Assembly (NCBI GenBank): GCA_947444195.1
Contig: CANEZL010000023.1
Location: 1 to 64,000, forward strand
DNA length: 64,000 nt
Origin: Methylobacteriaceae bacterium
GTDB lineage: Bacteria; Pseudomonadota; Alphaproteobacteria; Rhizobiales; Beijerinckiaceae
Direction: 5' to 3'
Position numbers and translations under genes: made by a program
In this document: positions 1 to 64,000 of the stretch, piece after piece
How the letters are laid out: every line of letters begins with the position of its first letter
Numbering within the stretch: position 1 is the first letter of the stretch
The notes under the pieces: generated by a model
What the model saw: the letters and a program-made list of their open reading frames with translations, nothing else
Database searches by the model: none
What the model was told of the DNA's origin: nothing

Positions 1-158
1 AAGCCCGACGGCGTCATCGCGATGCCGACCACGGGCTTGCTCAGCAGCTCCGGCGAGATGCCCATGGAGCGCGCGAACGAGCGGCGCAGGAAGCGGGCGA
101 AGTCGCGGTCGCCGTAATTGGTCAGGCCCCGGTCGAGGCCGTGCGGTTCGTCGCTCAT
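1..158 (-). CDS. IlvD/Edd family dehydratase (5' part only; runs off left edge)
   Basis: Minus-strand translation MSDEPHGLDRGLTNYGDRDFARFLRRSFARSMGISPELLSKPVVGIAMTPSG resembles the N-terminus of IlvD/Edd dehydratases. Confidence 0.8.
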   Translation of the reverse strand, partial: MSDEPHGLDRGLTNYGDRDFARFLRRSFARSMGISPELLSKPVVGIAMTPSG

Positions 159-982
159 GGTCGCGTCTCCGGGATCGGCGTGCGGGGGGCCTCCGCCGGG
201 GGGAGACCGTAGCGCACGCGCCAGGCGAGGGAAGCGGGGCCGGCCGTGCTCGGCACGTACTCGCAGCCGATCCAGCCGGCATAGCCGAGATCCCGCAGGC
301 GTCCGAACAGGTGGGCCCAGCCGATCTCGCCGGTCCCCGGCTCGTTGCGGCCGGGCGCGTCGGCGATCTGGACATGGGCGATGATCGGCATGAACTCCGC
401 GAGCCGGCGCGACACGTCGCCCTCGGTGCGCTGGCAATGGTAGATGTCGAACTGCAGCCCGACCCGGTCTGCGCCCACGGCCTCGACATAGGCCGCCGCC
501 TGCCCCTGGCTGCTCAGGAAGTAGCCGGGGATGTCGTGGGGGTTGATCGCCTCGATGGTGAGGCGGATCCCGGCGGCGTGCGCCTGCTCCGCCGCCCAGG
601 CGAGGCGGACCGCGTAGAGGGCCGCCGCCCGCTCGGGCGCGACCGCCGCCGGCCGGATCCCGGCCATCAGGTGGATCAGGCCGCAGCCGAGGGCGTCGGC
701 GTAGTCGAGGGCCCGGTGCACGCTGTCGCGGAAGGCGGCCTCCCGGCCGGGCAGGCAGGCGAGGCCGCGCTCGCCCGCCGCCCAGTCGCCCGCCGCGGAA
801 TTGATCAGCACGGCCCGGAGGCCGGCATCATTGAGGCGCGCGCGCAGGGCGGCGGCCGGCGCCTCGTAGGGCCGCACTATCTCGACGCCCAAGAAGCCCG
901 CCCGCGCGGCGGCGTCGAACCGGTCGAGGAGCGGGCGCTCCGTGAACAGGTACGACAGGTTGGCACAGAGGCGCAGGGCCAT
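155..982 (-). CDS. Hydroxypyruvate isomerase-like TIM-barrel protein (Hyi/OtnI family)
   Basis: MALRLCANLSYLFTERPLLDRFDAAARAGFLGVEIVRPYEAP..., AP-endonuclease-2 TIM-barrel pattern; 4-bp overlap with the dehydratase start. Confidence 0.85.
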   Translation of the reverse strand: MALRLCANLSYLFTERPLLDRFDAAARAGFLGVEIVRPYEAPAAALRARLNDAGLRAVLINSAAGDWAAGERGLACLPGREAAFRDSVHRALDYADALGCGLIHLMAGIRPAAVAPERAAALYAVRLAWAAEQAHAAGIRLTIEAINPHDIPGYFLSSQGQAAAYVEAVGADRVGLQFDIYHCQRTEGDVSRRLAEFMPIIAHVQIADAPGRNEPGTGEIGWAHLFGRLRDLGYAGWIGCEYVPSTAGPASLAWRVRYGLPPAEAPRTPIPETRP

Positions 983-984
983 GC

Positions 985-2058
985 TCACAGCCCCCGCTCG
1001 AGCGCGGCGCAGAGGACCTCGGTGAAGGCCCGGGTGCCGAGGGCGCCGCCGAGGTCGCGCGTGCGCGTCGCCGGATCGCGCACCAGGGCGTCGACCGCCC
1101 CGTCGACGGCGCGGGCCGCCCGGCGCAGATCCGCCCGGTCCCGGCGCGCGCCGAGCCAGTCGAGCAGCATCGCCGCCGAGAGCACGAGGGAGCAGGGATT
1201 GGCCTTGTCCTGGCCCTGGATGTCGGGGGCCGAGCCGTGCTGGGCCTGGGCGACGCAGTGGTCGTCGCCCGCGTTGATGGCGCCCGCGAGCCCGAGGCTC
1301 CCGGAGAGCTCGGAGGCGAGGTCCGAGAGGATGTCGCCGAACATGTTGGTGGTGACCACCACGTCGAAGCGGGCGGCGTCGCGCACCAGCATCGCGGTCA
1401 TCGAATCCACGAGCTGATCGTCGGTGGCGATCTCGGGATGCTCCGCCGCCACGCTGCGGCATTCCTTGAGGAACAGCGCGTCCGAGATCTTCAGCACGTT
1501 GACCTTGTGCACGACGGTGACCTTCCGGCGAGGCCGTGTGGCCGCCAGCGCGAAGGCGGCGCGGGCGATGCGCGCCGAGCCCCGCGCCGTCACCTTGCGC
1601 ATGGCGATGGCGACATCCGGCGTCGGCATGAACTCGCCGGTGCCCTGGTGCATGGTCCGGTCGGCGTAGAACCCCTCCGTGTTCTCGCGGACGATGACGA
1701 GGTCGAGGGGCGTGCGCCCGTAATGGGGCAGGCCCTCCCGCGAGCGGCAGGGGCGGATGTTGGCGTAGAGGTCGAGTTCGCGCCGCAGCAGGGCCGAGCC
1801 GTTGATGCCGCCCCGCTCGCGGGCCGGGTAATCGGAATGCGAGACGGGCCCGAGGATGACGCCGTCGGCGGCGCGCGCCCGCTCCAGCACCGATTCGGGA
1901 AAGGTCGACCCGTCGCGGGCGAGCCGGGCGAGGCCGATCTCGTGCTCTTCGAAAGTGAGACCGAGGCCCATCCGGGCGTTCAGCACGTCGAGGACACGCA
2001 GCGTGGCCCCGGCGATCTCGGGGCCGATCCCGTCCCCCGGCAGCACGACGATGTGCAT
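985..2058 (-). CDS. Isocitrate/isopropylmalate (tartrate) dehydrogenase family protein
   Basis: MHIVVLPGDGIGPEIAGATLRVLDVL..., SDNxxGDILSDLASELSGSLGLAGAIN-type signature. Confidence 0.85.
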   Translation of the reverse strand: MHIVVLPGDGIGPEIAGATLRVLDVLNARMGLGLTFEEHEIGLARLARDGSTFPESVLERARAADGVILGPVSHSDYPARERGGINGSALLRRELDLYANIRPCRSREGLPHYGRTPLDLVIVRENTEGFYADRTMHQGTGEFMPTPDVAIAMRKVTARGSARIARAAFALAATRPRRKVTVVHKVNVLKISDALFLKECRSVAAEHPEIATDDQLVDSMTAMLVRDAARFDVVVTTNMFGDILSDLASELSGSLGLAGAINAGDDHCVAQAQHGSAPDIQGQDKANPCSLVLSAAMLLDWLGARRDRADLRRAARAVDGAVDALVRDPATRTRDLGGALGTRAFTEVLCAALERGL

Positions 2059-2356
2059 GGTGTCTCCCCCGGTATCGGGACGTTGCCCGGCCCGATCCCT
2101 TCCCCTCGCCGGCGGCGTCATGCAAGCCCTTCCCCGTCGGTCCGCGGGAGGCGGGCGCGCGGCCGTTCCGCGCGCCGGACGCCCTGGGAGGCCTCAAGTC
2201 CCGCGTTGACGCGGGGGCGCCCCCTGGCTATAGAGCCCGCTCTGCCGGGACGCGTTCTTCGCGGCCCTGCCTCGCTATTGCCCTGAACCTGCACGCGTTG
2301 ACCGACCCCCGGCTTCTGCCGGCCCGTCGGTATCGCCCGACGAGACGAGGATGCCC

Positions 2357-2638
2357 ATGGCCAACACCGCGTCGGCCAAGAAGATGACCCGCAGGATCGC
2401 CAAGCGCACGGCGATCAACCGCTCCCGCCGCTCCCGCATGCGGACCTTCCTCCGCAAGGTCGAGGAGGCGATCGCCGGCGGCGACGCCTCCCAGGCTGCG
2501 GACGCGCTCCGCGCCGCCCAGCCCGAGATCATGCGCGCCGCGCAGAAGGGCATCGTTCACAAGAACAACGCCTCGCGCAAGGTCTCGCGGCTCGCCGCCC
2601 GCGTGAAGGCGCTGGCCGCCCCGGCTGCCGCCGCCTGA
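2357..2638 (+). CDS. rpsT: 30S ribosomal protein S20
   Basis: [39 protein letters not shown]..., directly upstream of dnaA as in other Rhizobiales. Confidence 0.97.
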
Positions 2639-2681
2639 GGCGCGGCCCCCGGCTCCCGGCAAGGGGGCCGACAGCGATGCG

Positions 2682-2708
2682 AGCCCGGCTCCCCGAGCCG
2701 GGCTTTTT
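2682..2708 (+). terminator. Rho-independent terminator after rpsT
   Basis: agcccggct-ccccg-agccgggct followed by a T run. Confidence 0.85.
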
Positions 2709-3160
2709 TCATGCCCGCGTTCCGGCCCGGAGCGGGAATCACCGGCCGCGGGCGATGTCCGCGATGGCGCGCGACACCGTCAGCGATCGTTAACCCTGTC
2801 GGCGAAAGCCCGCCCGCGGGATCAAGCCCTTGTCCATCCCCGGCGCGCCGCGGCGGGGCCGGCGGCAGCGCGGCAGATCCGGACGCCGCGTTGGAATCGC
2901 ATGACGAAACAACGTCGTAGCGCGGCCCCGCAGGGCACAGGGCAAGCTCAGCGCGGGCCGTCCCGCGGTTTCCCCGCAAGTCCCACTGTTAAATCTACCG
3001 TAGGTCTTTGTTGATAGCGTCAGATGGTCGGCCAATGCCGGCGGCGGGGATCTTGACTCTGCCCACTATCTGCGCCCTGCCCGTATTCGCGGGGCTCTTG
3101 TAGCGTAGTTGTGCGTACGCTCCGCGGCGGTTCTCCGCTCCCGGAGCGAGGAGAGCATTG

Positions 3161-4651
3161 ATGCAAGTCGACGGGAATCTTGCGGGCGACGACGGCAACG
3201 GCCGGAACGGCGGGAACGGCTCCGAGATCCCGGCCGCCTGGGCGCGGGTGAAGCGCCGGCTGCGGGCCGAGCTCGGCGAGGACGTGTTCGCGAGCTGGTT
3301 CGCCCGCCTCGAACTGGAGAACATCGTCGACGGCACCGCCCGCCTCACCGTGCCGACCCGCTTCCTCAAGAGCTGGATCGAGTCGCACTATCTCGACCGG
3401 GTGCTGACCACCTTCCGCGCCGAGATCGCCGAGGTCGGCCGCATCGAGGTGGGCGTGCGCGGCACCGGCGCCCCCGCCCGGCCCGCGGCCCCCGGCCTCG
3501 TGAAGTCCGGCCCCGCGGCGAGCCCCCTCGCCCGCCTGCAGGCCGCCCCGCCCCCCGTCCCGGTGGCGACCGCCACGGCGGCGGCCGAGCCGCGCGCCGA
3601 GGCGGGCGACCTCAGCGGCACGCCGCTCGATGGGCGCCTCACCTTCGCGAACTTCGTGGTCGGCCGCTCGAACGCGCTGGCCCATGCGGCGGCCGAGCGC
3701 GTGGCCCGGCACGAGGGCGAGGGCGCCCTCTACAACCCGCTCTACCTCCATGCGGGGGTGGGGCTCGGCAAGACCCACCTCCTGCACGGCATCGGCCACG
3801 CCGCCCGCGAGGCCGGGCGCCGGGTGATCTACCTCACCGCCGACCGCTTCATGTACGGCTTCGTCAACGCCCTGAAGACGCAGAACGCGCTGGCCTACAA
3901 GGAGCGCCTGCGCGGCATCGACCTGCTCATCCTCGACGACGTGCAGTTCATCCAGGGCAAGTCGATCCAGGCCGAGTTCGGCCACACCATCAACGCCCTG
4001 ATCGATGCCGGCCGCCAGGTCATCGTCGCCTCCGACCGTCCCCCGGCCGACCTCGAAGCCCTGGACGAGCGCGTGCGCTCGCGGCTCGCGGGCGGCCTCG
4101 TGGTCGAGATCGGCGGCCTCGACGAGCCCCTGCGCGTCTCGATCCTCACCGCCAGGCTCCAGGCCGTGCGCGCCGCCCACCCCACCTTCGAGGTCTCGCC
4201 CACCGTGGCGAGCTACGTCGCCCGCGCCATCACCGCCAACGGCCGCGACCTCGAAGGGGCGGTGAACCGGCTGCTGGCCCATGCCACGCTCACCGGCACC
4301 GCAGTGACCATGGAGACCGCCGAGAGCGCGATCCGCGACCTCGTGAAGAACCGCGAGCCGAAGCGGATCAAGATCGAGGACATCCAGAAGCTCGTCGCCT
4401 CCCGCTACAACGTCTCGCGCTCCGACATCCTCTCCGAGCGCCGCACGGCGGCCGTGGTGAAGCCGCGCCAGATCGCCATGTACCTCTCCAAGGTGCTGAC
4501 CCTGCGCTCGCTCCCCGAGATCGGCCGCCGCTTCGGCGGGCGCGACCACACCACCGTGCTCCACGCCGTGCGCAAGATCGAGAAGCAGATCGGCGAGGAC
4601 GCGGTGCTCGGCGACGAGGTCGAGCTCCTGAAGCGCATGCTGCAGGACTGA
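3161..4651 (+). CDS. dnaA: Chromosomal replication initiator protein DnaA
   Basis: Walker [15 protein letters not shown], Walker [15 protein letters not shown]-terminal [16 protein letters not shown]. Confidence 0.97.
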
Positions 4652-4730
4652 GACCGGGGCCGATCGCTTCGGCGGCCCGAGGAACGCCCCTCCCCATGGC
4701 AGGAGGGTGATCGACGGCTTTCGAACGAGG

Positions 4731-4768
4731 GCCGCGCCCCCTCTCCCGTGCGGGAGAGGGGGCGCGGC
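4731..4768. repeat. Perfect 18-bp inverted repeat with 2-nt centre
   Basis: gccgcgccccctctcccg-tg-cgggagagggggcgcggc. Confidence 0.85.
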
Positions 4769-5099
4769 ACGGCTCTCGCTCCAGCCGAGCCCGGCGCCGC
4801 TTCCTCGAGAGGGCCCGCACCGCCGGGACAGCCTGCCCCCGGGGAACGCGGCGGTTCTGCAACAGCCTGCATCCCGCGTCGATTTCCCCTGCGGAAAGGC
4901 CGGGACGACCCTTGCCGGACGGGGCCGCGCTCCGTATATCCGGTGTGCCCAATTTCGCACGTGCCTGTGGCCGCGTGTCGGTTGGTGGGCATCCGGTCAA
5001 CTGCCGGACAGCCGCCAGGGGTCTTAAAGGATCGATGGTCGCAAGGGGTGGATCCCTACGGCCGGCATCCGGGTGGCGACACCAGACCCCAACAACAAC

Positions 5100-5255
5100 C
5101 GGCAGCCGGAGGCGAAACCGGCGAACCCCGCTCTCCACGGGGGACGCAGCTTAAAGCAACGACGAACGGGCTTTTTTGGTCTCGCCGGTCCTCCAAAGGC
5201 CGGCACCGAAGAGGCTTGTTTCTCCTTGCCCGGCGTGCGGTTGGGGATTCTCCCT
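5100..5255 (+). ncRNA. Candidate speF-type leader RNA upstream of ornithine decarboxylase
   Basis: Long untranslated leader with structured element gggcttttttggtctcgccggtcctccaaaggccggcaccgaagaggc upstream of an ODC gene; alphaproteobacterial speF leader is a known Rfam family; no covariance search run. Confidence 0.45.
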
Positions 5256-5434
5256 TGACCAATCCACGGCAGCTTCCGGGTGCTCTGCGCCCGCGTCCCT
5301 CCGCGCGTCTCCAACGCGTGCGGACGACGCGCCGCACCGCCCCCTGACGCCGACGGCCCGTACGCGGGACCGTCAGATCGCGACATCCGCGTGCCCGTGC
5401 TCCGGGCGCCGCCGATTTCTGCTGGGGATTCGTC

Positions 5435-6601
5435 ATGACCGACCGTATCCGCGACTTCCTGCGCGTGCGCCGCGACCTCGGCCAGGACGAGGGTCCGGTG
5501 ATGGTCCTCGATCTCGACGTGGTGCGCGAGAACTACACCGCGTTCAGCCGCGCCCTGCCGGACACCCGCGTCTTCTACGCCGTCAAGGCGAACCCGGCCC
5601 CCGAGGTGCTGCGCCTGCTCGCCGAGATGGGCTCCTGCTTCGACACGGCCTCGGTCGCCGAGATCGAGATGGCGCTCGCCGCGGGCGCCACCCCCGAGCG
5701 CGTCTCCTACGGCAACACCATCAAGAAGGAGCGCGACGTGGTGCGCGCGCTCCGCCTCGGCATCCGGCTCTTCGCCGTCGATTGCGAGGCGGAGGCCGAC
5801 AAGATCGCCCGCGCGGCCGCGCAGGCCGAGGTCGACAGCGCCGAGGTGCAGGTGTTCTGCCGCATCCTCTGCGACGGCGCGGGCGCCGACTGGCCGCTCT
5901 CGCGCAAGTTCGGCTGCGTGCCCGAGATGGCCGTGGACGTGCTGGAGCACGCCCACCGCGCGGGGCTCCAGGCCTACGGCGTCTCCTTCCACGTGGGCTC
6001 GCAGCAGGCCAACACCGAGGCCTGGGACGGGGCGCTCGCCTCCGCCGCGATGATCTTCCGGGAATGCGCCGTCCGCGGCATCGGCCTGTCGATGGTCAAT
6101 CTCGGCGGCGGCTTCCCGACCCAGTACCTCAAGGCGGTGCCCGGGGTGGAGAGCTACGGCGACGCGATCTTCCGCGCGCTCACCAAGCATTTCGGCAACC
6201 GCATCCCGGAGACGATCATCGAGCCGGGCCGCGGCATGGTCGGCAATGCCGGGATGATCGAGGCCGAGGTCGTCCTGGTGTCGCGCAAGTCCGCGGATGC
6301 GGACGAGGTGCGCTGGGTCTATCTCGACATCGGCAAGTTCGGCGGGCTCGCCGAGACCATGGACGAGTCGATCCGCTACGCGATCCGCACCGACCACGAC
6401 GCCGACCGGATGGCCCCCTGCGTGATCGCCGGCCCGACCTGCGATTCGGTGGACGTGCTCTACGAGAAGCAGCACTACCCGCTGCCGGTCTCCCTCTCGA
6501 TCGGCGACAAGGTGCTGATCGAGGGCGCGGGCGCCTACACCACGACCTACGCGGCGGTGGCCTTCAACGGCTTCCCGCCCCTGCGCCAGATCGTGATCTG
6601 A
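5435..6601 (+). CDS. Fold type III PLP-dependent ornithine/lysine decarboxylase
   Basis: VFYAVKANPAPEVLRLLAEMGSCFDTASVAEIE, VSFHVGSQ, EPGRGMVGNAG, GPTCDSVDVL motifs. Confidence 0.93.
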   Translation: MTDRIRDFLRVRRDLGQDEGPVMVLDLDVVRENYTAFSRALPDTRVFYAVKANPAPEVLRLLAEMGSCFDTASVAEIEMALAAGATPERVSYGNTIKKERDVVRALRLGIRLFAVDCEAEADKIARAAAQAEVDSAEVQVFCRILCDGAGADWPLSRKFGCVPEMAVDVLEHAHRAGLQAYGVSFHVGSQQANTEAWDGALASAAMIFRECAVRGIGLSMVNLGGGFPTQYLKAVPGVESYGDAIFRALTKHFGNRIPETIIEPGRGMVGNAGMIEAEVVLVSRKSADADEVRWVYLDIGKFGGLAETMDESIRYAIRTDHDADRMAPCVIAGPTCDSVDVLYEKQHYPLPVSLSIGDKVLIEGAGAYTTTYAAVAFNGFPPLRQIVI

Positions 6602-6721
6602 TCCCTCAGATCGTGATCTGACGGCTCGACGAGCCCACCGTGCAGTGTCGCCGGGCCCCGCGGCCCGGCCCGTTCCGTCTCCGCTCCCCGGTCGGGGAGA
6701 TCCGGGGGGTCCGTGTCCGCC

Positions 6722-7270
6722 ATGATCGAGATCCGTTCCGAGAACGTCCACGATGTCGGCGCCCGCGAGGGTCTCCTCGACGCCAGCTTCGGGCCGAACC
6801 GCTTCGCCAAGAGTTCCGAGCGCCTGCGCGAGGGCCGCCGTCCCGCCCGCGGCCTCGCCTTCTCGGCGATCCGGGCCGGCCGCCTCGTCGGCACCCTGCG
6901 GCTCTGGGACATCGAGGCCGGCGGGCGCCCCGCCCTTCTCCTCGGCCCCCTCGCCGTCGATCCGGCGATCCGGCGCCAGGGTCTCGGCAGCGTGATGATG
7001 CAGGCGGCCCTGGGCCGGGCCGAAGCCCTCGGCCACGGCGCCGTGCTGCTCGTGGGCGACGCCCCCTACTACGCCCGCTTCGGCTTCGACGGGGCGCCGG
7101 CCCGGGACCTCGCCATGCCCGGCCCCTTCGAGCGGGCGCGCTTCCTGGGCCTCGAACTGCGTCCCGGCGCGCTCACCGGCGCCCAGGGCATCCTGCGGCC
7201 CACCGGCGCCCCGGCCCCGGCGGAGGCCGCGGCCCTCCCCGCGGCGGCGCTGCGACGACGCGCGGCCTGA
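6722..7270 (+). CDS. GNAT family N-acetyltransferase
   Basis: LGPLAVDPAIRRQGLGSVMMQAAL ... YYARFGFD; downstream of ODC, same strand. Confidence 0.85.
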   Translation: MIEIRSENVHDVGAREGLLDASFGPNRFAKSSERLREGRRPARGLAFSAIRAGRLVGTLRLWDIEAGGRPALLLGPLAVDPAIRRQGLGSVMMQAALGRAEALGHGAVLLVGDAPYYARFGFDGAPARDLAMPGPFERARFLGLELRPGALTGAQGILRPTGAPAPAEAAALPAAALRRRAA

Positions 7271-7288
7271 GGGCTGACAGCCCCCCGG

Positions 7289-10200
7289 TCAGGCCGGCGG
7301 GGCGGGGCGGAACAGGCCGGCGAGGTCGGGGTGGGTGCCCGCCGCCATCCAGGCGCCGCCCTGCGGATGGATCCGCGTCTGCGGATCGATCGCGCCGGCG
7401 CGGGCCATGGCGGCGAGTTCCGCGAGGGGAAAGGGGCCCTCCACCGCGTCGCGGAACAGGAAGAACAGGTCCTGCGGCGGGGGCGGCGCGGCCGGGGCCT
7501 CGGGGGCCGTGGCGAGGCGCAGGAGCGCGGCGGTCTCGAAGCGCTCCGGGTCGACCGCCCGCTTGTCGAGGGCGCGCAGGGGGGCCGGGTCGGCGGGATC
7601 GCGGTTCGCCTCCCAGGGGTCCACGTCGCCGAGGCTGTCGGGGATCGGCAGCGTGAACCGCTCGATGCCGGCGAGGAGGCGCGCGTGGAGGGCGTCCGGG
7701 TCGCCGGGCAGGCCGCCGGCCTCCCGCGCCGCCCGGAGCCAGCCCTCGGCGAGCGCGGCGGCGACCCCGTGGGCGATCCCGCCGAGGCGGGCCTCGGCGT
7801 CGTAGTTCACGGTCTCGCGGCGGGGCGCGTAGGCGCGCCGGGCGGTCCAGGCGAAGAGGGCGGCGAGGGCCAGCCCCTGGATCGGCGAGAGGGCGGCCTC
7901 GGCGCGGGCCACCGCCGCCTCCAGGGCCGCGCGCTGGGACGGCTCGAACAGGCGGCGGCGGATCGTGCGCTCGGCGCCGATGCTGCGCCGGTCCCCCGGC
8001 TCGAAGGCGAAGCGGTAGACGCCGCTCGCGGGGTCGCGCTGGAACAGGCCGAGGCAGACGCCGCGCAGGAACAGGGCGAGCGCCGCGCGCAGGGCGTCCG
8101 TCTCCGCCGCGCTCGGCGCCACGGGATCGGGGAAGCGCAGATAGTCCTTGTGGTTGTGCAGCGGGATCGCGTCGATGCGCTCCAGTTCCTGCGCGTAGGC
8201 GCCGCGCCAGTCGCGGCGCAGGGGCCCCAGCGCGTCGAGGGGCAGGCCGGAGACCTCGCAGTAGCAGACGATGCGCCCCGGCAATCCCGATTCCACGAAG
8301 CCGATCTCGCCCGCGCCCAGGACCGGCGGCAGGGCCGCGCGCAGGGCCGCGCCGAACTCGGCCTGGAAGGCGCGCGCGCCCTGCACGGCGACGAGGGTCT
8401 TGAACTGGTCGGAGCGCGGCTGGAAGGCGTCGAAGCGGGCGTAGATCCAGGGCAGGCTGCGCAGGAGCATGGTCTCGAGGAGGGTGCGCTGCTCCTGGGG
8501 CGGGATCTCGCGCAGGGCATCGAGCACCGCGGGGATGCGCGCCCGTGCCGGCTGGAGCTGGCGCTTGGCCATGGCGCGCACCGCGTCGAGCAGGTCCGCC
8601 CGGCTCTCCTCCGCCCGCAGCAGCCGGAAGATGGCCTGCGAGCCGCCATAGGCCCGGAAGGCCTCCCGCGCCCAGGCGAGGCGCTCGCCCGCCTCCACCC
8701 GGATCTCCGGCAGGTCGCCGGAGGGCAGGACGAGGAAGGTGCCCCCGGAGGGCCGCGCGATGGCGCCCCGGATCTCGGCGATGTCGCCGCGCAGCTCCGC
8801 GCAGAGGCGGTCCACGTCGGCATGGCCCTGGCGCAGCTCGCCGAGGAGCCCGTCGTAGCGGGCCTCGCCGGTCTCCCCGTCGCGCCCGATGCGCCGGCCG
8901 AGCCGGGCGGCGCATCGGGCGAGCAGTTCCGCCGCCTCCCGGGCCGCGACGGCGCGCAGGCGCAGCACCGCGAAGCCGCGCAGGTCCGCCCGCGCCTGGT
9001 CGAGGTAGCGCTCGCCGTCGCGGCGGCGCGAGAAGACGAGGCCGGGCCGGACCTGATCGAGCCGGGCGAGGCTGTCCGAGAAGTGGACGGAGAGCATCTC
9101 GTCGGCGAGCCGCGCGTAGGTGTCGGCGGCCGCGTTGAGCCGCGCCAGCGCGCCGCCGTCGGCCTCGATCACCGCCTTCATCCCCTCGATGAGCAGGATG
9201 GTGTAGTCGAGCCCGCCCCGCTCCTGATCGTCCAGGCGCTGGTAGAGGGCCTCGCGGAGGGAGCCCGGCCCGTCCGCGAGGAGCCGGTTCTCCAGGCGGG
9301 CGCGCGCCTCCTGCACCTCGGCGCCGCGCGGCCCGTAGGTGGTGTCCGAGCCCGTGCGGCCGAGGATGTCGTCGCGGATGCCGTCGGCGAGCTTGCGCAG
9401 GTTCGGCGCCCAGTCGCGCAGGGCGGCGACCTCGAGGCGGATCGCGTCCACCGCCTCCTCGACGGCGAGCGCCGTCGATTCCTGGATCGAGCCGCCGTCG
9501 GCGCGCTGGAGGAGCGCGCCGACGAGGTCGTACTCGGGGATCGCGGCGGGCGCCGGTTCCAGGACGGGCGGGAAGGCCTCGTAGGCGGAGAAGCGCAGGC
9601 TCAGCCGGTCGGCGAGGAAGCGGTCGCGCTCCTCCACGGCGGGGACGTGGCGCTCGCCCTGGCCGCGGGCGAGGCCGAAGAAGGCCTCGACCATGCCGAG
9701 GCCGGTGCGCAGCGTGGTCTCCTCGAAGGCGAGGCTGCCGCGGGTGGCCACCACCGCCTGGCCGAGGCTCGAATAGTTGAGGGAGAACAGGGCGGCGCGG
9801 GCCCCCTCCCCCGGGGGCGCCCATTTGCGCATCTTGTGCTGGGTCTGGTTCACCCCCACCGAGCGCTTGCGCGCGGAGAATTCCGAATTGCCGAAATCCT
9901 CGAACAGCACGTCGGCGATCATGTCGTAGAGGTCGCCCACCGCCGCCGTGCGCTGGTCGGCGAGGTTGTGGGTGTCGAACAGGTAGACCTCGGAATAGGG
10001 CCGCTCCACGGTGCGGGCGGGCGCCGCGTGGTCGCTCCAGCGCGTCACGTAGGGGGGCTCCGGATTGCCCCGCATGACGTATTCGAGCTCGGAGAGGGTG
10101 GCGAAGCCGTTGGCGAAGACGCGGTCGCGGTTGGCCCCGGCATAGCCCGAGGGCAGGACGAGGAAGAGTTCCACCGCATCCGGCCGCTTCGGCGTCTCGA

Positions 10201-10825
10201 TGGAGGAGAGGGCGTAGCCCGCATCGATCAGCGCGCCCGAGCCCGTACCGCCGGCCGCCGAGGCGACGACGACCACGCGCAGGTCCGCCCCCGTGTCGAG
10301 GCCGAGGGCGCGCAGGCGCGCCTCGTTCGAGACGTTGGCGAGCACGGTGGAGGCCTTGGCCACGGCCCGGCCGGTGAAGTTGGCCTGCGCGTCGAAGAAC
10401 AGGAGCCGGGCGATGCTGCGGATCTGGCCCGCGCCCTTCGCGGAATCGATGCGCGAGAGGTCGCGGGCGGGGAGCCAGGCGTCGATATGCGGGTAGTTGC
10501 GGCGCTCCGCCTGGTAGCGGGCGAGGTCCACCGCCTTCTGCAGGGTCTCTCCCTCGCTGAAGGCGACCTTGGCGGCGAGCGGATCGGTGCGGGTCGCCCG
10601 GTCGCTCTCGCGGGCCTCCAGGGTGTCGGTGTCGAAGTAGAGGAAGCCGGCCGCCGGGAACTGGTCGATGGCCGGGAGCCGCGTGCCGTTCCAGTCCGCC
10701 TGGAGGATGCGGCGGCGCAGGCGCAGGAGCACCTCCATGCCCGTGCCCCCGAGGGCCACGAACACGGTGGGCCGGACCTTCAGGAGCGCGTCGCCGCCGG
10801 CCTGTCCCCGAGAATCGTTCGCCAT
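7289..10825 (-). CDS. Large tubulin/FtsZ-like GTPase domain protein with C-terminal GYF_2-like domain
   Basis: N-terminal VFVALGGTGMEVLLRLRRR, tubulin signature-like VVVASAAGGTGSGALIDAGYAL; C-terminal DLFFLFRDAVEGPFPLAELAAMARAGAIDPQTRIHPQGGAWMAA. Confidence 0.75.
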   Translation of the reverse strand: MANDSRGQAGGDALLKVRPTVFVALGGTGMEVLLRLRRRILQADWNGTRLPAIDQFPAAGFLYFDTDTLEARESDRATRTDPLAAKVAFSEGETLQKAVDLARYQAERRNYPHIDAWLPARDLSRIDSAKGAGQIRSIARLLFFDAQANFTGRAVAKASTVLANVSNEARLRALGLDTGADLRVVVVASAAGGTGSGALIDAGYALSSIETPKRPDAVELFLVLPSGYAGANRDRVFANGFATLSELEYVMRGNPEPPYVTRWSDHAAPARTVERPYSEVYLFDTHNLADQRTAAVGDLYDMIADVLFEDFGNSEFSARKRSVGVNQTQHKMRKWAPPGEGARAALFSLNYSSLGQAVVATRGSLAFEETTLRTGLGMVEAFFGLARGQGERHVPAVEERDRFLADRLSLRFSAYEAFPPVLEPAPAAIPEYDLVGALLQRADGGSIQESTALAVEEAVDAIRLEVAALRDWAPNLRKLADGIRDDILGRTGSDTTYGPRGAEVQEARARLENRLLADGPGSLREALYQRLDDQERGGLDYTILLIEGMKAVIEADGGALARLNAAADTYARLADEMLSVHFSDSLARLDQVRPGLVFSRRRDGERYLDQARADLRGFAVLRLRAVAAREAAELLARCAARLGRRIGRDGETGEARYDGLLGELRQGHADVDRLCAELRGDIAEIRGAIARPSGGTFLVLPSGDLPEIRVEAGERLAWAREAFRAYGGSQAIFRLLRAEESRADLLDAVRAMAKRQLQPARARIPAVLDALREIPPQEQRTLLETMLLRSLPWIYARFDAFQPRSDQFKTLVAVQGARAFQAEFGAALRAALPPVLGAGEIGFVESGLPGRIVCYCEVSGLPLDALGPLRRDWRGAYAQELERIDAIPLHNHKDYLRFPDPVAPSAAETDALRAALALFLRGVCLGLFQRDPASGVYRFAFEPGDRRSIGAERTIRRRLFEPSQRAALEAAVARAEAALSPIQGLALAALFAWTARRAYAPRRETVNYDAEARLGGIAHGVAAALAEGWLRAAREAGGLPGDPDALHARLLAGIERFTLPIPDSLGDVDPWEANRDPADPAPLRALDKRAVDPERFETAALLRLATAPEAPAAPPPPQDLFFLFRDAVEGPFPLAELAAMARAGAIDPQTRIHPQGGAWMAAGTHPDLAGLFRPAPPA

Positions 10826-10838
10826 GGGAAGGGCTCCT

Positions 10839-11327
10839 TCAGCGCCGGCGCTGCGGCGCGCGCACGAACAGCACCGCCGCCACCGTGAACAGGACGGCGC
10901 AGACGCCGAGGCCGGCCGCGAGGCCGAGCCAGTGCCGCCAGAGATCGCCGAGCGCCGCGGTGACGAGGACGACGGCCGTGAGCATCAGCGCCGAGAACAG
11001 CATCCAGGCGGCGCCGTTGGCCGCGTCGAGGGCGGCCCGGCGGCCGACGAGGTGGGCGCGCACGCTGCCGCGCACGTAGAGGAACACCACCGCGAGCACG
11101 AGGAGCAGGCCGAGGCCGAGCACGGTCTCCGCGGTGCTCGGCCCCCGCGACAGGCTGGAGAAGGGCGAGGCGGGGGCCGCTGTGCCGGGCGCCCCCGAGG
11201 CTGGCGCCCCCGGGGCCGGCGCCTCCGTGCGCGGCGGCGCGGCGGGGGGCGGGATCGTGAAATCCGTCGTCGGCGCGGGCCGGGACGCCGGGGGCTGGGT
11301 GCTCTGGGCCTGGGCGGAACCGATCAT
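10839..11327 (-). CDS. Small membrane protein of the tubulin-like operon
   Basis: Pro/Ala-rich N-terminus, hydrophobic segments VLGLGLLLVLAVVFLYV, AAWMLFSALMLTAVVLVTAAL, LAAGLGVCAVLFTVAAVLFV. Confidence 0.7.
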   Translation of the reverse strand: MIGSAQAQSTQPPASRPAPTTDFTIPPPAAPPRTEAPAPGAPASGAPGTAAPASPFSSLSRGPSTAETVLGLGLLLVLAVVFLYVRGSVRAHLVGRRAALDAANGAAWMLFSALMLTAVVLVTAALGDLWRHWLGLAAGLGVCAVLFTVAAVLFVRAPQRRR

Positions 11328-12856
11328 CGGCGCTCCTGATGCTGCGGCGCGGCCGAGGCGCCGGAACCGGGCGAGGGCTGGGGCACGGGATCGACGCGCG
11401 GCGCGCCGAACAGCCCGGCCCGGACGCGCCAGCGGCTCCCGTCCGGGGCGCGCAGGGTCTGGGCCCGGAAGGGCCGCAGGGTGACGCGGCGGGGATGGCC
11501 GCCGAGGCTGACCGTGCACAGACGCGGCCGGCCCGCATAGAGGAGCGCGCCCGCCGCCGCGGCCGCGAGCCCCAGGAGGCCGAGGCCGGCGGCGAGGAGG
11601 GGCCAGGGCGAGGCGCGCACGACGATGCGGACCGGCAGGGCCGAGGCGGTCTGCGTGACCGCGCGGAAATCGAGGAAGATGTCGGGCATCCGCTGCTCGA
11701 CGCCCGCCTGCCCCTCGGCGAGGAGGCCGCTCCCGAAGATCGGCCGCACCCGTTCGAGGAAGGCGGGATCGAGGTCGAGCACGAGGTCGCGCAGGGTGAT
11801 CGAGAGGGTGCCGTCCACCACCCGGTCGTCGGCGAGCAGGGCGGCGAGCCCGCCCGGGCGCGGCAGCGGCGGGATGGCGAGGTCGACGGTGAGCGGCGCG
11901 CCCTCGGAGCCGGCCCCGAGATTCGCGACCCGCGCCGGGGCCACGGCGGCGCGGGCGAGCGCCGCCTCGCCCGCGCCGATCTCGCGCCAGTCGATAGAGA
12001 CGGTGCCGGAGACGACGCGCTGCGGGTAGAAACCGCTGCGCAGGCGGGCGCGCAGGCGCAGATGCGCGCCCTCCGCCGCGCGGGCGCCGGCGACCACGAG
12101 GACGCCGTTCTGCATCGCGGCATCGAGGCCCCCCGCCTCCACGGCCTCCACCGCGAGGCTGACGCCGCCGGCGAGGGCGGGCTTCAGCATCACCGGGGGG
12201 AAGCTGAACAGGGCGCGCATCGGCGCCGAGGCGAGGATCGCGTTGAGCGCCCGGCCGCCCTCCGCCCCGTAGCCGATGCCGTAGACGACGAAGCCGCCCT
12301 CGCGGAAGTTGCGGCCCTGCAGGGGCATCCGCACCGGATAGGCGGCGATCCGCGCGATCGGCTCGGCCCCGCGCAGGCTCTCGTAGAAGGCGCGGGTGTT
12401 GGCCTGGACCTCCGGGCTGTTGCCGGGGGCGTTCTTGTTGTTCGTCACCATCCAGATCACGCCCTCCCGCCCCCGCAGGACGGTGCGGACGGTGCCGAGC
12501 AGCGCGCCGTTGAAATCGGCATCCGTGTAGGCGCGCCCGCCCGCCTTGAGGGGCAGGTCGATCCGGTCGATGGCCGCGCCCACGGCCCGCGCGTCGTAGG
12601 CGCCCTCGTAGAGCACCTGCGGCGCGGCGCGGCCGGGCACCTGGCCCTCCTGGTTGAAGGCCGCCACCGAGACCGGGCCGTCCCCGTACCGGGCGGCCGC
12701 GGCGAGCGCCTTCAGGAGGGGGCGGAACTGCGCGTCGGGGGCCGTGAGGAAGGGCTCCATCCAGCCGGAATTCTGCACGAGGAGGACCTGGCGCAGCTCC
12801 GCCCGCGCGGGCCCGGCGCAGGCGAGAAGGAGGCAGAGGACGAGGAGGCGCCTCAC
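11324..12856 (-). CDS. vWA-like exported protein with C-terminal TM segment
   Basis: GTG start, signal peptide VRRLLVLCLLLACAGPARA, then LRQVLLVQNSGWMEPF in place of DxSxS; TM LLAAGLGLLGLAAAAAGALLYAG; 4-bp overlaps at both ends. Confidence 0.7.
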   Translation of the reverse strand: MRRLLVLCLLLACAGPARAELRQVLLVQNSGWMEPFLTAPDAQFRPLLKALAAAARYGDGPVSVAAFNQEGQVPGRAAPQVLYEGAYDARAVGAAIDRIDLPLKAGGRAYTDADFNGALLGTVRTVLRGREGVIWMVTNNKNAPGNSPEVQANTRAFYESLRGAEPIARIAAYPVRMPLQGRNFREGGFVVYGIGYGAEGGRALNAILASAPMRALFSFPPVMLKPALAGGVSLAVEAVEAGGLDAAMQNGVLVVAGARAAEGAHLRLRARLRSGFYPQRVVSGTVSIDWREIGAGEAALARAAVAPARVANLGAGSEGAPLTVDLAIPPLPRPGGLAALLADDRVVDGTLSITLRDLVLDLDPAFLERVRPIFGSGLLAEGQAGVEQRMPDIFLDFRAVTQTASALPVRIVVRASPWPLLAAGLGLLGLAAAAAGALLYAGRPRLCTVSLGGHPRRVTLRPFRAQTLRAPDGSRWRVRAGLFGAPRVDPVPQPSPGSGASAAPQHQERR

Positions 12857-14202
12857 CGGAAGCGCACCGCGAAGCTGCGCCCCCGCCGCTCGCGCCGGCT
12901 GTAGAGGTGGAGCCGGCCGCCGCCGAGGCAGGCGCGGGCATCGGCGAGGGATCCCACCTCCAGGCTCGCGGGCAGCCGCGTCAGCCCGGCGCCGTGGGCG
13001 TGGTGGAGCACGTAGCCGGTGAGCGGGCGCGGGAAGGGCAGGCCGCGGATCGCCTCGGCGGTGGGGCTCTCGAGCCGGAGCGCCAGGAGCAGGGTGTCGC
13101 GCGGCAGGGCCAGGAGCGGCACGAGCAGGCTGCCCGCGTAGGCGCCGAGCGTCAGCGCCTCCGCCGGGGCGTCCCAGGGCGGATCGAAGCGCTCGCCCGC
13201 GGCGTAGCTCACGCCGCCCGCCGCGCAATGGGGCCCGTCAAGGCCGTGCAGGAGGTCGCCCGGGGCCAGGGCGGCGTAGTGGTAGCGCCCCGCCCGCAAT
13301 CCGAGCTGGTGCAGGATGCCCGAGCGGTCGCGGTAGGGCGACTGGGCGAGGATCGGAGCGAAGCCCGCGGGCCAGGGCAGGAAGCGCGGGGGCGCCCCGT
13401 CCGCGGTCCGGATCAGGAAACCCGCCTCCGCCGGCCAGAACGCGTCGCCGAGGCGGTTCAGGACGGGGGCGGCGACGAGGCCGGGAAGAGCGGGCAGCGG
13501 CGCGAGCGCGAGGGGGCCCACCCCTTCGCCCGCCCGCACGGGCGCCTCCGCCAGCACCGGCTCGCCCGCGGCGAGCCCCGGCGCCGCGAGGCGGTCGCCG
13601 ATCCGGGCCGGGCCGGCCAGGAAGCGGAGATCCGGCCGGCCGAGGGCGGCATGGCCGAGCCCGGCACCGAGCTGGGGCAGGGCCACCGTCACCAGGGCGT
13701 CCCGCGTGGCGTAGGCGAAGCCCTCCGGCCCCGCCGCAAGGGCGTGGGCGCCGGGCGGCAGGTCCGCCGGCGGCAGGCGGCCGAGGGGAATCCAGCCCTC
13801 CGGGGCGCGCCATTCGAGGAGGCCGAGATTCTCCTGGAAGACGCAGAGCATCGCGGGCCGGCCGGCCCGGAACAGGGCCGGGACGCCGGCCGGAAGCGGC
13901 AGGTCGGCGGCCGAATCCGCCTCCACCGCGAGGATGTCGCCCGCGGGCTCGGGGGCGTCGGGCGCCAGGGCCGCGCCGGTGAGCGGATCGTGCCTGAAGC
14001 GGGCCGGATAGGGGCCGCCCGCGCCCCGGCGCAGGCCGAGGAAGGCGAGGCGCGGATCGTCGGCGGACAGGGTGAGGCCCGCCACCTCCACCGCGGCGAG
14101 GCGCCCCTCCGCGAAGCGCCAGTGCTGGCGGGCAGCGAGATTGGTCACGGCAGGATCCGGATCGATCGGCCAGATTCCGTTCAGGGCCTCGGGCAAGCTC
14201 AT
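12853..14202 (-). CDS. Uncharacterised 449-aa protein, first gene of the tubulin-like operon
   Basis: MSLPEALNGIWPIDPDPAVTNLAARQHWRFAEGRLAAVEV...; 4-bp overlap with the vWA-like gene. Confidence 0.7.
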   Translation of the reverse strand: MSLPEALNGIWPIDPDPAVTNLAARQHWRFAEGRLAAVEVAGLTLSADDPRLAFLGLRRGAGGPYPARFRHDPLTGAALAPDAPEPAGDILAVEADSAADLPLPAGVPALFRAGRPAMLCVFQENLGLLEWRAPEGWIPLGRLPPADLPPGAHALAAGPEGFAYATRDALVTVALPQLGAGLGHAALGRPDLRFLAGPARIGDRLAAPGLAAGEPVLAEAPVRAGEGVGPLALAPLPALPGLVAAPVLNRLGDAFWPAEAGFLIRTADGAPPRFLPWPAGFAPILAQSPYRDRSGILHQLGLRAGRYHYAALAPGDLLHGLDGPHCAAGGVSYAAGERFDPPWDAPAEALTLGAYAGSLLVPLLALPRDTLLLALRLESPTAEAIRGLPFPRPLTGYVLHHAHGAGLTRLPASLEVGSLADARACLGGGRLHLYSRRERRGRSFAVRFR

Positions 14203-14308
14203 CGGGGGTTCGAGCGGGGTCCGGAACCGGGACGGCGCGACCTTCCGCGATTCCGCGCGCCTTTGAAAGCCCGCGCCCGCCGCGGAATCCACCGCTTTCC
14301 GCGCCCCA

Positions 14309-14941
14309 TCAGGGAATGTCGAGGATCTTGTGGGTCTGGAGCGAGAGGCGCCAGCGCGCGTGCCTGCGGCAGTAATCGACCGCGGCGCGGGTGTTGGCCG
14401 CCCGCGCCGCGCCGTCCATGGGCTGGAGAAAGTGGTGGCCGAAGGCGAGATCGGCGAAGGCTTCCGGATCGAGCCCCGCCTGCGGGAAGACGAGCTTCAG
14501 TTCGTGGCCCGCGCGCTGGACCAGGGGATTGCCGGCCTTGGGACTGACGCAGATCCAGTCGATGTCGGCGGGCGCCGCCAGGGTGCCGTTGGTCTCCACC
14601 GCCACCGTGAAGCCCCGGGCACGGACGGCCGCGATCAGGGCGGCGTCGAGCTGGAGCAGGGGCTCGCCGCCGGTGAAGACCACGTAATGGGCCCGGGGCC
14701 CGCCCTCCCAGGTGTCCGCGATCGCCGCGGCCAGGGCGTCCGCATCGGCGAAGCGCCCGCCGCCCGGCCCGTCGAGGCCGACGAAATCGGTGTCGCAGAA
14801 GCGGCAGGCCGCCCCGGCCCGATCCTCCTCCCGGCCGGACCAGAGATTGCAGCCGGCGAAGCGGCAGAACACCGCCGCCCTTCCCGCCTGCGCGCCCTCG
14901 CCCTGGAGCGTGTGGAACAGTTCCTTGACCGCGTATGCCAT
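14309..14941 (-). CDS. queE: 7-carboxy-7-deazaguanine synthase
   Basis: VKELFHTLQGEGAQAGRAAVFCRFAGCNLWS...CRFCDTDF, FTGGEPLLQLD, VSPKAGNPL, SLQTHKILDIP. Confidence 0.95.
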   Translation of the reverse strand: MAYAVKELFHTLQGEGAQAGRAAVFCRFAGCNLWSGREEDRAGAACRFCDTDFVGLDGPGGGRFADADALAAAIADTWEGGPRAHYVVFTGGEPLLQLDAALIAAVRARGFTVAVETNGTLAAPADIDWICVSPKAGNPLVQRAGHELKLVFPQAGLDPEAFADLAFGHHFLQPMDGAARAANTRAAVDYCRRHARWRLSLQTHKILDIP

Positions 14942-15184
14942 CGTTCCGCCATGGGCCCGCACGGGCCGGATCCGCGATCCGCACATAAGGGCGGACGGCG
15001 CCCCGCGCCACAGCGCGCCGCCATCCTCTCGCCACGGTGGCCGCGTTGAAGGGCCCACGGGGTGCAGATCCGCTCGACCGGGCATGCCGGACCTCGACCA
15101 TCGCCCCGCGCGCCCCATCTCCGGCGCGGCAGCGGGACGGCGGCCCTCCGGCGGCGCGGCGTTGCTTCTCTCGAGTCAGGCCTG

Positions 15185-16750
15185 ATGTCGAACCGAATCC
15201 TGAACCGCCTCGCGGGTGCCGTCGCGGCTCTCGCGGGACTCGTCGCCGCGGGAACGGCCCAGGCCGTCACGGCGCCGATTCTGGTGGTGGACGTCGATTC
15301 CGGCAAGGTGATCTACGGGCAGGCCGCCACCGACCCCTGGTATCCCGCCTCGATCACCAAGCTGATGACCGCCTACGTCGCCCTCGACATGGTGCGGCAG
15401 GGCAAGACCTCCCTCGACAGCCTCGTCACGATCTCGGCCGCCGCCGCCGCCGAGCCGCCCTCGAAGATGGGCTTCAGGCCCGGCACCCAGCTCACCCTCG
15501 ACAACGCCCTGAAGATCATCATGGTCAAGTCGGCCAACGACGTGGCCTGGGCGATCGGCGAGAGCCTCGGCGGCAGCGTCGAGGGCTTCTCCGCGATCAT
15601 GAACGAGACCTCCCAGCGCCTCGGCATGCACGAGAGCCGCTGGACCAACCCCAACGGCCTGCCCGATGCCCGGCAATGGACCTCGGCCCGGGACATGGCC
15701 GTGCTCGGGCGCGCCCTGATGCGCGACTTCCCCGGCTCGCGCGACCTGTTCTCGATCTCGGCGATCCAGTTCGGCAAGGCGGTGATGGCCAACCACAATG
15801 GCCTGCTCGGGCGCTATGCCGGCGCCGACGGGATGAAGACCGGCTTCATCTGCTCGGGCGGCTTCAACGTGGTGGCGAGCGCCACCCGCAACGGCCGCCG
15901 GATCCTCACCGTGGTCATGGGGCAGCCGAGCGCGCGCGAGCGCGACCTCAAGGCCGCCGACCTGTTCGACTACGCCTTCACCCAAGGGGCGAGTTGGACG
16001 AGCCAGAGCCTCGAAGCGCTCCCCGCCTCCGCCTCGGCGGCGCCCCCCGACATGCGGCCCTACATCTGCGAGAGGCGCAAGGCGCCCCCGATCGACGAGG
16101 GCCCGGGCGCCATCGGCGGCGGCGCGGAGAACGCCATCGCCCAGTTCATGGGCTCCACCGCGGCCTCCTCCCCCGCCGCCGCGATGGCCGCGTTCAGCAG
16201 CACCGCCCTGCGCAACCGCACCCTGCCGCCCCGCGCGCCCCTGCAGCCGATCGCGGTCTGGATCGGCCGCAACCCGGGCGAGGGCCAAGCCCTGCTCGCC
16301 GCCCAGGAGAACGCCGCCAAGACGGCCGCGGCCGAGGCGCGCGCCGCCAGGCTCGAAGCCGCCAAGGCCAAGCGCGAGGCCGCCCGCCAGGCGCTGGCCG
16401 AGCGGAACGCCAAGGCCCAGGCCGCCCGGGAGGCGGCCCGAGAGGCGGCGAAGACCGCCGCGAAGGAGCGCGGCGGCAAGCCCGCGACCTTCGCCGACCG
16501 CGCCGCGCCCAAGGCCTCCGCCAAGCCCGCGGCCAAGAGGCCGGAAGGCGCGCTGCCCAAGAGCGCCACGGCCTACACAGCCTCCGGCGAGACGCCGGCG
16601 ATCCCGGAGGCGCGCAAGCCCGCCAAACCCGCTCCGAAGGCCGCGGCCAAGCCCAACGCGGCCAAGACAGGTCCGGCCAAGGCCGACCCTGCCAGGACGG
16701 CCGCGGCGAAGCCGAAGGCCGCCGCCCGGCCGGCTCCGGCGGACGAGTAG
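15185..16750 (+). CDS. D-alanyl-D-alanine carboxypeptidase (serine-type, S11 family) with Ala/Lys-rich tail
   Basis: PASITKLMTAYVALD (SxxK), VKSANDVAWAI (SxN), DGMKTGFICSGGFNVVASA (KTG). Confidence 0.93.
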   Translation: MSNRILNRLAGAVAALAGLVAAGTAQAVTAPILVVDVDSGKVIYGQAATDPWYPASITKLMTAYVALDMVRQGKTSLDSLVTISAAAAAEPPSKMGFRPGTQLTLDNALKIIMVKSANDVAWAIGESLGGSVEGFSAIMNETSQRLGMHESRWTNPNGLPDARQWTSARDMAVLGRALMRDFPGSRDLFSISAIQFGKAVMANHNGLLGRYAGADGMKTGFICSGGFNVVASATRNGRRILTVVMGQPSARERDLKAADLFDYAFTQGASWTSQSLEALPASASAAPPDMRPYICERRKAPPIDEGPGAIGGGAENAIAQFMGSTAASSPAAAMAAFSSTALRNRTLPPRAPLQPIAVWIGRNPGEGQALLAAQENAAKTAAAEARAARLEAAKAKREAARQALAERNAKAQAAREAAREAAKTAAKERGGKPATFADRAAPKASAKPAAKRPEGALPKSATAYTASGETPAIPEARKPAKPAPKAAAKPNAAKTGPAKADPARTAAAKPKAAARPAPADE

Positions 16751-16772
16751 CCGCCGATCGGGCGCCCTTCGA

Positions 16773-17450
16773 TCAGGCGCCCTTCACGGCGCGGAACATG
16801 AAGCGGCGCGCCTCCGCGTCCATCTCGGGCTTGAAGGCGTGCCGGCCCTTCAGGGCCTCCGCGCGCTGCGCCGCCGGCCGCGCGTTGATCGCGTCGAGCA
16901 GGCGCTTCACGTTCGGCAATTCGGCGAAGGCGCCCTCGCCGAGGACGAAGGGCACCATCCGGGCCCAGCCCCAGACCGCCATGTCGACGACGCCGTAGGC
17001 CTCGCCCAGCATGTAGGAGCGCCCGGCGAGATGCCCGTCGAGGACGCCCCAGTGCCGGCGCGCCTCGAAGGTGTAGCGCTCCACCGCGTAGTCCTGCCCG
17101 GGCGGGGCGAAGTGGCGGAAATGCACGCACTGGCCCGAGAAGGGCCCGATGCCGGTGGCCACGAACATCAGCCAGGACAGCATCTCCCCCCGCGCCGCCG
17201 CGCCCTCCGGCAGGAAGCGGCCCGCCGTCTCGCAGAGATGCAGCAGGATCGCGTTCGAATCGAACACCGTGACGGCCCCGTCGACGAGGGCCGGCACCTT
17301 CCCGTTCGGATTGATCGCCGCGTAATCGTCGGCGAACTGCTCGCCCCGGCGCACGTCCACCGGCACCGGCTCGTAGGCGCGGCCGATCTCCTCCAGGCAG
17401 AGGGCGACCTTCATCGGGTTGGGCGATAGGTTGTAGTAGAAGCGGATCAT
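16773..17450 (-). CDS. Glutathione S-transferase family protein
   Basis: MIRFYYNLSPNPMKVALCLEEIGRAYEPVPVDVRRGEQ...INPNGKVPALVDG...FDSNAILLHLCE. Confidence 0.92.
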   Translation of the reverse strand: MIRFYYNLSPNPMKVALCLEEIGRAYEPVPVDVRRGEQFADDYAAINPNGKVPALVDGAVTVFDSNAILLHLCETAGRFLPEGAAARGEMLSWLMFVATGIGPFSGQCVHFRHFAPPGQDYAVERYTFEARRHWGVLDGHLAGRSYMLGEAYGVVDMAVWGWARMVPFVLGEGAFAELPNVKRLLDAINARPAAQRAEALKGRHAFKPEMDAEARRFMFRAVKGA

Positions 17451-17596
17451 CCGGATTCTCCCGTGAGGCCGCGCGGTGCGGACAGGCGCCGCCGACGGCC
17501 GCGGCGATGCTCGACGTCAACGACGAAGATAGGGGCGCGGGCCCGTGTTCGCGGAAGCGACCCCGGAAGGACGGGTCGTTGGCGACCGGCGGTCCT

Positions 17597-19268
17597 GTTT
17601 CTGGAGCCGCGCTCCCGTGAGGGAGCGACCGCAACGGCGACGCCCTCGCCTGGACGTCCGAGACATTTCAATCCGCGCTCCCGTGAGGGAGCGACCGTTG
17701 CCGATCGTGCGGGCGCGCACCGGCACCTTGTTTCAATCCGCGCTCCCTTGAGGGAGCGACCCGGTGGCGAGTAGTAGTCGCCCGAGCCGGATCCCGTTTC
17801 AATCCGCGCTCCCGTGAGGGAGCGACCGGAGCGTCCCCGGGCTTTCGGCCCAGAGTGCGGGGTTTCAATCCGCGCTCCCGTGAGGGAGCGACCCGGTAGC
17901 GGTGTGGCCGGCGCGGCTGGCCGAGTTTCAATCCGCGCTCCCGTGAGGGAGCGACCTGAGACGGCGCGGCCACGTCCCACGGCACGTCGGTTTCAATCCG
18001 CGCTCCCGTGAGGGAGCGACCATTCCTGGGGTCTCCCGCGTCAAGGTATACGAGTTTCAATCCGCGCTCCCGTGAGGGAGCGACGAGGCTCATCGCGTGG
18101 CTCAGCAGCGTGTTCGCGTTTCAATCCGCGCTCCCGTGAGGGAGCGACGACCGCGGCGCGCGCGGCGGCATCCGACCTCGCGTTTCAATCCGCGCTCCCG
18201 TGAGGGAGCGACTTCCGGCGCACGGTGAGCTTCCTCGGCACCGCCGAGTTTCAATCCGCGCTCCTGTGAGGGAGCGACGTGGCTCTCGCGAGGCTGAGCG
18301 ATGCCCTACGCCCAGTTTCAATCCGCGCTCCCGTGAGGGAGCGACCCGGGACCTTCAGGTCGACCTCGACCGTGACCAGGTTTCAATCCGCGCTCCCGTG
18401 AGGGAGCGACCCGTGTCGGGTACGATACCCTTGCGGAGCTGACGGCGTTTCAATCCGCGCTCCCGTGAGGGAGCGATGAGCAAACCGGCGCATCGGGGCA
18501 CCTTGACGTGGCGTTTCAATCCGCGCTCCCGTGAGGGAGCGACCCCTCGGCCGCCGCGTCCAGAAACACCGTGCGGTCGTTTCAATCCGCGCTCCCGTGA
18601 GGGAGCGACCCCCCGCATGATGTCGCGCAGGCGCTCGTAGTAGTAGTTTCAATCCGCGCTCCCGTGAGGGAGCGACGACCTACGTGCCGCTGGATTTCGA
18701 GGGCTACACCGTTTCAATCCGCGCTCCCGTGAGGGAGCGACTTTCGGTGCAGGTGCAGCGTCCTTATCCTCCAGGAAGTTTCAATCCGCGCTCCCGTGAG
18801 GGAGCGACGCCTGATCTTCAGGCTTGCGGCGGCGGCGCCCATGTTTCAATCCGCGCTCCCGTGAGGGAGCGACTCCTGACCGAGGACGAGCGCCGATTCC
18901 TCGAGCTCGTTTCAATCCGCGCTCCCGTGAGGGAGCGACCCTGGCGTCACCGGCTCCCCAGGGCAGCAAGGTCTGTTTCAATCCGCGCTCCCGTGAGGGA
19001 GCGACGCGCCCCTGGATCGGGGATTGGTGGCGCACGGGTGTTTCAATCCGCGCTCCCGTGAGGGAGCGACGATCGAGGCGAGGTCGGCCGAGCCGGCGAC
19101 GATCGCGTTTCAATCCGCGCTCCCGTGAGGGAGCGACGACGACCGTTCGATCGACATACACGGTGATGTCGTTTCAATCCGCGCTCCCGTGAGGGAGCGA
19201 CCACGAGGCCGTGGTAGTTCTCGCCGCGCTCGGCCAAGTTTCAATCCGCGCTCCCGTGAGGGAGCGAC
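17597..19268 (-). CRISPR. CRISPR array, 26 repeats (leftmost degenerate), 25 spacers of ~32-37 nt; type I-C-like repeat
   Basis: 31-nt repeat gtttcaatccgcgctcccgtgagggagcgac (complement GTCGCTCCCTCACGGGAGCGCGGATTGAAAC). Starts include 17665, 17730, 17796, 17862, 17925, 17990, 18054 ... 19171, 19238. ATTGAAAC 3' end implies minus-strand transcription. Confidence 0.98.
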
Positions 19269-19451
19269 GGCGCCATCCTAACCGTCCGGCACGGCAGGGG
19301 AAACCGGCGCGTCCGCGCGAACCGGGGCCGGCGGCGGTCTCGCGCGGGGTGCGCGCGACGATGGAACGGCTCCGAATCGTGCCGTCGCAAGGGCTTGGCG
19401 CGGGCGCGAACCGTCGAGGGCGAGCCCGGGCGCTTCCGGTTCGCGCGGGGC

Positions 19452-20888
19452 CTATTCGGTGACGATCTTGTAGCTCTGGCCCGCCTTCAGGCCCGCGCCG
19501 CGCTCCAGGCCGTTGAGGACGAGGAAGCGGTCGAGGGGCCGGTCCGGCACCACCATGCGGCGGGCGAGCTCCTCCGGGTCCGCGGCGGCGGCCGTGGCCA
19601 GTTGCAGGCGCAGGGGGCGCAGGGCCGCCGTCTCGGCAGGCGAGACCGTGGCGAGGCTCGCGATCCAGCGGCGGAAGGCCGGCTCCGGATCGGTGGCCCC
19701 GCGGGCGGCCATGATCATCCGGTAGGTCCCCTCCCCCACCCGCAGGGCGGCGAGGCGGAAGGTCCAGTCCTTGCCGCGGGAGAGGGCGGTGGCCGCCGGG
19801 TGGCCGCCGATCTCGCGGGTCTCCACCGAGTTCGGATCGATGGCGTCGTTCCAGGTCGCCCGCAGCACGGCCTCCAGGCTGCGCCCGCTCTCCGCCTCCA
19901 CCTGGTCGAACAGCAGCCGGCGGCTGCCCTCGCCCGTGGTGCCGAGCACGGCGTTGCGGGTGTTCTCGATGGAGAAGCCGTCGGGCACCTCGAAGGCGAT
20001 GCCGAGGCTCGGATGGATGAAGCGGCGGGCGCGCACCACGCCGTCGGCGGGGTTGTCGCCGTAGGTGAGCCCGTCGATCGCCGCGAGGTAGCGCGCCCGC
20101 TCGTCGGCCCCGATGCCCGGCGCCCCGGTGCGGCGGGCGGCGCGCGTCACCAGGGTGATGCGCTCGGCGGTGCCCGGATGGGTCGCCAGCATGTCGGGCT
20201 CGCCCGGCGCGCCGGTGCCCGTCTTCAGGGCGAGGGTGCGGTTCAGGCTGTTGAGGAAGCGGGCGGCGCCGTAGGGGTCGTAGCCCGCCCGCGCCAGGGT
20301 GCGCACGCCGACGCCGTCCGCCTCCAGCTCCTGCTCCCGGGAGAAGCGGGCCAGGGCGAAGCGGGACTGGCTCTGGAGCTGCGCGCCGGTGGTGGGGTCG
20401 TTCAGGACGTCGGCCACCACCCGGCTGACGAGCTGCGAGCGCAGCTCCAGCTCGGTGCGGGCATTGGCGTGGCTGAGGGTGACGTGGGCGATCTCGTGGG
20501 CGAGCACCGCGGCGATCTCCGAGGTGTCGGAGGCGAGCGCCAGGAGGCCGCGGGTCACGTAGAGCCGGCCGTTCGGGAGGGCGAAGGCGTTGATGACCGA
20601 GGAATCGAGCACGGTGACCGCGTAGCTCTGGTCCGGCCGGTCGCTCGCCCGCACGAGGCGGTCGGTGACCTCGCCGAGGAGCCGCTGGATCGCAGGCGCC
20701 CGGTACTCGCCGCCGAAGGAGGCCACGAGCTTGAGATGGTCGGAATCGGCACTGCGCTCGCGGCCGGTGGTGCGCGGCGCCTCCGCGGGCACGCTCACCG
20801 CGGCGGGCGTCAGCACCGCCCCCGTCTGCTCGCCCGCGCAGGCGGCGAGGCCGAGGGCCAGGGCGATCCACGCCGTCCCACGGCCCAT
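19452..20888 (-). CDS. M48 family metalloprotease, exported lipoprotein-like
   Basis: Signal/lipobox MGRGTAWIALALGLAACAG; HEIAHVTLSHANAR (HEXXH); REQELEADGVGVR. Confidence 0.92.
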   Translation of the reverse strand: MGRGTAWIALALGLAACAGEQTGAVLTPAAVSVPAEAPRTTGRERSADSDHLKLVASFGGEYRAPAIQRLLGEVTDRLVRASDRPDQSYAVTVLDSSVINAFALPNGRLYVTRGLLALASDTSEIAAVLAHEIAHVTLSHANARTELELRSQLVSRVVADVLNDPTTGAQLQSQSRFALARFSREQELEADGVGVRTLARAGYDPYGAARFLNSLNRTLALKTGTGAPGEPDMLATHPGTAERITLVTRAARRTGAPGIGADERARYLAAIDGLTYGDNPADGVVRARRFIHPSLGIAFEVPDGFSIENTRNAVLGTTGEGSRRLLFDQVEAESGRSLEAVLRATWNDAIDPNSVETREIGGHPAATALSRGKDWTFRLAALRVGEGTYRMIMAARGATDPEPAFRRWIASLATVSPAETAALRPLRLQLATAAAADPEELARRMVVPDRPLDRFLVLNGLERGAGLKAGQSYKIVTE

Positions 20889-20953
20889 CGCCCGGCCCCA
20901 TCCGCGGCCGATGCCCCCCGCACCCGTCTGTGTCGCGCCCCTGCCCATGCCGT

Positions 20954-21853
20954 TCAGCGCCGCAGCGCCCGTCCCCCGTCCGTTCCGCCGGCCGCCGCGT
21001 CCGCCGGGCCGCCCTCGAGCACCTCGATCAGTTCGGGCGCCGCGATCTCGATGACCGGCCCGCGCCGGACCTCGACGATGCCCCGCACCCGCACGTTCTT
21101 ACGGGTGAGCCCCGCGGCACTCAAACCATGTTCGAGCATCCTGCGCCAAGTGCGTTTCGACACCGTGACCGTGAGCCCGTCCGCCCCCCGCGAAACGAAG
21201 TCGAGATAGGTGCGCGCGGGCCGCACGCCGACATGCAGCAGGCGCCCCTCCGCCACCACGAAACGGCCCGCCCGCGCGCGCAGCGCAAGGCCGTCCGGCG
21301 CGGACAGGACCGGGCGGGCCCAGAGGCCGAGCCCGGAGGCCCGCGCCCGCGCCTCGACCTGCAGGAGCGCGGGACGGCAGAGGGCGTCCCCCTCCCCCGC
21401 ATCGACCGCGGCGAGCCCGGCGGCGACGAGGCCGCCGGCGAGATCTTCCGCCTCGTCCGCCACGGCATCGACCCGGGCGCGGCCCCAGCGGTCGGCCCCC
21501 CCGCGCTCGGACACCGCGAGCGGGCGCCCGATCCGCGCGCCGAGCCACGCCCGCGCCGCGTCCTCCGCCGCGGGCTCGTCCGGCCAGCGGACGGAGCCGA
21601 GCAGCGCCCGGCTCCCCGACGCGAACCGGATCTCCCCGCGCTCGGCGATGTCCGCGATCGAATCGGACCGCGCCGGTCCGGGCCGGCACGCGCCCGCCGC
21701 CTCCTGCGCCCCGGCCGGCGGGGCCGCGCAGGCGAGGCAGGCCGCGAGCGCGAGGCCGGCCCAGGCCGCCCGCGGGCCGGAGCGGCGGTCCGGGCATCGT
21801 CCGGTGTGCAGGGAACGCCTCCCTCGGTTGCCGCGGTTGGCCCGTGGCGGCAT
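20954..21853 (-). CDS. Thermonuclease (SNase-like) family protein, exported
   Basis: Signal peptide; LGSVRWPDEP...AARAWLGARIGRPLAVSERGGADRWGRARVDAV...LAAGLAAV...ARASGLGLWARP pattern. Confidence 0.6.
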   Translation of the reverse strand: MPPRANRGNRGRRSLHTGRCPDRRSGPRAAWAGLALAACLACAAPPAGAQEAAGACRPGPARSDSIADIAERGEIRFASGSRALLGSVRWPDEPAAEDAARAWLGARIGRPLAVSERGGADRWGRARVDAVADEAEDLAGGLVAAGLAAVDAGEGDALCRPALLQVEARARASGLGLWARPVLSAPDGLALRARAGRFVVAEGRLLHVGVRPARTYLDFVSRGADGLTVTVSKRTWRRMLEHGLSAAGLTRKNVRVRGIVEVRRGPVIEIAAPELIEVLEGGPADAAAGGTDGGRALRR

Positions 21854-21877
21854 CGATGCTATACGCCGAGCCGGTAC

Positions 21878-22200
21878 GTCTCCGTAGCTCAGCTGGACAG
21901 AGCACAGGTTTCCTAAACGTGAAAATTGGGCGTCGCGCCGGGAAACCGCGCGGCGGATCCGCTCAAAGTCGGGGAAAGCTCCAGGCGCCGCGCGCCCTGC
22001 CGATCCCGAGCCAAGCCCGCGCGACGCGCGGGAAGGTGTAGAGACTAGACGGGCGGCGCCTAAGGGCCGGGCCACGCGCCCCGGCCTAGGGCGAAGGGAT
22101 AGTCCAGACCACGAACGCCCGCGGCTCCCGCGGCGCGGCGGCGAAAGCCGAAGTGGGATGAAACCTGGGGTCGCAGGTTCGAGCCCTGCCGGGGACGCCA
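21878..22200 (+). tRNA. tRNA-Arg(CCT), interrupted; exons 21878-21914 and 22161-22200
   Basis: Acceptor GTCTCCG/CGGGGAC, D arm GCTC-AGCTGGACA-GAGC, anticodon arm CAGGT TT CCT|AA ACCTG, T arm GCAGG TTCGAGC CCTGC, encoded CCA. Confidence 0.93.
21915..22160 (+). ncRNA. Group I intron (IC3-like) in tRNA-Arg(CCT), inserted after anticodon position 36
   Basis: P1: exon GGUUUCCU (21907-21914) pairs with GGGAAACC (21940-21947) with U-G at the splice site; Q-like ATCCCGAGCCAAGC; R-like AGAGACTAGACGGG; S-like AAGGGATAGTCC; intron ends in G. Confidence 0.93.
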
Positions 22201-22203
22201 CCA
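22184..22203 (+). repeat. attL core (tRNA 3' end) of integrated island
   Basis: ccctgccggggacgccacca, identical to 27961-27980. Confidence 0.85.
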
Positions 22204-22298
22204 CCGCTCAAGCCCTTGCCGGGGCGGAATTTCTGCCGATATCAATGCCTTAGTGGTCGCCGGTCCTACAATCCGGTGCTGCAATCGCTATGGCTCTG

Positions 22299-22595
22299 AT
22301 GTCGTACTTGCTCTGAGACAAGCACGGGACCTACTACTTCCGTCGCGCCATCCCGCAGGCCCTGCGACCCTTCATGCCGCCGCCATGGACGGGCAAGGGA
22401 ATGTGGATCAGGACGCTTGCCACCAAAGACCCTGCGGTGGCCAAGAGAGTGGCTGTGCGGTTCCTCGCTGCGTGCTCGGAGGACTTCGAGACAGCCGAAC
22501 GGATGGCCCGAGGTGAGCCCACCGCCGCGCGTCCGGTTCGCCTTGCCACCGCCATCCCACGTCCTGAGGAGATAGAGGCGGACGAGTGTGTTTAG
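22299..22595 (+). pseudogene. Site-specific integrase remnant (N-terminal domain only)
   Basis: MSYLL*DKHGTYYFRRAIPQALRPFMPPPWTGKGMWIRTLATKDPAVAKRVAVRFLAACSEDFETAERMA; in-frame TGA at codon 6, then truncation; adjacent to tRNA attL. Confidence 0.75.
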
Positions 22596-22658
22596 GCGTG
22601 GAATAAGGACCCCGTTTTTGGGGTGATCGGCGTTGACCTTGCCCCTGTTTGCCCCCGT

Positions 22659-23606
22659 TCATAACCAGAGTCCGTTCTGGTTCTGGTCCTTGTTGGACCG
22701 GTTTGCAAACGCGTTCGGGGTGAGCCCGCCGAGGCTCGTGTGAGGGCGGCAGGTATTATAGTCGACCGGCCACGCCTCGATGATGGTCCGGGCCGCCGGC
22801 AGGCTCCGGAACAGATGCTCGTTCAAGCACTCGTCGCGCAAGCGCCCATTGAGACTTTCGACAAAACCGTTCTGTTGCGGTTTGCCAGGAGCGATGTAGT
22901 GCCACTCGACTGCACGCTCCTCCTGCCAGCGTAGGATGGCGTGCGAGGTCAGCTCGGTGCCGTTGTCCGAGACGATCATCCGCGGCTTGCCCCGGCCCGC
23001 GATGATCCGGTCGAGTTCGCGCGCGACGCGCTGGCCGGATAGCGACGTGTCGACCACCAGCGCCAAGCACTCCCGCGTGCAGTCATCGACCACGACCAGG
23101 ATGCGGAAGCGCCGACCGTCGTCGAGCGTGTCGGAGACGAAGTCGAGGCTCCAGCGCTGGTTCGGCTCCTGCGGCACGGCGGCCGGTGCCCGCGTGCCAA
23201 GGGCTCGTTTGCGCCCACCCCGCCTGCGCACCGACAGCCGCTCCTCCCGATAGAGGCGGAACAGCTTCTTGTGGTTCAGCGTAAGGCCCTCCCGTCGCAG
23301 CAGGATAAGCAGGCGCCGGTAGCCGAACCGGCGGCGCTCGCTGGCCAGGCCGCGCAGGCGTACCCGCACGGCCGCGTCGTCACCACGGGTCGAGGCATAG
23401 CGGTACGTCTTCGGCTCCAGGCCGATCAGCCCGCAGGCGCGACGCTGCGAGTAGCCCTTCTCCTCAATGGCCCAGCTCACGGCTGTTCTCCGTGCGCCGG
23501 TCTCCGTGCGCCGGGCGTCAGAAGTTTTTTCCCAGCGCCTCACGCAGCGTCGCCACGTCGAGCATCGCCTCGGCCAGGAGCTTTTTGAGCTTGCGGTTCT
23601 CCTCAT
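22659..23606 (-). CDS. IS3-family transposase OrfB (DDE integrase core)
   Basis: [38 protein letters not shown]...SDNGTELTS...[27 protein letters not shown]. Confidence 0.95.
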
Positions 23607-23784
23607 CGAGCGCCTTCAGACGCCGCGCGTCCGAGACCTCCATGCCGCCGTAGCGCGAACGCCATGTGTAGAACGTTGCATCGCTGATACCGTGGCGGCG
23701 GCAGATCTCGGCGACCGGCAGCCCGGCCTGCTGCTCCTTCAGGATGCCGATGATCTGCTCTTCGCTGAACCGGCTCTTCTTCAT
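23518..23784 (-). CDS. IS3-family transposase OrfA
   Basis: [76 protein letters not shown]. Confidence 0.95.
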
Positions 23785-23846
23785 CGTCCGTCTCCTGCTC
23801 GACGGACCCTAGCTTCAGAATGAGGGCAGACCAGGGGGCAAGGTCA

Positions 23847-24851
23847 GGCGTTGTCTTTCAAACCGGTGGTTCGCCATACCAAGGTAGTTGCCTCGCACAC
23901 CTGTCAGCGAGACGAATACATAGAGCGGCATACTGATGTCTTTCTTAGCCAACTTGGCTCGGTATGCCCTTAGGCTCGATATCAGATCCCTCTCGACTGG
24001 TGGGAGCGGAAGGCGGTTGCCTCTCTCCATGCGCCGGCCCAGCGATGAAACCGCCTCGATAGCGCCAGTGCGGAACAACATGGCGTAATTTTCAACGCCA
24101 GTCTGCTCGTCTCCACCACTTGAGAGACTGGCTAGGCCCTCCAGCGTCCATCGTGCGTTCGCGTAGTCATCAGCTCCAAGCGGGAGCAGGATGTCATTCG
24201 GCTTTGTGATGTCGATCCGCCGATCTGATGCGAACGCCTCAAGCGGCACGACATGCAGGATCACCTTCGGGCCGGGCGACATCGAGACCACGCTGTCATC
24301 AGCCTCGATGATACCGAGCCGTTCATTCCTGAAGCACGGATGCTCTGGTGGAGGCCCTCAGCAGAGAGGAAGGCGGTCCGCAGCTCAGTTACGTCCATAC
24401 GGGCTTTCCCGGCACTGGTCCGGCTGTAGAAGTGAGCGTGGCCCTGGAAGGCCACTCGATGCGGCCCTAGGAAGCTGCGCGGCGTTCTGACGACAAGCAG
24501 ACCCTTGCCGCCCGGCTCTGGCAGCCACCTCAGCTCGACCCTTGGCAGGCGCGGCTCCAGGCCGGTTCGCAGGATTTCCTCCAGGCGCAAGACCTCCGCG
24601 TCCGGGTCGGGCAGGTCGATGCCGGGCGCACCCGTGGCCTCGCCCTGAGCCTCCGTGATGCCGAACACGATGTCACCGCCGGCCGTGTTGGCGAGGGCGG
24701 AAACGTCCGCCAGAAATTCCTTTTTGTCGTTGTCTCTGCTGCCCACCTTGGCTTGCTTAAAATCTAACGTGCGGCCCTCTCGAAGGCCGCTAGCCGCCAC
24801 CATCGCCGCTACATCACTGAAGGTGAGCCCATTGAGCGGCTTCGGGAGCAT
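23847..24851 (-). pseudogene. AlbA_2/Schlafen-type ATP-binding domain protein, frameshifted and truncated by the IS
   Basis: MLPKPLNGLTFSDVAAMVAASGLREGRTLDFKQAKVG...KKEFLADVSALANTAGGDIVFGITE...; 1-nt frameshift near 24335-24345 joins ...EGLHQSIRA to FRNERLGIIEADDSVVSMSPGPKVILHVVPLEAF; 3' end runs into the IS. Confidence 0.75.
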
Positions 24852-24886
24852 GGCGCCACCTGTGCGGGGATGAGGCGAGGGAAGGA

Positions 24887-25036
24887 ATGCCACCCCGATC
24901 CTATGGGCTGCCAGTGCCTCTGGCCAAGGCTCTGAAGCGCCGCGCCGAGTTCATCCGCGATGCTGTCGTGGCGGAGGTTGAGCGGCGCGAGGCCGAGACC
25001 ATCAAGCCCAACCCCCCGGCCGCAACACGCGGCTAA
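24887..25036 (+). CDS. Small hypothetical protein (49 aa)
   Basis: RBS-like gaagga, MPPRSYGLPVPLAKALKRRAEFIRDAVVAEVERREAETIKPNPPAATRG. Confidence 0.35.
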   Translation: MPPRSYGLPVPLAKALKRRAEFIRDAVVAEVERREAETIKPNPPAATRG

Positions 25037-25142
25037 CCCAGAGACCCGCCACCGATCCGATCCCGGCACCATTGCCCGTGCCGCCCGTTGACCCTGTGAA
25101 GCCCGGCGTTCTGTCGGCGCACCAAACCCAGGAGCCAACCGA

Positions 25143-25412
25143 ATGAAGCACCTGTTGCTCGCCTCCGTCCTCGTCCTCTCCCCGCTCGCTCTGGCCGCCA
25201 GGGCCCAGGCTCAGGGGACCGTCCGTGGTGCCGAGCGCGGCGTTGAAGACGGCAACCGCGCAGCCGGCCCGGTGGGCGGTGTCGTGGGCGGGGCTGTCGG
25301 CGCTGCGACCGGGACCGTGGGCGGCGTGCTCGGGGTCGATCCCGATGCCCGTCGCGAGGAGCGCATCGAGCGGCGCGAGGAGCGGACCGTTCGTGAGCGC
25401 CCGGCCCGATAA
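25143..25412 (+). CDS. Small exported Gly/Val-rich protein
   Basis: Signal peptide MKHLLLASVLVLSPLALAARAQA; GGVVGGAVGAATGTVGGVLGVDPDARREERIERREERT. Confidence 0.6.
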   Translation: MKHLLLASVLVLSPLALAARAQAQGTVRGAERGVEDGNRAAGPVGGVVGGAVGAATGTVGGVLGVDPDARREERIERREERTVRERPAR

Positions 25413-25481
25413 GCACAGCACGTAGGGCTGCCGAGACGGCGCGGCCTTCGCGGGTACGCGCCGTTTCCTGTGCGGGGTGCC

Positions 25482-26048
25482 TCAAGCCGGCTCGGCGGTC
25501 TTTCCTGGCGCGAGGGCTCTGTGCACGGACCCCTTGCCGATCCCGAGCTTGGTGGCGATGGCGCCCATGCTCAACCCCTCCGCCGCCAGCGCCTTAATCT
25601 CCTCCGCCTTGGCCCGTGCGGTCGGCTTCCTGCCCTTGTAGGCCCCCTCCGCCTTGGCCTTGGCGATGCCCTCGCGTTGCCGCTCCAGCATCATCTCACG
25701 TTCGAACTGCGCCACGCCTCCGAGCACGTTGAGCATCAGCTTGCCGGTGGGCGTGCCGGTATCGACGCCGAGGTTCAGGATGCGGAGCGCCACGCCCTTC
25801 GCCTCCAGGGCCGCCAGGATGCTGCCCATGTGCGTCACCGAGCGGGCCAGCCTGTCGAGCTTCGTGACCACCAGCGTGTCGCCGGAGCGGGCGAACTCCA
25901 GGGCGGCATCGAGCTGCCTGCGCGGGGCCACCGATGACACCTGCTCCTTGAAGACCTTCTCGCACCCGAGGGCGGCGAGGTCTCGGAGCTGGGCATCGAG
26001 CCCGGCTTCCTGTTCCAGGGTGGAGGTGCGGGCGTATCCGATGAGCAT
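25482..26048 (-). CDS. Serine recombinase (resolvase/invertase family)
   Basis: MLIGYARTSTLEQEAGLDAQLRDLAALGCEKVFKEQVS...LVVTKLDRLARSVTHM...GGVAQFEREMMLERQREGIAKAKAEGAYKGRK. Confidence 0.95.
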   Translation of the reverse strand: MLIGYARTSTLEQEAGLDAQLRDLAALGCEKVFKEQVSSVAPRRQLDAALEFARSGDTLVVTKLDRLARSVTHMGSILAALEAKGVALRILNLGVDTGTPTGKLMLNVLGGVAQFEREMMLERQREGIAKAKAEGAYKGRKPTARAKAEEIKALAAEGLSMGAIATKLGIGKGSVHRALAPGKTAEPA

Positions 26049-26257
26049 GGCGGCGATGGTCCCGGGCTCGTCGTTCCAGTGAAGTCTAAGACATGAAGCC
26101 TCAGCTCGTTCCAGAACACAAGACCTTTCTTTTGGAACCGCTTTGCCTGTCCTCTGGAACGTTCCGCTAGAGCAAGCCCTATTGGAACGTTGAGGCTCGG
26201 AGGCCGAACTCTTCGGACCTCCCGGGGTTTGCCCGTCAGGAACCGAGAGGAAGCCCG

Positions 26258-26419
26258 ATGGCCGATAAGCCGAAGACCGCCCCGCCCGAGACCCCCGATG
26301 AGGCAGATATCGATGGACTGCGGCTGACACCGCAGGGCCGCACCGCTGAGGGCGGCGAGGATGAGACGGACCCGCAAGGCGGCGCTAAGAAGGGCCAGGG
26401 CGACAAGGCCGAGGGCTGA
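26258..26419 (+). CDS. Small acidic hypothetical protein (53 aa)
   Basis: MADKPKTAPPETPDEADIDGLRLTPQGRTAEGGEDETDPQGGAKKGQGDKAEG; 6 bp upstream of the next ORF. Confidence 0.4.
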   Translation: MADKPKTAPPETPDEADIDGLRLTPQGRTAEGGEDETDPQGGAKKGQGDKAEG

Positions 26420-26425
26420 GCGCGA

Positions 26426-26698
26426 ATGCCACGCTACTTCTTCCACACGCACATCGGCAACGACGTGGTGGTGGATCCTGACGGCCGCGAACTGGACGAT
26501 ACAGATGCTGCCTTCGAAGCTGCCAGGGTGCTGGCCCTGCAACTGCTCCAGGGTGCCGACAGTGATCCGGACTTGCTGAAGGCGGTCCTGTTCGTGGCCG
26601 ATGACGCTGAGGAAATCGTGCTGGAGTTCCCGCTGACGGAGGCCCTGGTGGCCGAGCCGGTAGAGACGCCTGATGAGGAGAGCGGCACGCTGCACTGA
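26426..26698 (+). CDS. DUF6894-like small protein
   Basis: MPRYFFHTHIGNDVVVDPDGRELDDTDAAFEAAR..., typical MPRYFFxxxxG pattern. Confidence 0.7.
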   Translation: MPRYFFHTHIGNDVVVDPDGRELDDTDAAFEAARVLALQLLQGADSDPDLLKAVLFVADDAEEIVLEFPLTEALVAEPVETPDEESGTLH

Positions 26699-27383
26699 CG
26701 GCGCAGCCCAGCCGGTCTCGGCGTGGGCACCCACCCCCGGCCTCGCGCTCGCCCGAGGGGCCACCGGGCCAGGGCATAGGGGGGAAACCTCGCCGCTCGC
26801 GTCCAGGTATGGCCTGTCGTGTGCGTGACCCCGTGGGTACTCCAGGCCGTGCCTCAGGCCGAACCTTGAGCACACCGGCACGTTGGCTCGGCATGGTGCG
26901 CTATCTCGCCTTCCTTGCCGCGCTCGGCCTTGCCGACTTGGTTACCCACGGCAGCCGGCATCAGGGCGCCGTCGCAGGCTCAGGGGTGCATCTGGTCCGG
27001 CACTGAGCAGAGGCATCAAGCCTTCATCCGGCGCTTTGTCTTACTCATCCGCATCTTCGAACGCCTCTTTCCCCGCAGCCCCTTGGCCATCTCCGCCATC
27101 GCGATCTGATGCTGTCGGCGGGCCAGGGAGGTCGCGGTGCCAAGCCACCACCCGGCGGCCTGATTTGCAGCAGACAGCCAGAAACTCATCACAGGGTTCT
27201 TCATCAGGGACCTCGGGATAGAGGGATCGCTCCGAGGTCAACGGCTCCCGCGCCGCAAAGTGGCATCGATGTGAACTGGTCCAGACCGATACCCAAGCGG
27301 GGTGCCTGCGCCGTACCGGAACGACCCACCCAAGCGCGGGTTGGCCTCGGCGTGCTCAACGCCAAGCATCACGGAGAAACGCC

Positions 27384-27659
27384 ATGAAGACCGCAGCGCT
27401 TGCCCTTGCCAGCATCCTGGCCCTCGGATCGGTCACCTACGCAGCCGAGGGTGGCTCGGGGACCACGAGGTCGGGCACGATGAACAGCACGGGCGCCAAT
27501 GATGCCGGCTCCGGGTCATCTCCGGGTGCGGCGGGCAGCGGGCCCTCTACAGGCGACAAGAGCCGTTCCGGCACGTCCAACAGCACGGGCGCCAACGATG
27601 CGGGGGCGGGGTCTACCCCTGGAGCGGCCGGCAAGGGCACCACTGCGCCGACCCGCTAA
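27384..27659 (+). CDS. Small exported Ser/Gly-rich repeat protein
   Basis: Signal peptide MKTAALALASILALGSVTYA; two copies of SGTxNSTGANDAGxGSxPGAAG. Confidence 0.6.
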   Translation: MKTAALALASILALGSVTYAAEGGSGTTRSGTMNSTGANDAGSGSSPGAAGSGPSTGDKSRSGTSNSTGANDAGAGSTPGAAGKGTTAPTR

Positions 27660-27960
27660 CGGAGGCTGAGTGTGCGGCTGGGCCGGCCTAAGGGCCCGGC
27701 CTCACGCCCGCCTGGAGGGCCACCGGGCCAGGGCATAGGGGGGAACCCTGATCCTCGCGTGTCACGATTGGCCTCTCGTATGCGTGCCCCCTGAGGGTTA
27801 GCCGGGTTGCCCTTCCGCCAGCGGCACCCTTCGCACAATGGTAAGGCAAATTCGGCCGCACCGGCGAACTTGTCAGACCAGCATCCAGGTCCTACAACGA
27901 GTTTCATCGCGACCGACCTTACGCACTGATTTCGCACAGAAATTCTGGATGGTCGATCCT

Positions 27961-27980
27961 CCCTGCCGGGGACGCCACCA
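27961..27980 (+). repeat. attR core of the tRNA-Arg island
   Basis: ccctgccggggacgccacca identical to tRNA 3' end; followed by aagcccttgccggggc, also shared with the attL side. Confidence 0.85.
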
Positions 27981-28268
27981 TTCCTTAAGCCCTTGCCGGG
28001 GCACCTATCGGCCGACATCGTTGCCTCGAAGGCCGACGCGGGCGGGACGTCGCCCGCCGAGAACACCCGTCGATCGTGCCGAAAAGCGGATACGCACCGC
28101 GGGGCAGCCTTCGCGCGCCTTCGAGCCCCCCGGGGCGGGCCCGAGATCGGGGTCCGGGCACGCGATGCGGCGATGCGATCGGCACCCGGTCAGTCTGTCG
28201 TCAGCTCTCGGGTCTAGACCTGCCGGTGCGGGATGGTGATCGAGCCATCCGCACGCGGAGGACGGGCC

Positions 28269-29855
28269 ATGGTCGACAGCGTGGGCTTCTCGGGCGGCGG
28301 CAGCTTCGGCGGGGGTGGCGGCCTCGATGCCGGCGGTCTCGGCTCGATCGGGTCGAGCGGCACCGCGGCCTTCGACCTCGGCGGCATCGGCCCGAACGGG
28401 GGCGGCCCGGCTCCCACCGGCACCGGCGATCTCGGCTCGGCGGGCCTCAGCCCCATCGGCAGCAGCGGCCTCTCCGCCTTCGACATCGGCGGCATCGCCC
28501 CGGGCGGGGGCGACAGCGAGGGGGCCAAGCTCGCGCATTACAACGACCTCGTGCAGCAGAACGCCGACCGGCTCGCCGCCACCGCCGCGGAGAACCGGGC
28601 ACTGATCGGCACGCCCCAGGCGCCCGACTTCTCCCCGCCGAGTTTGTCCCCGCCGAGCTTCACCCCACCTGCCCCGAGCTTCGCCACCCAGCCCCTCGAT
28701 CCCTTCGCGGCCCCCAGGCCGGGCTTCCCGACCTTCACGCTGCCGCCACCGGCCGCGGGGGGCGCTCTGCCGGGGGCATCCGCTCCCTTCCCGCCGCCCC
28801 TCGCCCCGGCCGACACGGGCGGCAACTTCCTCGCCCTGACGCCGGACGCGCTCGCCGCCCCGGACCTCCCCGCCCCCTTCGATGCGGGGGGCTTCGGGCT
28901 CGACCCGATCGGCGTGCCGGAACGCGCGGCCTTCGGCCCGAGCGGGCCGGCCCTCGCCACGCCGGATACCGGCTTGCCCCTCCCGGCCGATGCCGGCGCG
29001 CCGGGGGTCCAGGCCACGCCCGCCCCGGTCGATCCCTTCGCGCCGGCCGCCGCCGGGGGCCTCGGCCTCGACTCGGTCGGCGTGCCGGGGCTGATCGCCT
29101 TCGACGCCGTCCCGCCGGCCTCCGCGCCGGGCCCGGGCGAGACCCCGGCCGGCGGTGATCCGGCCGCCGAGCAGCCGGGCTACGTCGACCGCGTCTTCGA
29201 CCGGGCCGCGGACAATTTCGGGACCGCCTTCGCCACGCCCGTCGGGCCCGGTTCGGAGTACCGGGACTTCGTCGACCGCTACACCGCGCCCACCGGCGTC
29301 GCGCTGATCGATTCGGTCAGTCAGCCGATCTTCCAGAGCGTGCTCTTCGGCGTACCGACCCTGCTGGACGGCGCCGCCCGCGGCCTCGGCGCGCTCTACA
29401 ACACCGCGGTGGACACGGGCACGGAGGGCTTGGTCTCCGCGGGCATGAGCGCGAGCGAGGCCGGTCGGCTCGGCCGGGACCTCAAGGCCTTTCCGGAAGC
29501 CTTCGCCGGGTCGCCGGGCGCCGTGATGCGGCCAGGGGTCGGCGCCCTCCCGGGGGCCGCCGCGGCGGAGAACGCGGTCCCCACGGTGACGGCCAACCGG
29601 ATCGCCGGCAACGCCTTCCGGGACACCATCGCGGACGCGCTGCGTGCGGCGGGCCGCGACGTCACCACGGAGGTCTATAAGCCGACCTTGTTCGGCAAGC
29701 GCTTCATCGATATCGAGGTCAGCCACAACGGGCAGGTTCTCGGCGGCATCGAGACGAAGGTCGGCGATTCCCGTTACACACCGGCGCAGCAATCCAAGGA
29801 TATGTGGCTCAGGCTGAACAACGGCTACATCGTCAACGTGGTCAGGGACAGGTGA
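28269..29855 (+). CDS. Putative polymorphic toxin: Gly/Pro-rich N-terminus plus PD-(D/E)XK nuclease-like C-terminus
   Basis: MVDSVGFSGGGSFGGGGG...; C-terminus AFRDTIADALRAAGRDVTTEVYKPTLFGKRFIDIEVSHNGQVLGGIETKVGDSRYTPAQQSKDMWLRLNNGYIVNVVRDR with D...ExK pattern. Confidence 0.65.
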   Translation: MVDSVGFSGGGSFGGGGGLDAGGLGSIGSSGTAAFDLGGIGPNGGGPAPTGTGDLGSAGLSPIGSSGLSAFDIGGIAPGGGDSEGAKLAHYNDLVQQNADRLAATAAENRALIGTPQAPDFSPPSLSPPSFTPPAPSFATQPLDPFAAPRPGFPTFTLPPPAAGGALPGASAPFPPPLAPADTGGNFLALTPDALAAPDLPAPFDAGGFGLDPIGVPERAAFGPSGPALATPDTGLPLPADAGAPGVQATPAPVDPFAPAAAGGLGLDSVGVPGLIAFDAVPPASAPGPGETPAGGDPAAEQPGYVDRVFDRAADNFGTAFATPVGPGSEYRDFVDRYTAPTGVALIDSVSQPIFQSVLFGVPTLLDGAARGLGALYNTAVDTGTEGLVSAGMSASEAGRLGRDLKAFPEAFAGSPGAVMRPGVGALPGAAAAENAVPTVTANRIAGNAFRDTIADALRAAGRDVTTEVYKPTLFGKRFIDIEVSHNGQVLGGIETKVGDSRYTPAQQSKDMWLRLNNGYIVNVVRDR

Positions 29856-29861
29856 GCGGCC

Positions 29862-30395
29862 GTGACGGTCTCCGAGCGCTACGAGCAGGTTCTGAAGGCC
29901 GCGGCTCAGCGGCTGGCCTCCGCACAGTTCGCGCGCCGGGGGCAGACCTTCCGGAAGAAGGTCCACGAGAACGTCGCCATCGTCGAGTTCCAGAAGAGCC
30001 GCGACAGCCGGCAGGACGAGATCCTCTTCACGATCAACCTGGGCGTGTTCAACGGCCGTCTCGCGGATGACACGCATCCGCCCCCCGCGCGGATCGGCAC
30101 GGGCCACGCGCATCTCCGGCAACGCATCGGCCTGCTCGAACCCGAGCGGCGCGACCGCTGGTGGCGGATCACGGCCGAGACCGATGCGGACGTGCTGGGC
30201 GCGGAGGTGACGGGGCTCGTCGTGGAGCGGGCGGTTCCCTACCTCGAAGAACACCTGCCCGACGACGCGCTGATCGCCCTGTGGGCCTCCGGCCAGTCCC
30301 CGGGCCTCACGGAGATGCAGAGGGTGCGATACCTGGACACGCTCTCGGCCAAGCTCCCGCCCGCACGCGCCGAGCCGGACCTGAGCCTGTCATGA
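29862..30395 (+). CDS. DUF4304-like putative immunity protein
   Basis: MTVSERYEQVLKAAAQRLASAQFARRGQTFRKKVHENVAIVEFQKSRDSRQDEILFTINLGVFN; starts 6 bp after the toxin stop codon. Confidence 0.7.
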   Translation: MTVSERYEQVLKAAAQRLASAQFARRGQTFRKKVHENVAIVEFQKSRDSRQDEILFTINLGVFNGRLADDTHPPPARIGTGHAHLRQRIGLLEPERRDRWWRITAETDADVLGAEVTGLVVERAVPYLEEHLPDDALIALWASGQSPGLTEMQRVRYLDTLSAKLPPARAEPDLSLS

Positions 30396-30691
30396 GCCTC
30401 CTGGGCAAATGGGTGATCGACCCCGACGATGCGCGCCGGACGGAGCTTGGCGACATCCGCCTCGACTTCTCCGCGGACGGGGCCCTGACCTACGTCATCC
30501 GCGGCCTCGAGAGCGATCAGATCATCAAGCTCCGTTACCGGGTGGAGGGCGCCGTCCTGGTCACGGACCAGCCCTCGGCGCCGCAGATCGAGCGCACCGC
30601 CTTCTCCCTCTCGCCGGACGGCGTGCTGACCCTCGCCTTCGGCGGGCTCGCCTGCCGCTTCCGGCGCGCGGAGGCGGCCGAGCAGCATTAG
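30392..30691 (+). CDS. Small hypothetical protein of the toxin/immunity operon (99 aa)
   Basis: MSLLGKWVIDPDDARRTELGDIRLDFSADGALTYVIRG...; ATGA overlap with the DUF4304-like gene. Confidence 0.65.
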   Translation: MSLLGKWVIDPDDARRTELGDIRLDFSADGALTYVIRGLESDQIIKLRYRVEGAVLVTDQPSAPQIERTAFSLSPDGVLTLAFGGLACRFRRAEAAEQH

Positions 30692-30796
30692 GGCGCTCTC
30701 CGCCGAAGTGGACACCGGTTCGGCGCAAGAGAGCGCGCAAAAACAATAACTTAGGGCCGTGGACGATTGCAACGCGATCGGGAACGGCTCTAGGGC
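30692..30796. repeat. RIME/REP-like dispersed intergenic repeat
   Basis: gcgctctccgccgaagtggacaccggttcggcgcaagagagcgc hairpin plus second inverted pair gccgtggacgattgcaacgcgatcgggaacggc. Confidence 0.5.
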
Positions 30797-30972
30797 GCTC
30801 CCAGGCACCGAGTCCCGTGATTGACCCACGGACGGGGGCGCCCCGGCCCGATCCCTCTGCACCGTCCGACGATTTCCGCCCCGCGACGGCAGCCCGCGGG
30901 CCTTGGAACGGGCCCCGGCCCCGCCTGTTTGTCAGCCGGACCGGCGCGCTCCAGCGGCGGGGAGGGGCCGAG

Positions 30973-31233
30973 ATGCCGGACAAGCTCAAGCGGACCATCA
31001 TCGGAGCGGTGATCGCGGTGGCTCTGGCCGCCGCCGTCTCCTACGGGCTCATCAGCCAGCAGACGGCCGACAAGATCGAGGCCGAGGCGAACCAAACGCT
31101 CCAGACCGACCCGGGCACGGCTGCGCCGACGCCCCAGCAGCCGGCCCCGCGGAACCCCGCGCCGCAGGATCCGAGCGCCCAAGGGCCCGCCCCTGCCCCC
31201 GCCCCGCAGGGTGCACCGACGGCCCGGCCGTAG
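30973..31233 (+). CDS. Small TM-anchored Pro/Ala-rich protein
   Basis: MPDKLKRTIIGAVIAVALAAAVSYGLISQQTADKIEAEANQTLQTDPGTAAPTPQQPAPRNP... Confidence 0.5.
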   Translation: MPDKLKRTIIGAVIAVALAAAVSYGLISQQTADKIEAEANQTLQTDPGTAAPTPQQPAPRNPAPQDPSAQGPAPAPAPQGAPTARP

Positions 31234-31348
31234 CCGCAGGCTCGGTTCGCCGCCAAGCCTGACACGGGGCGCCCGGCCTCAACCGCGGCGTGCGAACTCC
31301 CGCGGCCCCCGCACGTTCGCCCTACAACCCAATCGAGAGGTCCTGCCC

Positions 31349-31618
31349 ATGCGCTCCACCCTGCTCGCTCTCCCGCTGACCCTGGCGCTCACCACGCTGG
31401 CCGTCGCCCAGTCCCCCGCGCCGCCCGGCAGCACCGCCCCGGCCCCGGGCGCACCGGGGGTCGCCGCGCCCACGACGGGTGCCACCGGCGCTCCGGCGGC
31501 CGGCAGCTACTCCCCGACCGGGCGCCCCGAGGATTCGCGCTCGAACAGCTCGTCGGCGGCGGGCAACGCCAACCAGCCGAACCAGGTGGCGCCCCAGGGC
31601 GGCGGCGGCGGCCGGTAG
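31349..31618 (+). CDS. Small exported low-complexity protein
   Basis: Signal peptide MRSTLLALPLTLALTTLAVA then Pro/Ala/Gly-rich region. Confidence 0.5.
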   Translation: MRSTLLALPLTLALTTLAVAQSPAPPGSTAPAPGAPGVAAPTTGATGAPAAGSYSPTGRPEDSRSNSSSAAGNANQPNQVAPQGGGGGR

Positions 31619-31744
31619 GCCGCTCGACCGCCACCGTTCCACTTCCCGCGCATCCCGGTGCCCGGGATCGGCCGAGACGCGCGACGTCCGGCCGGTCTCG
31701 GGCACCGGCGTTTTCCGGCCAAGTTCAACGCGGCATCCGCACGG

Positions 31745-31862
31745 CATGATCCCGTCCAGAGCATGCTGCTTTTTCATGGAAACAGCAGCACGCTCTATCT
31801 CTTCGTGGTCGCACGATGATGTCGGAAAACCGGATTCCACTTTTCCGCATCGTGCTCCAGAC
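31745..31862. repeat. RIME-like dispersed intergenic repeat
   Basis: gagcatgctgctttttcatggaaacagcagcacgctc and gtcggaaaaccggattccacttttccgcatcgtgctcc; typical Rhizobiales intergenic pattern. Confidence 0.5.
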
Positions 31863-32025
31863 CCGCAGATCCACAGTCAAGTCTCGATAAATCCGCGATC
31901 ATCCCAGCTATATCGCCAAGCTGACACGGAAATTTCTCCGACAAATCCTCGGACAGGACTTTCCGCTTTGGAACGCTTTCCCGCTGCAGCGCCTTCTCCC
32001 CAAGACATTTCTTGGGAGACGCGCG

Positions 32026-32412
32026 ATGCGCCAGACACTCACCGCCCTCACGCTGCTCACCGTGGTCGGGCTCAGTCCCGCCGCCGCGCAGACGACGGTC
32101 ACCGGCAAGCCCGCTCCGGACGCGACCACCAGCGAGAAATCGGGGGGCCAGAACGCCCTAACCCGGCCGAACACGGATCGGCCCGAGGCCGGCAATCCCG
32201 CCGCCACGGGGACGGCGGCCGGCGCCAAGCTGGAGCCGGGCTCGAACAGCTTCACGGAGGCGCAGGTCCGCGGGCGCCTGGAGGAGGCCGGCTACAAGGA
32301 TGCCAAGGATCTCAAGAAGGACGATCAGGGCATCTGGCGGGGAACCGCGATGATGAACGGCAAGTCCGTCGGGGTCGGCATGGACTTCAAGGGCAACGTC
32401 GCCGTCCAGTGA
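32026..32412 (+). CDS. Exported PepSY-like small protein
   Basis: MRQTLTALTLLTVVGLSPAAA...; EAQVRGRLEEAGYKDAKDLKKDDQGIWRGTAMMNGKSVGVGMDFKGNV. Confidence 0.65.
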   Translation: MRQTLTALTLLTVVGLSPAAAQTTVTGKPAPDATTSEKSGGQNALTRPNTDRPEAGNPAATGTAAGAKLEPGSNSFTEAQVRGRLEEAGYKDAKDLKKDDQGIWRGTAMMNGKSVGVGMDFKGNVAVQ

Positions 32413-32451
32413 AGGGCGGCTGCCGAAACGACAATCCATCGGGAGACCACC

Positions 32452-33117
32452 ATGGCACAGCAGACCATCACCGCCCTGTTCGACCGTTACGAGGACGCGA
32501 GCGCGGCCGTCTCGAAGCTCGAGGCGGGCGGCGTCCCGCACGCCGACATCAGCATCGTGAGCAACAACGAGGGTGACCGCCACGCGGAGCGCCTGGGCTC
32601 CGGCGGCCACGAGCACGCCAAGCACGGGGCCGAGACCGGCGCCGGAACCGGCGCGACCCTCGGCACCCTGGCGGGCGGCGCGGCGGGCCTTCTCGCGGGC
32701 CTCGGCCTCCTCGCCATCCCGGGGGTCGGCCCCGTGGTCGCCGCGGGCTGGCTCGTCAGCGCCGTGACGGGGGCGGGCGTCGGCGCCGCGGCGGGCGGCC
32801 TCGTCGGCGGCCTCGCCGGGGCCGGGATGAGCGAGGGCGATGCCCACGCCTATTCCGAGGGCGTGCGGCGGGGCGGCACGCTCGTCACCGTCCGCGCCGA
32901 CGAGACGCGCTCGGCCATGGTGATGGACGCCCTGGAAGAGCACGGCTCCGTCGACATGAACGCCCGTACCCAGGGCTGGCGCTCCGAGGGCTGGACGACG
33001 CCCACCGCGAGCACGACGGACCTCCAGTCGCCCACCTCCGGCGCCGGCATGTCGCCCGCGGGGATGGTCGAGGGCCGCGAGCGCGTGCGGGCCTATCCCG
33101 GCTCCACCACGCCCTAG
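32452..33117 (+). CDS. General stress protein (YflT/17M-like) with glycine-rich region
   Basis: MAQQTITALFDRYEDASAAVSKLEAGGVPHADISIVSNNEGD... plus Gly/Ala-rich hydrophobic stretch. Confidence 0.7.
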   Translation: MAQQTITALFDRYEDASAAVSKLEAGGVPHADISIVSNNEGDRHAERLGSGGHEHAKHGAETGAGTGATLGTLAGGAAGLLAGLGLLAIPGVGPVVAAGWLVSAVTGAGVGAAAGGLVGGLAGAGMSEGDAHAYSEGVRRGGTLVTVRADETRSAMVMDALEEHGSVDMNARTQGWRSEGWTTPTASTTDLQSPTSGAGMSPAGMVEGRERVRAYPGSTTP

Positions 33118-33760
33118 CGGGCTCGCGACCGCGGCGAGCCGCCGGTTCGCGCGGGAGCGTATCCCGACAGGGACTTTCAGCCGCCTCCGGTCGCAGCGCG
33201 ATCGGGGGCGGCTCTCGGTCTGCGGAGGGCCTGTCGCCCGTGCGGCGACAGGAGCGCTTCGCGACCTTGCGGAACGCCCGGATCCGGTATCGCCGGCGGG
33301 CGTCCCGCGCGCGTCACAGACCCTTCTTCGCCGGGATCTTGCGCATCCCGCGGGCGCTCTTCACGGAGGATTTCCGCTTGGCCCGAGCCTCGACGTGGAG
33401 GCCGTCCCCGGCCTGCGTCAGGGCGGCCGAAGGCCCGGCCGGCGCCGCCGAGGCGCCTCCCGGGAACGAGACCAGTCCGGCCGCCATCATCGTCGCGGCG
33501 ACTGCCAATGCTATCCTCACCTGCGCGCTCCCTCGATCGTCGTTCCCCAATCCGACACCGGACCGGCACGGCCACATCGACCGTCATCACGAGAATAGGG
33601 TCCGTCGAGCCGCGGCCAAGCGGATCCTCGTCAAGTGGAACTGCGGTAGAGAGCGGGTTTCTGCCCGGGATCCGACCCGGGTCGTGGGCGGCGGGGCGGA
33701 ACCGCGGGAGGGAGCCGGAATTGGTCCCGACACGTTCGAGGCGCAGAGGTCATCCCCATC

Positions 33761-33895
33761 ATGCCACGCTGGGCCTTCGGCATTCTCGGCGCCCTGCTCA
33801 TCCTCACGGCGATGGGCATCATGTTCGCCTTCATCCGCAGCGGCGCCACCACCGATCAGGGCTCGGGACCGCAGCAGCTCTCCGCCCCCCGTTGA
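33761..33895 (+). CDS. Single-TM microprotein (44 aa)
   Basis: MPRWAFGILGALLILTAMGIMFAFIRSGATTDQGSGPQQLSAPR; not in the supplied ORF list because of its length. Confidence 0.4.
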   Translation: MPRWAFGILGALLILTAMGIMFAFIRSGATTDQGSGPQQLSAPR

Positions 33896-34018
33896 GGACG
33901 GGCGTGTCGCGCCCCCCGCCCGGGCGGTGCGACACGGGTCCGTCGTCCCCGGGATGCGCCGAGGGGAACGAACGTCTAAGCTCCGGTCTTTCTCCGACGT
34001 CGCCGTCCCACGAGGCCG

Positions 34019-34507
34019 ATGGATTACGCGCACGCCAAGCTCGAGACTGCCCGCCTGCGCCTGGAAACCGTGTCGTCCCTCGACGAGATGGTCACGGTGC
34101 TGCGCGACACCGCGCGCGCGGTCGCCGGTTCGGACGGCATCTCCGTGGTGCTGCGCGACGGCGCGTTCTGCCGCTACGTGGCCGAGGACGCGTTCACGCC
34201 CCTGTGGAAAGGGCGCCGCTTCCCCCTGGAGGCGTGCATCTCGGGCTGGGCGATCCTGAACGCCCGCGCGGCGGTGGTGCCCGATATCGAGCGGGACCCC
34301 CGCGTCCCGGCAGCGGCCTACAGGCTGAGTTCCATGCGCAGCCTCGTGATGACGCCGATCGGATCTCCCGAACCCGTGGCCGCGCTGGGCGCCTACTGGT
34401 GCGCCTGCGTCGAGCCCGACGCGGGCACGGTGGGGCGCCTTCAGGCCCTCGCCGACGCGGCCACCGCCGCCCTCGCGCGCCTGCTGCCGGCGCCCCAGGA
34501 CGCCTGA
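34019..34507 (+). CDS. GAF domain-containing protein
   Basis: MDYAHAKLETARLRLETVSSLDEMVTVLRDTARAVAGSDGISVVLRDG...ISGWAILNARAAVVPDIERDPRVP. Confidence 0.85.
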   Translation: MDYAHAKLETARLRLETVSSLDEMVTVLRDTARAVAGSDGISVVLRDGAFCRYVAEDAFTPLWKGRRFPLEACISGWAILNARAAVVPDIERDPRVPAAAYRLSSMRSLVMTPIGSPEPVAALGAYWCACVEPDAGTVGRLQALADAATAALARLLPAPQDA

Positions 34508-34630
34508 GAGCGCTTCCGGCCGATCACCATGACGCCGATGGGCTTCCCCCTTGCGGGAGGCGCCGGAGGTAACGGTGGCGCAGGACGAGCCGCCGACAGC
34601 GCCGCCTGCACCACCTCGAGCCGCGCCCCC

Positions 34631-35833
34631 TCAGCGCCCGTCGACCGGATCCGCGTCGATGCGCACCCGCAGGATCGCGTAGGGGGGTTTCTGCAGGTCG
34701 GTGCCGCCGTTGAACTCGGGGCGGCGGTTCACCTGGGCGGCCGAGATGTAGAGCCAGCGGTCCGGGGTGATCCAGAAGGTGTCCGCCCAGACCAGGCGCT
34801 CGTCGGCGGCGATGACGGTGATGCGCCCGTCCGGATCGCGCCGGCCGACCGCGTTGTGCTCCTGGAGGCTCAGATAGACGCGGTCCTTCGAATCGGTGGT
34901 GAGCCCCCCGGTCATGCCCTTCTCGCCGAGATCCTTGACCGAGGCCGCGACCTCGGCGTCCGTCACCTTCGGGTCGAGGAGGCCGGCGGTGTCCACGGCG
35001 TAGAGGCGGCGGCCCATCAGCGGCGCGTAGTAGAGGCGCGCGCCGTCCGGGCTCAGGGCGATGCCGTTGGCCCCGCCCTTCGGATTCTGGGGCGGACCCT
35101 CGCCCCGCATCTGCATGACAGGCCGCTTCTCGACGAACTTCACGATCCCCTTCTGCGACTTGGTGCTGGCATGCCCGTCGAGGCGTCGCACCACGAGACC
35201 GCTCGCGAGGTCCACGGCGAGGATCGCGCCCTCCTCCCCCTGGCCCTGGTCGGTGATGTAGGCCACCGGCCGTCCGTCCCGGGTGCCGACCCGAAGGTCG
35301 TTCAGGGACGAGGTCGGCGTGATCCCGGAATCGAGGGGCACCACGCGCACGATCGCGTTCGTGCCGAGATCGACCTGCACCAGCTTCGCGCCCCCCGGAA
35401 CCGGCGGGCCCTTGCCCTCGGGCAGGCCGGCATCGAGGAGCCAGAGGGTGTCGTCCCGGTCGAACACGCCGTTGGGCACGTGGAACAGGCTGGCCTGGGG
35501 CTTCTTCGCGTCGGGCCGGTTGGTCTGCGCGTCCGGATAGGGGGTCACGCGGCCGTCCGGCATCACCTCGCCCACCGTGACGGGGACGTCGGCGGTGAAG
35601 CGCGGCATCATCACGAAGGTGCGCCCGCCGCGGGCGATGGCGAGGCCGGTGGGCGTCGAGGGGGCGTCGGCGACCTTGGCCAGTTCCATCGCGCCGACCG
35701 GGCGGCTCGCATCCGCCTCCAGCGCGGCGGCAGGCATGGCGGCAGGCGCGGCGGCCAGCGCCGCGACCGCGCAGGCGAGGCCGCGCAGCGCACAGGCGAG
35801 GCCGCGCAGGCGGGGCGGGGATCGGTATCGCAT
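34631..35833 (-). CDS. Major royal jelly/yellow-like family protein, exported
   Basis: PNGVFDRDDTLWLLDAGLPEG..., SLNDLRVGTRDGRPVAYITDQG..., GANGIALSPDGARLYYAPLMGRRLY. Confidence 0.85.
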   Translation of the reverse strand: MRYRSPPRLRGLACALRGLACAVAALAAAPAAMPAAALEADASRPVGAMELAKVADAPSTPTGLAIARGGRTFVMMPRFTADVPVTVGEVMPDGRVTPYPDAQTNRPDAKKPQASLFHVPNGVFDRDDTLWLLDAGLPEGKGPPVPGGAKLVQVDLGTNAIVRVVPLDSGITPTSSLNDLRVGTRDGRPVAYITDQGQGEEGAILAVDLASGLVVRRLDGHASTKSQKGIVKFVEKRPVMQMRGEGPPQNPKGGANGIALSPDGARLYYAPLMGRRLYAVDTAGLLDPKVTDAEVAASVKDLGEKGMTGGLTTDSKDRVYLSLQEHNAVGRRDPDGRITVIAADERLVWADTFWITPDRWLYISAAQVNRRPEFNGGTDLQKPPYAILRVRIDADPVDGR

Positions 35834-35859
35834 GGGCGGGCTCGCGGTTGCTGGGGCGC

Positions 35860-36810
35860 TCAGGCGCGCAGGGGGATGGCGTGGATCGCGTGGCCGGCGG
35901 CGATGTAGAGGCGCCGTCCCTCCGCCCCGAAGGCGAGGTTGCCGGCGACGGTCGGCGTGGCGATGCGCCCGAGGGGCGTGCCGTCGGGGTCGTAGATCCG
36001 TACCCCGTCGATGCAGGCGGCGAGGACGCGGCCCCGGCGATCGACCTTCAGGCCGTCCGGCACACCCGCCTCGAGGGTGGCGAAGGTCCGGGGGGGACCG
36101 AGCCCGGCCCCGGTCACGGGAAAGGCGAGGATGGCGCGCCCGCCCTCCGGGTTCAGGGCGGCGCCCGCCTCGCTGACGTAGAGGGTGCGGCCGTCGGGGG
36201 CGAAGGCGAGGCCGTTCGGCTGGTCGAGGGCGTCCGTCATCGCCTCCGGGCGTCCGGGCTCGCGCACGCGGTAGACCCGCCGGGCGGATTGCGCCGGCAC
36301 GGCCTGCAGGCCCTCCTCCGGCTCGGTGATGCCGAAGACGGGATCGGTGAACCAGATCGCCCCGTCCGGCCCCTCCACCGCGTCGTTCGGTGAATTCAGA
36401 GGTTTTCCATCGAAACGCTCCGCGAGAACCGTGAGGTTTCCATCCGCCTCCTGCCGCACCACGCGCCGGCCGCGATGCTCGCAGGTGACGAGGCGGCCCT
36501 GGCGGTCGAGGGTGTTGCCGTTGGCGTTGTTGGCGGGCGCGCGCAGCACCGCGACGCCGCGGTCGGCGCCCAGCACGAGGATGCGGTCGGCCTTCACGTC
36601 GCTGAAGACCAAACCGCCGAGGCGGGGGGCGAAGACCGGCCCCTCGCACCAGCGGCCGCCCCGGTAGAGGGTCTCCAGCCGCGCGTCCGGATCGACGAGG
36701 TCGGTCAGGCGCGGATCGTCCACGCGGACGACGGGCCCCGCGGCGCGGGCCCCCGTCGCGGCGAGGGCGAGGGCACCGCCGAGGAGGGCGCGTCTGTGCA
36801 GGTTCGGCAT
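35860..36810 (-). CDS. SMP-30/gluconolactonase/LRE family protein
   Basis: EGPVFAPRLGGLVFSDVKADRIL...NGNTLDRQGRLVTCEH...SPNDAVEGPDGAIWFTDPVFGI. Confidence 0.92.
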   Translation of the reverse strand: MPNLHRRALLGGALALAATGARAAGPVVRVDDPRLTDLVDPDARLETLYRGGRWCEGPVFAPRLGGLVFSDVKADRILVLGADRGVAVLRAPANNANGNTLDRQGRLVTCEHRGRRVVRQEADGNLTVLAERFDGKPLNSPNDAVEGPDGAIWFTDPVFGITEPEEGLQAVPAQSARRVYRVREPGRPEAMTDALDQPNGLAFAPDGRTLYVSEAGAALNPEGGRAILAFPVTGAGLGPPRTFATLEAGVPDGLKVDRRGRVLAACIDGVRIYDPDGTPLGRIATPTVAGNLAFGAEGRRLYIAAGHAIHAIPLRA

Positions 36811-37080
36811 GCGGCTCCGGCCCGGGCTGCGGTCCCCCGGCCAACGCGCGGGCCCGCCGCACGATCCCGGCGGCGAGGGAGGCCCGGGCCGCGATCGAGG
36901 CCCGGACGGAACAGGGAAGGCGGGATATCCTCACGCTCCGGTAGCTCCGCGCCGCCGCATACCCTAATCACCCCTGCGGCGCGGCGGAGGAGGCGAGAGC
37001 GGTCATGCACTCTGGAACGGGCCATCGATCCGCGGGGCTGGGCGGCCCGCGGCGCGGTCGCGGCGGCTGAGGGGACGCCC

Positions 37081-37749
37081 GTGTCGGAGGCGCTCACCCC
37101 CGCCGCCCGCCCGCGGGTCGTCGCGCTGGCGGTGCAGAAGGGCGGCACCGGCAAGACCACGCTCGCCGCCTCCCTGGCCGTGGCGGCCGCGCAGGCGGGC
37201 GAGCGGGTGAGCGCCCTCGATCTCGATCCGCAGGGCTCGCTGGCGGGCTGGGCGGCCCTTCGCCGCAGCAACGACCTTTTAGTGGACCGGATCAGCCCCT
37301 GGGAGATGACGCAGCTCCCCGACATCCTCGACCAGCTCGGCGAGGAGGGCTGCAGCCTCGCCATCCTCGACACCGCCGGCACCGCCACTTCCGGCATCGC
37401 CCCCGCCCTGAAGCTCGCCGACCTCGTGGTGATCCCGATCCGGCCGTCGCGGCTCGATCTGATGGCGGCCCAGCCGACCATCCGGGCCATGGCCGCCCAG
37501 GGGATGCGCGACCGGGTCGCCCTGGTCCTCAACCAGTGCCCGCCGGCCCCCTCCCCCCGCACCGGCCTCTACGCCGACCAGCTGCGGGCCCTCGGGGTCT
37601 TGGCCGAGCCCGCGATGATCCAGCGGGTCGACCATCAGGACGCCCTGGCCCTCGGGGTCGGCGTCTCCGAATACGCCCCCGGGGGACTCGCGGCCGCGGA
37701 GATCCGGACCCTCTGGAGCTGGATCGACCGCCGCCTGCGGAGCGGCTGA
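37081..37749 (+). CDS. ParA-family ATPase
   Basis: GTG start; VVALAVQKGGTGKTTLAASLAVAAAQAGERVSALDLDPQGSLAGW. Confidence 0.9.
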   Translation: MSEALTPAARPRVVALAVQKGGTGKTTLAASLAVAAAQAGERVSALDLDPQGSLAGWAALRRSNDLLVDRISPWEMTQLPDILDQLGEEGCSLAILDTAGTATSGIAPALKLADLVVIPIRPSRLDLMAAQPTIRAMAAQGMRDRVALVLNQCPPAPSPRTGLYADQLRALGVLAEPAMIQRVDHQDALALGVGVSEYAPGGLAAAEIRTLWSWIDRRLRSG

Positions 37750-38045
37750 CCCGGTCGGAGGCCTCCGGCGCTCCACTCCCCCCCACGGAGCACGGCGGTC
37801 GCATGTGGTGATCAGGTCTACTCCGCCGTCATTCCGGATCGCTCGAAGAGCGCGTCCGGACTCGGGAGGGACGCGCGGAGCGTGCAATCCATGAACGCTG
37901 CCGTTCCCGACTCGGCCGCTTCGGTGGGCATGGATCCAGGGCTCCGCTCACGCGGATCCGGGATGACCGACGGTGCCAAAGGCGATCGCCTTGCAGGGAG
38001 AAGCAAGCGCTCCTCGAACCGCCGGGCCCCTCGCCGGAGCCGGGA

Positions 38046-39437
38046 TCACCCCCGCGCCGCGCCGAAGGCCGCGAGGATGCGGGCCCAGGAGCGGGTGCCC
38101 TTGTGGAAGCTGCGCAGGTCGTACTTCTCGTTCGGCGAGTGGATGCGGTCGTCGTCGAGGCCGAAGCCGATGAGCAGGGTGTTGCGGTCGAGGATGCGCT
38201 TGAAGTCGCCGACGATGGGGATCGAGCCGCCGGCTCCCACCGTCACCGCTTGCGCGCCCCATTCCTCGGCGAGCGCCTGTCTGGCGAGCGCCAGTTCCGG
38301 CATGTCGAAGGGCAGGCTCACCGCCCGCGAGCCCTTGTAGGTGACGACCTCCACCGTGCAGTCGGCGGGCACGCGGGCGCGCACGAAGGCCTCGAAGGAG
38401 GCGGCCAGCGCCTGCGGGTCCTGGTCGTCCACGAGGCGGAAGGAGACCTTGGCGGAGGCGGTCGAGGCGATCACCGTCTTGGTGCCCGCGCCCGTGTAGC
38501 CGCCGACGATGCCGTTGACGTCGCAGGCCGGGCGCGACTGGATCAGCTCGATCGGCATGCGTCCGCGCTCGCCCGCGGGCTCCTTCAGGCCGATGGGACC
38601 GAGGAACTTCTCCGCGGTCAGGCCGAGGCCGCGCCACTGCTCGATCACCTCGGGCGGGCGCTCGTGCACGCCGTCGTAGAAGCCGGGGATGGTCACGCGC
38701 CCGTCCGCGTCGTGGAGGTCGGCCACGATCTTCGAGAGCACGTGGATCGGATTGCGCGCGGCCCCCCCGAAGAAGCCCGAATGCAGGTCGCGGTCGGCGC
38801 AGGTGACCTTGACCTCGAAGTAGCACAGGCCGCGCAGGGAGGTGGTGATGGCGGGGACGCCGGGCTCCCACATGGAGGTGTCGCAGACGAGGACCACGTC
38901 GCAGCCGAGCTTGTCCCGGTTCGCCGCGACCCATTCGGGCAGCCCCTGCGAGCCGTTCTCCTCGGCGCCCTCGACGAGGATGGTGACGCCGCAGGGCAGT
39001 TCCCCGGCCATGGCGATGTGGGCGCGGCAGGCCTCCACGAAGGTCATCACCTGACCCTTGTCGTCCGAGGCGCCGCGCCCGACGATGCGCTTCTGCCCGT
39101 CCGCCCCTTCCGCGATGCGCGGCTCGAAGGGCGGCGCGTCCCACTCGGCGAGCGGGTCGACCGGCTGCACGTCGTAATGGCCGTAGAACAGCACGTGCGG
39201 CGTGCCGGGCTTCGGCCGGTGGGCCAGCACCACGGGATGGAGGCTCGTCTCGTGCACCCCCGTCTCGAAGCCCAGCGCGGTGAGATCCTGCGCCAGCCAG
39301 TCGGCGGCCTCGCGGCAGGCGCCGGCATAGGCCGGGTCGGTGGAGATCGACGGGATCCTGAGGAAGCGGAACAGGCGCTCCAGGGCGCCGTCGAGGTCAC
39401 GGTCGATGTCGTTCAGGATCGCGTCGAGCGCCGCCAT
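38046..39437 (-). CDS. M20/M25/M40 family dipeptidase
   Basis: MAALDAILNDIDRDLDGALERLFRFLRIPSISTDPAYAG...VLFYGHYDVQPVDP...GASDDKGQVMTF...EGAEENGSQGL. Confidence 0.95.
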   Translation of the reverse strand: MAALDAILNDIDRDLDGALERLFRFLRIPSISTDPAYAGACREAADWLAQDLTALGFETGVHETSLHPVVLAHRPKPGTPHVLFYGHYDVQPVDPLAEWDAPPFEPRIAEGADGQKRIVGRGASDDKGQVMTFVEACRAHIAMAGELPCGVTILVEGAEENGSQGLPEWVAANRDKLGCDVVLVCDTSMWEPGVPAITTSLRGLCYFEVKVTCADRDLHSGFFGGAARNPIHVLSKIVADLHDADGRVTIPGFYDGVHERPPEVIEQWRGLGLTAEKFLGPIGLKEPAGERGRMPIELIQSRPACDVNGIVGGYTGAGTKTVIASTASAKVSFRLVDDQDPQALAASFEAFVRARVPADCTVEVVTYKGSRAVSLPFDMPELALARQALAEEWGAQAVTVGAGGSIPIVGDFKRILDRNTLLIGFGLDDDRIHSPNEKYDLRSFHKGTRSWARILAAFGAARG

Positions 39438-39664
39438 CGGGCTGCCTCCGGCTGGTCGTGAGGGTCGGGGCACAGGGTTAGCCGAAGCCACCGCCGAACG
39501 GAACGGCCGCCGCGCCGCCCGGGGAACAGGGGCAGTTTGGAACGGTTGTGAGGTGACGACCCGGCCGGGGCCGCTGCCGCACGGCCGGCGCGATCCGCCC
39601 CGCCGGACCGCCTCACCCTTCGGCCGCGCCCCGCGGCCCGTTCCGCACCTTCGAGGAAGGTCCC

Positions 39665-40192
39665 ATGCTCATCGAAAGCGGTTCGCCCGTCGCGGCGGAC
39701 AACCGGATCGGCATCAGCCTGACGATCAACGGCCAGCAGCGCGAGCTTCAGGTCGCTCCCTGGACCACGCTCCTCGACCTCCTGCGCGAGCGCCTCGACC
39801 TCACCGGCACCAAGAAGGGCTGCGACCACGGCCAGTGCGGCGCCTGCACGGTGCTGGTGAACGGCACCCGCGTGAATTCCTGCCTGACGCTCGCCGTGAT
39901 GAAGGACGGCGCCGAGATCACCACCGTCGAGGGGCTGGCCGGCCTCGCCAACGACGGCGCGGGCTCCAACGGGCTGCACCCGATCCAGGCGGCCTTCATC
40001 GAGCACGACGCCTTCCAGTGCGGCTACTGCACGCCGGGCCAGCTCTGCTCCTCCGTGGGCCTGATGAACGAGGGCCACGCGAAATCCCGCGACGAGATCC
40101 GCGAGGCGATGAGCGGCAACATCTGCCGCTGCGGCGCCTACACCAACATCGTCGACGCCATCGAGGACGTGATGCAGGGAGAGGCCCGATGA
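39665..40192 (+). CDS. paoA: Aldehyde oxidoreductase 2Fe-2S subunit
   Basis: KKGCDHGQCGACTVLVNGTRVNSCL; QCGYCTPGQLCSS; GNICRCGAYTNIV. Confidence 0.93.
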   Translation: MLIESGSPVAADNRIGISLTINGQQRELQVAPWTTLLDLLRERLDLTGTKKGCDHGQCGACTVLVNGTRVNSCLTLAVMKDGAEITTVEGLAGLANDGAGSNGLHPIQAAFIEHDAFQCGYCTPGQLCSSVGLMNEGHAKSRDEIREAMSGNICRCGAYTNIVDAIEDVMQGEAR

Positions 40193-41202
40193 ACCGCTTC
40201 GACTACGTGCGCGCCGGCACGGTCGCCGAGGCGGTCCAGGCCTTCGCCGGAGCGCCCGACGCGCGCTTCATCGCGGGCGGGACCAACCTCGTCGACCTGA
40301 TGAAGTACGATGTCGAGCGGCCGGGCCGCCTCGTCGACATCACCCGCCTGCCGCTCACCGGGATCGAGGAGCGCGACGGCGGCCTGCGCCTCGGCGCCCT
40401 CGCCACCAACGCGGACGTGGCCTACGACGCGCGCGTCCGGGAGCGCTACCCGCTCCTCGCCAACGCGATCCTGGCCGGCGCCTCGGCGCAATTGCGCAAC
40501 GCCGCCTCGACCGGCGGAAACCTGCTGCAGCGCACCCGCTGCTACTATTTCTACGACACGGCCACGCCCTGCAACAAGCGCGAGCCGGGTTCCGGCTGCC
40601 CCGCCATCGGCGGGGTGAGCCGCATCCACGCGATCTTCGGCACGAGCGAGCACTGCATCGCCACGCACCCCTCCGACATGTGCGTGGCGCTCGCCGCGCT
40701 CGAGGCCGTGGTGCAGGTGGCGGGGCCCGCGGGCGAGCGCTCCATCCCCTTCGCCGAGTTCCATCGGCTCCCCGGCGACGCGCCGGAGCGGGACACGAAC
40801 CTCGCGCCGGGCGAGATCGTCGTCGCCGTCGATTTGCCGGCGCGCGATTTCGGGCAGAACGTCACCTACCTGAAGCTGCGCGACCGGCTCTCCTACGCCT
40901 TCGCCCTGGTCTCGGTGGCCGCCGCCCTCGAACTCGACGGCGGCACGATCAGGACCGCCCGCCTCGCGCTGGGCGGCGTCGCCCACAAACCCTGGCGCAA
41001 CGCGCGAGCCGAGGCGCTCCTCGTCGGCAAGCCCGCGGAGCGGGCGAGCTTCCAGGCGGCGGCGGATCTCGTCGTCGCCGAGGCCAAGCCCCAGGCGGGC
41101 AACGCCTTCAAGGTGGAACTGGCGCGGCGCGCCATCGTGCGCGGCCTCGAACAGGCGGCCGCCGGCACGCCCCAATCCATCACCGACAAGCGCATCCAGT
41201 GA
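40189..41202 (+). CDS. paoB: Aldehyde oxidoreductase FAD-binding subunit
   Basis: MNRFDYVRAGTVAEAVQAFAGAPDARFIAGGTNLVDLMKYDVERPGRLVDITRLP. Confidence 0.93.
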   Translation: MNRFDYVRAGTVAEAVQAFAGAPDARFIAGGTNLVDLMKYDVERPGRLVDITRLPLTGIEERDGGLRLGALATNADVAYDARVRERYPLLANAILAGASAQLRNAASTGGNLLQRTRCYYFYDTATPCNKREPGSGCPAIGGVSRIHAIFGTSEHCIATHPSDMCVALAALEAVVQVAGPAGERSIPFAEFHRLPGDAPERDTNLAPGEIVVAVDLPARDFGQNVTYLKLRDRLSYAFALVSVAAALELDGGTIRTARLALGGVAHKPWRNARAEALLVGKPAERASFQAAADLVVAEAKPQAGNAFKVELARRAIVRGLEQAAAGTPQSITDKRIQ

Positions 41203-41212
41203 GGCGCCGCCC

Positions 41213-43468
41213 ATGACCCAGACCTTCTCCTCCACCGGAAGCGACCGCTTCGTCGGCAGCGCCCGCAGCCGCGTCGACGGCCCGGCCAAGGTGACGGGGC
41301 TCGCCCGCTACGCCGGCGAGTTCACGGGGCCCGATCTCCTGCACGGCACCGTCGTCTCGGGCACCATCGCCCGCGGGCGCATCACCGGGATCGACACGGA
41401 AGCGGCCGAGGCGGTGCCCGGCGTCATCAAGGTGCTGACCCACGAGAACCGGCCGCGCACGGCCTGGCTCGACTACAATTACCAGGACGCGGTGGCGCCC
41501 CCCGGCTCGCCCTTCCGGGCGCTCTACGACGACAAGATCCACTACAGCGGCCAGCCCGTCGCCCTGGTGGTGGCCGAGGATTTCGAGACGGCCCGCCACG
41601 CCGCGGCCCTGGTGCGGGTCTCCTACGCGGCGGAGACGCCCGCGACCGACCTCACCGCTGTCGGCGACCTCGCCTACGACCCGCCGAAGAAGCGCAGCGG
41701 CATCAAGCCCCCGCCCAAGCCCTGGGGCGATGCGGACGCGGTCTTCGACACCTCCGCGGTCAAGCTGCGCGAGACCTACCGGATCGCCACCGAGCATCAC
41801 AACCCGATGGAGCCCCACGCCTCCACCGTGATCGTCGAGGGCGAGGGCCGCTACACGGTCTACGACAAGGTCCAGGGCGTCTCGAACAGCCACGCCTATC
41901 TCGCCAGCGTGTTCGGCCTCGACAAGGACAAGGTCCGGGTGATGAACCCGTATCTCGGCGGCGGCTTCGGCTCGGGGCTGCGCCCGCAATACCAGCTCTT
42001 CCTCGCCATGCTGGCGGCGCGCGACCTCGACCGCTCGGTGCGCGTGGTGCTGACCCGCGACCAGATGTGGAGCTTCACCCACCGGCCCGAGACGCTGCAG
42101 ACCGTGAGCCTCGGCGCGGACGCGGACGGCACGCTCCAGGCGCTCCGCCACGACGCCCTGGCCCCGACCTCGCGCTTCGAGGATTACCAGGAGGTCGTCG
42201 TCAACTGGTCGGCCGTGCTCTACCGCTGCGACAACGTTGCCCTGACCTACAAGCTCGCCCAGCTCGACGTCTTCACCCCCGGCGACATGCGGGCGCCCGG
42301 CGCCGTCACCGGCGTCTTCGCCATCGAGACGGCGATGGACGAACTCGCCCACGCCACCGGCCTCGACCCGATCGAACTGCGGCTGAAGAACTACAGCGAG
42401 CGGGACGCCACCGCCGAGGACAAGCCCTTCGGCTCGAAGGCGCTCAAGAGCTGCTTCACGCAAGGCGCCGAGCGCTTCGGCTGGAGCCGGCGCAACCCGG
42501 AGCCGCGCTCCATGCGCGAGGGCCGCGAGCTCGTCGGCTGGGGCATGGCCACCGGCGTCTGGGAATCGATGATGCAGCAGACCAGCGCGCACGCGATCCT
42601 CACCGCGGACGGCAAGCTGGAGGTCGGCAACTCGACGGGCGATATCGGCACCGGCACCTACACGATCCTCACCCAGATCGCCGCCGACAGCCTCGGCCTG
42701 ACCATGGAGGCGGTGACGACGAAGCTCGGCGACACCGACCTGCCCGAGGCGCCGGTGGCCGGCGGCTCGTGGACGGCGGCCTCCTCCGGCACCGCCGTGA
42801 TGAAGGCCTGCCGGGATGTCGGCGAGCAGCTGTTCAAGCTCGCCCGGCAGATGGACGACTCGCCGCTCGCCAACGTCGATTTCGAGCGCGTCGCCTTCGC
42901 GGAGGGCCGCATCGCGGTGGCCGACGACCCCGCCCGCGGCGTGGCCCTCGTTGACGTCATGCGGGCCGCGGGCGTCGAGAAGCTCGAGGCCACGGCCTCG
43001 GCCGCCCCGGACAAGGACTTCAACGCCACGTACGAGGCCTACACCCACTCGGCGATCTTCGCGGAGGTGAAGGTCGACGAGGAGCTGGGTCAGGTCCGCG
43101 TCACCCGCATCGTCTCGGCCATCGCCGCCGGCAAGGTGCTGAACCCGAAGACGGCGCGCAGCCAGATCCTCGGCGGCGTGGTGATGGGCATCGGCTCGGC
43201 GCTGGAGGAGGAATCGATGATGGACACTCGCCTCGGCCGATTCATGAACCACAATCTCAGCGAGTACCACGTGCCGGTGAACGCCGACATCCACGACATC
43301 GAGGTCATCTTCGTGGACGAGGAGGACAAGGCGAACCCCCTCGGCGTGAAGGGCCTGGGCGAGATCGGCATCGTGGGCACGGCGGCGGCCATCGCCAACG
43401 CCGTCCACCACGCCACGGGCAAGCGCATCCGCGACCTGCCCATCACCATCGACAAGATCCTCGCCTGA
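41213..43468 (+). CDS. paoC: Aldehyde oxidoreductase molybdopterin-binding subunit
   Basis: RSRVDGPAKVTGLARYAGEF..., EPHASTVIVEGEGRYTVYDKVQGVSNSHAYLASVFGLDKDKVRVMNPYLGGGFGSG. Confidence 0.93.
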   Translation: MTQTFSSTGSDRFVGSARSRVDGPAKVTGLARYAGEFTGPDLLHGTVVSGTIARGRITGIDTEAAEAVPGVIKVLTHENRPRTAWLDYNYQDAVAPPGSPFRALYDDKIHYSGQPVALVVAEDFETARHAAALVRVSYAAETPATDLTAVGDLAYDPPKKRSGIKPPPKPWGDADAVFDTSAVKLRETYRIATEHHNPMEPHASTVIVEGEGRYTVYDKVQGVSNSHAYLASVFGLDKDKVRVMNPYLGGGFGSGLRPQYQLFLAMLAARDLDRSVRVVLTRDQMWSFTHRPETLQTVSLGADADGTLQALRHDALAPTSRFEDYQEVVVNWSAVLYRCDNVALTYKLAQLDVFTPGDMRAPGAVTGVFAIETAMDELAHATGLDPIELRLKNYSERDATAEDKPFGSKALKSCFTQGAERFGWSRRNPEPRSMREGRELVGWGMATGVWESMMQQTSAHAILTADGKLEVGNSTGDIGTGTYTILTQIAADSLGLTMEAVTTKLGDTDLPEAPVAGGSWTAASSGTAVMKACRDVGEQLFKLARQMDDSPLANVDFERVAFAEGRIAVADDPARGVALVDVMRAAGVEKLEATASAAPDKDFNATYEAYTHSAIFAEVKVDEELGQVRVTRIVSAIAAGKVLNPKTARSQILGGVVMGIGSALEEESMMDTRLGRFMNHNLSEYHVPVNADIHDIEVIFVDEEDKANPLGVKGLGEIGIVGTAAAIANAVHHATGKRIRDLPITIDKILA

Positions 43469-43485
43469 AGCGATCGTCGCGCCGT

Positions 43486-43520
43486 GCGGCCCCGGAGACA
43501 GCCTCCGGGGCCGCTCCTTC
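43486..43520 (+). terminator. Terminator-like hairpin after paoC
   Basis: gcggccccggag-acagc-ctccggggccgc followed by tccttc. Confidence 0.5.
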
Positions 43521-43526
43521 GGGAAC

Positions 43527-43760
43527 GCACGCGATGCCGTCTTCCTCGTCCTCTCCGGTCGCGCGACCGGCGCGTCCTGGCTCTGCTATTTCCGCGCCCT
43601 GTCCCTGGGGGACGCGGCCCGCGTCGCGCCCCTGGACAAGCCGAGCGTGGTCCTGGTGGCGGTCCTCGGCGCGACCCTGCTCGGCGAGAGCCTCGGCCTC
43701 GCCGCCTGGTTCGGCGTGGCGCTCATCGCCTGCGGCGCGGTGATCCTCGCGAGCGCCTGA
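43527..43760 (+). pseudogene. EamA-family transporter C-terminal remnant
   Basis: RDAVFLVLSGRATGASWLCYFRALSLGDAARVAPLDKPSVVLVAVLGATLLGESLGLAAWFGVALIACGAVILASA*; no N-terminal half upstream. Confidence 0.7.
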
Positions 43761-43867
43761 ACCGCCGCCCCCTCGAACCGGCTCCGACGTCGCCCCGTCG
43801 GGTCGGGGCCGCAGGATCCGTTAACCGATCCGGCCGATCATGGAGCCCGCATCAAGGAGGGCTCTCG

Positions 43868-44023
43868 ATGGAAGGGTTCTATCGCGGCATCGAGACCGGA
43901 CTTCTCGGCCTCGGCTTCTGCCTGGGCTTTGCCGCCTTCACCGTCATGGCGTCGCCGCGGGAGATCGCGGATCATCTCGCCATCGACCTGCCGATGCTCA
44001 CCGTGACCGTCCCCGCCCGATGA
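43868..44023 (+). CDS. Small hypothetical membrane protein (51 aa)
   Basis: MEGFYRGIETGLLGLGFCLGFAAFTVMASPREIADHLAIDLPMLTVTVPAR. Confidence 0.4.
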   Translation: MEGFYRGIETGLLGLGFCLGFAAFTVMASPREIADHLAIDLPMLTVTVPAR

Positions 44024-44102
44024 GGAGAGCCCGCCGCGCGACCGCGCGGCGGGCTCCCGTCCTTTCCGGCCCTCGGGGCGATGCCGGAACGATGGCGGCG
44101 CG

Positions 44103-44933
44103 CTACGGCGCGACGCGGGCGGGCTTGCTCCCGGCGGCACGATCCCCGCCGCGGGCGTTGCTGCGCGCGAGGTAGGTGGCGAGGCAGGCGAGCGCGATCA
44201 GCACCAGCACGCCCTGCGTGCCCAGCGCCTCCCACGAGCCGTTGAAGCCGATATCCGTGACGAAATTGGGCACGCCGTCGTTGTGGACCGGGATCAGCGT
44301 CTGCTCCTGGAACTCCTGGAAGGCCTCGCCCACGAGCTTCAGGCCCATGACGAACAGGAAGGCCGAGGTGAGCAGGAACATCGGCCGCAGCGGCAGGCGC
44401 ACGGCCAGCCACTGCATCGCGACGAACATCGCCGCGAGCGCCAGCGCCGCGACGCCGAGGCCCGCGAACAGCGCCCCGTCGAACCCGTTGGCCGACTTGG
44501 CGAGGGCGTGCAGGAACAGGACCGTCTCGGCGCCCTCGCGGAACACCGCCAGGAAGGCGATGCCGGCGAGCGACAGGACGGTGCCGGCGCCCAGCGCCCG
44601 CTCGGCGAGGCGGTTCAGGTCGGATTGCCACGCCTTCGGATCCTGCCGGACGAACAGCCAGCCGCTCATGTAGAACATCAGCGCGGCGGCCCCGAGCATC
44701 ACGGCCGCCTCCATGAGGTCGTTGTGGTTGCCGTCGAAATAGGTCTGGAACACCCAGGCCATGCCGAGGCTCGCCAGGGCGGCGGCACCCGCACCCGCGT
44801 AGACGGGGGCGATCCGGTCCTCGGCCCCCGCCCGGCGCAGGAAGGCCACGAGGGCGGCGATGATGAGCAGCGCCTCCAGCCCCTCCCGGAAGAGGATGGT
44901 GAAGGCTTGAACGAACGTCGAACCGCCCGCCAT
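44103..44933 (-). CDS. FTR1 family iron permease
   Basis: FTILFREGLEALLIIAALVAFLRRAG (REGLE), FLAVFREGAETVLFLHAL. Confidence 0.93.
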   Translation of the reverse strand: MAGGSTFVQAFTILFREGLEALLIIAALVAFLRRAGAEDRIAPVYAGAGAAALASLGMAWVFQTYFDGNHNDLMEAAVMLGAAALMFYMSGWLFVRQDPKAWQSDLNRLAERALGAGTVLSLAGIAFLAVFREGAETVLFLHALAKSANGFDGALFAGLGVAALALAAMFVAMQWLAVRLPLRPMFLLTSAFLFVMGLKLVGEAFQEFQEQTLIPVHNDGVPNFVTDIGFNGSWEALGTQGVLVLIALACLATYLARSNARGGDRAAGSKPARVAP

Positions 44934-45288
44934 GGCGAATCTCCAGATTGGAAACGTTTCAAACAAGGTCGGCGACCCGCGGACCGGCGATATTCCAGAC
45001 TGGAATTGCTCTGAAGAACGCCGGCCTGCCGCCGAAGACTTGGCCCGACAGGGTCGTGTACGGGCGAAGTGCCTGACTAGTCGCAGCCGATGCGTCCGGC
45101 AAGGCGGCACACGCGGATCTGACCGGGCGTATTCGCCGCTCCCCGGGTCGCGGCGGCGCCGTCGGGGCCTCGCGATGGCGCGGAGATGGCTTTTTCGTGC
45201 AACCGAACAGCCGAGCCGTGCATTGAGAGGGCAGAGATCCGAGGCGCCTCCCGAGCGAGCCGCGCCGTGCCGAACGGACCATGCCGCC

Positions 45289-45531
45289 ATGCTGATCAGG
45301 ACCCTTGTCGCGACGGGTTTCGTCGCGACGCTTCTCGCTGCCGGGAGCAGCCTGCCCGCCTCCGCCGCGGCGCTCTCCGACCGGGGCATCGCGAAGGTCG
45401 CCGAGGCGACCCCGGTGCGCCCCGCCGCCGTGAGCGAGACCGAGGAGGAGCCCAATTGCAGCCGCGCCCGCCGCCGCCTGTGGATCGAGGGCGAGGGCTG
45501 GGTGGTCCGCCGCATCACCACCTGCCGCTGA
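45289..45531 (+). CDS. Small exported hypothetical protein
   Basis: MLIRTLVATGFVATLLAAGSSLPASAAALSDRGIAKVAEATPVRP... Confidence 0.5.
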   Translation: MLIRTLVATGFVATLLAAGSSLPASAAALSDRGIAKVAEATPVRPAAVSETEEEPNCSRARRRLWIEGEGWVVRRITTCR

Positions 45532-45552
45532 GCGGCCCCGCGACGCGGCGCG

Positions 45553-45577
45553 AGCCCCGGCCCTGCCGGGGCTTTTT
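45553..45577 (+). terminator. Rho-independent terminator
   Basis: agccccgg-ccctg-ccggggct followed by ttttt. Confidence 0.75.
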
Positions 45578-45758
45578 CGTTGGGGACACGCGGTTTCCCG
45601 GTGACGGCGCGGGCATACGCAGTCTGCGCGGCTGGCCCCGGCGACCGGAACGGAACGAGATCGCGGTGGACAGGGTTCGGATTCCGAGCCCGGCGCGCGC
45701 CCGGCCGGCCCCGTGCCGCCGGGAGGTCCGCGCCCGCAATGGCAAGCCGGAGGTGGAG

Positions 45759-46196
45759 ATGTCCCTCACGATCGCGCGGCCCCTCTTCCTCGCCGCCCTC
45801 CTGGTCACGACCGGCGCCGCCGCGGGCGAGCGCGGATACGCGCCCGCCCATGCCGGCTACGGGCCCGCCTATGCGGGGGGCTACGGCTTCGCCGACGAGG
45901 CGGTGCGCGGCGCCTATATCGGCGCGCCCCTGACCCGCTTCCCCCGCCCGAGCGAGATCGTGCCGCCGGCCTGGAGCTACGGCACCTACGGCGTTCCCAC
46001 GATCTCGGGGATTCCCCGCGCGCCGGTGGGCGAGCCCACCGTGACCGTGATCAACCCGCACGAGACCGCTCCGCGCCGGGCCCGCGGCGGCCCGCGCATC
46101 CTGTCGCGCGACGGGGGCGGCGACTGGGTGCAGCGCAACGGCCTCGACCAGCCCGCGGGCGCGCGGGTCATCGCGGTACGGGTGCCCCGCCGCTGA
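45759..46196 (+). CDS. Exported hypothetical protein
   Basis: Signal peptide MSLTIARPLFLAALLVTTGAAAG; Gly/Tyr-rich. Confidence 0.6.
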   Translation: MSLTIARPLFLAALLVTTGAAAGERGYAPAHAGYGPAYAGGYGFADEAVRGAYIGAPLTRFPRPSEIVPPAWSYGTYGVPTISGIPRAPVGEPTVTVINPHETAPRRARGGPRILSRDGGGDWVQRNGLDQPAGARVIAVRVPRR

Positions 46197-46297
46197 GGCC
46201 CTCGGCCGACGCACCCCCCGTGAGGGTCCATTAAGAACTGCCGTTGCATGATGGACGACCAGAGATCCGAGCGTTTCGGCGGGTCCCGAGGGCGTCC

Positions 46298-47194
46298 ATG
46301 CACATCGTCATCGTCGATCCCAGCCGCGTCGTCCTCCGGATCGTGACGGGCCTGCTCGAACCGCGCGGCCACACGGTCCACACCTTCACCGATTCCGGGG
46401 AGGCCCTGACCTTCATCACGGACCGGCCCGAGGTGCGCGTGCTCATCACGAGCCTGCAGGTCCGCCCGCTCACGGGGCTCGAACTGTGCTGGTCGGCCCG
46501 CCTCCTCGCCGAGGACCGCCGGCCCCTCTACGTCATCACCATGTCCTCGGCCCGCAGCTCGCGGAACCTCGCCGAGGCGCTGGACAGCGGCGCCGACGAC
46601 TTCATCGACAAGCCGCCGGGCGCCGAGGAGCTGAACGCGCGCCTGCGCGCCGCCGAGCGGCTCACCACTCTGCAGGAGAACCTGATCCGCCTCGCGGAGA
46701 CCGATCCCCTGAGCGGCATCCTCAACCGGCGCGCCTTCTTCGCGCAGGCGGCCACCGACGCGGACCGGGCGGGCAACCACGGCCGCCTCTCGATGGTGCT
46801 CGCCGACATCGACCATTTCAAGCGCATCAACGACGAGCACGGGCACGATGTGGGCGATCTCGCGATCCAGGCGGTCGCGAAGCTGATGACCACGGAAGGC
46901 CGGGCCGGCCGCCTCGGCGGCGAGGAATTCGCCGTCCTCCTGCCGGATGCCGGGCTGGAGGACGCCGAGGCGGTGGGCCGCCGCCTCTGCCTGCGGGCCC
47001 GCGACCTGCGCATCCGCGGCTCCCGGGGGCCGATCTCCCTGACCTGCAGCTTCGGCGTCAGCACCTGGACCGAGGGCGACTCCGTCGACGCCCTGATGAA
47101 GCGGGCCGACATCGCCCTCTACGAGGCCAAGACCGGCGGGCGCAACCGCGTGGTCTCGGCCGCCACCGACCTGATCCTCGCCCGCACCGCCTGA
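46298..47194 (+). CDS. Response regulator with GGDEF-type diguanylate cyclase domain
   Basis: REC-like MHIVIVDPSRVVLRIVTGLLEPRG; GRLGGEEFAVLLPDAG; FKRINDEHGHDVGD. Confidence 0.95.
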   Translation: MHIVIVDPSRVVLRIVTGLLEPRGHTVHTFTDSGEALTFITDRPEVRVLITSLQVRPLTGLELCWSARLLAEDRRPLYVITMSSARSSRNLAEALDSGADDFIDKPPGAEELNARLRAAERLTTLQENLIRLAETDPLSGILNRRAFFAQAATDADRAGNHGRLSMVLADIDHFKRINDEHGHDVGDLAIQAVAKLMTTEGRAGRLGGEEFAVLLPDAGLEDAEAVGRRLCLRARDLRIRGSRGPISLTCSFGVSTWTEGDSVDALMKRADIALYEAKTGGRNRVVSAATDLILARTA

Positions 47195-47393
47195 CGCGAT
47201 CGGGGCCAGGCCCAACGCGACACAGCCCGGCCCGGCACCCCGTGCCGGGCTGAGACACCGGCCGGGGGCCGGACGCGACGCGGCGCCCATCGCGCTCTGC
47301 CGTTAAGGCTCCACCAGATCTGGAACGAAGATTGGAAGTACTGACCCGCAGCCGGTGAAGTCGTTTCAAACCGGGAAATGGGGATGCGGGGTC

Positions 47394-48029
47394 ATGAGTG
47401 ATGCGGTCGGCGTGCTGATACTGGACGAGCCGCAGGACGTCTCCCCGACTCTCCGAGCGGTCCTGGAGCACATGCCGGCGCTCCAGACCCTGTCCGAGAC
47501 GGCCCTCGACGAAACCTGGACCGGGCCCGCCGTCGCCGTGGTGGCCCTCGACGAGGCCCATCTCGCCGCGAGCCTCACCCGCATCGCCGAGCTGCGCGAG
47601 CGCCTGCCGCGGGTGCGCGTGCTCGCCACCTTCCAGGCGCTGGCGGGATCCGACCTGCGCCTGCTGCTGGAGGCCGGCGTCGACGCGGTGATGGCCCGCA
47701 CGGCGGCGCCGCGCGAGGTCCAGGCCGCCGTGCTGGCCCTGGCCGAGGGCGCGCCCTGCCTCGTCCAGCCGAGCGAGGCGTCCGAGGCGAGCGACGCGGT
47801 CGGCCTGACGCCGCGGGAGGCCGAGGTGCTGCGCTTCCTCAGCGCGGGCTTCAGCAACAAGGAGGTCGCCCGCCGCCTCGCCCTCAGCGTGCGCACGGTG
47901 GAGACGCACCGGCTCAACCTGCGCCGCAAGACCCAGACCGGCCGCCTGAAGGACCTCGTCTCCCTGGCACGCCAGCTCGGCCTCGCCCCCGTCCTCGAAG
48001 GTGAAGTCGGCCGCGCCGCCCGGCACTGA
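47394..48029 (+). CDS. LuxR-type response regulator/transcriptional regulator
   Basis: C-terminal LTPREAEVLRFLSAGFSNKEVARRLALSVRTVETHRLNLRRKTQTGRLKDLV. Confidence 0.88.
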   Translation: MSDAVGVLILDEPQDVSPTLRAVLEHMPALQTLSETALDETWTGPAVAVVALDEAHLAASLTRIAELRERLPRVRVLATFQALAGSDLRLLLEAGVDAVMARTAAPREVQAAVLALAEGAPCLVQPSEASEASDAVGLTPREAEVLRFLSAGFSNKEVARRLALSVRTVETHRLNLRRKTQTGRLKDLVSLARQLGLAPVLEGEVGRAARH

Positions 48030-48058
48030 CCCGGACGTCTCCGCTCGATCGCCCCGGT

Positions 48059-49273
48059 TCAGGACGCGGCGGGGCGGTGGGCCTCCGCCGGCTTGGCGGC
48101 CCGGCGGGGGGCGCCCGCCTTGCTCCGGCCCTTGCCGCGCCCCTGCCCCCTGCCCGCGGCCCCGCGCTTCCGGACGGGCTTTGCCGGCGCGTCGACCTCC
48201 GCCCCGTCGAGGCGGCCGCGCAGCAGGGTGAGCACCGCCGCCTCCTCCGGCCCGAGGACGGCCATGTCGGCGCGCAGGGCGTCGTCCACCGCGTCCTTCA
48301 CCTGCAGGAGCAGGCCGCCCTCCAGGTAGCAGTCGAGGATCTGCGGGTGGATGTAGCACTTGCGGCAGATCGTCGGCGTGTTGCCGAGCCGCGTCGCGAC
48401 GCTCTCGATGGCCGCGCGCACGTTGGTCTTGGCCTTGGCCTGGCTGTCGAAGGCCTCGAATTCCCGCAGCGCCATGGCCGCGAGCACGGTGCCCGCCCAG
48501 GTGCGGAAATCCTTGGCCGTGAAATCCTCGCCCGCGATCTCGCGCAGATAGGCGTTCACGTCCGACGAGGTGACGTCGCGCCGCTCGCCGTCCGCGTCGA
48601 GATACTGGAACAGCTCCTGGCCGGGCAGGTCCTGGCAGGCCTTGACGATCCGGGCCACGCGCCGGTCCTTCACCGAGAGATCCCACGTCTTGCCGCTCTT
48701 GCCCTTGAAGCGGAACGTCATCGCCGCGCCCTCCACGCGGACGTGGGGATCGCGCAGGGTGGTGAGGCCGTAGCTGCGGTTGGTCCGCGCGTAATCGTCG
48801 TTGCCCACGCGGATCAGCGTGGTCTCGAGGAGGTGGACCACGGTGGCGAGCACCTTCTCCCGGGGCAGGCCCCGGCGGCCCATATCGGCGTCGACCCGGG
48901 CGCGGATGCCGGGCAGCGCCTCGGCGAAGGCCATGATCCGGCTGAACTTGGTCGATTCCCGCGCGGCGCGGAAATCGGGATGGTAGCGGTACTGCTTGCG
49001 CCCCTTGGCGTCGCGGCCGGTGGCCTGGATGTGCCCGTTGCGGCGCGGGCAGATCCAGACATCCGTGTAGGCCGGCGGGATCGCGAGCTTGCGGATGCGT
49101 TCCAGGGTCGCCGCGTCGCGCACGGGCGCCCCTCGCGCGTCGAGGTAGCGGAACCCCTTGCCGCTGCGCCGGCGGGTCAGTCCGGGCCGGCCGTCGTCCA
49201 CGTAGACGAGGCCGGCCTCGGCGGCGGCCTCCCGCGGATCGACGACACCCGTCTCGGCTGCCGGCCCGGCCAT
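48059..49273 (-). CDS. DNA topoisomerase IB
   Basis: YTDVWICPRRNGHIQATGRDAKGRKQYRYHPDFRAARESTKFSRI...RVGNDDYARTNRSYGLTTLRDPHV...PTICRKCYIHP. Confidence 0.95.
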   Translation of the reverse strand: MAGPAAETGVVDPREAAAEAGLVYVDDGRPGLTRRRSGKGFRYLDARGAPVRDAATLERIRKLAIPPAYTDVWICPRRNGHIQATGRDAKGRKQYRYHPDFRAARESTKFSRIMAFAEALPGIRARVDADMGRRGLPREKVLATVVHLLETTLIRVGNDDYARTNRSYGLTTLRDPHVRVEGAAMTFRFKGKSGKTWDLSVKDRRVARIVKACQDLPGQELFQYLDADGERRDVTSSDVNAYLREIAGEDFTAKDFRTWAGTVLAAMALREFEAFDSQAKAKTNVRAAIESVATRLGNTPTICRKCYIHPQILDCYLEGGLLLQVKDAVDDALRADMAVLGPEEAAVLTLLRGRLDGAEVDAPAKPVRKRGAAGRGQGRGKGRSKAGAPRRAAKPAEAHRPAAS

Positions 49274-49403
49274 GCGCGTCCTCCCCTGTCGCGGTTCGAG
49301 ACCCGCACGGCGACAACCGGAGGGGGGCCCCCGCGTTCCGGCCCGCGCATTCGGCCGCAAGCACGGCCATCCCAGCGGGCGCCGCGCGTGCTACAGGCCG
49401 GAC

Positions 49404-50594
49404 ATGACCGCTGCCCCGGATGCCCCGACCGCGCCGCCGCCCGCGCCGCCGCCCGTGCCGCCCTTGCCGATGCGCCGCCTCGTCTACGTGGTGAGCGAGG
49501 ACTGGTTCTTCGCCTCGCACTTCCTCGGCCTCGCCCGCGCCGCCGTGGCGATGGGCCTGTCTGTGGCCGTCGTCACCCGGGTGCGCGACCACCGCGCCGC
49601 GATCGAGGCCACGGGCGCCCGCGTCGTGCCCCTGGAGGCCGAGCGCTCGAGCCTCAACCCCATGGCGGCGGGCTACGCGGCGGGCCAGCTCGCCGCCATC
49701 CTGAAGGGCCTGAGGGCCGACATCGTCCACTGCATCGCCCTGCGTGGCATCCTCGTCGGCGGCACGGCGGCGGCGATGGCGGGGATCCCCGCCCGCGTCT
49801 ACGCCCTGACCGGCCTCGGCCTGATCGGCGCCCGGCAGGACGCGGCGGGCCGCCTCGCCCGCACGGGGCTGCGCCACCTGATCCGCGGGCCGCTGGCCTC
49901 GCGGCGGACCCGCTTCCTCCTCGAGAACCCCGACGACGCGCGCGCCCTCGGCCTCGATCCCGCCGACACGGCGGTGACGATCGTGGGCGGGGCCGGCGTC
50001 GATCCGGCGGCCTTCGCCCCCGCCCCCTTGCCGGGTGAGCCGCCGCTCCGCGTCGCCCTCGTGGCGCGCATGCTCTGGTCGAAGGGGATCGACACGGCGG
50101 TGGAGGCCGTCCGCCTCGCCCGCGGGCGCGGCGTGCCGGTCACGCTCTCCCTCTACGGCGCGCCCGACCCTTCGAACCGGCGCGCGATCCCCGAGGAGAC
50201 CCTGCGCGGCTGGAGCGGCGACGGGATCGCCTGGCACGGCCCGACGCGGGCGGTGGCCGCGGTGCATGCGGACCACCACGTGGCCTGCCTGCCCTCGCGG
50301 GGCGGGGAAGGGCTGCCGCGCGCCCTCCTCGAAGGTGCGGCCTGCGGGCGCGCCCTGCTGACCACGAACGTGCCGGGCTGCCGCGACCTCGTGCGCGACG
50401 GCATCGAGGGACTCGTCGTGCCCCCCGACGACCCGGAGGCCCTGGCGCGGGCGCTCGCCCGCTTCGCCGCCGATCCGGGGCTCGCCGCCGCCATGGGGGA
50501 GGCCGCGCGGGCGCGCATCCTCGCGGGGGGCTTCACCGAGGCGGCGGTGGCGGAGGCGGTGTGCGGCCTCTACCGGGAGCTTCTCGCCCCATGA
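49404..50594 (+). CDS. Glycosyltransferase family 1/4-like
   Basis: LPMRRLVYVVSEDWFFASHFLGLARAAVAMG...VALVARMLWSKGIDTAVEAVRLARGRG...LPSRGGEGLPRALLEGAACGRALLTTNVPGC. Confidence 0.92.
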   Translation: MTAAPDAPTAPPPAPPPVPPLPMRRLVYVVSEDWFFASHFLGLARAAVAMGLSVAVVTRVRDHRAAIEATGARVVPLEAERSSLNPMAAGYAAGQLAAILKGLRADIVHCIALRGILVGGTAAAMAGIPARVYALTGLGLIGARQDAAGRLARTGLRHLIRGPLASRRTRFLLENPDDARALGLDPADTAVTIVGGAGVDPAAFAPAPLPGEPPLRVALVARMLWSKGIDTAVEAVRLARGRGVPVTLSLYGAPDPSNRRAIPEETLRGWSGDGIAWHGPTRAVAAVHADHHVACLPSRGGEGLPRALLEGAACGRALLTTNVPGCRDLVRDGIEGLVVPPDDPEALARALARFAADPGLAAAMGEAARARILAGGFTEAAVAEAVCGLYRELLAP

Positions 50595-50615
50595 GGACAT
50601 CGTCGTGAGGACATC

Positions 50616-51290
50616 GTGAGGATCGCGCCCGGCGAGGCCGAGGGCTTCATCCGCGCCAACACGCGCCTGCGCCCGGTGCCGCACGCCCCCGAGATCGCCC
50701 TCCACGTGGCCGACGAGGCGACCGAGCTCTGGGAGCGGACGGAGGAGGAACTCGCCGAGATCGGCCTGCCGCCGCCCTTCTGGGCCTTCGCCTGGGCCGG
50801 CGGCCAGGGGCTCGCCCGCTACCTTCTCGATCATCCGGACCTGTGCCGGGGCGCCCGCGTCCTCGATTTCGCCTCGGGCTCGGGCCTCGTCGCCGTCGCC
50901 GCGGCGCTCGGCGGGGCGCGCGCGGTGACGGCGAGCGATCTCGATCCCTTCGCCATCCCCGCGATCGGCCTCAACGCCGCCGCCAACGGCGTCTCCGACC
51001 GGGTCCGGGCCGTGCAGGCGGACCTGATCGGCCGCGATCCGGGGGTCGACCTCGTGCTCGCGGCGGACATCTTCTACGAGCGCGACCTCGCCCGGCGGGT
51101 CGGCGACTGGCTCGCCGGCCTGCAGGCCCGCGGCACCGCGGTCCTCGTCGGCGATCCCGGACGGGCCTATCTGCCGAAGGACCGTCTCGACCGGCTGGCG
51201 AGCTACCGGGTCCCGGTGACGCGGGCCCTGGAGGATGCGGAGATCAAGGAGAGCCATGTCTGGCGCTTCCGCGAGCCCGCCTCCGGCTGA
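50616..51290 (+). CDS. Class I SAM-dependent methyltransferase (EtfB-lysine/PrmA-like)
   Basis: PPPFWAFAWAGGQGLARYLLDHPDLCRGARVLDFASGSGLVAVAAALGGARAVTASDLDPFA. Confidence 0.88.
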   Translation: MRIAPGEAEGFIRANTRLRPVPHAPEIALHVADEATELWERTEEELAEIGLPPPFWAFAWAGGQGLARYLLDHPDLCRGARVLDFASGSGLVAVAAALGGARAVTASDLDPFAIPAIGLNAAANGVSDRVRAVQADLIGRDPGVDLVLAADIFYERDLARRVGDWLAGLQARGTAVLVGDPGRAYLPKDRLDRLASYRVPVTRALEDAEIKESHVWRFREPASG

Positions 51291-51385
51291 TCCGCCCCGG
51301 CCCCACACCCGCGCCGCCCGTCCGGGCGCCGCACGAGAAGCCCTGGTCCCGGACGATCCGGGACCATGACCGGAGTATCCCGCCC

Positions 51386-51943
51386 GTGTCCCCGCCCCGC
51401 GTCGTCGCCTTCTCCGCCAGCCCCCGACGGCCGGCGCGCACCCGCGGTCTCGTGGAGGCGGTGGCGACCGAACTCGCCCGCCTCCGCCCCGTCGACCTCG
51501 CGGTCTACGACCTGATCGACGCCGGGCCGGGGCTGTGCGTCGAGACCCGCGAGGCGCTGCCGCCGGAGGCCGCCGCCCTGGTGGCGGCCATCGAGGGGGC
51601 CGACGCGCTGATCGTCGGCACGCCGGTCTACCAGGGCTCCTATTCCGGCCTGTTCAAGCACGTCTTCGACTTCGTGCGGCCCGAAGCGATGGCCGGCAAG
51701 CCCGTGGCGCTCACCGCCACCGGCGGCGGTCTGCGCCACGCCCTGGTGGTGGAGCACGCGCTGCGCCCGCTCTTCGGCTTCTTCGCCGCCCACGCGGTGC
51801 CGACCGCGGTCTATGCCGGCAGCGCCGAGATGGAGGGAACGGCTGTGGCCGATCCGACGGTGGCCCTGCGCGTGCGCGCGGCGGCGGCCGAACTCGCCGG
51901 CCTGATGCGGGCGCTGCCCGAGGGTGCGCCGACGCGGACCTGA
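51386..51943 (+). CDS. NAD(P)H-dependent FMN reductase family
   Basis: GTG start; VVAFSASPRRPARTRGLVEAVATEL...DALIVGTPVYQGSYSGLFKHVFDFV. Confidence 0.88.
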   Translation: MSPPRVVAFSASPRRPARTRGLVEAVATELARLRPVDLAVYDLIDAGPGLCVETREALPPEAAALVAAIEGADALIVGTPVYQGSYSGLFKHVFDFVRPEAMAGKPVALTATGGGLRHALVVEHALRPLFGFFAAHAVPTAVYAGSAEMEGTAVADPTVALRVRAAAAELAGLMRALPEGAPTRT

Positions 51944-51999
51944 CGGCCGGGCCGGTCAGTTCGGTGGAGGGGCCCGCCGGGAACCGGTGCGGGCCCGCT

Positions 52000-52554
52000 T
52001 CAGGCCGGCCGGTCGAGGGCTGCGGCGATGCCGGCGATCACGCGGGGGTCGGTGGGCTCCACCTGGGTGGCGAAGGCGGCCGCGAGGCTGCCGTCGCGGG
52101 CGACGAGGTACTTGTGGAAGTTCCAGCGCGGGGTCTCGCCCGGCTTCTCCGCGGCGGCCCAGGCGTAGAAGGGGTGGGCGTTCGGCATCCTCACGCGGGT
52201 CTTTGCGGTGAGCGGGAAGGTGACGCCGTGGTTCCTGCGCGCCGCCTCGGCGATGGCCGGCCCGTCGAGGGGCTCCTGGTTGCCGAAATCCGCCGAGGGC
52301 ACGCCGATCACCGCGAGGCCCCGGTCGCGGAAGCGGGTCCACAGGGCCTGGAGCCCGCCGAGCTGCCCGGCATAGCCGCAGGCGGTGGCGGTGTTGACGA
52401 CGAGGATCGGCCGGCCCTCGAACCCGGCGAGCGGCATCGGGCCGCCCTCGGGCGTCTCGAAGGCGAAGGCGGTGGCCTTCGTCCCCTGCGCGCGGGCGCC
52501 GCCGGCCAGGGCCGCGCCGATGAGGACGAGGGCTTCGCGACGGAGCAGGGTCAT
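52000..52554 (-). CDS. Glutathione peroxidase family protein, exported
   Basis: GRPILVVNTATACGYAGQLGGLQALWTRFRDRGLAVIGVPSADFGNQEP; WNFHKYLVARDG. Confidence 0.93.
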   Translation of the reverse strand: MTLLRREALVLIGAALAGGARAQGTKATAFAFETPEGGPMPLAGFEGRPILVVNTATACGYAGQLGGLQALWTRFRDRGLAVIGVPSADFGNQEPLDGPAIAEAARRNHGVTFPLTAKTRVRMPNAHPFYAWAAAEKPGETPRWNFHKYLVARDGSLAAAFATQVEPTDPRVIAGIAAALDRPA

Positions 52555-52659
52555 GGCGGCATCCTCCGGCCCCTCGCGGGACGCTGCGTTCGGCGAGGCG
52601 TTCCGCGGAGAATCTAGGGCCCGGGCGCGGTCCGCACCAGCGGCGCGCCGGACCGGCCG

Positions 52660-55017
52660 TCAGGCGGCGGCCGTGCCGAGCTTGATCCCCGAGCGGCGGA
52701 AGAGCTCGAGGAGGACGAGGTTGATCTCGCTGCGGGTGGTGTCGCTCTGCGAGACGTCCTCCAGGAAGAGGCGCGCCTCCGCCTCCAGGTTCTCGCCGAG
52801 CTTGGTCAGGAGCAGGACCGGGGCGGGCTCGGCCACCACGTTCGGATGGCGTCCGGCCACCGCGAGCAGGATGTCGCGCACGAGGGCGAGATCCGTCTCC
52901 CGGTCGAAGACCATGGGCAGGCGCAGGCGCTGGGAGACGTCGGTGAGCGTCTTGTTGCGCACGATGGAGGTGATGAGGTCGGTGTTCGGCACGATGAGAT
53001 CGGTGCGGTCCCCCGTGGCGATCAGGGTCGAGCGGACGCTGATCTTCTTGACGCGCCCCTCCTCGCCCTTGACCGAGACGATGTCGCCGACCCGGACCGG
53101 GCGCTCGGCGAGCACGATGAGCCCCGACACGAAGTTCGAGACGATGCTCTGGAGCCCGAAGCCCACGCCCACCGAGAGGGCGCCGGCGATCACGGTGAGG
53201 CTCTGCGGGTTCACGCCGAGCTGGCTCAGGGCGAGCCCCAGGGTGAGCGCGAGGCCGCCATAGCCGACCACCGTGATCACCGAGTAGCGCGCGCCGGCGT
53301 CGAGGCGCGTCTGCGGCAGGAGCTGGCGGTCGAGCCAGCCGGTGGCGAGCCGCGTCAGCAGCACGCCGACGGCCGCGGTGATGAGCGCGGTGCCGGCCGC
53401 GCCGATGAGGACGCGGACGTCGTCCATCTTGTAGCCGAGGAAGGCGTCGCGGAACGGGTTGAACTCCCCGTAGGCGAGGTTCCAGGGCCCGACGACGACG
53501 AAGACCATCGCCGCCACGACCACGACGTTGAGCGCCGCCGACAGGACGATGGCCCCCAGCGCCAGGGTGTCGGGCTGCACCGCCAGGGTCCGGCTCAGCC
53601 GCGCGAGCCGCGGGCTGCGCTCGATATCGGCCCGGGTGACGAAGAGGGCGTCGATGCAGATCAGCATCACCCAGCCGAGGGCGAGGAGCAGGCCGGTCAC
53701 GATGAGGCGGCCGATGAGGAACCCGCCGAGGGCGGTGAAGCCCGCGAGCATGGCGGCGAGCGATGCGGCGACGACCGCCCAGACGATGGGCGCCAGGACC
53801 GTGAGATGGGCCGCCGAGGTGGCCGCGGGCACGGCCTCCGGCTCGACCCGCTCGTCCATCTGGCTCAGGCGCAGCAGCCCGAGCGCCAGGAGCGCGCTGC
53901 AGAGCGTGATCATGACCATGGTCGAGCACTCGCTGATCACGACCCGGAAATGGGCGGCGATCGCGAATTCCGAGAAGATCAGGTCGGCGGCGTAGACGAG
54001 GATCAGCGCGCGGCCGGTGCGCGCCACGATCCGGGCGGTGCCGTCGCCCACCGCGAGGAGCCGGTGGGCGGGGTCGCGCGGCGCCACCATGGCGCGCAGG
54101 ACGCCCGAGCCGACGATGTAGCCCGCGATCGAGAGGAGCACCCGCAGGGCGAAGGAATCGACGCTGCCGGGCGTGAAGTCGATGCCCTCGTTCAGCACGA
54201 TCAGCAGCACGATCATCACCGGGACCGGGAAGACGGTGAGCGTCAGATCGATCAGCGCGCGCACCGCCGCGCCCCGGCGCGGCCCGATCCCGGCCCTGCG
54301 GCAGAACCGGTCCCAGCGGGCGAGGGCGCGCCGGCCCAGGCTGCGGATCATCCAGGACAGGATGAGCCCGAACAGCAGGAGGACGACGATCACCGCGATG
54401 TTGGTGGCGAGATCGGTGTCTTCGTCCTCGGCGGATATGGCGGTCCAGAGGTCGGCGAGCCGGGAGCCCACCTGCGGCAGGGCCCGCTCGACGAGCTCGC
54501 TCCAGAAGGCCGGCGAGAGCGGGCTGAGGCTGTAGGCGAAGAGGCGCTTGGCGAACAGCGCCCGCCGCAGCTCGTTGATCCTGTTCCAGGCCGCGTCGAT
54601 CTCGGCGGCGGCCTTGCCGTCCTCGCGCAGCCGCGCCTCCGCGACGGCGAGGGCGGCGTCGGCCGCGCGCGTGGCGGCCTCCCGCGCCTCCGCGCCCGCG
54701 ATCTGCCCGGCCTCGAGCCGGGCCGTACGCGCCCGTTCGAGGGCCGCCGCGCCCTCCGCGCGCAGTTCCCGGGCCTCGGCCATGAGCCCCTCGGCGCGGT
54801 CGCGCAGGGCCGAAAGGCCCTTGAAGTCGGATTGCCGCAGCGGGATCTCGGTGGTGATCTCGCCGAGCGCCCGGCGCAGCTCGGCCCGCGCATCCGCCTG
54901 GGCGCGCGCCGCGCCGCCCGGACCGAACAGGCAGAGGGCGATCAGCACGGCGGCCAGGGCCAGGCGGAGAGCTGACCGGGGCACCGCCCCGGCGGGGACC
55001 GTCGAGGGGCGGGTCAT
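52660..55017 (-). CDS. Mechanosensitive ion channel (DUF3772/MscS family)
   Basis: Multiple TM helices; GALSVGVGFGLQSIVSNFVSGLIVLAERPVRVGDIVSVKGEEGRVKKISVRST. Confidence 0.93.
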   Translation of the reverse strand: MTRPSTVPAGAVPRSALRLALAAVLIALCLFGPGGAARAQADARAELRRALGEITTEIPLRQSDFKGLSALRDRAEGLMAEARELRAEGAAALERARTARLEAGQIAGAEAREAATRAADAALAVAEARLREDGKAAAEIDAAWNRINELRRALFAKRLFAYSLSPLSPAFWSELVERALPQVGSRLADLWTAISAEDEDTDLATNIAVIVVLLLFGLILSWMIRSLGRRALARWDRFCRRAGIGPRRGAAVRALIDLTLTVFPVPVMIVLLIVLNEGIDFTPGSVDSFALRVLLSIAGYIVGSGVLRAMVAPRDPAHRLLAVGDGTARIVARTGRALILVYAADLIFSEFAIAAHFRVVISECSTMVMITLCSALLALGLLRLSQMDERVEPEAVPAATSAAHLTVLAPIVWAVVAASLAAMLAGFTALGGFLIGRLIVTGLLLALGWVMLICIDALFVTRADIERSPRLARLSRTLAVQPDTLALGAIVLSAALNVVVVAAMVFVVVGPWNLAYGEFNPFRDAFLGYKMDDVRVLIGAAGTALITAAVGVLLTRLATGWLDRQLLPQTRLDAGARYSVITVVGYGGLALTLGLALSQLGVNPQSLTVIAGALSVGVGFGLQSIVSNFVSGLIVLAERPVRVGDIVSVKGEEGRVKKISVRSTLIATGDRTDLIVPNTDLITSIVRNKTLTDVSQRLRLPMVFDRETDLALVRDILLAVAGRHPNVVAEPAPVLLLTKLGENLEAEARLFLEDVSQSDTTRSEINLVLLELFRRSGIKLGTAAA

Positions 55018-55027
55018 CGGGCGCGGA

Positions 55028-55600
55028 TCACTGGGCGTAGGTGCAGACGGTCTTCGGGCCGCGGTCGAGGGCTCCGGTGGCGAGGTCGACCGTGGCCGGC
55101 ACCCCGATCTCCCCGGAACCGCCGTCCTTCCTGAAGGCGGCCAGGGAGCGGCACGTCTTGGCCGTGGCCGGGCCGGAGCGGATGGTGAAGCTGATTCGAT
55201 CCCCCGAGACCTGGGTCTGGTTCGCCTCGGTCAGCGGCTCGCTGACGACGGCCTTGCCCGTCGAGAGGTCGAAGACCTTGAGCGTGCCCGCCATGCCCGC
55301 GAGCTCGGTCACGGCCAGGAAGCGGCCGTTCATGCCCTGGATCTCGTAGGGCCTGTCCGGGCCCCCGAGCCGGAGATCCCCGGGCCCGGGCGCGAAGGTG
55401 CAGGGCACCGCCTCGTCGGGGCGCGCCCGGGCCCGCGCGTAGAGTTCGAAGCCGATCTCGTCGGACAGGGGGCGCGCCACCACCACGAAGCCCGGCGTCG
55501 TGCGGCAGGTGACGTCCTTCACCGCGTCGATCCGGGCCGGCTGGGCCCGCGCCGCGCCGAGGCTTGCGAGGACGAGGAGGCACGGGGCGATGCGCTGCAT
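55028..55600 (-). CDS. Exported hypothetical protein
   Basis: Signal peptide MQRIAPCLLVLASLGAARAQP. Confidence 0.7.
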   Translation of the reverse strand: MQRIAPCLLVLASLGAARAQPARIDAVKDVTCRTTPGFVVVARPLSDEIGFELYARARARPDEAVPCTFAPGPGDLRLGGPDRPYEIQGMNGRFLAVTELAGMAGTLKVFDLSTGKAVVSEPLTEANQTQVSGDRISFTIRSGPATAKTCRSLAAFRKDGGSGEIGVPATVDLATGALDRGPKTVCTYAQ

Positions 55601-55794
55601 GGGCGACGGGATCCGGTGGCACGCCGCCGGGCGTGCTGGGTCGAGGCGGCGGGGATGCCGGCGCGCGGCGCGGGGCCGCGCTCCAGGGCCCGGATACCGC
55701 AGGACGCGGGGGATTGGCACTCTCCCGGAGCGGCGCGGGGGCGGGTTTCCGCAGGCGATCGCGGGTCGGCGCCCCGCCTCCCGGGGAACCGGGC

Positions 55795-56253
55795 TCAGAA
55801 CAGGTCGATCTCGCGGGCGTAGAGGGTGACGAGGGGCCGGCGCCGCTCGCCCGCGTTGACGATGCCCTTCGCGGCGTTGACGGGCCGCACGACCACCGAG
55901 AACCGGCATTCCCGCAGCCGGAGGTTGTCGGCGCCGCGGCAGGTTCCGGCGAGGCGCGCCGCGACGGGCGGCTTGGTCCTGCCGCCGAGCCCGGGCGCCG
56001 ACAGGGACAGGACCCGCTCGCCGTTCTCCCAGGTGCAGGCGAAGCCCGCGCCGCCGGTATCGACGCAGGCGAGCCCGTCGAGGCGCAGGGCACGGCCCAC
56101 ATGGCGCTCGGGCGCCGCCAGGAGGGCGGCCGGCTGGATCCGAGCGGGCTCCTGCGCCCGCGCGGTCCCGCCCGCGCTCGCCAGGAGGACGAGGAGCACG
56201 CCCGGCAGCAGGCGGGCCGAGGGGAACAGCGGGAGGGCGGGCATGCGCGTCAT
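55795..56253 (-). CDS. Exported hypothetical protein
   Basis: Signal peptide MTRMPALPLFPSARLLPGVLLVLLASAGGTARA. Confidence 0.65.
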   Translation of the reverse strand: MTRMPALPLFPSARLLPGVLLVLLASAGGTARAQEPARIQPAALLAAPERHVGRALRLDGLACVDTGGAGFACTWENGERVLSLSAPGLGGRTKPPVAARLAGTCRGADNLRLRECRFSVVVRPVNAAKGIVNAGERRRPLVTLYAREIDLF

Positions 56254-56385
56254 TCGTCCCGATCCGGAACAGCGTCGAAGATCAGCCCGACCCGCAGGCA
56301 ATCCGCGGGCCCGGCGCCCGGCCCCCGACACGCGAACGCCGCCCGCCCCTTCGGGCCGGCGGCGCTTCCCGTCCGCGTCGCGGGA

Positions 56386-56428
56386 CTAGCAGATCGTCCT
56401 GGAAATCAGATCCGGGACGATCTGCTAG
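56386..56428. repeat. 14-bp perfect inverted repeat, part of a RIME-like dispersed intergenic sequence
   Basis: ctagcagatcgtcc ... ggacgatctgctag, followed by cgaaaaccggcaaccacctttcgggacgatgc. Confidence 0.65.
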
Positions 56429-56532
56429 GCTTTTGATTCTACTTCGTCTCGAAAACCGGCAACCACCTTTCGGGACGATGCGCGAGACGGGCCGGCGCAG
56501 CCCGGGACGGGCCCCGCCGGCGGCATGGCCTG

Positions 56533-57588
56533 TCAGACGGCCTTTTCCTTCAGCTTGTGCTCGATCTCGTGGGCGTCGAGGCCGGGCGCCGTGACGGGCG
56601 CCTCCGGCACCACGGTGGGACCGGTCTTGCCGATCGCCGCGGCGAGCCGCGAGCGCTCGAACATGAGCACGATGACGATGGAGGCCAGCAGCGGCAGCCA
56701 GAGGTAGAACACGCGGAAGATGATCACTGCGGCGATGACGGCGTTCTTCTGCGCGTCGTCGGTGATCTGCATCGCGGTGATGAAGACCAGCTCGAACACC
56801 CCGAGCCCCCCCGGCGCGTGCGAGGCGAGGGCGAGGGAGAAGGAGGCGAGGAAGATCGCCAGTACCGTCACGAAGTCGACGTTCATGCCGGCCGGCAGGG
56901 CGAAGTAGATGATGCCGGCCGCGCCCAGCAGTTCGAGGGGCGCCGCGAGGAGCTGGCGGCCCATGATGCCGGGGCGGGGATATTCCAGCTTGAAGGAGCG
57001 GATGTGCAGGGGCGGCAGGCGCAGGATCGAGCCGACCACGTAGAGCGCCACGAAGCCGAGCATGCAGAAGCCGACGACGAGGGCGGTCTTCGGATCGGTG
57101 AAGACGGCGGGGAGCTTGCCCTCCAGGCGCGACAGCAGCTGCGGATCGATCACCAGCGTGAGGCCGCCGAGGAGCACCGTGCCGAGGAAGAAGGTGAAGG
57201 AGCACAGGGCCACCAGCACCGCGACCTGCGCGGCCGAGAGCCCCTTGGCCGTGTAGGCCCGGTAGCGCACCAGCGCGCCGGAGAAGACCGAGGCGCCGAT
57301 ATTGTGCGACAGCGCGTAGGTGGTGAAGGAGCACAGCGAGACGAACATCCACGAGACGTGGCGCACGCCGAGATGCAGGAGCGCGATCCGGTCGTACCAG
57401 GCCAGCGCGGCGTAGGCGACGAAGGTGGAGAGCAGCGCCAGCAGGATCCGGTGGGGCGGAATCGCCAGGATCGCCGCCCAGATCGCCCCGATCGAGGTCG
57501 TCTTGAGCTCCTGGTAGAGGAAATATCCGGAGACGACGACGGCCGCGAGGCCGACGATCGGCCAGATGAACTCGCTGATCTTCTTCAT
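56533..57588 (-). CDS. Lysylphosphatidylglycerol synthase transmembrane (UPF0104-like) family protein
   Basis: SWMFVSLCSFTTYALSHNIGASVFSGALVRYRAYTAKGLSAAQV...SHAPGGLGVFELVF. Confidence 0.9.
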   Translation of the reverse strand: MKKISEFIWPIVGLAAVVVSGYFLYQELKTTSIGAIWAAILAIPPHRILLALLSTFVAYAALAWYDRIALLHLGVRHVSWMFVSLCSFTTYALSHNIGASVFSGALVRYRAYTAKGLSAAQVAVLVALCSFTFFLGTVLLGGLTLVIDPQLLSRLEGKLPAVFTDPKTALVVGFCMLGFVALYVVGSILRLPPLHIRSFKLEYPRPGIMGRQLLAAPLELLGAAGIIYFALPAGMNVDFVTVLAIFLASFSLALASHAPGGLGVFELVFITAMQITDDAQKNAVIAAVIIFRVFYLWLPLLASIVIVLMFERSRLAAAIGKTGPTVVPEAPVTAPGLDAHEIEHKLKEKAV

Positions 57589-57716
57589 GGCACCTGCCCT
57601 TCAGGCGCCCCTGATGCGCCAGGACACGCCGCACCGCAAGCGCGGGGAGCGCCCCGCGCGCCGCGCCTGATGTCAGGTGATCATGACCGTTTCATGCCAG
57701 CGGCGCCGGCCGCCCG

Positions 57717-58124
57717 TCAGGCCCGCGCGCGGCCCAGGCCGATGCCGTCCATCGCCGTCTGCTCGCGGGCGGCCTCGGCGGCGCGCTCCGCCGAGCGCTC
57801 GCGGTCGTCCAGGATCTCGACCTTCTTCAGGTCCTCGAAGGCCTCGCCGAGCTCGGCCTTGGCCTCGGCGAGCTGGTCCTCCAGGGCGGCGGCGGACTGG
57901 CGCATGTTGTCCCGGCGCCCCGCGGCGGCGCGGGCGTAGGTGGGATAGGCGAAATGCGCCACGTCGGTGATGCCGGCGCGGGCCTCTTCCTGCGCGATCT
58001 CCCGATCGAGCTCGGCCGCCATCCGCAGGAAGTCGGCCATCATCATCTCGATCTGGGTCACGCGACGGCGCTTCTCGTCGACCTGGAAGCGGCGCAGACG
58101 GATCAGCGTGTCACGCGATTTCAT
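57717..58124 (-). CDS. fliJ: Flagellar export protein FliJ
   Basis: Coiled-coil MKSRDTLIRLRRFQVDEKRRRVTQIEMMMADFLRMAAELDREI; next to fliI. Confidence 0.88.
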   Translation of the reverse strand: MKSRDTLIRLRRFQVDEKRRRVTQIEMMMADFLRMAAELDREIAQEEARAGITDVAHFAYPTYARAAAGRRDNMRQSAAALEDQLAEAKAELGEAFEDLKKVEILDDRERSAERAAEAAREQTAMDGIGLGRARA

Positions 58125-58180
58125 GGGGAACGCTCACTCCACGCAACAAGATGGTCGAACCCGGCGCCCGGAGCCGCCCC

Positions 58181-59533
58181 TCAACCCGTGCCCACGATCT
58201 GGGCCAACCGGGCGTAACCATCGCCGATGGACGTTGCTTCTTCCTTACCCTGCCCCAGAAAAGCCTCCAGATCGGGCATCAGGGCGACCGCCTCGTCGAC
58301 CTCCCGGGAGGATCCGGCCCGGTAGGCGCCGAGGCGGATCAGTTCCTCCATGTCGGCATAGGTGGAGAGCACCCGCCGCGCCCGCCGCACCACGGGGAGA
58401 TAGTCCGGATCGCAGGAGCGCGGCATGGTGCGCGAGACGGAGCGCAGCACGTTGATCGCCGGGTAGCGCCCGCGCTCGGCGATGGCCCGCTCCATCACGA
58501 TGTGCCCGTCGAGGATGCCGCGCACCGCGTCGGCCACCGGCTCGTTGTGGTCGTCGCCCTCCACGAGCACCGTGAACAGGGCCGAGATCGTCCCCTCCCC
58601 CACCCCGGGCCCGGCCCGTTCGAGGAGGCGGGGCAGTTCGCCGAACACGGTGGGGGTGTAGCCCTTGGCGGTGGGCGGCTCGCCCGCGGCGAGGCCGATG
58701 TCGCGCTGGGCCATGGCGAAGCGCGTGATCGAGTCGATCATGCACAGCACCTTCGCGCCCTGGTCGCGGAAATGCTCGGCCACCGAGAGGGTGACGTAGG
58801 CGGCGTTGCGGCGCATCAGGGCCGGCTCGTCGGAGGTCGCCACCACCACCACGGAGCGGGCGAGGCCCTGCGCGCCGAGATCGTCCTGCAGGAATTCCTG
58901 CACCTCGCGGCCCCGCTCGCCCACGAGGCCGATCACGGCCACGTCCGCGGCGGTGTAGCGGGCGAGCATGGAGAGCAGCACCGACTTGCCGACGCCGGAG
59001 CCCGCGAAGATGCCCATGCGCTGGCCCGCGCACATGGTGAGGAAGGTGTTGATGCAGCGCACGCCGAGATCGAGGGGGGCCCCGACCCGGCGGCGGGCAT
59101 GGGCGGGGGGCGGATCGGCCCGCAGGGGATAGATCCGCGGCCCCTCCGGCAGGGGGCCGAGCCCGTCCACGGGGCGCCCGAGGGCGTCGATCACCCGGCC
59201 GAGCCAGCCCCGGCTCGGGCGCACGGCGCCGGCCGCCTCGTCGCGCACGTAGGCCGCGCAGCCCCGGCGCACGCCCTCGAGGGAGCCGAACGGCATGGCC
59301 AGCGCCCGCTCGCCCTGGAAGCCGATGACCTCGCAGGGGATCGGGCCGCCCGCGCCCTCGACATCGATGCGCCCGCCGAGGCGCATGGCGGCCACGGGGC
59401 CCGCGACCTCCACGAGGAGGCCGCGGATCGCCACCACGCGCCCGTAGACCGCCACCGGCTCGACCCGCTCGAGGGCCGCGCGCAGATGCGCGAGCGCGGC
59501 CGACGGCGTCTGGCTCGGAGGATTCTGACTCAC
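58181..59533 (-). CDS. fliI: Flagellum-specific ATP synthase FliI
   Basis: [65 protein letters not shown]. Confidence 0.95.
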
Positions 59534-59832
59534 GGGCCGCCCGCTCTAACCCTTCGTTTACCTCCCTCCTTAACACTGGGCTCATCAGGCTTGTAGCGGG
59601 CCGTGTTTCCCTGGGGTTGGAGGGGCCGAAGGGCCTGCTTCCACAAGCCGCACCGGCGTGTCCGGCGGGCCACAGGAGAGGGACGACCCGTTGCGGGTGA
59701 GGCACTTGAGACGAGGTTGCGGGAGATCGGCGAGAGGGATCGGAGGCGCCTGTGAGAACAGAACGTCAACTCCGGAAGCTCGGCCGCGGAAGCGGCCCGA
59801 TCAGATCGCTTGCAACCCAGAATCAGGTTTTG

Positions 59833-59845
59833 TTAACGATTAACC
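59833..59845 (+). promoter_or_regulatory. Candidate CtrA-binding half sites upstream of ctrA, next to a GANTC site
   Basis: TTAACGATTAACC; GAATC at 59820-59824. Confidence 0.4.
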
Positions 59846-59954
59846 ACTAGCGTCTCACGTCAATGCCGACGAGACGCCTGTCCACAGGCCGGGGCAGGCG
59901 GACGGCGGGGGCGTGTCCGAACGCTGATGCGGCCGGCGGGGCTGGGGACCGACG

Positions 59955-60656
59955 ATGCGGGTACTTCTGATCGAGGACGACAGCGCCACGGCGCAGAGCA
60001 TCGAGCTGATGCTCAAGTCCGAGAACTTCAACACCTACACCACCGACCTCGGTGAGGAGGGTGTCGATCTCGGGAAGCTCTACGACTACGACATCATCCT
60101 GCTCGACCTCAACCTGCCCGACATGTCGGGCTACGAGGTGCTGCGCTCCCTGCGCGTCGCCAAGGTCAAGACGCCGATCCTGATCCTCTCCGGCATGGCC
60201 GGCATCGAGGACAAGGTGAAGGGCCTCGGCTTCGGCGCGGACGACTACCTGACCAAGCCCTTCCACAAGGACGAGCTCGTCGCCCGCATCCACGCCATCG
60301 TGCGCCGCTCCAAGGGCCACGCCCAGTCGGTGATCACCACCGGCGACCTCGTGGTGAACCTCGACCAGAAGACCGTCGAGGTCTCCGGCGCCCGCGTCCA
60401 CCTCACCGGCAAGGAGTACCAGATGCTGGAACTCCTCTCGCTCCGGAAGGGCACGACGCTGACGAAGGAGATGTTCCTCAACCATCTCTACGGCGGCATG
60501 GACGAGCCCGAGCTGAAGATCATCGACGTGTTCATCTGCAAGCTGCGCAAGAAGCTCGCCAACGCCAGCAGCGGCCGCAACTACATCGAGACGGTCTGGG
60601 GCCGCGGCTACGTGCTGCGCGAGCCGATGGACGGCGAGGAGCGGATCGCGGTCTGA
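59955..60656 (+). CDS. ctrA: Cell cycle response regulator CtrA
   Basis: [67 protein letters not shown]... Confidence 0.97.
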
Positions 60657-60708
60657 GCGGTCACGCCCGAGATCCGGTCGAACGGGCGGGCCTTCGAGCC
60701 CGCCGGGA

Positions 60709-60755
60709 GGGCCTGCCGCCGCGGAAACGGGCTTCCGCGGCGGCAGGCCCTTTCT
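60709..60755 (+). terminator. Strong terminator after ctrA
   Basis: 18-bp perfect stem gggcctgccgccgcggaa/ttccgcggcggcaggccc, then tttctt. Confidence 0.8.
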
Positions 60756-60925
60756 TCGTCCGCACGCCCCTTCTTCGTCCGCACGCCCTGGGCGAAGGCC
60801 GATGCCCGCCATCCGGGATCGCCGTGCGCTGGAGCACCCCACCCGCCGGGCCGGATCGAGAAAACCGCCGGGCGCCGGCGAAACCGGCTGGGCATCGCTC
60901 CGCTCCATGCTAGACTAGACGCGTT

Positions 60926-61318
60926 ATGGCATCGCTCCGGCACGGCTGGCGACGGATGGCCGCGATCCTCCAGATCGTGGCGCTGGTTCTGTTCGCCCTG
61001 CCGCCGACCGCCCAGGCCGAAGGGGCACGGGGGGAAGGGCACGGGCACGGCGCGCCGGCCCATCACGAGCGGATCGCCGGGCCGGCCGCGCACGCGGCGA
61101 TATCCCCGGAAGCCGCGCTCACCCCCGACGCCCCGCCCGACGGTCACGGTCCGTGCTGGCTCGGCTGCTGCACCTGCCACGCCTTCGTCGAGGCGTTCTC
61201 CCCCGTCGTGCTCCGGGCCGGCCGGATCGCGGCACGCCTGCCGAAGCCCGCGCAGGAGGCCGCGCGCCTGGGCGCCTGGCCGGAAGCCCTGCCCGAACCC
61301 CCTCGAACCCTCGCCTGA
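60926..61318 (+). CDS. Exported His/Cys-containing small protein upstream of RND efflux
   Basis: Signal peptide; GEGHGHGAPAHHER...PPDGHGPCWLGCCTCHAF. Confidence 0.6.
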   Translation: MASLRHGWRRMAAILQIVALVLFALPPTAQAEGARGEGHGHGAPAHHERIAGPAAHAAISPEAALTPDAPPDGHGPCWLGCCTCHAFVEAFSPVVLRAGRIAARLPKPAQEAARLGAWPEALPEPPRTLA

Positions 61319-61394
61319 GATCCCACGCGCGAGCGCGCTCGGCACGGGAGGCTTGCTCCCCCGCGCCCGGTATCCCAGAGGCGAAGGTTCTTCC

Positions 61395-63155
61395 ATGCGA
61401 TCCCGAATCCATGCCGCGCGCGGCGCGGCGCTCTCGGCCGTGCGCGCCGCCGCGCTCCTGGCGCTTACCCTCCTGCCCGGCACGGGCGCGGCCCACGAGG
61501 GCCACGACCACGGCGAGGCCCGCACGCCGCCGCCCGCCGCCGCGCCCCGGGGCACGTCGCGCAGCGACGGCCTCGAACTCGTGGCGATCGCCCGCAACGG
61601 CGCCCTCACCGTCTTCATCGACCGCGCGGCCACCAACGAGCCGGTGACCGACGCGGTGGTGCGGGCCGAGACGCCGGACGGGGAGATGCCGGCGACCGCC
61701 GCCCCCGACGGAAGCTACCGGCTGCCCGCGCACTGGAGCGAGCGGCCGGGCACCTACGAGGTGCTGTTCACGGTGACCGCGGGGGAGGCGAGCGACATCT
61801 TCCCGGTCTCGCTCACCGTGCCCGAGCCGCCCCCCGCCCCGGTCGCGGCCACGCCCTGGCACGCGGGCCTCGCCGTCGCCCACGATTTCCGCCAGCACCT
61901 GCGCGAGGCCGACCCGATGCCGGCCCTCATCGGCGGCGGCGGCTTCGTCCTCGGCCTCGCGGCAGCGCTCCTCCTGCGCCGTCGCCTCGTGCCCGCCCTC
62001 GCCCTCGTCCTCGTCCTCGCCGCCCTCCTCGCGGGGCCCGCCGCCCTCGCGCACGAGGGCCACGACCACGGCGCGGGATCCGCCCCCCAGGTCGCTCCCC
62101 GGATCACGCCCCGGGTCACTCCCCGGGCTGCCCAGATGGCGGCGCCGGGCCCGCAGGACCTCGCCCGGCGCCTCGCCGACGGGTCCGTCTTCGTGCCGAA
62201 GCCGACGCAGCGCGTGCTGACCCTGCGCACGGTGGTGACGGCCTCCGCGCCCCTGCGCCGGACCACCGAGCTTCCGGGCCGGATCATCCCGGATCCGAAC
62301 GCCAGCGGCGTGGTCCAGTCCTCGGTGGGCGGGCGCCTGTCGCCGCCGGCCTCCGGCCTGTTTCCCCGCCTCGGCACCCGCGTGGCGAAGGGCGACGTGC
62401 TGGCCTATGTCACGCCCCCCGTGCAGGCCGTCGACGTCTCCGACATGCGCCAGCGCCAGGGGGAGCTCGACCAGCAGATCGCCATCGTCGAGCGCCGGGT
62501 CGAGCGCTTCCGCAGGCTGGCGCCGAGCGGCGCCGTCTCGCAGGTCCAGCTCGAGGAGGCGCAGGCCGAGTTGAAGGGCCTGCAGGACCGCCGCGCGGCG
62601 CTCGACGGCGTGCGCGCCCAGCCCGAGGCCCTGGCCGCCCCCGTCTCCGGCGTCGTCGCCGAGGCGAACGCGGTGGCCGGCAAGATGGCGAGCCCCGGCG
62701 CGGTGGTGTTCCAGATCGTCGATGCCGGCCGGCTCTGGGTGGAGGCCCTGAGCTTCGACGCGCCGGCGGGCCCCGGCGAGGCCAGCGCCCGCCTCGCGGA
62801 CGGGCGCGTGCTCGCCCTCGACTACATGGGGGCCGGCCTCGCCGACCGGAGCCAGGCGGTGCCGGTGCAGTTCGCCGTCCGTGGGGCGCCGCCGGAGCTG
62901 CGCATCGGCCAGTTCGTCACCGTGCTCGCCGCAACCGACACCGAGCAGGCCGGCATCGCCCTGCCCCGCACCAGCGTGGTGCGCGGGGGCAACGGCCAGA
63001 GCCTCGTCTACGAGCACACGGCGCCGGAGCGCTTCGAGCCGCGCGAGGTGCGGATCGAGCCCCTCGACGCGGCGCGGGTGCGGGTCGTCTCCGGGCTCGG
63101 GGCGGGCAAACGCGTCGTCGCCCAGGGGGCCGAACTCCTCGATCAGGTCCGCTGA
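61395..63155 (+). CDS. Efflux RND transporter periplasmic adaptor with extended N-terminal domain
   Basis: Two HEGHDHG motifs; adaptor core LRRTTELPGRIIPDPNASGVVQSSVGGRLSPPASGLFPRLGTRVAKGDVLAYVTPP. Confidence 0.9.
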   Translation: MRSRIHAARGAALSAVRAAALLALTLLPGTGAAHEGHDHGEARTPPPAAAPRGTSRSDGLELVAIARNGALTVFIDRAATNEPVTDAVVRAETPDGEMPATAAPDGSYRLPAHWSERPGTYEVLFTVTAGEASDIFPVSLTVPEPPPAPVAATPWHAGLAVAHDFRQHLREADPMPALIGGGGFVLGLAAALLLRRRLVPALALVLVLAALLAGPAALAHEGHDHGAGSAPQVAPRITPRVTPRAAQMAAPGPQDLARRLADGSVFVPKPTQRVLTLRTVVTASAPLRRTTELPGRIIPDPNASGVVQSSVGGRLSPPASGLFPRLGTRVAKGDVLAYVTPPVQAVDVSDMRQRQGELDQQIAIVERRVERFRRLAPSGAVSQVQLEEAQAELKGLQDRRAALDGVRAQPEALAAPVSGVVAEANAVAGKMASPGAVVFQIVDAGRLWVEALSFDAPAGPGEASARLADGRVLALDYMGAGLADRSQAVPVQFAVRGAPPELRIGQFVTVLAATDTEQAGIALPRTSVVRGGNGQSLVYEHTAPERFEPREVRIEPLDAARVRVVSGLGAGKRVVAQGAELLDQVR

Positions 63156-63164
63156 GGAGCCGCC

Positions 63165-64000
63165 ATGTTCACGCTCCTCGTCGCGCAATCCCTGCGCAGC
63201 CGCCTGCTCGTCCTCGCCCTCGCCGCCGTGCTCGTGGTCTACGGCGCCTTCGCCGTCACCAAGCTGCCCGTCGACGTCTTCCCCGACCTCAACCGCCCCA
63301 CCGTCACCGTGATGACGGAAGCCGAGGGGCTCGCCCCCCAGGAGGTGGAGCAGACCGTCAGCTTCCCCATCGAGACGCAGATGAACGGCCTGCCCGGCGT
63401 CGTCCGGGTGCGCTCGGTCTCCGGCGTCGGGCTCTCGGTGGTCTACGTGGAGTTCGACTGGGGCACGGACATCTACCGCAACCGCCAGCAGGTCTCCGAG
63501 CGGCTGGCGATGGTGCGCCCGCAGCTACCTCCCACCGTGAACCCGACGATGGGGCCGATCTCCTCGATCATGGGCCAGATCCTGATGGTCGCGGTGACGG
63601 GCGACACGGTGAGCCCGATGGAGCTGCGCGAGATCGCCGACTTCACCATCCGGCCGCGCCTGCTCGCCATCCCCGGCGTCGCCCAGGTGATCCCGATGGG
63701 CGGCGAGGTCCGCCAGTTCCGGGTGGCGCCCCAGCCCGCGGCCCTGCGGGCGCTCGGCGTGACGCAGGGCCAGCTGGAGACGGCGCTCGCCCAGTTCGGC
63801 ACCAATACCGGCGGCGGCTTCACCGACCAGCATGCCCGCGAGTACCTGATCCGGAACCTCGGCCGGACCATGAACCTCGACGACCTGCGCAACATGGTGG
63901 TGGCCACCGTCGAGGCGCGGCCGGTGCACCTGCGGCAGGTGGCGGAGGTCTCCTTCGCCCCGCGGGTGAGGCGGGGGGATGCCGGCTACATGGGCGCGCC
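63165..64000 (+). CDS. CusA/CzcA family heavy-metal efflux RND transporter (5' part, runs off right edge)
   Basis: [70 protein letters not shown]. Confidence 0.93.

Follow-up and report, generated by a model that had tools for sequence, protein, structure and literature searches.

A Four-Gene Operon of Methylobacterium Encoding an FtsZl1-Class Tubulin-Like Protein and a Putative vWA-Like Membrane Partner

Introduction

Why would a bacterium that possesses an ordinary FtsZ also keep a second, very long tubulin-like protein, encoded next to an apparently exported partner and a small membrane protein? This question is raised by four same-strand genes located at positions 7289-14202 of the DNA analyzed here, a 64,000-nucleotide stretch from a Methylobacteriaceae bacterium that we refer to as the window. 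Systems combining FtsZl1 with vWA proteins were proposed to be membrane-remodelling machines by Makarova and Koonin (2010; PMC2875224). A reviewer of that paper suggested transport or signalling in place of remodelling, and a reviewer objection asked in what way exported partners could cooperate with an FtsZ-like protein that resides in the cytosol (PMC2875224). Such systems have been predicted since 2010, and no experimental study of an FtsZl1 system was found in the literature searched; likewise, searches on bacterial GYF domains, caspase-linked tubulins and Methylobacterium tubulins yielded no study of the system described here.

Results

The Four Genes Form a Compact Operon

All four genes are located on the minus strand. 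The first of them, P0004 (449 aa; 12853-14202), overlaps by 4 bp (12853-12856) with the gene for P0003 (510 aa, GTG start; 11324-12856), a vWA-like protein predicted to be a type I membrane protein; this gene in turn overlaps by 4 bp (11324-11327) with that for P0002 (162 aa; 10839-11327), a predicted membrane protein with three helices and an N-tail rich in proline. An intergenic gap of 13 bp (10826-10838) then leads to the gene for P0001 (1178 aa; 7289-10825), the FtsZl1/Tubulin_2 protein. The common strand and both overlaps agree with a preliminary description of this DNA, which had put the gap in front of the tubulin-like gene at 11 bp. Scans for promoters and terminators gave nothing informative.

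From a genome collection, we took 13 Methylobacterium loci (12 complete, one with a contig end). The gene order was retained in each of the 12 loci showing all four genes, the 13th locus ending at the contig edge, and junctions of 4 bp or near zero were seen again in the loci of the relatives.

Elsewhere in the window, a CRISPR array is present at 17588-19289 (about 25 repeats, GTTTCAATCCGCGCTCCCGTGAGGGAGCGAC, with a period of 63-67). The segment 22000-28000 has a GC content of about 65-67%, as compared with 70-77% in most of the window, and contains short, odd reading frames; these two features suggest a mobile island.

P0001 Is a Tubulin-Like Protein With a GYF_2 Domain at Its C Terminus

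Residues 22-357 of P0001 (9755-10762, minus strand) match the Pfam family Tubulin_2 (PF13809) with E=5.3e-46 and 157.9 bits, above the curated cut-off of 27. Together with the preserved gene order and the recurrent near-zero junctions, this match argues against a chance assembly of the operon. The domain contains a T4-type GTP-binding loop, AGGTGSG (residues 191-197; 10235-10255, minus strand), the form that the GG(A/G)TG(S/T)G loop of the FtsZl1 type takes in P0001. In an alignment of 11 homologues, A191, G192, T194, G195, and G197 are invariant, and G193 and S196 are nearly so. The two motifs that the preliminary description had quoted from the 1178-aa protein, VFVALGGTGMEVLLRLRR and VVVASAAGGTGSGALIDAGYAL, are present, and its placement of the protein in a tubulin/FtsZ-like family distinct from the cell-division FtsZ is borne out, since Pfam assigns P0001 to Tubulin_2 with no match to PF00091 and the genome carries a separate, ordinary FtsZ (G000:C1:182278).

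Comparison of the P0001 profile with 30 FtsZ sequences gave a score of 27.2 (shuffles up to 19.3; reversed control, 25.2), and the alignment covers the T4 region only. Because this direct comparison hardly beats its reversed control, the superfamily membership of P0001 rests on Pfam and on the HHpred work of 2010. The same comparison with the 30 FtsZ sequences allowed no confident placement of the tubulin T6-T7 elements, which were not confidently identified in FtsZl1 in 2010 either (PMC2875224); a candidate T7 loop, [NT]S[DE]F, follows the IADVLFEDF helix. The tubulin/FtsZ similarity of the first ~400 residues is present as judged by sequence profile, and on this footing we assign P0001, a very long chain bearing a tubulin-like domain of the GTP-binding type, to the FtsZl1 family (Makarova and Koonin, 2010).

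The C terminus of P0001 (residues 1127-1168; 7322-7447, minus strand) matches the GYF_2 domain (PF14237) with E=4.7e-7. When a profile of 11 P0001 homologues (A6) was compared with the PDB, the GYF domain of AgmX (7z3c) was recovered with E=5.2e-8, and beyond this domain one chance-level match only was obtained; a single-sequence search of the PDB with P0001 gave no match. All nine propeller-type tubulins carry the GYF_2 signature; it is missing from the two other aligned Tubulin_2 proteins (L015 and L030), which come from loci without this operon. At the first of these, a Myxococcales locus (L015, 4129-10940), the Tubulin_2 gene is followed by a gene whose large product shows weak Hsp70-like (actin-fold) similarity, only just exceeding the Pfam cut-off.

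P0003 Is a Putative vWA-Like Protein With a Replaced Metal Site

P0003 begins with a signal peptide, judged by eye (MRRLLVLCLLLACAGPARAE; about residues 1-20; 12797-12856, minus strand). It is followed by the vWA-like domain (residues 22-225; 12182-12793), delimited by the strand/helix order of an AF2 model and by profile comparison, a beta-rich domain, one transmembrane helix (residues 418-441; 11534-11605; AF2 helix and hydropathy), and a basic five-stranded tail (residues 445-491; 11384-11524) that is predicted from the AF2 model and the charge count to be cytosolic, all encoded on the minus strand. Thirteen K/R residues as opposed to three D/E residues lie beyond the helix.

The evidence for the vWA-like exported partner of the preliminary description is modest and comes from profile and model. 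A comparison by hhalign of the P0003 profile with 30 proteobacterial vWA domains scored 32.8 (E=2.5e-4 over 135 columns; controls no higher than 23.2 in 20 shuffles and 17.9 when reversed). The strand/helix order of the AF2 model fits vWA, and its fold retrieved one vWA structure from the PDB, 4fx5 (E=2.3e-4, with low whole-chain TM-scores). Pfam VWA found no match in eight P0003 homologues even at E=10, and the profile gave no match to PDB sequences.

The position of the MIDAS motif DxSxS is occupied by QNSGWM (residues 28-33; 12758-12775, minus strand), which hhalign aligns to DxSGSM and in which Q28, S30, G31, W32, and M33 are invariant (alignments A2 and A3). TNNKN (residues 138-142; 12431-12445, minus strand) stands at the vWA TDG position, with TNN aligned to TDG by hhalign and T138, N139, N140, and N142 invariant. 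All three tested MIDAS positions thus differ (D to Q, S to W, D to N), and the replacement (DxSxS by QxSGW, TDG by TNN) was seen in 16/16 P0003 homologues. From these substitutions, we infer that the domain has lost metal binding. DDSGSM is retained at L029, where a vWA-like gene lies in the vicinity of a different Tubulin_2 gene.

P0002 and P0004 Are a Three-Helix Membrane Protein and a Probable Beta-Propeller

Searches of Pfam, NCBIfam, PADLOC, and PHROGs with P0002, P0003, and P0004 returned nothing useful. P0002 has three transmembrane helices, and 11/12 homologues carry 11-15 prolines among the 60 residues of the N-tail. The charges of its loops favor an N-out/C-in topology according to the positive-inside rule. 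We considered this proline-rich tail, an attractive candidate, as ligand of the GYF_2 domain and did not adopt it, because it is predicted to be periplasmic and hence separated from that domain by the membrane. In an Azospirillum homologue, the tail is nearly lost (four prolines), and the locus also lacks a vWA gene.

P0004 had no Pfam match, and its profile found two weak, unrelated matches only among PDB sequences. The AF2 model, built from a 13-sequence alignment, is all-beta (mean pLDDT 73.7, pTM 0.75). Foldseek returned 193 PDB matches at E<=0.001, the top ones being mostly beta-propellers, with TM-scores of only about 0.3-0.5. P0004 thus models as a soluble beta-propeller without export signal. 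Two relatives (L073 and L075) carry CPRCG or CPECG near the N terminus, a zinc-ribbon-like feature for which Pfam matches are weak. At the corresponding CPxCG site, P0004 has the cysteine-free stretch FRHDPLTGAAL (residues 69-79; 13966-13998, minus strand; alignment A4); by this alignment, the CxxC motif is lost in the present lineage.

The Operon Is Patchily Distributed and Appears to Be Inherited With Losses

Matches to P0001 and P0004 were found in an identical set of 17/111 Methylobacterium genomes. Since the genes are linked, this co-occurrence reflects joint gain or loss rather than an independent association, and with a presence in only 17 of 111 species the function of the set is evidently dispensable. 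Outside the genus, the four-gene order was found in a member of another family of the same order (G325; P0001 with 44% identity), in a member of the same class (G804), and in one of another class (G757). Conservation of the neighborhood, which the preliminary description had proposed to check, stands with respect to gene order and co-occurrence in the loci showing all four genes, and does not extend to genus-wide presence. Of 399 genomes sampled from the phylum, seven exceeded the Tubulin_2 cut-off and three were matched by the P0003 profile, all within those seven; each of the three P0003-type genes adjoins Tubulin_2, and none occurred without it.

No match to the operon proteins was found in phage genomes. 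Two plasmids gave matches, of which only one, plasmid p2 of Azospirillum sp. TSA2s (L081), is close: genes for a tubulin with GYF domain, a three-helix protein, and a propeller (hhalign E=2e-14 to P0004) stand in a row that lacks the vWA gene. The plasmid is mobilizable, and three caspase-family genes as well as OmpA and DUF4384 genes surround its tubulin set.

In 10 of the 11 Methylobacterium loci with enough flank, the operon follows queE-dacF (L006 is the exception), a neighborhood that was not seen outside the genus. In the close relatives L084, L087, and L089, odc and a GNAT gene adjoin queE and the operon is absent from the site; in L084 one other reading frame intervenes. One of the 17 genomes (G412) holds P0001 in fragments with P0004 open. 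Its decayed copy (L077, 9164-11280) comprises tubulin fragments with a stop, a partial vWA gene, and an open propeller gene.

Pairwise identities within the operon correlate with the values for the flanking genes queE and dacF (rho is 0.85-0.88 in most pairs and 0.78 where the small gene is compared), and the reading frames have remained open at 50-79% identity, which indicates selection. A recent mobile origin was considered and rejected in view of the missing phage matches and of a divergence that follows the flanking genes. Because operon and queE/dacF divergence run in parallel, inheritance with losses fits these sequences better than recent transfer within the genus; alternatively, the whole queE region may have been transferred.

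Discussion

We propose, at about even chances, that the operon encodes a four-part proteobacterial system of the FtsZl1 class in which an inner-membrane complex relays a signal from the periplasm to a GTPase in the cytosol. The vWA-like domain of P0003 would reside in the periplasm and bind its ligand, a protein or a wall component, without metal. Together with P0002, the basic cytosolic tail of P0003 would tether P0001 to the cytosolic surface of the inner membrane, and these two membrane proteins would carry the signal across. The P0004 propeller might serve as scaffold or client adaptor, and the GYF_2 domain of P0001 could dock on a proline-rich partner. The state of the outside ligand of P0003 would then set the assembly of the P0001 GTPase inside, which might recruit or rearrange envelope components locally; membrane remodelling as the output, as in the 2010 prediction, is a further guess, and the cytoskeletal or membrane-remodelling machine of the preliminary description repeats that prediction. 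Such an arrangement would be relevant to the reviewer objection of 2010, since the exported P0003 crosses the membrane and its conserved tail is predicted to be cytosolic. The boldest form of the proposal, in which a metal-free periplasmic vWA domain controls the assembly of a cytosolic tubulin-superfamily GTPase and thereby provides an integrin-like outside-in link to a bacterial tubulin cytoskeleton, strikes us as quite improbable.

Other readings of the operon have to be weighed. It might be a stress-triggered self-destruction or conflict module used in defense, with the vWA-like protein sensing envelope damage and the GTPase assembly activating a nearby or distant effector. The Azospirillum plasmid, with its caspase-family and OmpA/DUF4384 genes, speaks for this, as do genes for caspase (C14)+DUF4384 and CHAT peptidases at the Tubulin_2 locus of genome G716, and patchy presence, clean absence at one site, and decay in G412 would suit it as well. 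However, neither the operon nor its vicinity contains an effector, the flanks being housekeeping genes; PADLOC models of anti-phage defense systems gave 0 matches to the four proteins, which are likewise missing from phage genomes; and the divergence of the operon follows the chromosome, unlike that of a fast-moving defense island. We regard this reading as unlikely. At locus L074 (1617-6395), from a genome of the same phylum, caspase (C14)+DUF4384 and CHAT genes share their strand with a Tubulin_2 gene, and no paper on such an association was found in the literature searched.

To a similar degree, we doubt that the set is a scaffold for localized secretion or for envelope (wall or polysaccharide) assembly, with the GTPase acting as a static organizer rather than as a membrane-bending polymer. 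AgmX, whose GYF domain that of P0001 resembles, is a gliding-motility protein and belongs to an inner-membrane machine; the exported P0003 would also suit a scaffold, and in most Methylobacterium loci the operon adjoins dacF, the gene for a D-Ala-D-Ala carboxypeptidase. Yet the dacF/queE adjacency exists without the operon too and is absent outside the genus, so that it is probably a matter of location only. Least probable, and a long shot in our view, is the strict 2010 proposal that polymers of FtsZl1 drive constriction or budding of the inner membrane: it can draw on superfamily precedent and on membrane-bound partners (PMC2875224), but the T6-T7 elements needed for filament hydrolysis lack a confident identification in 2010 and here, and no membrane structure is known to accompany the operon.

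A compact operon that is cleanly present or absent at one site in cultivable Methylobacterium offers a natural pair-wise test, and such pairs would show the role of a bacterial tubulin relative that does not serve division.

Comparison With Known Systems

FtsZ and tubulin polymers are GTP-driven filaments with a catalytic T7 loop. P0001 shares the glycine-rich T1- and T4-like loops with FtsZ/tubulin (PF00091) and has diverged too far for the profiles to match directly, its T7 loop being a candidate. P0003 resembles canonical bacterial vWA domains (PF00092/PF13519) in predicted strand/helix order and profile similarity and differs from them in that its MIDAS is not intact. The GYF domain of AgmX is part of a GTPase-controlled inner-membrane gliding assembly. 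Between P0001 and AgmX/GltJ from the gliding apparatus of Myxococcus (PDB 7z3c), similarity is limited to the GYF domain, and no further common part was seen; this is an analogy and not membership.

The closest relatives are the FtsZl1 operons of 2010 (PMC2875224), with which the present set shares the N-terminal FtsZ-like domain, a very long protein, vWA and membrane partners (the vWA-domain partner being represented, with moderate strength from profile and model, by P0003), and a separate ordinary FtsZ. Proteins of the FtsZl1 family are further characterized by an extended coiled coil with an alpha-helical C-terminal domain behind it. In contrast to the operons of 2010, the present set has a tubulin-like protein that ends in GYF_2 and is accompanied by a propeller and a three-helix protein, and it lacks the genes for a kinase, a P-loop GTPase, and OmpA; the propeller may already be included in the supplementary family list of that paper. 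DxSxS is intact in most vWA proteins linked to FtsZl1 (PMC2875224), whereas the metal site of P0003 is replaced. FtsZl1 systems as such are known; judged from sequences and models, the combination of a vWA-like protein with a replaced metal site, a GYF-tailed tubulin, and a probable propeller would be a new form of them.
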